A stretch of 26,389 bases of DNA from a virus (IMGVR_UViG_3300025626_000113:1-26389), one strand, 5' to 3'; numbered from the stretch's first letter, positions 1 through 26,389 are shown. Notes: generated by a model not told the origin, from the sequence alone. Translations and numbers: made by a program.

Positions 1-2
1 AT

Positions 3-1172
3 GATTCAGACGTCAACAAGCGAAACCGCAATGGGCAGACTGCTAGTGGATTATATTCTTTGTTCATACCTATGGAATGGAACTACGAAGGATTCATTGA
101 TAAATATGGATTTCCTGTCTTCGATAGTCCAGAAGAACCAGTTAAAGGAATCGACGGAGAGCTTATCTATTCTGGAGTTATCGAGCATTGGGAGAATGAA
201 GCAGATGGACTTAGAGATAACAACGATGGATTAAATGAATATTATAGACAGTTTCCAAGAACAGAGAAACACGCTTTCAGAGATGAAATAGCAAAGTCTT
301 TATTTAATCTTAATAAGATATACGAACAAACTGATTTCAACGAAGACTTAAACAAAGAGGGTTATGTAACTACCGGTTCGTTTAATTGGAAGAATGGAGT
401 TAAAGATTCTGAAGTACAATTCTCTCCAAATAAAAATGGTAGATTTAGACTATCCTGGATACCTCCAGTAGGTATGCAAAATAATATTATTGTTAAAAAT
501 GGAATAAAATACCCTGGCAATAAAGACATGGGTGCTTTTGGTTGTGATAGTTATGACATTAGCGGTACTACCGATGGTAGTGGTTCAAATGGGGCACTAC
601 ACGGGTTGACAGCATATAGTATGCTTGCTGAGGTCCCCTCGAGTCAATTCTTTTTAGAATATGTCGCAAGACCACAAACTGCAGAAATATTTTTTGAAGA
701 CGTGCTTATGGCTATGATATTTTATGGTATGCCAATATTAGCAGAAAACAACAAACCAAGATTATTATATCATATTAAAAGAAGAGGTTACCGAGGATAT
801 TCCATGAATAGACCTGACAAATCTCAAAACAAATTATCAGTAACTGAAAAAGAATTAGGTGGTATACCTAACTCTTCAGAGGATATAAAACAAGCACACG
901 CTGCAGCAATAGAAAGCTACATAGAAGATCATGTAGGCTTAAAGGCTGATGGTAACTATGGCAAAATGTATTTTCAAAGAACACTTGAGGATTGGGCTGG
1001 GTTTGATATAAACAATAGAACAAAGTTTGATGCATCTATAAGTTCAGGTTTAGCTATAATGGCTTGCCAAAGACACTTGTATGCATCTAAGTCTAAACGA
1101 GAAGTTAAGAAGATTGATTTTGGCTTTTCAAAATATAGTAATAACGGAACAAATAGTAAAATACTAAAATAA
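3..1172 (+). CDS. terL: Terminase large subunit, C-terminal part (5'-truncated by window edge)
   Basis: The large terminase subunit drives ATP-dependent packaging of phage DNA into the prohead and cuts the concatemer. The frame is open from base 3, so the gene starts upstream and the visible 389 residues are the C-terminal end. A TTG at 60 could be read as a start, but the upstream codons (NKRNRNGQTASGLYSLFIP) are typical terminase sequence, so it is not one. The Walker motifs are missing because they lie outside the window. The RNase H-like nuclease part is visible: GCDSYD (Asp182 of the visible fragment), an acidic helix AEIFFED (Glu232/Asp233), and a late Asp in TKFDASISSG (Asp343). These fit the three acidic positions that hold metal in terminase nucleases. 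The stop at 1170-1172 is one base before the portal start, as expected for a packaging operon. The family call is firm; the exact catalytic residues are inferred. Confidence 0.88.
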   Translation, partial: DSDVNKRNRNGQTASGLYSLFIPMEWNYEGFIDKYGFPVFDSPEEPVKGIDGELIYSGVIEHWENEADGLRDNNDGLNEYYRQFPRTEKHAFRDEIAKSLFNLNKIYEQTDFNEDLNKEGYVTTGSFNWKNGVKDSEVQFSPNKNGRFRLSWIPPVGMQNNIIVKNGIKYPGNKDMGAFGCDSYDISGTTDGSGSNGALHGLTAYSMLAEVPSSQFFLEYVARPQTAEIFFEDVLMAMIFYGMPILAENNKPRLLYHIKRRGYRGYSMNRPDKSQNKLSVTEKELGGIPNSSEDIKQAHAAAIESYIEDHVGLKADGNYGKMYFQRTLEDWAGFDINNRTKFDASISSGLAIMACQRHLYASKSKREVKKIDFGFSKYSNNGTNSKILK

Positions 1173-1173
1173 C

Positions 1174-3564
1174 ATGGCAGAAGCTAAAGTATCTACCCAA
1201 TTCCCCAGCCAGACTGTGAAGGACTCTATAAAAAAGAGTAAAGAATACGGACTGGAAGTGGCGAGAGGTATACAAAACGAATGGTTCAAGAGAAACTCTG
1301 GATCTGGTCGTTTTGTACAGAACCAGAAGGAATTCCACAAATTAAGGCTTTACGCTAGAGGTGAGCAATCAATTCAAAAATACAAAGACGAATTTTCAGT
1401 TAATGGAGACTTGTCTTATTTGAACTTAGATTGGAAGCCTGTGCCTATTATACCTAAATTTGTTGATATTGTAGTTAACGGTATGCAAGATAGACTTTTT
1501 ACTATAAAAGCTTTTGCTCAAGATCCTACATCTATAGAAGAAAGAACAAAATTTGTTGAAGGTATACAAGAAGATATATCTGCGAAAGCATATATAGATC
1601 AAGTTAAAGCAGAACTAAATATTGATATACGTAACAACACATCTAAAGAAACTCCTAAAACTACAGAAGAGTTAGAGTTGTACATGCAAATAGGATATAA
1701 GCAGAGCATTGAAATAGCACAGGAGCAAGCTATAGATAATGTGTTTAAACGTAATAAATATCAAGAAACTAAAAAACGCTTAGACTACGATCAAACTGTA
1801 TTAGGTATATCCTGTGCAAAGCATGGTTTTAACAATACTGATGGAATTGCTATTGAGTATGTTGACCCAGCTAATTTGATATATTCTTACACAGATGATC
1901 CTAACTTTGAAGATGTTTATTACTTTGGAGAAATTAAGCAAATAAAAGCGAATGAGCTAAAGAAAAAGTTTCCTGGGTTATCAGAACAGGAGTTTGAAGA
2001 TGCTGTAACAAAATCTGGTGATTATAATGCTTTTGATTACACGGTTGGCAATAGCTCTGAAAAAGATTCTAATACCCTATCTGTTATGTACTTCAATTGG
2101 AAGTCATGGGAAAATAGTGTTTACAAAATAAAAGAAACCTCAACCGGTGCAAGCAAGGCTATTAAGAAAGATGATACTTTCGACCCACCTAAGGATCAAA
2201 GAAATAGATTCGAAAAAGTTGCTCAAGCTAGAGAAGTAATATATGAAGGTGTTATAGTGTTAGGTAGCGGACAGCTGCTTAAGTGGGAAAAAGCGTCTAA
2301 TATGGTTAGACCAGATTCAAATGTTAATAAGGTAATGATGGATTATGTTGTTAGTGCGCCTAGATTATATAAAGGTCGTATTGAAAGCTTAGTCAGCAGA
2401 ATGGTTACTTATGCAGATTTAATTCAGTTAACCCATTTAAAATTACAACAAGTAATACAAAGAATGACCCCATCAGGTGTCTACCTTGATGCAGATGGCT
2501 TATCTGAAATAGATTTAGGAAATGGTACTAACTATAGTCCTCAAGAAGCATTAAATTTATACTTCCAAACAGGTTCTATTATTGGTAGGTCAATGACTGT
2601 GGATGGCGAGATGAATAGTGGTAAAGTACCTATACAAGAGTTACCAGGTGGTGGAGGACAACAATCACAGATGCTTATTCAAGCTTATAACTACTATCTT
2701 AACATGATTCGTGATGTTACTGGGTTAAATGAAGCTCGAGATGGATCTGATCCAGACCCATACGCTTTAGTTGGGGTTCAAAAATTAGCTGCTGCCAATT
2801 CAAACACTGCAACAAGACATATATTACAAAGTTCTTTATTTATAACAGCTACAATAGCTGAAGCAATATCTATAAGAATAAAAGATGTTTTAGAATATCA
2901 TCCACAAAGGGATTTAATGATCGCTAGTATTGGTAGGTTTAGTGTTGGAGCGTTGAAGGAAATGCAGAACCTGCATATACACGATTTTGGAATTTTCTTA
3001 GAACTAGATCCTGATGAAGATGAAAAGCAATTAGTGGAAAATAATATCCAAATAGCTTTATCAAAAGATCAGATATTCTTAGAAGATGCAATTGACATTA
3101 GACAAATAAAAAATATAAAATTAGCTAATCAGCTTTTAAAATACAGAAGAAATAAAAAGCAAGTTTCAGATCAAGAAAGAGCCCAAGCTAATATAGCTGC
3201 TCAGTCAGAAGCTAATGGTAAAGCAGCTCAAGCTGCGGAGATGGCAAAAGCTCAAGGGGAACAAATTAAAACCCAATCTAAAATGCAACTTAATGAGGCG
3301 CAATCTAACTTTGATATTAAAAAGATGGAAGTTGAAGCCCAAACTAAGAAAGAGCTTATGCAATATGAGTTTGACTTAAATGTTAAACTTAAGAAAATGG
3401 AATTGGATGCTAAGAAAGATTTAGCTAGAATGAATAACGAACAAATTACAGAAACAGACATAACTAAACAAGTTACAAACCCAACTCCAAAAAAATCTTT
3501 TGAGTCTAAGGGTAATGACGTTTTAAGTGGTGGATTTGATACAAGTATATTTAATCCAAGATAA
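1174..3564 (+). CDS. Portal protein
   Basis: This is the putative portal, the dodecameric ring at the capsid vertex through which DNA enters and leaves and on which the tail is built. Its 796 residues match the large portals of crAss-like and related Bacteroidota podoviruses. Recognisable pieces are an N-terminal helical segment with KLRLYARGEQSIQKYKD (about residues 55-75), the wing/stem region around IIPKFVDIVVNGMQDRLF (about 90-115), and a core with MIRDVTGLNEARDGSDPDPY (about 510-530). Residues ~665-760 are a long Ala/Gln/Lys/Glu-rich segment of predicted coiled coil, probably the crown/barrel that projects into the capsid. It follows the terminase by one base and precedes the scaffold, the usual packaging-gene order. 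The call rests on motif recognition and position. The start at 1174 is the first ATG after the terminase stop and has no Shine-Dalgarno box. Confidence 0.85.
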   Translation: MAEAKVSTQFPSQTVKDSIKKSKEYGLEVARGIQNEWFKRNSGSGRFVQNQKEFHKLRLYARGEQSIQKYKDEFSVNGDLSYLNLDWKPVPIIPKFVDIVVNGMQDRLFTIKAFAQDPTSIEERTKFVEGIQEDISAKAYIDQVKAELNIDIRNNTSKETPKTTEELELYMQIGYKQSIEIAQEQAIDNVFKRNKYQETKKRLDYDQTVLGISCAKHGFNNTDGIAIEYVDPANLIYSYTDDPNFEDVYYFGEIKQIKANELKKKFPGLSEQEFEDAVTKSGDYNAFDYTVGNSSEKDSNTLSVMYFNWKSWENSVYKIKETSTGASKAIKKDDTFDPPKDQRNRFEKVAQAREVIYEGVIVLGSGQLLKWEKASNMVRPDSNVNKVMMDYVVSAPRLYKGRIESLVSRMVTYADLIQLTHLKLQQVIQRMTPSGVYLDADGLSEIDLGNGTNYSPQEALNLYFQTGSIIGRSMTVDGEMNSGKVPIQELPGGGGQQSQMLIQAYNYYLNMIRDVTGLNEARDGSDPDPYALVGVQKLAAANSNTATRHILQSSLFITATIAEAISIRIKDVLEYHPQRDLMIASIGRFSVGALKEMQNLHIHDFGIFLELDPDEDEKQLVENNIQIALSKDQIFLEDAIDIRQIKNIKLANQLLKYRRNKKQVSDQERAQANIAAQSEANGKAAQAAEMAKAQGEQIKTQSKMQLNEAQSNFDIKKMEVEAQTKKELMQYEFDLNVKLKKMELDAKKDLARMNNEQITETDITKQVTNPTPKKSFESKGNDVLSGGFDTSIFNPR

Positions 3565-3595
3565 ATTATTATTAACTATTATATATTATTAAATT

Positions 3596-4762
3596 ATGAG
3601 TGAATGGAAAGTTAAAGGTGTTGTAGAAGATACAGAACAAAAATCTTCACAACAAGAGGAACAAGCAGTATTAGATCAAGCGGTTGAAAAAGGAACAATA
3701 ACACCTGAGTCAGCCGGACAGGAAGAGGAAATTCCTAAAATAAATCTAAACGAACCTGTGCCAGAAGCAGAGCCTCAACAAGAAAGTGCTGTAGAAGAGG
3801 TAATAGAAGAAAAACCTACTGTTGAAACTGATGAATTTGTTTCAGATTCTCCTTTAGAATTAATTACAGAGGAAATAGAGTCTGAAGAACTCGAAGCTGT
3901 TACTGAAACGGTACAAGAAGTACAAGAAGAGCAATTACCTCAAGTGACTTTACCTGAAAACGTAGATAAACTAGTAAAGTTTATGGAAGAAACAGGGGGG
4001 TCTGTTGAAGACTACGTTAACCTTAATAAAGATGTTGATTCCATGAAGGAAGGAGACATGCTAAGGGAATACTATAAACAATCAAAACCTTGGGACACTA
4101 CAGAAATAGAAGAATATCTTGAAGATAACTTTGCTATTGATGAAGACGTTGACGAACCAAGAGAAGTACGCGCTAAGAAAAGAGCGTTTAAAGAAGAATT
4201 ATTTAATGCAAAGCGGTTTCTAGAAAACAATAAACAGAAATATTATGCCGACCTCAAGTTGAGAAAGCAACAAGATATTCCAGTTGAGTACAAAGAAGCT
4301 ACAGAGTATTACAATAACTATAAAAGTGAAATAGAACAAACTGAGCAAGCTGCCAAAACATTCTTAAAAAAGACAGATGAAGTTTTTAATTCTAATTTTA
4401 AAGGTTTTGATTTCCAAGTTGGGAACAATAAATACCGATTAAAAGTTAGTAATCAAGAGACAACCAAGACAGAGCAATCTGATCTTAACAATTTTCTAAA
4501 ACCTTTTTTAAATGATAATGGAGAAATGCAAGACGCTGCTGGTTACCATAAAGCTTTATTCACTGCTAGAAATGCAGATAAGCTTGCTGAACATTTTTAT
4601 GAGCAAGGCCGTGCCGATGCTCTACGCAATTCCGCTAAGGAAGCTAAAAATATCAATATGGACCCACGCCAACAAGGTGTGGTGAAGACCAGTGCAGGTC
4701 AAAAATTTAAGGTTGTATCAGGTGATTCTAGTTCTAAATTAAAAATGAAACTTAGGAAATAA
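3596..4762 (+). CDS. Putative scaffold / capsid assembly protein
   Basis: This 388-residue protein sits between portal and major capsid protein, where scaffolding proteins are normally encoded. Composition supports that role. Residues 1 to ~120 are very rich in Glu and Gln with few hydrophobic residues and are probably disordered. Residues ~120-300 are charged and helical, with likely coiled coils. The end is short and basic (SSSKLKMKLRK), like the capsid-binding tails of many scaffold proteins. A helical stretch HFYEQGRADALRNSAKE (about 335-352) resembles the C-terminal region of known phage scaffolds. No protease motif is visible, so any scaffold removal would need another protein. A 31-base A/T-only leader separates it from the portal gene. 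Sequence identity to a known family is not evident to me; function is inferred from position and composition. Confidence 0.62.
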   Translation: MSEWKVKGVVEDTEQKSSQQEEQAVLDQAVEKGTITPESAGQEEEIPKINLNEPVPEAEPQQESAVEEVIEEKPTVETDEFVSDSPLELITEEIESEELEAVTETVQEVQEEQLPQVTLPENVDKLVKFMEETGGSVEDYVNLNKDVDSMKEGDMLREYYKQSKPWDTTEIEEYLEDNFAIDEDVDEPREVRAKKRAFKEELFNAKRFLENNKQKYYADLKLRKQQDIPVEYKEATEYYNNYKSEIEQTEQAAKTFLKKTDEVFNSNFKGFDFQVGNNKYRLKVSNQETTKTEQSDLNNFLKPFLNDNGEMQDAAGYHKALFTARNADKLAEHFYEQGRADALRNSAKEAKNINMDPRQQGVVKTSAGQKFKVVSGDSSSKLKMKLRK

Positions 4763-4790
4763 GTTTTAAAACAAATTAAAAAACACAACT

Positions 4791-6233
4791 ATGGCTTTAA
4801 CCACAGGCATCGGGAATTTAATGCCTTCGGCAACGAAAGGATCATTATTCCAAAACAACTACATTACAGACTTTGATTTTACAAAGCAATTTTTACCAGA
4901 CGTATACGAAAAAGAAGCTGAGATTTACGGTAACCGTTCTATCTCTTCTTTCTTACGTATGGTGTCTGCTGAAATGCCATCTACTTCTGACGAAATTCGT
5001 TGGGTAGAACAAGGGCGTTTACACACGCGTTATGACAACGTTGCAATTTCAACTAATGCATTTACGGTAACATTTAGTGCTAATCCTGATGGAGGTGCTC
5101 ACGCAGCTTCACTTGCTCCAAACCTTAGAGTTGGACAAACTATCATGGTTCAAGGATTAACTTCTGCAGGTGTTCATACAGGACCTGTTCAAAAAGGTGT
5201 TGTAACTGTCGCTGGAGCAGCTGCTGCAGGTGATACAGGAACATTTACAGCTGTATGTTATAATGCTGCTAACTGGGCTGCTGTTACTGGAGCTACATCT
5301 TTTGCTAAAGCAACTGTTTTAGTTTACGGTTCTGAATTTGCAAAAGGATCAGCTGGTATGGCTGGATCTGTTGATGCAGATTACTCTTCTTACACTAACA
5401 AACCTATCATCTTAAAAGACAACTACGCTATCAGCGGTTCTGACACAGCTCAAATTGGATGGATTGAAGTTGAAGGCGATGGTGGTAAATCAGGATACTT
5501 ATGGTACTTAAAGTCTGAGCACGAAACTCGTCAAAGATTTGAAGATTACCTAGAGATGTCTATGGTTGAATCTGTTAAAAAAGCGGCTGCTTCTACTTTA
5601 GGTGCTGGCTATTCTGGATCTGAAGGTTTCTTCGCTGCTCTTGAAGCACGTGGGAATGTTTACACTGATCTTGCTACTGACCTTAAGGGTGGTGGAACTC
5701 CAACATTAGCTGGATTCGACGTTGTTCTTAAGCAATTAGACAAGAATGGTGCAATTGAAGAAAACATGATCTACTCTAACAGAGATCTTTCTTTAGCAAT
5801 TGATGATTCTTTAGCTGCTCAAAATTCTTACGGAGCTGGTGGTACTTCTTATGGGGTATTCAACAATGAAGAAGATATGGCAATCAACTTAGGCTTCACA
5901 GGTTTCCGTAGAGGATCTTACGATTTCTACAAAACTGACTGGAAATACCTAAACGATCATGCTACAAGAGGTGGTTTCGGAGATGTTGAAGGAGCTATAA
6001 TTCCTGCAGGAACGTCTACAGTATATGATCAAGACCTTGGTAAAAACATCAAGCGTCCATTCTTACACGTACGTTACCGTTCTTCTGAGACTGATGATAG
6101 AAAACTAAAAACTTGGTTAACTGGATCTGTTGGTGGTGCTTACACTTCTGACGTTGACGAAATGCGAGTTAACTTTTTATCTGAAAGAGCTCTTATTACA
6201 CAAGGAGCAAACAACTTCTTCTTATTGAAGTAG
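4791..6233 (+). CDS. Major capsid protein (HK97-fold expected)
   Basis: This 480-residue protein is the probable major capsid subunit. It follows the scaffold gene and has the N-terminal pattern of capsid proteins in crAss-like and related Bacteroidota podoviruses (MALTTGIGNLMP, FLPDVYEKEAEIYGNRSI, SFLRMVSAEMPSTSDEIRWV). Residues ~85-185 are rich in Ala, Gly, Thr and Val with little helix and look like a beta-rich insertion domain or surface decoration. The sequence then returns to a classic capsid core, with the helix HETRQRFEDYLEMSMVESVKKAA-like segment near residues 240-265. Codon use is unlike the neighbours: of 19 Arg codons about 11 are CGT, 7 AGA and 1 CGA, while the flanking genes favour AGA. 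TTC, TAC and AAC are frequent. That pattern fits a very highly expressed gene. It ends with tandem TAG TAG stops and is followed by a strong terminator. Confidence 0.87.
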   Translation: MALTTGIGNLMPSATKGSLFQNNYITDFDFTKQFLPDVYEKEAEIYGNRSISSFLRMVSAEMPSTSDEIRWVEQGRLHTRYDNVAISTNAFTVTFSANPDGGAHAASLAPNLRVGQTIMVQGLTSAGVHTGPVQKGVVTVAGAAAAGDTGTFTAVCYNAANWAAVTGATSFAKATVLVYGSEFAKGSAGMAGSVDADYSSYTNKPIILKDNYAISGSDTAQIGWIEVEGDGGKSGYLWYLKSEHETRQRFEDYLEMSMVESVKKAAASTLGAGYSGSEGFFAALEARGNVYTDLATDLKGGGTPTLAGFDVVLKQLDKNGAIEENMIYSNRDLSLAIDDSLAAQNSYGAGGTSYGVFNNEEDMAINLGFTGFRRGSYDFYKTDWKYLNDHATRGGFGDVEGAIIPAGTSTVYDQDLGKNIKRPFLHVRYRSSETDDRKLKTWLTGSVGGAYTSDVDEMRVNFLSERALITQGANNFFLLK

Positions 6234-6250
6234 TAGATTAATTAATATAG

Positions 6251-6280
6251 CCTCCGCTTCGGCGGGGGTTATTTTATCTT
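6251..6280 (+). terminator. Rho-independent terminator after the capsid gene
   Basis: A 7-bp GC-rich stem (6251-6257 with 6262-6268, one G-U pair) is closed by a UUCG tetraloop and followed by a T-rich tract (ttattttatctt). It lies 17 bases after the capsid stop. It probably ends or attenuates most capsid transcripts, so that genes further downstream are made in smaller amounts. The structure is directly visible; its efficiency is inferred. Confidence 0.85.
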
Positions 6281-6293
6281 ATTAAATTATATT

Positions 6294-7019
6294 ATGAAAA
6301 ACTGGGAAATTAAAGATAGATCTTATATCTTAAGAAATGGTGCATCACCATTAACACATAAAATTAGAAGTGCAAATATATTGTACTTTAATGAAAAGAC
6401 TGGCGTAAACAGAGAAATTAGATACGCTAAAAATCAAAAATCATTATTTGTAGATGAACAAGATTCATTTGCACAGCTTGAGCATGTTATATTCCAAGAC
6501 GGGACTTTATTTGTTCCAAGAAATAATCCTCTATTACAGCAATTACTATCTTTATACCATCCAGGTAGAATAGATGTTTTTGAAGAAGTAGATCAAATGC
6601 AAGAGGCTGTAGACGATATTGATGTTATAGAATTAGAATTAGAAGCATTGAAGTTGGTACAAGATTTAGATATTGAGCACTTAGAGGCTATACTAAGAAC
6701 TGAATTAGGATCTGAAGTTACTACAATGTCTTCCAAAGAAATAAAAAGAGATTGTTATCTATTTGCTAGAAACAACCCTGCACTATTCCTTGAACTAGCT
6801 AATGATGAAGATATAAAACTTCGTAACTTAGCTAATAGAGCTGTAGAGGCAAATATTGTTTCTTTAACTGATGATAATACAACATTCAAATGGGCATCAA
6901 GTGGTAAAAAGTTATTAACTGTACCATTTGAAGAACATCCTTATGGGGCATTCGCTAGATTCTTAAAAACAGATGACGGGGTGACCATTATGAAAGCAAT
7001 TACTAAAAAGCTTTCGTAA
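6294..7019 (+). CDS. Virion-associated protein of unknown function, downstream of capsid
   Basis: This 241-residue protein has no function I can name. Residues ~1-85 look like a small beta-rich domain with FVDEQDSFAQLEHVIFQDGT and VPRNNPLLQQLLSLYHP. That pattern recurs in proteins encoded near capsid genes of marine and Bacteroidota phages. Residues ~95-145 are acidic and helical. The C-terminal ~100 residues contain KEIKRDCYLFARNNPALFLELAND and a segment ending in TTFKWASSGKKLL that looks like a small helical or winged-helix fold. Position between the capsid gene and the connector genes suggests a head completion, decoration or DNA-end-binding role, but this is inference. It begins just after the capsid terminator, so its transcription depends on readthrough or on a promoter in the short gap 6281-6293, where I see no clear box. 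Confidence 0.6.
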   Translation: MKNWEIKDRSYILRNGASPLTHKIRSANILYFNEKTGVNREIRYAKNQKSLFVDEQDSFAQLEHVIFQDGTLFVPRNNPLLQQLLSLYHPGRIDVFEEVDQMQEAVDDIDVIELELEALKLVQDLDIEHLEAILRTELGSEVTTMSSKEIKRDCYLFARNNPALFLELANDEDIKLRNLANRAVEANIVSLTDDNTTFKWASSGKKLLTVPFEEHPYGAFARFLKTDDGVTIMKAITKKLS

Positions 7020-7030
7020 AAAAAACACTA

Positions 7031-7058
7031 GGTTATGGTTATTCGTTTAACCATAACC
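7031..7058. promoter_or_regulatory. Perfect 11-bp intergenic hairpin
   Basis: An exact 11-bp inverted repeat (7031-7041 with 7048-7058) surrounds the six-base loop TTCGTT in the 61-base gap between the 241-residue protein and the first connector gene. There is no T-run on its plus-strand 3' side. An A-run lies on its 5' side, so it would act as an intrinsic terminator only for minus-strand transcripts, and no minus-strand gene is nearby. It may be an RNA processing or stabilising element. The structure is certain; the role is not known. Confidence 0.6.
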
Positions 7059-7080
7059 AACTAATAAATAAACGATATAA

Positions 7081-7788
7081 ATGGTAAGTATAGACAATGT
7101 TTACAAAACAGTATTAACAATACTAAACAAAGAAAAACGCGGGTATATAACACCTAGAGAGTTTAACGACTATGCTAGACAAGCCCAGCTTGAAATATTT
7201 GAATCCTATTTTTCTGGAGTTAATAGATCTTTGTCTAACAACTCAGATTACTCTGACACTAAGAGAAATGTTGAAGAAAAGATTTCTTTTTTAGAAAATG
7301 AGGCAACTATAGCAACAGGCTCTTTTACTAACGCCTCAGGGGCAACAACAAGCGACTATTTTGCATATCCTAGTGATTTTTACCGTTTAAGTGTAGTTAG
7401 TACAACTACTGGGGACCAATTTATTGAAGAAATATCAAATAAAAAATTCTTATTTGTAAATAAATCTCCTTTTACAAAACCTTCGATAACAAGCCCGGTA
7501 TACCTAACTCATGAAAATGGATTAGTAATAAAGCCAACAGGTATACCTAATGTAAGTGTTAGTTACGTTAGAAAACCATCTGAGCCTCAATGGGTAGGTG
7601 GTACTGCTAATGGACAGATTATAGTAAATACTTCTGGTGTTGGATTTAAAAACTTTGAGTTACATCCTTCAGAAGAAACTGAATTAGTAGCTAAAATACT
7701 TACTTTTGCTGGAGTTACATTAAGAGCGCCTGACTTAGTACAAGCTACGGCACAGAAAGAATCACAAATAATACAATCTGAACAATAA
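7081..7788 (+). CDS. Putative head-tail connector (ring/adaptor) protein 1
   Basis: This 235-residue protein is the first of two consecutive small genes between capsid and tail-propeller genes, the position of connector or ring proteins in crAss-like and related podoviruses. The N-terminal helix pair (VYKTVLTILNKEKRGYITP, FNDYARQAQLEIFESYF) is the kind of helical bundle that docks on the portal. The middle (about 75-180) is beta-rich, with YFAYPSDFYRL and VYLTHENGLVIKPTG. The end is an amphipathic helix (about 200-230) with KILTFAGVTLRAPDLVQAT. Its stop codon overlaps the next start by one base (TAATG), which implies translational coupling and matched amounts of the two proteins. The connector role is inferred from position and general pattern. 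Confidence 0.6.
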   Translation: MVSIDNVYKTVLTILNKEKRGYITPREFNDYARQAQLEIFESYFSGVNRSLSNNSDYSDTKRNVEEKISFLENEATIATGSFTNASGATTSDYFAYPSDFYRLSVVSTTTGDQFIEEISNKKFLFVNKSPFTKPSITSPVYLTHENGLVIKPTGIPNVSVSYVRKPSEPQWVGGTANGQIIVNTSGVGFKNFELHPSEETELVAKILTFAGVTLRAPDLVQATAQKESQIIQSEQ

Positions 7789-8729
7789 TGGCAGAATTAA
7801 AAACAAAATATAGCGAACAAAACTATTACGCGAAGTTTGAAAACGACGCAGCTAATATACCCACAGATTTTAAAGGTTTGGGGTATTACAGCCGTACAAG
7901 TGTAGCTGACATAGTAAACTCTTTTATTATCGCTTATATAGGTGAAGATAAAGCGTTAACCAAAGTTCCTAAATTTGAAATTGAATTTTGGGCACAAAGG
8001 GGGTTACAAGAGTTTAGTTATGATACACTACATTCAGAAAAAGCTATTGAAATTGAATTAGGTGATGCGGGTCAAGTTGCGTTACCTCAGGACTATGTAA
8101 ATTGCTCTAAGATAACCGTGACAACTGCAGATGGGGTACAAAAGCTTTTACTTCCATATACTAAAACAGGTAACCCAACAGCACCTTTACAAGACTCAAC
8201 TGGGGATTTTACTTATGATAGTGATGGTAAAGCTAATTTAGCAGATAGTTCTGTAACTATAGCTAGGTATCAAGCGGCTAGAGCTGACAGCATAAACGCA
8301 TCAGATTATTACAATAGTAATTACAACGAAGAAAATTTTACTTACTATAATAATAGATTTGGACTTAATCCAGCTGATAGCAGTACTGTAGGAACATATT
8401 TTATAGATACAGTTAGTGGGGTTATTTTCTTTGATAGCTCTGTTAAAGGCGTTACAGACAGTGTGGTTACACTTCACTATATATCTGATGGTTTAGCAGC
8501 TAGTGACGACTTAAACCTCATATATGTGCCTAAACTAGCCGAGGATGCTATGTACGCATATATACTCTATAATTTAGCAAAAGTAAGACCTTCAGTAGGA
8601 CAAATGATTTCTTTATACAAAAAAGAAGCAAGTGCTAAGCTAAGAAATACTAAGATTAGACTTAGTAATTACAAGTCAGAAGAAATGGCTCAAGTACTAA
8701 GAGGAAAATCTAAATGGATTAAGCACTAA
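7788..8729 (+). CDS. Putative head-tail connector / tail tubular A-like protein 2
   Basis: This 313-residue protein has the organisation expected of an adaptor of the gp11/tail-tubular-A type. An N-terminal helical part carries KFEIEFWAQRGLQEFSYDTL (about 65-85), and the central part is beta-rich (about 95-245). The C-terminal helical bundle has LAEDAMYAYILYNLAKVRP and LYKKEASAKLRNTKIRLSNY, ending in a basic tail KSKWIKH. The helical N- and C-termini should pack together against the portal, while the beta part faces the tail. The start overlaps the preceding stop by one base. A Ser/Asp/Tyr/Asn-rich loop (about 150-200) looks like a variable insertion. The function is inferred from fold pattern and gene position. 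Confidence 0.65.
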   Translation: MAELKTKYSEQNYYAKFENDAANIPTDFKGLGYYSRTSVADIVNSFIIAYIGEDKALTKVPKFEIEFWAQRGLQEFSYDTLHSEKAIEIELGDAGQVALPQDYVNCSKITVTTADGVQKLLLPYTKTGNPTAPLQDSTGDFTYDSDGKANLADSSVTIARYQAARADSINASDYYNSNYNEENFTYYNNRFGLNPADSSTVGTYFIDTVSGVIFFDSSVKGVTDSVVTLHYISDGLAASDDLNLIYVPKLAEDAMYAYILYNLAKVRPSVGQMISLYKKEASAKLRNTKIRLSNYKSEEMAQVLRGKSKWIKH

Positions 8730-8822
8730 AAAAAATATACTTTTTATGAGTTTTATGCAATATATATTATATAAAAATAACATATATTCAGCAATATCTC
8801 ATTTTAATCACAAATAACTCAA
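8730..8822. other. Longest plus-strand intergenic gap; AT-rich, possible promoter region
   Basis: These 93 bases separate the connector genes from the tail-propeller genes and are almost pure A/T, with alternating TATA runs. A TATATTATATAA segment near 8763 could serve as a -10-like element. I do not see the Bacteroidota -7 consensus (TAnnTTTG) or a stable hairpin, so a promoter is only a possibility. Confidence 0.3.
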
Positions 8823-11294
8823 ATGGCAGAAAGTAAAAGAACAGGGATCAAGGGATCTATGAATAAAGATCTTGACGATAGACTAGTACCCGAAGGGTTT
8901 TTTAGAGACGCTTTAAATGTAAGTGTTGGACACTCGGAGGGCTCTGACGTAGGGGCTATTGAAAATGTGAGAGGTAATGCGGTTCCAATTGCTCAAACTA
9001 GTATAACAGGTACAGTAATAGGATCTACAGTTGATGACGAAACAGGTAATATATACTGGTTTGTTGTTTCTGCAAATCAAGATGCAATATACGAATATAA
9101 TGCTACCACAAATGCAGTCTCTACTGTATTGATAGATAGCAGAGCCTTCACGGGGGATGGCGACGACGGAGGCGATGGTGGCGGTGGCGGTAGTGTTGAA
9201 ACATGGACTGTAACTGGAACAATAAATGGTACAGAAGTAGCAGAACCTACTGTAGGCGGATACGAACAATACTCAATTGATATAAGCACTGTTGCAACAT
9301 CTACAAGCAGTACAGGAAGTATAAGAAGTGTTAATACTTTTTTATACGAAGAAATAGATAGTGCTGGTGCTGGTGGTACTGCATTGGCCTCTCAGCCAAC
9401 AGGTTTTGGGTCATCATCTAGTTCTTCAGTTATCTCCACTCCTAGCTCTAACAGACCAGCTAGTGCAGCTAGTAGATATTTCAGAGTAACATTGACAGAT
9501 AGTGGAATACCTGCATCTACAGCAATTTTATATGTTACCGTTGCAATTTCTGCACAAACAGTTGCTCTTGACGTGTCATTTTCATTACCATCAAGCTTCA
9601 CTAGTGGAGACACTATAACATTAAACTCAACACCAATTGGAGGAGTTCCAGGCTATACTTATGCTTGGAGTGGACCTAATGGGTTTTCATCAACTTCTCA
9701 GAACACTTCGGTATCAAATGCAGGTTCTGCTAACGCAGGAACATATACAATATCAGTAACTGATTCAAACTCAAATAGTACATCCCAATCCAGAACTAAC
9801 TCAATGACATCTTTTGGTTACCCTTCAGTTACAACAGTAATTGTTAGTCAATCTGGTAACCAAGGAGAATTAACAATGAACGGTTTCGTAAATAACGGAG
9901 GCGCTAACGGTGGAGTTGTTACAGCCAGAGGATTCTATTATTTAAAAAATATAACAGGTACAGCTTACGCTGCATCAACAGTTATTGCAAATGGAACTAA
10001 GAATACAGAACCAAGCGGTACCGGAAACGGGGCATATTCTATATTACAGTCAGGCTTAGATGCAGGCTCTACATATGATTGTGTTGCTTGGGCTAGTAAT
10101 GGCTCTTTAGAGGACCAAGATGTGGTTAAATCGAATACTACACAACCCGCAGGTACTCAAACTATTGTTGCAAACCCAACATCTTTAGGTGATAAACCTG
10201 CTGCAAGCGCAAGTTATCAAGTTGATTTAACATTAACAAATCTACCTAATTCACTTATTACTCCAACTATAACTTATGTAACAGGGGGTAGTGGATGGAT
10301 TGCAAGTGTAACAAGAAGGTCAGGAACTGATACATATGACATTACATTTGGTACTATGACTGCTCCAACCGCAACATCTCCTACGTTTAGGGTTGCACAA
10401 GTTAGGTTCACTAACCCAACAACGGGTATAAACACGGATGTAGCATGTTCACAAACATTAGGAGCAGCTATATCTATAACCGCTACTAATGGCCTAACTA
10501 GCTTTAATAAATTAGGTGGCTTTAACGGGTTTCCGGTAACAGTTGCGTTTGATCCTGCTGGTACAGTTCAAGGCCAGTGGAGATTCAAAGATTCACTACC
10601 TAATTGGATACACCTTGGATCTTCTGCTACTGGTGTTCACACACACAATGCATCTTATTTAGGAGATTTTAACGCACAATCATTCTTTTTTGAGTATAAT
10701 AATTCAGGTGGAGCTAGAAACCATACATTTGATGTAAGAATAATGGATGAATATGAAGATGATTTAACTGCTCCTGGAGTTGCGGTTAGAGATACTATAA
10801 CTATAAGCCAAGATTTGAGTGTGCCAACTACCATGTACGAATATAATGGTGTGGCTAATACAAAAACTGGCATTACCACTGTTAAAAGTAATGGTAGTTT
10901 CCATACAGCTTCTTTTTCTGGTGGACAAGGAGGTAATACAAACGATAATGTTCTTAGAATAACAGTTACACCGTTAGCCCCTAATCAAGCAGAAATAGCT
11001 ACTGTTAAGTATTACATTACTCAATCAACAGGAGGTTACAACACTTCTGCATTTCCTAATGCTTGGGATCCTTGGTTTAATGTAAACGGTTCTATGGTTA
11101 GTGGAGTTGGTTCTGCCAACGCTATAACGTTAGGTACTACTGGGGGCGTGTATAATTTAGCTATAACATCTAGAGGTGCTAGTCCGTTTTCAAATGGAAG
11201 TTATTCACAGATTATAAGATCTATAACTGTTATTGCTACCACAGACGGAGGAACAACTTCCTCTAAGACGTTTTCACTCGGACAAACATTCTAA
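8823..11294 (+). CDS. N-terminal piece of tail stabilisation/propeller protein fused to Ig/Fn3/BACON-like domain array
   Basis: Residues 1 to ~107 contain GIKGSMNKDLDDRLVPEGFF, RDALNVSVGHSEGSDVGAIE and NIYWFVVSANQDAIYEYN. This is the start of the large propeller-type stabilisation/tail protein of crAss-like and related Bacteroidota phages. A Gly/Asp linker (residues 111-124) follows, then roughly six beta domains: a Ser/Thr-rich domain (~126-240); a PKD/Ig-like domain (~248-328, with PGYTYAWSGPNGF); an Fn3-like domain (~331-440, with VVTARGFYY and GLDAGSTYDCVAWASNG); and three segments ending in a BACON-like strand with a terminal Gln (about 447-545, 548-664 and 671-823, ending CSQT, ISQD and LGQTF). 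Such domains usually bind surface glycans or cells, so this is probably a virion surface adhesin. The remainder of the propeller appears to be encoded by the next gene, 17 bases downstream. The domain calls are by pattern only. Confidence 0.72.
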   Translation: MAESKRTGIKGSMNKDLDDRLVPEGFFRDALNVSVGHSEGSDVGAIENVRGNAVPIAQTSITGTVIGSTVDDETGNIYWFVVSANQDAIYEYNATTNAVSTVLIDSRAFTGDGDDGGDGGGGGSVETWTVTGTINGTEVAEPTVGGYEQYSIDISTVATSTSSTGSIRSVNTFLYEEIDSAGAGGTALASQPTGFGSSSSSSVISTPSSNRPASAASRYFRVTLTDSGIPASTAILYVTVAISAQTVALDVSFSLPSSFTSGDTITLNSTPIGGVPGYTYAWSGPNGFSSTSQNTSVSNAGSANAGTYTISVTDSNSNSTSQSRTNSMTSFGYPSVTTVIVSQSGNQGELTMNGFVNNGGANGGVVTARGFYYLKNITGTAYAASTVIANGTKNTEPSGTGNGAYSILQSGLDAGSTYDCVAWASNGSLEDQDVVKSNTTQPAGTQTIVANPTSLGDKPAASASYQVDLTLTNLPNSLITPTITYVTGGSGWIASVTRRSGTDTYDITFGTMTAPTATSPTFRVAQVRFTNPTTGINTDVACSQTLGAAISITATNGLTSFNKLGGFNGFPVTVAFDPAGTVQGQWRFKDSLPNWIHLGSSATGVHTHNASYLGDFNAQSFFFEYNNSGGARNHTFDVRIMDEYEDDLTAPGVAVRDTITISQDLSVPTTMYEYNGVANTKTGITTVKSNGSFHTASFSGGQGGNTNDNVLRITVTPLAPNQAEIATVKYYITQSTGGYNTSAFPNAWDPWFNVNGSMVSGVGSANAITLGTTGGVYNLAITSRGASPFSNGSYSQIIRSITVIATTDGGTTSSKTFSLGQTF
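9153..9194 (+). other. GC-rich Gly/Asp linker-coding seam
   Basis: This 42-base stretch encodes GDGDDGGDGGGGGS and is strikingly GC-rich against its AT-rich surroundings. It lies exactly where propeller-like sequence stops and the Ig-like array begins, so it reads as a flexible hinge. It may mark the edge of an acquired domain block. Confidence 0.65.
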
Positions 11295-11311
11295 GAAATA
11301 AATAAATAAAT
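11295..11311 (+). promoter_or_regulatory. AAAT-repeat translation leader
   Basis: The 17-base gap before the start at 11312 is made of tandem AAAT units with no Shine-Dalgarno box. Bacteroidota and their phages initiate on unstructured A-rich leaders, so this likely serves as the initiation signal and lets the second half of the split tail protein be translated independently. Confidence 0.6.
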
Positions 11312-14300
11312 ATGGCAAGCGAAACACTAAATTTAAACGTTTCCAATCTTATAACAGGAGTTAACATCATTGATGGGATGCTTCTGTTTACAGATAACCG
11401 TAATGAACCTAGGAAAATAAATATTGCTAGGTTTAGAGACGAGGGTGTCCACACTTCCGGCACCACACAAATATACGGTAGAGATTTTGAAACTTTAGAT
11501 ATATCTTTAATTAAAAAGCATCCGTCTACAGCAGCAACTTTTGCAATAGCTTCTACAGACCTTGAAGACTCTGTTTTTAAAAACGTATTTCCAAGGTTTT
11601 CTTATAGATGGAAATACAATGATAATGAGTATTCTCCTTTTGCCCCTTTTACAGAGGCTATATATCAAGGAAAAGCTTTAGATTTAAAAGAAGTTTTTGA
11701 GACGGGTGAAATTGCAGCTGTTCAAAACGTTGTAGATTCAGTTACAATAACTGTACCCACAACTCAGAAAGATGTTATTGAGATTGATTTGCTATACACA
11801 GAATCAATATCTTCAACAGTATATATTGCCGAGACTAAAAAGTTATTAGCGAGTGACATTACAGCGGGTACTGTTAGTTTTACAGTTAACACAAGAAACT
11901 TTTTCAAAGCTGTATCAGGAAGTCAATTAACACGTATATTTGACAAAGTCCCTAGAAAAGCTAAAGCTCAAGATTTAACTGGTAATAGAGTAATTTACGG
12001 CAATTACTTAGAAAACTATGACAATACAGCGGTTGATGGTAGTGTATCTTATGTAAGTGGAGCTACTGTTGCGTCTAAAATGGGCGTTCGTTCAAATTCA
12101 AAATATACAGTTGGAGTTGCTTTTTCAGACCAAGCAGGAAGACTAGGTGATTTAATAGACTTAGGTGGTGTAGAAACACCATTCTCACCTACGGGTCCTT
12201 TAAGTCTAACATGTCAGCTTTCTGGAACTGTGCCCTCATGGGCTACCAACTATAGATACTATATAAAAGATACTACAGGCCAAAGACATAATATAAAGTC
12301 ATACGCGGCTTTTGATGAAGAAGTTGGTGGTACAACATCCTCAGAAGTGTGGATAGCAATACAATCCGAAGATGTAAATAAAGTACAAGAAGGCGATTTT
12401 ATATATCATAAAGCTCAACATAGAACAGACTCTTTTGTAGGTATTCCAGGACAAGCAAATGCTAGTTACGGAGATACAGTACCAACAGATGGACTAGGAG
12501 CAATACAGCCTTACAACAAGCGCAAAGTTATTGAAATAAAAGCCGAAGCGCCTGATTCAGTAAAATATGGATTGGTAAATAGAAACAGATTAGCAATAAA
12601 ACAAACTTGGACTACTCATACTTTTCGGTCACTAGATATTACTAACGGCAATTATGTTACAGGCCATACACCTACTATAAGTGATGACTACATAGCTATT
12701 GAGGATCCGGAAGTAGCAACTGCTATAACAGAAGAATTAGAAAATAGTAAAATTGTATATATAAGCCTAGGTACTAATACCTCTCATAAGACTAGAATCA
12801 CATCTGTATCAGCAGTAGATATTGGAGGGGTTGGAACTAGCGGTTCGTTAATACAATTAGCAAATAAACTAAGCGCAGATGCAGTTAGTGGTATAAACTC
12901 TACTTCAGTTATAAAAATATATTCAGGAGAATTAAGTAATGAACAATTAAGAGTTTTAGATGGTAAGTTTTTTATAAAAACCACTAGATACAACATTGGA
13001 TTTGTTGCGGGCTCTGGAAGTATAATTACAACCGACCCAAATACAGCTGTATCTTTTCCTCATTTAATAGACGACACAGCATTTACAAATGCGGGAACAT
13101 CAATGGATTTGTTTACAGTAGAAGCAAATGCTGATTCTAACTTAGATTTATTCTGGGAAGCTTCAAACGCTTTTGCAGTTTCTGCAACAGACGCTTTAGA
13201 TTTTGGACAATTAAATGTTATAGATTGGAGCAATTGTATTTCATTTGCGCGTAACGGAACGAGTAGGCCTATTTTAGATATTGAAATGAGTTATGATAGG
13301 TTTAATAGTATACCTGTTGGAAAGGGGGTTCGAGTCACAACTCCTACAGAAAATGAAGGTATTGCAAGATATCAGTCAAATCTTATATTTTCTGGTATAA
13401 TGAATCCTGGTACTTCTTTAAATAAATTAAATCAATTTATTGAAGCCGATGGTATTACCAAGGATATAAATCCAAAATATGGATCTATACAAAAAATATA
13501 TTCATCTGATAATTTAACAGTTTTTTGTGAAGATAGAATTGTTAAAGTATTAGCAAATAAAGACGCACTATATAATGCCGACGAAAGCGCAAACTTAATA
13601 GCCACATCAAATGTTTTAGGACAAGTGGTTGCTTATAAAGGATTATATGGTATTGCTAAAAATCCAGAATCTTTTGCAGCCTATGGTAATGATCAATTCT
13701 TTTCAGACAGGATACGTGGTGCGGTTTTAAAGCTAACCCCTGCTAATGGGCAAATTATTGAAATAAGTAAATCTGGTATGCGTGATTTCTTTAGAGATAG
13801 GCTACCATCCGCTACAAATATTTTAGGATCGTTTGATATACATTCTAACAAGTACATGCTAACAATTAAAGGCTATAATGCTACTTTAGGGGATATAGAT
13901 GTAATTAACACTGTAGATACAGAACTAGACCAGCCTTCAGCAAATATGACCCTAGGCTACTATGCTAATGGTCAAACACAAGGTTGGACTAGTAGGTATT
14001 CTTTTATACCGGATAGTGGTGTGAGTGTTGATGGTAAGTATTATACCTTTAAAGACGGTAAAATATGGAGGCATCATGCTTCTGCGGCATCTCATAATAA
14101 TTTTTATGGTATTCAGTACAATTCACAAGTTGAGTTTATATTTAATGACAATCCAACACTGAGTAATGAATGGACTGCATTGAATTATGAAGGAACTGAA
14201 GGTTGGGAAGTAGTGCATGTTAAAGCGGATCAGGAAAATAATATAACACTAAATGCTAAAATATTAGACAATAAGTGGTTTGTTAAAGAAGGTAAATACT

Positions 14301-14512
14301 TTGCTCCTATAACAGGAGAGGAAAATATATATACTTTAGTGTTTGCAGGTGTTCCTAATTCAGAAGGAGAGTATCCTACTCAAGATTCTGGCGTTACAAG
14401 ACCCGTAGCGGGTGTTAAGGGCTTCTTTAACAAGGTTAAAATGAAGAATGATAATACAACTAGGGAAGAGCTGTTTGCTGTCAGTGCGGAGTATTATGTT
14501 AGTGATAGATAA
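11312..14512 (+). CDS. Tail stabilisation/hub protein, C-terminal propeller and beta-rich part
   Basis: This 1066-residue protein carries the main body of the large tail stabilisation (tubular B-like) protein seen in crAss-like and related Bacteroidota podoviruses. Recognisable segments in order are ITGVNIIDGMLLFTDNRNEP (~13-32), FPRFSYRWKYNDNEYSPFAP (~93-112), RIFDKVPRKAKAQDLTGNRV (~210-230), YSSDNLTVFCEDRIVKVLANKD (~730-750, shown here only as a landmark) and SFAAYGNDQFFSDRIRGAVL (~788-808). Its N-terminus begins where the propeller of intact homologues would continue after the first ~105 residues of the upstream gene. It should form the tail hub below the connector ring. It has its own start, preceded by the leader AAATAAATAAATAAAT, and several stops lie in the 17-base gap. 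It is therefore a separately translated protein, not a readthrough product. It ends with tandem TAA TAA stops. Confidence 0.75.
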   Translation: MASETLNLNVSNLITGVNIIDGMLLFTDNRNEPRKINIARFRDEGVHTSGTTQIYGRDFETLDISLIKKHPSTAATFAIASTDLEDSVFKNVFPRFSYRWKYNDNEYSPFAPFTEAIYQGKALDLKEVFETGEIAAVQNVVDSVTITVPTTQKDVIEIDLLYTESISSTVYIAETKKLLASDITAGTVSFTVNTRNFFKAVSGSQLTRIFDKVPRKAKAQDLTGNRVIYGNYLENYDNTAVDGSVSYVSGATVASKMGVRSNSKYTVGVAFSDQAGRLGDLIDLGGVETPFSPTGPLSLTCQLSGTVPSWATNYRYYIKDTTGQRHNIKSYAAFDEEVGGTTSSEVWIAIQSEDVNKVQEGDFIYHKAQHRTDSFVGIPGQANASYGDTVPTDGLGAIQPYNKRKVIEIKAEAPDSVKYGLVNRNRLAIKQTWTTHTFRSLDITNGNYVTGHTPTISDDYIAIEDPEVATAITEELENSKIVYISLGTNTSHKTRITSVSAVDIGGVGTSGSLIQLANKLSADAVSGINSTSVIKIYSGELSNEQLRVLDGKFFIKTTRYNIGFVAGSGSIITTDPNTAVSFPHLIDDTAFTNAGTSMDLFTVEANADSNLDLFWEASNAFAVSATDALDFGQLNVIDWSNCISFARNGTSRPILDIEMSYDRFNSIPVGKGVRVTTPTENEGIARYQSNLIFSGIMNPGTSLNKLNQFIEADGITKDINPKYGSIQKIYSSDNLTVFCEDRIVKVLANKDALYNADESANLIATSNVLGQVVAYKGLYGIAKNPESFAAYGNDQFFSDRIRGAVLKLTPANGQIIEISKSGMRDFFRDRLPSATNILGSFDIHSNKYMLTIKGYNATLGDIDVINTVDTELDQPSANMTLGYYANGQTQGWTSRYSFIPDSGVSVDGKYYTFKDGKIWRHHASAASHNNFYGIQYNSQVEFIFNDNPTLSNEWTALNYEGTEGWEVVHVKADQENNITLNAKILDNKWFVKEGKYFAPITGEENIYTLVFAGVPNSEGEYPTQDSGVTRPVAGVKGFFNKVKMKNDNTTREELFAVSAEYYVSDR

Positions 14513-14532
14513 TAAAAATTAAATTAAATTAA
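14513..14532 (+). promoter_or_regulatory. TAAAT-repeat translation leader
   Basis: The gap before the start at 14533 consists of tandem TAAAT-type pentamers and contains no G or C. It is the same type of leader as at 11295-11311 and 18278-18293 and probably replaces a Shine-Dalgarno site. Confidence 0.55.
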
Positions 14533-14937
14533 ATGCAATTACAAATAAGAAAATTAATAGAATCTGATTGGAGCTTTCTACCTTCTTGGTGGGAAGCTTA
14601 TGATCAAGTTATACCACAAAGAGACTTTTTACCAGATAATGGTTTAGGGGGCTTTATGGTGTGTAAGGAACTAGACCCAATAGCGGCTATGTTTCTTTAC
14701 ACAACAAATTCAAAAACTGCAATTCCAGCTATTGTTATATCGGATAGATATTACAAAGATAATGATAGAAGTGATGCATTACAGTTATTGGTGGACTTTA
14801 CGACAAATTTTGCAAAAGATATGGGGTATAAGTTTTCATTTGCTTGGGCAAAACCAGGCATATTATTAGAAAAATATAAACAAACAGGATACGTGGTGGA
14901 TAAAACACCAAGTTTCGAATTAATAATACAATATTAG
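14533..14937 (+). CDS. Small GNAT-like acetyltransferase-fold protein
   Basis: This 134-residue protein has the order of elements of the GNAT (GCN5-related N-acetyltransferase) fold: an N-terminal strand (IRKLIESDWSFLPSWWEAY), strands around GGFMVCKELDPIAAMFLY (~39-56), a beta-4-like strand TAIPAIVIS (~62-70), a following helix (~80-97) and C-terminal YKQTGYVVDKTPSFELI. The glycine-rich acetyl-CoA loop (Q/RxxGxG/A) is not present. The corresponding stretch is DNDRSDAL, so cofactor binding may be altered or lost. It lies between the tail hub gene and the first putative ejection protein, one base before the next start. The target is unknown; it could modify a virion or host protein, or be a structural adaptation of the fold. 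GNAT assignment is by pattern. Confidence 0.55.
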   Translation: MQLQIRKLIESDWSFLPSWWEAYDQVIPQRDFLPDNGLGGFMVCKELDPIAAMFLYTTNSKTAIPAIVISDRYYKDNDRSDALQLLVDFTTNFAKDMGYKFSFAWAKPGILLEKYKQTGYVVDKTPSFELIIQY

Positions 14938-14938
14938 T

Positions 14939-15751
14939 ATGGGAACAATAATGGCGGGAGCTGGAATTTTGAAAAGTGGTTTTGAATTAGCAGGTGCCTT
15001 AAAAAACAAAGGAGCGGTTAATCGAGAGCTGGAAACATCTAAAGCAAAGTTTCAAAACTCTAGAAATAGATACGAAAACTTTACATTTACAAACCCTTGG
15101 GAGCAACTTGAAAATACCGCGGAAGATTTAACTGTTAATACACAGGCGGCAGAATTTCAAGCAATGAATGCTGACCAAGCACTAGCTGCATCATTAGAAA
15201 CAATGAGAGAGACTGGTGGAGGAGCATCAAGCGCACAAGCAATTGCTAATGCGGCATTGATGTCTCAACAGGGCATATCATCATCACTTGCACAGCAAGA
15301 ACAATCTAACTCGATGTTGCGCGCCCAGCAGGCAGCAGCAAACCAAAAATTGGTAGCACAAGGCGCCGAAGATGTACAAACACAAAGATTAGAACAAACT
15401 CAAGGAGTACTCAATATGAATGCCGCAAGAATGGAAGCAGCTAATGCAGCTAAATCCGCTAACCAATCACAAATTGCTGGTTCTATGACAAGTCTAGCTT
15501 CTGGACTTGGAGGGCTTGCGGGTGGTTCTGGATTACTAGGTAAAGCAAAAGGTTTACTTGGTGGTAAAGCACAGGGTTTACTTGGAAAACTAGGTGACCC
15601 GACTAAAGGACTTATAAGCAATGTGCAAGATAGGTTTAATGGTGGAAATTTTTCCGGGATGATTGGAAACGGAATGACTGGGGTCAATTCCAACTTTAAT
15701 CTACCAGGAGGGGATTTCGGAAAAATACCTTATACAACATTCGGAGGTTAA
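14939..15751 (+). CDS. Putative internal virion / ejection protein (gp14-like)
   Basis: This 270-residue protein is rich in Ala, Gln, Gly and Ser. The N-terminus is short and hydrophobic (GTIMAGAGILKSGFELAGALK), followed by a long Gln/Ala-rich helical segment (~30-185) and a glycine/leucine-rich tail with repeats of the type KGLLGGKAQGLLGKLG (~195-225). This resembles small internal virion proteins such as the T7 gp14 class, which are ejected first and help form the channel through the outer membrane. It is the first and smallest of three consecutive genes of rising size, the order seen for ejection proteins. Translation may start at 14939 or at the in-frame ATG at 14951. Function is inferred from composition and gene order, not from a recognised domain. 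Confidence 0.55.
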   Translation: MGTIMAGAGILKSGFELAGALKNKGAVNRELETSKAKFQNSRNRYENFTFTNPWEQLENTAEDLTVNTQAAEFQAMNADQALAASLETMRETGGGASSAQAIANAALMSQQGISSSLAQQEQSNSMLRAQQAAANQKLVAQGAEDVQTQRLEQTQGVLNMNAARMEAANAAKSANQSQIAGSMTSLASGLGGLAGGSGLLGKAKGLLGGKAQGLLGKLGDPTKGLISNVQDRFNGGNFSGMIGNGMTGVNSNFNLPGGDFGKIPYTTFGG

Positions 15752-15778
15752 TCTTAATAAAATAACAAAGCATATAAT

Positions 15779-18277
15779 ATGAGTAATTCACCACTATACG
15801 CTAGGCAAATGGCCAAGCAATTTGTTGACAATGTATCTGTTGCAGAAGCAGGTAAAGAACAAGGTTTCGAGGGCAACGCTATAGCTTCCATTGGAGGGGT
15901 TTTAGAAGAATTTTTAAAAGCAGCTAAAAAAGGTAAAGAAAAAAGAGATAAGGAAGAAGGCGAACCATTTGAGATTCGTCCATTGCCAGAAATAAAGCAA
16001 GAAATAGAGCAAGAAAAAAGGAACGACCAAGTTCTTAATGTACAAACGGCAGGTGTCGAAACCTCGGGTGGTATTGAAGCCGGAACCGGCATCACCCCAT
16101 TCTCAATACCAAAAATTGTAGCTGGAAGTCCAGGGAGTAATTTAGATGAATTTAAAGCGAGTTATGAGCTTCTAGATCCCAAAGAGAAAGCGGCGTATGA
16201 GAAAATAGGTGGTTGGAGCAAATACAAATGGGATCAAACAGAAGGTAGAACCCCAGGTGATAATGCTGAAAATGAAGCTGCTAGGGCTTGGGCAAATAGG
16301 AATCAACTACCAAAGGGTTTGTATCTTGAAAAAAGAGATGGTGAAGCTTTTCGGAAAAGTGAAGAATATAAAAAATATAAAGACGCAGGTATCCTTTCAC
16401 AAAGAGACGGCGGAGAAAAAAGTACTAAAGAATGGAATAAGGATTGGGACAAGGTTGAAGTAGGGGAAGGTGATAACACTCTTATTTACGAGACAGCTGA
16501 GGGTGTTAAGGTTGATAGTTTTGGAAATAAGTTAGATAAAGATGGAAAACCTCTTCCGCAAACAGACGGTACTTTTTATGGGGTGGGTAACTATGGCCCG
16601 GATTCACCAAACTATAACCTAAACCCCAAATCCCCCAACTTCATACCGGTCACCAAGAGATTATCATCGTCTCCATTTGAAAGACGCAGAAGGGGTCAAT
16701 TTCAAAGCAACAGACGGTATGGAAGTGCTTATAGTCAATCACAAAATGTTGGTAACCAAAATGAAGTTTTTCAAGGAAGAGACGGAAGTCAATATGAAAA
16801 GGGGAGAACGTTTGTAGAAAAAGAACAATACGAAAGAACACCATCATACTGGCAAGGTACCGCTGTAGCTGCTGTAGATGAAGCTATAAACATTGGTCGT
16901 GAAACAAGAAATTATGATGCTCAGGTTTTAGCAGATAGACAGGACTATGCTAGCGATAAATACAAAGGCGCAGAAGAAGAAGCAAAAGCAATGAGCTTGA
17001 TGGACCCTTCTATACGAGAGTTGACGGCATTAGACAAAGCTGATTTTGCAGCTATAGTTAATAATAAAGATTTAACCCCAGCAGAAAGAGAAGCACAATT
17101 AGCTGATATTACAGGTAGAATGGGATCTCTCAAAAGAGCAGGTAAAGAAATTACCGATGCTGGTGTGTATATAGACTCTTTAGTAGATGAAAATGGCAAC
17201 CCTACAGCTGCATGGGATATGACTAACCCCGAGTTAACGGATGTTTACAATGCTATTAAAAATCCTGAAAAAGCTCCCAACTTAGGTTTTACTAGAGACC
17301 CAGAAACAGGCGTGCTCATGTTAAAAGGAGTAACTAATGCTGGGACAGGAATATCTTATAGAGCTGATAACTTAAAAGAATTATTTGCTAAAGTACCAAC
17401 AAAAAGAAGTTTGTATGGAGAAGTAGATGGAATTATAGACTCTCTTCCGTTAAAGGAATTATACAACACAAAGGTTGTTAATGGTATTGAGGTGAAGGAA
17501 GGACTGTCAGATGAAGAAATTGCGGCTAAAGTAGAATTTTCTGTAGACGCAATAATAAATAGTGAGAATTTTATGGGGCTAGCTGGAGATCACCCAGCTT
17601 TTAAAGGTGTGGGCGGATATAGAAAGTTTACTGCTCAGGAAAAAGCTTTTAAAGAAGGGCAAGAAGGCGTTATGGATCCAAGAAAAATGATTAAAGCTGA
17701 TATGATCCGTATGATTCAAGAAGCAACCGTTACTGACAGAGGATTAGTTAGCGAAAAAGTAACAGGGCTTGCAAGCCAACTAGAGGCGTCAAAACGGTCT
17801 CGATTTGAAGCTGCAAGTAAAGCTGGAAGTGGTAAAAGTGGAGGTGGAATTGGTAAAAATACATATTCTAAAAAAATACCTGATAGCCTTCAAAAAAGTG
17901 GAGCTTTTCGTGAAATAGAAGATTTTTTAGATGACCCAAATATTTACCTAAGAAGCCGAATGAATACCGGTCAATATAAAATTGAGGGTGACACTTTAAC
18001 TATAGGAACTGAAGAAGATGGACAAGAAAAATTTGATCTAAATAGAAAAGAAGATTTAGCTAGATTTATTAGATCTTATGGAGCTAGAGCTACAGGTGCA
18101 GGTAAAGACAAATTTGATAGAGAGATTATGACTTCTATTAATTTTATAAGACAAAATCGTATTGAAAGAGAAGTAGAGGCGGGGCAAGTTTTATCTACTG
18201 CTGATAAAAGAGCTTACGCGAAAAACCTTAATCTTGGGGTTTTAGCAGGGGGTTTAGAAAAGTACGGAAAACAGTAA
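15779..18277 (+). CDS. Putative internal virion / cargo protein (gp15-like)
   Basis: This 832-residue, mostly hydrophilic protein lies between the gp14-like and the giant gene, where podoviruses encode the second ejection protein. The N-terminal ~90 residues are charged and helical. Residues ~270-340 form a low-complexity, Pro/Asn/Arg/Ser/Gln-rich linker that includes FERRRRGQFQSNRRYG (~299-314). The rest is largely alpha-helical, for example DPSIRELTALDKADFAAIVN (~405-425) and a Gly/Ser/Lys-rich hinge near residues 680-695. No catalytic motif, signal peptide or membrane segment is obvious. The basic linker may help DNA contact or unfolding during ejection, but that is speculation. Sixteen bases of A/T leader separate it from the giant gene. 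The role is inferred from position and size. Confidence 0.5.
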   Translation: MSNSPLYARQMAKQFVDNVSVAEAGKEQGFEGNAIASIGGVLEEFLKAAKKGKEKRDKEEGEPFEIRPLPEIKQEIEQEKRNDQVLNVQTAGVETSGGIEAGTGITPFSIPKIVAGSPGSNLDEFKASYELLDPKEKAAYEKIGGWSKYKWDQTEGRTPGDNAENEAARAWANRNQLPKGLYLEKRDGEAFRKSEEYKKYKDAGILSQRDGGEKSTKEWNKDWDKVEVGEGDNTLIYETAEGVKVDSFGNKLDKDGKPLPQTDGTFYGVGNYGPDSPNYNLNPKSPNFIPVTKRLSSSPFERRRRGQFQSNRRYGSAYSQSQNVGNQNEVFQGRDGSQYEKGRTFVEKEQYERTPSYWQGTAVAAVDEAINIGRETRNYDAQVLADRQDYASDKYKGAEEEAKAMSLMDPSIRELTALDKADFAAIVNNKDLTPAEREAQLADITGRMGSLKRAGKEITDAGVYIDSLVDENGNPTAAWDMTNPELTDVYNAIKNPEKAPNLGFTRDPETGVLMLKGVTNAGTGISYRADNLKELFAKVPTKRSLYGEVDGIIDSLPLKELYNTKVVNGIEVKEGLSDEEIAAKVEFSVDAIINSENFMGLAGDHPAFKGVGGYRKFTAQEKAFKEGQEGVMDPRKMIKADMIRMIQEATVTDRGLVSEKVTGLASQLEASKRSRFEAASKAGSGKSGGGIGKNTYSKKIPDSLQKSGAFREIEDFLDDPNIYLRSRMNTGQYKIEGDTLTIGTEEDGQEKFDLNRKEDLARFIRSYGARATGAGKDKFDREIMTSINFIRQNRIEREVEAGQVLSTADKRAYAKNLNLGVLAGGLEKYGKQ

Positions 18278-18293
18278 CAATAATTAAATAAAT

Positions 18294-21200
18294 ATGAACG
18301 AAGAATTACAAGGAATCATAGATAGAATGCGTGCTGCAAATGAACCGGAGGACGTTATAAATGCGTTTATAGAAGAATACAATTTAGCTTTCGGTGAGCA
18401 ACAAAACGTTGTTGAAGAATCTGTTCCTAATGAAGAGCCAGTTAGCGGAGAACCAGTTAGTCCAAAATCTGCTTCTTTCACTTTCGAAGAAGGTGAATTA
18501 GAAGGGTTTGAACAAAGAATGCGCGAAGGCGGGGAGTCTGATGCTTTCATTAACAAGTTCAAAATGGACTATAGCCTCATAAACCCAAATGCGGGAAAGT
18601 CAACAACCACAGAGATGGACGCGACTGTGGATGCAAACGAAGTGTCCGGTACGGAATTTCCATCGGTAGATGGTTCTTTGGTGGAAGTAGAAGTACCTAA
18701 TAACCTAAAACCAATACCTGATAGTGAAAACACCGAGAGCGGGGAACTTGGCTTCTGGGATAAGGTAGATATACTAGCTGACGGACCAGGTTATAATGCA
18801 GCGGGAGGTATAGCAGCTACAAAGATTATGGCAAAAACCGTTAGACAATTTGGTAATATGTTTGACGCTGCTAAAATCGAAGTTAAAAGATCTGGTGGTA
18901 CTGCTGAAACAAATGACTTTATGGATTTAACAGGGAAGTCTTTTAATATAACAGACCCTGGTAATATAGCAACAATAGATGCCTGGCAGGCTGAAATAGA
19001 AATGCAAGCTAACTTAGGACAAGCTGAAGGCTCTGAAAAGTTTTTTAAACATCAAGAAAAACTCCAAGAGAGTGGTGAAACAGAAGGGAAAGCATTCTTT
19101 AAATCCATGATGAAACACCCTGGCTTGTTACCCGAAGTTATTGTAGGATCATTGGCAGGTATGGGTGCCACCGTGTTCGAAGAACCGTTAAAAGTAATAG
19201 GATCTACTGTTGCAGGTGGGGTGAGTAATGCAGCAATAGCAGGTGCTTACGGTGCAGCGACCACTGGTGGAGTTGCAGCAATTCCCGCGGCAATAGCAGG
19301 TTTTGTTAGAGGTGCAGGAATGGGCTTTAGAGCATCCACTATGTACCAAATGGAAAAAACAATGACCTTTAATGAAATATTTTTAGAGGCTATGGAGGAA
19401 AGAAACTTAGATCCTCAGGTTGATGAAGATATATTTAATATTTTATCAGATCCAGAAGCTATTCAACAAATGAAAAACAAAGCAGCGGCAGGTGGTTTAG
19501 CTTTAGCTGCTATAGAAACAATGTTTGGTAGAGTAGGAGGTCTAGTTGGTAAAAATGTAAACAAAGCTGTAAGAAAAAGTAGAGTTTTAGGAGCAGTAGC
19601 GGAGACTGCATTAGAGGGTACTGGTGGTGCATTAGGTGAATATGGAAAAGGAAAAGCAACGGGTCGAGATGCTACTTTTACAGATAAGGCACTTGAGGCA
19701 GTATCCGTAGCTCCAATGGGAGGTGTCAATGTCGCAAAAAACGTCTTTGGTTCACTTGCTGAATATAAGATTAATGGAAAAACACTAGAAAGTAAGAAAG
19801 ATATAGTTGATTTAATTGAAAATGGTACAGATGCTGAAATTTTAGAGGCTAACATTGAAGTTGAAAACGACTCGGATCTAACAAAATTATTAGATAAAAG
19901 AGTAAAAACTGCTAAAAAAGCTAACAAAAAAACTTACCTATATAACGGCCAAAAATTTGATTCACCTGAAGAAATTAATAATTTCTTAGATACAGCAACA
20001 GATGAGCAAATTATGGGGGTTGATATTTCTATAATAAATGATAATGAATTAAGTGAAAAATATTCAAGTATACTTAATAGAATTATAAAAAGTAAAAAAA
20101 GTCAAAAACCTACAAAGAAAAAACCAAAAAGTAAAGTTAAGCCTAGCTCTGTTCAAACTAAAGTAGAGCCTCGTATTATAACCGAAGAAAAAACAAAAAT
20201 AGATACTCAAATAGTTAGACTTGAATTGGAACTTCAAAAGGCTATTGATGAAGGTGGAGAAACAGCGGGAGTTGCTATAAAGAAAAATATTGAAAACTTA
20301 GTTGAAAAGAAAAAAAATATAGAAGACTATATTTCTCTTCAGGTTGATGAACTCAGCGAAACGGAAGCTCGTGGATTAGTAGACTTAGATAATGAAGTTG
20401 CTTTATACCAATCTATAATAGATGATCCTAGTTCTACACCTGGAGCTATAGCAGCAGCTAAAAATCAAATAGCTAAAGCTAAAGAAGCACAGGTTGAGGC
20501 ATTCATGAATCCAGATTCAAAAGACATGTCCAGTGTTGAACCTAAAAAACAAAAGAATATTGAGCTTTCTAGAAAGACTCAAGAAGCTTATGAGAAAGGT
20601 GATACTGATGGTATCATAGAAGCTCAAGGAGGTATGATTTCTTCTATAGCAACATCTTTATGGTCTAGAATACCAGCTGACAAGCAGGTAGGTACTTATG
20701 ACGGCTTTAAAGCAGCATTAATATCAGCTAAAGGTGGCTTATTGGATCTTATTGGAACCTACAGACCAGAAACGGGAGTACCATTAGCCGCTTGGATTGG
20801 CAATGGACAAACTGGATTAAAAGTTAGAGCTAACCGTATAGTAAAAGAATTAACTAAACAGGATATAGAAGTTAGTACGGATTCAACGGAAGCATTAAAC
20901 TCTTTTTCTAGTAATGAAATTGATACTGATAATATTAACTTAGGTCCTAAATATAACTCACAAAGATTAGGTTTAGGTGTTAATTTATTAAATGATTCAG
21001 CCAAGAGTGTTGAGCTAGGCCAAGTTGCAATTGAACAAGCATTAGCAGATGCGGATGCTAAAGCAGACGCTAAAGGTAAACCATTATCTCAAAAACAAAG
21101 ACAAACTGTTTCTGAAAAAGCTTTTGATAAATTATTTAAAGATCAATATGCCCAAAAAGTTAAAGACAAAATGGGTAAAAAATTGAATTTAAAGAATTAC

Positions 21201-24200
21201 ATTAAAAATAATGTATCTACTTTAAAAAGAATTGTTCTTTCTAATACTAATTTTGCAAAAGGTAAAGGCTTAACAAAAGATTGGAATAAATACCCACCTT
21301 CAGATCAAGAATTTCAAAATTTTTATGAAGGAACTGATACTGATAATTCCCAAACTATTAGTGATAGAAAAGCAGCGTTAGCGGAAGCTGTGTCAAAGCA
21401 AATAGCTAAAGATGCTAAAGATAATTATTTTGAAGGTAAAGAAGCTGATCGTAATAAGTTTAGCATTGAGAATGACATCTCTTTTTCAACAGATAAAAAA
21501 ATAGTAGAAGATGTTTCAGAATTTATACAAGGTATAAAAAATATAGCTCGTGCTGAAGTAGAAAACGCTGAGGCTTTAACTCCTTATGAAGACGTGGCTA
21601 ATTTTAATAAATTTATTGAAAAATTTAAAGGCTTTATAAAGCATGATAATACTAACAAGCTAGACAGAAATAACCCGGACGACGTTAAAAAAATACAGGA
21701 AGAATTATTAAAAGCGGCAGAAGATGGTAAAATACACCCATTACTGCTTATTATATCTAAATTTGGAAATTTTGGGAGAGCTGAAGTTAAAGGTTATGTA
21801 GAAAATGGGGTTTTTATTAAAAGACCTTCAAAAGTGTCAATAGATGACACTAAAAACTATGAAACTTATTACGAACTATCAGGACCTGTAGAGGGTTCTG
21901 TTGGCAATTACCTTAAAAGACCTGAATCTACACAAGAAGCAAAAATTATAGCTGAGAAATTTAAAGATTCATTTTTACCTGGAAGAGGCGGTATTTTTTA
22001 CGGTGTTAAAGATCCTAAATACGTTAATTTATTAAAAATAGCCACGGAAAATTATAACGGTATAGATATACCTGGGTTTAAAATAACAGATAAAGAAGGT
22101 TCAAAAAGACTTAGCTTTGGCACTAAATCAAATAATATTTTCAAAAAAAATGGTATTGAAATAGATCCAAAAGCATTTGAAGAGGTTACTGAAAAATTTA
22201 AAGAAACGGCAAAAAACAACCAGTTACTAGTTAAAGAACTTACTAAAGCTGTAAGTGCTCTAATTAAAGGTGGTGGGAATCCTTATACATTTGGATCTCT
22301 TTTACATAATTCTTACAGAGCAACCTCTGGGGCTATTAAAGCTTCTTTTGAATTTAAAGTCTACGAAGGAGGAGTTTTAGAATATGGTACTGGTACTAAA
22401 TTTGGTAAATTTAATGCTAAAGGTGGAGTGCAAAATATTTTCAGAGAAGAACATAGTCCTCCTGTTAAAGTATTTGGTAGTGAACTTCTTAAAGCAGCAT
22501 TAACCATAGACTCACCGTCGGGTATAGATGAACGAGTAAACGACATGTACAAGGACGCTTTTCAAAGCATAATATCCTTAAAGTCTGACCAGGCTATTAA
22601 TGATACAGGCTACGGAGCTGCAATAGCAAAAGGTGGCAGAGTCGGTGAAAATTCTGGTATTATTAGATTAGCGGAAGCTGGAGTTAGTTTAAAAAAATTA
22701 TTTTATTCAAACGGTAAAAATGTACACAACTTTTTTGCAGAACAAATGGATATATCAATGCAGGTTGAAAATGATAACGTTGCGTCCAATGAGAAGATAA
22801 TCGATCATTTAAGTAACAAAGTCGAACGAGACTTACAGGGAGCTTTGCAAGTTGAAGAAAGTAATAACTCAAATCCAGAATTAAATGTTTCTGAAAAAAT
22901 AGAAGCCTTTATAGACGTAATAAAAAGCGCATATAAAGGGTCTTTTGAAATTGTTAATACTAAAGAAGACGCGGTTGCCTACTTAGTATCAAAGGGTATG
23001 GATCCTAAAAAAGCCCAGGAAACCGTTGACCGTGCAAAAGGATTTTACATTTCACGGACTGATGGGCTTATGTATGTAAATCCAGAATTGGGTGGACTTG
23101 ACACGTTGTTGCATGAAACAACCCATGCATGGACTAGAATGATTTCAGAAGTTGATCCTGAATTGTTTGATGCTATATATGAAAAATTAAAAGGCCATCC
23201 TTTATATGCTGAGGCGGTTGCAAGAATGGAAACGATTAATGAATATAAAAACATTGAACCTGGTTCTTTTAAATATAAAGATGAAATTTTAGCCTACATA
23301 TTAGGTGAAGAAGGTGGATCTATGTACGACCTATTTCCTGGTGATATAAAAGCAAAAAACTTAATTGATAAATTTTTTCAATATGTAGCAGAAGCTTTAG
23401 GCTTTGACCCTTCAACAAAAGATTTTGCGAGCCTATCTATTGAGCAAGTTGTTAAACTAGCTATAAAAGATATTTCGGAAGGAAATCCAGCTTCAAACTT
23501 TAATAAACTCAAAAACAAAGCAGAAGGCAAAAGTTGGTTTGCAAAAACGGAAGATCAAATTAGTCCAAGTTCTAAAGCTGCAAAAAGTAGTACAGTGAGA
23601 GCTTTTAACGCTTTAAAATTAGCTTATAGAGAAAGTGGTGATTTGGTTGATGCTATAATTAAAAGTTATGATTCTGTAAAAAATGAAATGACTTTACAGG
23701 AGTGGGCTAAGATTGTTGCTAAAAACACTAAAGAACCTGTACCTGGTAAATCTAACGATTTATTAATAGGTAAAAGTAAAATTAAAAAAGCCGAAAAGAT
23801 TTCAGAGGCAAGTGTAGACGAAAATAAAGAAAGCGAGTTAAGTGAAAGTGAAGGTAAAAAAATGGCTGATAAATTAAGAGCTATTATATATGGTAAAACA
23901 GGTAAACCCTCAAAATGGTTTATCCCACCTAATGCTGAAGATTTTAAAGGTTTGCTATACACATTCCTACCAGGAGGCAAAGCTGGAGTCGCAGCTAAAA
24001 AGTGGTTAACAGATACTTTATTAAAGCCTTATTCAAATGCTATTGCTGCACTTGATAGTGAAGTTTTAAACAAATCAAACGCTTGGAAAACGCTTTCTAA
24101 AGGTTTTGATTTTAATATAAAAATTGCAGGTACACCCTATACTTTAGGTGATGCAATTAAAATATATAATGGTTTAAAAAACGGTCAAGATCCTAATATA

Positions 24201-26093
24201 GCTAAAAAGAAACATTTAGATGCTCTTATACACGCTGTAGAAAGCGATAGTAAGATTTTAAATTTTGCTAATGAGGTTAACAAATCGTTTCCTATCGATA
24301 TTACTAGCGGATGGCAAAACAGAAGCTTTGCAAAAGAAATATTCGATTCTATTAATGATGGATCTAGAAAAAGACACTTAGCTTCTTTTAGTGCTAATGT
24401 TGATGCAATGTTTACAGACGCTACATTAGATCTTATAGCAGATAAATATGGTATTAAATATAAGCAAGCTTTAGTTGGTACGCTAGCTAGAATGAAGTCA
24501 GGAAGGAATAGAGTGGGGACAGATGCTAGTGCTAATTCTTATATGAATTGGATTAACCGCGCCGTTGGAACTACTATGTTTTTAAATACACGTTCTGCGT
24601 TTCTACAAACTTTATCATCATTAAACTTTATAAACAAGCCAGGTAATAACTTATTCCAAGCAATGAGAGCTTTTGCTAATCAAGCACAATGGAAGGCAGA
24701 TTATAAAGTTTTATGGAATAGTGATTATTTAGTTAATAGAAGAGATGGTGCTAAATTTGATGTATTAGCTGACGAAATGTCTCAAGGTGATGTTAAAGGT
24801 ATTGAAAAGCTTCTTAAGGCTGGATTTTTACCAACAAGATATGCAGATAGTTTTGCTATTGCTATGGGAGGGGCAGCTTTTTATAGAAACAGAGTTAACA
24901 TGCTTATTAAAGATGGGATGAGTAAAGCTGACGCCGAAGCTCAAGCAATGGTAGATTGGAGAGAAGCTGCTGAAGAATCTCAACAATCTTCTGATCCTTC
25001 TAAAATATCTGAAATACAATCATCATCTATAGGTAAATTGATATATGCTTTTGCAAATACACCATTTCAATATGCTAGATTAACCAAAAGAAAATTGCAA
25101 GATTTAACTTCTGGTAGATCAGCTGCTGAAGGTAACGTTCAAAAAGACATTCAATCTTTATTGTATTACTCTATATTACAATCCGTAATGTTTAATGCTT
25201 TACAAAATGGACTAGTAGCTTTAACAATGTCAGATGATCCTAAGGATGATGAATTGAAAGACGAAAAGTATGCACAAATATTAGAGCGTACTTTAACATC
25301 TTACGCAAAATCTATTGGGAATCCTGGTGCTGTGGCAGCAACCTTATACGCTATGTTAAAAGAAGGGTATATGCAACAGACAGGTGAGCGTAGGAAAGAC
25401 GCTAATGTTTTTGCATTAACTGCTACTTCGATTTCACCACCATTGAACTCTAAGCTCAAAGATTTATCTGCAGCTTACAGAGCATATAATAAAATTGATG
25501 AAAAAGATTTACTAACCCCATCTTTAGATAGTGATGCTTTAACAATGGCAGGAGAAGTATCTTCTTTTGTTGGAGTTCCTTTAGATAGAGTCGTTAAAAA
25601 AACAAGACATTTAGCGGCTATAACTAACGAAGAAGTTGAACTATGGCAAAAAGTGTGGATGCTAGCTGGTTGGAGTGAATGGGAATTAGGTGTTGGAAGA
25701 GATTCTAAAAAGAAAAATAAACCCAAGAAGTCTAAAAAAAGAAAAGGATTAAAAAGCAATAGATTGACTTCACCTAATCGTAGGCTAGAAGACGGGGTTG
25801 ATGGAGTTGCAAACAAAGACGGCACTATAGAACTAGCGCCGGGCTTAGATCCTGTAGAAAAGGAAATCACCCTAGCTCACGAGCGACAGCATGTAGAAGA
25901 CATGGATGCTGGTATATTAGACTATGACAATGATTTTGTATATTGGAAGAATAAAAAATACCGTAGAAAAAACGGTAAAATAATCTATAATGGCAGATCT
26001 GTTATAGAGGGAAGCAAAAGTTTACCTTGGGAGAAAAAAGCATATGATGCTGAACCTTCCAAGAGTGCGGTAAAACGAAAGTTATACGAATAA
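18294..26093 (+). CDS. Giant polyvalent internal/ejection protein with two zincin (HExxH) motifs
   Basis: This 2599-residue protein is the probable largest cargo protein, delivered into the cell with the DNA. In order: an acidic N-terminus (~1-150); a Gly/Ala-rich hydrophobic region (~272-345) and a second (~396-420) that may insert into membrane; two copies of a ~46-residue repeat (~491-536 and ~548-594); a Lys-rich linker; a sigma-region-2-like patch (~802-865); and a metallopeptidase motif LLHETTHAW (His1607, Glu1608, His1611) with a likely third ligand in DEILAY (Glu1664). A long helical C-terminal part carries the widespread phage pattern KLIYAFANTPFQYAR, ending in a hydrophobic helix (SVMFNALQNGLVALTM). 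After a Lys-rich hinge (~2474-2490) comes a second motif, LAHERQHVEDM (His2529, Glu2530, His2533), followed by PWEKKAYDAE (Glu2580/Glu2587). Such assemblies are known as large polyvalent proteins. No DxDxD RNA-polymerase motif was found. Confidence 0.7.
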   Translation: MNEELQGIIDRMRAANEPEDVINAFIEEYNLAFGEQQNVVEESVPNEEPVSGEPVSPKSASFTFEEGELEGFEQRMREGGESDAFINKFKMDYSLINPNAGKSTTTEMDATVDANEVSGTEFPSVDGSLVEVEVPNNLKPIPDSENTESGELGFWDKVDILADGPGYNAAGGIAATKIMAKTVRQFGNMFDAAKIEVKRSGGTAETNDFMDLTGKSFNITDPGNIATIDAWQAEIEMQANLGQAEGSEKFFKHQEKLQESGETEGKAFFKSMMKHPGLLPEVIVGSLAGMGATVFEEPLKVIGSTVAGGVSNAAIAGAYGAATTGGVAAIPAAIAGFVRGAGMGFRASTMYQMEKTMTFNEIFLEAMEERNLDPQVDEDIFNILSDPEAIQQMKNKAAAGGLALAAIETMFGRVGGLVGKNVNKAVRKSRVLGAVAETALEGTGGALGEYGKGKATGRDATFTDKALEAVSVAPMGGVNVAKNVFGSLAEYKINGKTLESKKDIVDLIENGTDAEILEANIEVENDSDLTKLLDKRVKTAKKANKKTYLYNGQKFDSPEEINNFLDTATDEQIMGVDISIINDNELSEKYSSILNRIIKSKKSQKPTKKKPKSKVKPSSVQTKVEPRIITEEKTKIDTQIVRLELELQKAIDEGGETAGVAIKKNIENLVEKKKNIEDYISLQVDELSETEARGLVDLDNEVALYQSIIDDPSSTPGAIAAAKNQIAKAKEAQVEAFMNPDSKDMSSVEPKKQKNIELSRKTQEAYEKGDTDGIIEAQGGMISSIATSLWSRIPADKQVGTYDGFKAALISAKGGLLDLIGTYRPETGVPLAAWIGNGQTGLKVRANRIVKELTKQDIEVSTDSTEALNSFSSNEIDTDNINLGPKYNSQRLGLGVNLLNDSAKSVELGQVAIEQALADADAKADAKGKPLSQKQRQTVSEKAFDKLFKDQYAQKVKDKMGKKLNLKNYIKNNVSTLKRIVLSNTNFAKGKGLTKDWNKYPPSDQEFQNFYEGTDTDNSQTISDRKAALAEAVSKQIAKDAKDNYFEGKEADRNKFSIENDISFSTDKKIVEDVSEFIQGIKNIARAEVENAEALTPYEDVANFNKFIEKFKGFIKHDNTNKLDRNNPDDVKKIQEELLKAAEDGKIHPLLLIISKFGNFGRAEVKGYVENGVFIKRPSKVSIDDTKNYETYYELSGPVEGSVGNYLKRPESTQEAKIIAEKFKDSFLPGRGGIFYGVKDPKYVNLLKIATENYNGIDIPGFKITDKEGSKRLSFGTKSNNIFKKNGIEIDPKAFEEVTEKFKETAKNNQLLVKELTKAVSALIKGGGNPYTFGSLLHNSYRATSGAIKASFEFKVYEGGVLEYGTGTKFGKFNAKGGVQNIFREEHSPPVKVFGSELLKAALTIDSPSGIDERVNDMYKDAFQSIISLKSDQAINDTGYGAAIAKGGRVGENSGIIRLAEAGVSLKKLFYSNGKNVHNFFAEQMDISMQVENDNVASNEKIIDHLSNKVERDLQGALQVEESNNSNPELNVSEKIEAFIDVIKSAYKGSFEIVNTKEDAVAYLVSKGMDPKKAQETVDRAKGFYISRTDGLMYVNPELGGLDTLLHETTHAWTRMISEVDPELFDAIYEKLKGHPLYAEAVARMETINEYKNIEPGSFKYKDEILAYILGEEGGSMYDLFPGDIKAKNLIDKFFQYVAEALGFDPSTKDFASLSIEQVVKLAIKDISEGNPASNFNKLKNKAEGKSWFAKTEDQISPSSKAAKSSTVRAFNALKLAYRESGDLVDAIIKSYDSVKNEMTLQEWAKIVAKNTKEPVPGKSNDLLIGKSKIKKAEKISEASVDENKESELSESEGKKMADKLRAIIYGKTGKPSKWFIPPNAEDFKGLLYTFLPGGKAGVAAKKWLTDTLLKPYSNAIAALDSEVLNKSNAWKTLSKGFDFNIKIAGTPYTLGDAIKIYNGLKNGQDPNIAKKKHLDALIHAVESDSKILNFANEVNKSFPIDITSGWQNRSFAKEIFDSINDGSRKRHLASFSANVDAMFTDATLDLIADKYGIKYKQALVGTLARMKSGRNRVGTDASANSYMNWINRAVGTTMFLNTRSAFLQTLSSLNFINKPGNNLFQAMRAFANQAQWKADYKVLWNSDYLVNRRDGAKFDVLADEMSQGDVKGIEKLLKAGFLPTRYADSFAIAMGGAAFYRNRVNMLIKDGMSKADAEAQAMVDWREAAEESQQSSDPSKISEIQSSSIGKLIYAFANTPFQYARLTKRKLQDLTSGRSAAEGNVQKDIQSLLYYSILQSVMFNALQNGLVALTMSDDPKDDELKDEKYAQILERTLTSYAKSIGNPGAVAATLYAMLKEGYMQQTGERRKDANVFALTATSISPPLNSKLKDLSAAYRAYNKIDEKDLLTPSLDSDALTMAGEVSSFVGVPLDRVVKKTRHLAAITNEEVELWQKVWMLAGWSEWELGVGRDSKKKNKPKKSKKRKGLKSNRLTSPNRRLEDGVDGVANKDGTIELAPGLDPVEKEITLAHERQHVEDMDAGILDYDNDFVYWKNKKYRRKNGKIIYNGRSVIEGSKSLPWEKKAYDAEPSKSAVKRKLYE
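19764..20075 (+). repeat. Two tandem copies of a ~46-residue domain inside the giant protein
   Basis: Copy 1 is encoded at about 19764-19901 and copy 2 at about 19935-20075. They share a YxxNGxxxxS start, the middle pattern xxI--(L/F)(I/L)(E/D)-(G/A)TD(A/E)(E/Q)I and an end resembling (N/D)I-(V/I)x(N/D)(D/N)xxL. The DNA is diverged, so this is an old duplication. A lysine-rich linker follows each copy. Confidence 0.65.
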
Positions 26094-26127
26094 AAAAAGG
26101 GGACCCCGTAATTGGAGTCCCCTTTTT
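26094..26127. terminator. Bidirectional intrinsic terminator between convergent genes
   Basis: A stem pairs 26099-26104 (GGGGAC) with 26117-26122 (GTCCCC). It continues past one C-A mismatch into two more G-C pairs around a six-base loop. Five A's precede it and five T's follow, so it works as an intrinsic terminator on both strands. It begins immediately after the giant gene's stop and lies six bases from the stop of the minus-strand gene. Confidence 0.9.
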
Positions 26128-26132
26128 CTATT

Positions 26133-26339
26133 TTATGACATTAAGCCATATACTATAAGTCCTACTAAGACTGGACCAGCGAAGCCCCAGACTTTTAAGA
26201 ATTTAATCACGTTGTTCTCTTCACTAGTGTAAACGTGATCGTCTGTATTTAATTCCAGAGCATCAAATTGTTCTTTAACTTGATCTTCTAGTTCTTTAAT
26301 ACGTAATTTTGCATCTGCAAATGTAAACTTTTTAGCCAT
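26133..26339 (-). CDS. Small tail-anchored membrane protein (coiled coil plus one C-terminal TM)
   Basis: This 68-residue protein is read from the minus strand. Residues ~5-30 (FADAKLRIKELEDQVKEQF) form a likely coiled coil. A polar stretch follows, and residues ~48-67 (VWGFAGPVLVGLIVYGL) form one transmembrane helix at the very C-terminus, so most of the protein should face the cytoplasm. Size and layout fit a holin-, spanin- or antiholin-like lysis accessory or a membrane-bound host-interaction protein, but no family is recognised. The start is chosen because an A/T-only leader (TAATTAATTAAATATTATT) precedes it, as for other genes here. Its stop lies six bases from the shared bidirectional terminator. 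Strand reversal suggests a different expression phase from the structural module. Confidence 0.6.
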   Translation of the reverse strand: MAKKFTFADAKLRIKELEDQVKEQFDALELNTDDHVYTSEENNVIKFLKVWGFAGPVLVGLIVYGLMS

Positions 26340-26360
26340 AATAATATTTAATTAATTAAT

Positions 26361-26389
26361 TTATCCGTCGCAGCTTAAACAATCTGGAT
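26361..26389 (-). CDS. C-terminal end of a further minus-strand gene (partial)
   Basis: The last 29 bases read on the minus strand as PDCLSCDG followed by TAA, then an A/T leader before the 68-residue membrane protein gene. The two cysteines (CLSC) look like the end of a real small protein in the same minus-strand transcription unit, but only eight residues are visible, so this is a weak call. Confidence 0.3.

Follow-up and report, generated by a model that had tools for sequence, protein, structure and literature searches.

The window, that is the whole analysed stretch of viral DNA with a length of 26,389 nucleotides, carries two consecutive open reading frames on the plus strand, ORF A (8823-11294, 823 aa, stop codon at 11292-11294) and ORF B (11312-14512, 1066 aa). 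They are located in different reading frames and are separated by 17 A+T-rich bases (GAAATAAATAAATAAAT, 11295-11311), in which no Shine-Dalgarno-like sequence was seen by eye. Coordinates, lengths and gap, as read from the sequence, agree with those given in an earlier note on this DNA. The first 108 residues of ORF A (8823-9146) represent the N-terminal segment of a phage muzzle, the protein by which the tail tip is closed, with an N-terminal strand region and one propeller blade. This segment is followed by a Gly/Asp-rich linker recognised by its sequence (FTGDGDDGGDGGGGGS, residues 109-124, 9147-9194) and by an array of adhesin-like β-domains that extends to the end of the protein (residues 125-823, 9195-11291). 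ORF B encodes the remainder of the muzzle from blade 2 onward, including IG1, the remaining propeller, the distal domains and the C-terminal domain. What the earlier note had regarded as a leader belonging to ORF B itself is not a true leader, as it amounts to no more than the residues MASET ahead of the conserved sequence. The next propeller segment (S2, LNLNVSNLITGVNIIDGMLLFTDN..., 11327-11548), which adjoins the break on the downstream side in intact relatives, is connected by a loop of 13 residues (11549-11587) to segment S3 (FPRFSYRWKYND..., 11588-12052), the start of the region corresponding to IG1 of the phiCrAss001 muzzle gp44. The loop is unbroken in the window and marks the position of a second break in sister phages with a three-chain muzzle, in which S2 forms the head of its own chain and S3 that of the third chain. 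Residues 928-1001 of ORF B (14093-14314) matched crAss_MUZ_C (Pfam PF25729; E 1.4e-8, 35.5 bits, cut-off 27).

Within the inserted part of ORF A, which comprises about 715 residues and starts with the Gly/Asp-rich linker, one domain was recognised by profile: residues 247-327 matched the Hoc-like phrog_2973 (E 2.1e-7), and residues 259-322 matched Ig_2 with an E-value of 1.9e-4, below the Pfam cut-off. The other domains of the array were assigned by motif. The earlier description of this part as about 700 residues of Ig/Fn3/BACON-like domains was therefore correct with regard to its length and its Ig-like character, but no match to BACON (Pfam PF13004) occurred in the window at E-values up to 0.1, so that the BACON part of the description reflects motif resemblance. 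In two of the three-chain relatives (L029 and L183), fn3 was found above cut-off in chain 2. Searches of Pfam and PHROG profiles revealed no domain that could be confidently assigned to receptor or glycan binding. A match of the array to the Aureispira grappling-hook protein (PDB, E 4e-15) was rejected as a sign of kinship, as it consisted of many weak stretches and appeared to be of a generic repetitive Ig-like kind. Elsewhere in the window, a 2599-residue ORF (18294-26093) had no Pfam match; weak matches to PHROG profiles were confined to the region near the C-terminus and included one to a metallo-protease family (E 0.0055).

Two reading frames encoding one muzzle protein

A single PHROG profile covered both ORFs in consecutive order. 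On phrog_14478 (1474 positions), residues 7-107 of ORF A aligned to positions 4-105 (E 2.3e-21) and ORF B from residue 18 to position 130 onward (E 5e-81), and ORF B, with PF25729 above the Pfam cut-off, also possesses the muzzle C-terminal domain. In gp97 of Cellulophaga phage phi38:1, a single ORF of 1324 aa, residues 1-108 of ORF A aligned to residues 1-109 and residues 6-368 of ORF B to residues 112-476, leaving the two segments only two residues apart. The same arrangement was observed in the Flavobacterium elemo phages, the Tenacibaculum phage Gundel_1 and the Manatee Spring phage MW202828, with a junction of about 3 to 30 residues. These four phage sets (phi38:1 included) have a structural gene order similar to that of the window, and their muzzles are about 27-42% identical to it segment by segment; residues 1-108 of ORF A shared 27-53% identity with intact muzzles. 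Unlike the window, all four produce the muzzle from single ORFs of 1324-1551 aa. The proposal of the earlier note that the start of ORF A and ORF B are consecutive parts of one protein was thus confirmed by the common profile and by the neighbouring positions in phi38:1, and the suggested alignment to intact homologues placed the two segments side by side instead of apart. ORF A 1-108 and ORF B correspond to successive stretches of a single crassvirus-type muzzle (nozzle or "stabilisation") protein, and the usual single-polypeptide state of this protein is absent in the window.

Position of the break and predicted structure

In a sequence alignment with phiCrAss001 gp44, residues 1-108 of ORF A corresponded to about gp44 residues 1-109, placing the break at about residues 109-112. 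The gp44 muzzle (7qok/7qol) is a seven-bladed propeller with IG1 located between blades 2 and 3 and IG2 in blade 3 (PMC10172136). The AlphaFold model of ORF B had a mean pLDDT of 60, with values of about 80 or higher across much of residues 10-330, and residues 419-596 were poorly modelled. Its best fold match in the PDB was gp44 (7qol_P), with a Foldseek E-value of 5.3e-26 and a VIA Z-score of 16.6 (501 residues at an rmsd of 5.1, chain range 107-1215), and in the structure alignment residue 1 of ORF B fell on gp44 residue 107. Sequence and structure alignments together position the break at gp44 residues 107-112. Direct searches of solved structures with the B sequence and the B profile returned no match, and the N-terminal profile returned a weak, co-linear one to gp44 residues 4-67 (E 0.33); the mapping onto gp44 therefore rests on the gp44 sequence alignment together with the fold match. 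The B model alone also matched other propellers, six-bladed designs included, over about 200 residues.

The model of ORF A had a mean pLDDT of 33, and values within the array were too low for a fold assignment. The only well-predicted part of the N-terminus was a unit of four antiparallel strands (residues 64-71, 76-82, 86-93 and 98-106; block pLDDT about 58-76), which has the size of one propeller blade. The blades of the T7 gp12 propeller likewise consist of four antiparallel strands (PMC6702177). The unit at residues 64-106 thus has the make-up of a blade, indicating that ORF A comprises an N-terminal strand region plus one blade and ORF B the rest of the protein. The split propeller postulated earlier is supported by the adjacency of both parts in intact homologues, by the placement of the B model on gp44 from residue 107 and by the recurrence of the split in independent contigs.

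By its crAss_MUZ_C domain and its predicted fold, the muzzle in the window belongs to the same family as gp44. However, unlike the single-chain gp44, it is interrupted at a blade boundary, where one chain stops and the next one begins, and a long array is located at the break. The T7 nozzle gp12 and the P22 hub gp10, whose alignment to the B model starts at gp10 residue 75-76, resemble the window muzzle in functional position and propeller core, but both are single chains without adhesin arrays.

A clean and old break common to one clade

A viral contig collection was scanned for muzzle segments, along with one bacterial-genome scan and phage records, yielding at least 315 loci unique over the third segment, a large sample but no census. 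The conserved-block pattern was derived from an N-terminal alignment of six sequences, as a version with nine gave no usable pattern. Among the matches listed, the A/B site was located within one ORF in 302 of the 311 unique loci with both flanks, which agrees with the earlier view that a single ORF is the normal state; in most of these single-ORF loci the flanking segments were separated by 1-22 residues. The survey of relatives that had been suggested identified nine broken loci among the 311 listed (the window, L002, L003, L029, L179, L182, L183, L204 and L235), and in a maximum-likelihood tree of four conserved segments all nine belonged to one clade with a bootstrap of 100. A further member of this clade, L181, had its first chain just outside the stretch that was counted initially; its chain 1 only looks short because the assembled sequence contains a stretch of N at this place. 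Each muzzle segment was present once per record searched (records of up to 53 kb, incomplete genomes), although an additional intact muzzle in the missing parts is conceivable.

The clade consists of uncultured phages related to phages of Flavobacteriia and falls into two sister groups. The window and the near-identical contigs L002 and L003 have a two-chain muzzle. L029, L179, L181, L182, L183, L204 and L235 have a three-chain muzzle with a second clean break between S2 and S3, which corresponds to the propeller/IG1 boundary in gp44 numbering, and L236, a partial contig of a metagenome-assembled genome (MAG), has a third chain like that of the three-chain phages. The simplest history would be a break at site 1 in the common ancestor, with site 2 being broken in addition on the branch that led to the three-chain phages. 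An ORF of 69-74 aa occupies the interval between chains 1 and 2 in six of the seven three-chain phages (L029, at 4989-5213, L181, L182, L183, L204 and L235) and is missing from L179 and the window. Tail genes of this phage type are carried by L235 (QQUU01000095.1), a contig binned as a Bacteroidetes MAG, and by L236 (PBPJ01000015.1), binned as a Woesearchaeota MAG; the latter is probably a mis-binned phage contig.

Other candidates for split muzzles were not counted as cases of this kind. That of cr108_1 turned out to be a single ORF of 2031 residues. In L013, L081, L292/L293, L314, L330, L343 and L384, the muzzle frame is interrupted after the third conserved segment and ahead of the fourth, mostly by overlapping or abutting frames, which may be due to sequencing error, a frameshift or an intron. 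One of these loci, L013 (8518-12431), is Maribacter phage Panino, in which the muzzle frame breaks at this position.

The starts of the separate chains were conserved within the clade. Chain 1 began with MA[EQ][ST]KR in all members in which the start was read, chain 2 with M[AGP]S, to which an LIT motif is added some ten residues later, and chain 3 carried the start motif K.PFE..FPY.SYRW. In split pairs, the identity of the N segment (S1) was about 6 points above the regression on S3 obtained for single-ORF muzzles, indicating no relaxation of this segment. The window and L002 were identical throughout residues 1-108 of ORF A. The arrays diverged far more than the blades carrying them: L029 and L183 shared 99.1% identity in the blade of chain 1 and 69.4% in its array, L029 and L181 90.9% and 44.3%, respectively, in chain 2. 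Blades of the window and of the sister group were 49-51% identical, and the window array gave no significant match to the sister-group arrays (best E 0.016-0.7). Thus, the clean break is an old and derived character common to a clade, and the N-terminal half is under the constraint expected of an intact protein.

As the data are metagenomic, an assembly error was considered, as was a decaying gene. Against the former, two contigs from other samples showed the same layout at 98-99% identity, and seven divergent contigs carried the break, one of which (L235) came from a different collection. The organisation thus recurs in independent contigs and collections and is not an assembly error. Decay is at odds with dN/dS values between the window and L002 of about 0.45 for the array and about 0.2 for ORF B, both based on few changes, and neither explanation is credible. 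Rejoining of the segments after transcription or translation, by an intron, an intein, a frameshift or bypass, was considered in view of the many introns and inteins in crass-like phages of other groups (PMC7886860). However, no Rfam match was found in the window and no intein or endonuclease domain in the Pfam and PHROG searches, the array is in frame with the start of ORF A and has its own stop at the end, and the start of ORF B is conserved in the clade. In addition, the frame of ORF B is closed upstream by a stop at 11303-11305. This stop is located downstream of that of ORF A, so that a frameshift at the end of ORF A cannot reach ORF B, and the earlier statement that readthrough cannot restore the fusion holds. 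Rejoining is therefore very improbable, and artefact, intron and readthrough are overall excluded or very unlikely.

Insertion sites and the proposed assembly of chains with adhesin-like arms

Length variation of muzzles by insertions is known, and those in gp44 are located in its IG2 and crass domains (PMC10172136). Among the single-ORF relatives listed, inserts also occurred at the two break sites. At site 1, one group carried an insert of about 100 residues and others inserts of 75-384 residues, and at site 2 inserts of about 100-170 residues were common. Two loci, L124 (9973-12162) and L227, possessed an insert of 730 residues at site 2 within an unbroken muzzle ORF, for which no Pfam match was found. 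Since both sites accept inserts in unbroken ORFs, both are insert-tolerant loops. The split lineage is one step further, as the chain is ended after the insert. Hence, of the novel route of domain acquisition proposed in the earlier note, the clean chain break is new, but the insertion at site 1 is not unique to these phages, given the single-ORF inserts of 75-384 aa.

A difference in domain content was also observed in another tail protein. The window encodes a ring-type structural protein (phrog_14543, 235 aa) at 7081-7788, and the corresponding protein in L002 (2228-3478) and L003 contains an extra, beta-rich-looking domain of about 181 residues, with the insert point at about 7398/7401 of the window. 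As these contigs are 98-99% identical to the window near this gene, this represents a polymorphism in domain presence, and the domain gain appears to be a related, recent event.

We propose that the A and B halves arose when the muzzle gene was interrupted at an inter-blade loop of the propeller. The chains would be products of separate translation from a common gene block, and in each muzzle subunit they would together form a single propeller. ORF A would supply the N-terminal strand and the first blade, and all other blades would come from ORF B, as would the IG, distal and C-terminal domains. The T7 gp12 propeller is closed by its N-terminal strand (PMC6702177), and by analogy the N-terminal strand of ORF A may act as the 'velcro' strand that closes the propeller. 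The Gly/Asp-rich linker would allow the array of about 700 residues to hang from the blade edge as a flexible host-interaction arm, so that the tail tip would be surrounded by about six such arms. In the sister phages, the same event at the next blade boundary would have led to subunits that are composed of three chains and equipped with two arms.

Such co-assembly of the separate chains into one propeller is very probable. Alternatively, ORF B might close its own propeller without the blade of ORF A, which would then be a separate decoration protein with the old blade kept as an anchor. The matches of the B model to other propellers such as six-bladed designs and the Hoc-like domain in ORF A fit this possibility. 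However, the N segment is still constrained as in an intact protein, chain 2 of the three-chain phages is also a retained and correctly placed segment, and the hexamer would have to tolerate a shrunken propeller, although in T7 the strongest contacts are made via the propeller (PMC6702177). A separate decoration protein is therefore unlikely, and we favour assembly of both chains into one propeller.

With regard to the arrays, a host-interaction arm with a role in binding appears somewhat more plausible than other functions. The array might also serve as a spacer extending the reach of the tail, a reading that is limited to the function of the array and partly coincides with the assembly proposed above. 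It would be in line with the lack of a recognised binding domain in the array (Pfam, PHROG) and with the ability of BACON-type Ig-like domains to act as linkers (PMC6949934). In contrast, the arrays diverge rapidly on conserved blades and their similarity is no longer recognisable across the deepest split, which is the pattern of host-interaction modules, and a spacer without specific receptor binding is thus possible but rather doubtful. Ig-like β-domain arrays for which a host-binding role has been proposed also occur in the tandem-repeat BACON tail proteins of crAss phages and in Hoc-like decoration proteins (PMC6949934). Those arrays reside on separate fibre-like or decoration genes, whereas the array in the window is grafted onto, and ends, a piece of the gatekeeper protein itself.

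Taken together, the results suggest a DNA-gating propeller that is built from two or three separate chains with breaks at blade boundaries. Every broken chain would carry a replaceable adhesin arm at its end, and host-interaction modules at the tail gate would be gained and swapped through the termination of chains instead of insertions in frame. We estimate the probability of this interpretation at roughly 70%. A search of the open-access literature, which did not extend to subscription journals and preprints, yielded no muzzle or nozzle that is split. Muzzles and Ig-like arrays are both known; in that literature, no muzzle was found that consists of several chains divided at blade boundaries, with each piece bearing an arm. 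If the interpretation is correct, up to twelve arms would surround the tail tip in the three-chain phages. A natural and evolutionarily stable break in a propeller suggests that such a protein can be assembled from pieces with its function kept, and it makes natural split sites available for studies of propeller assembly. As the breaks carry fast-changing arms, they offer a testable route by which phages may gain host-binding modules at a gate that is opened by contact.
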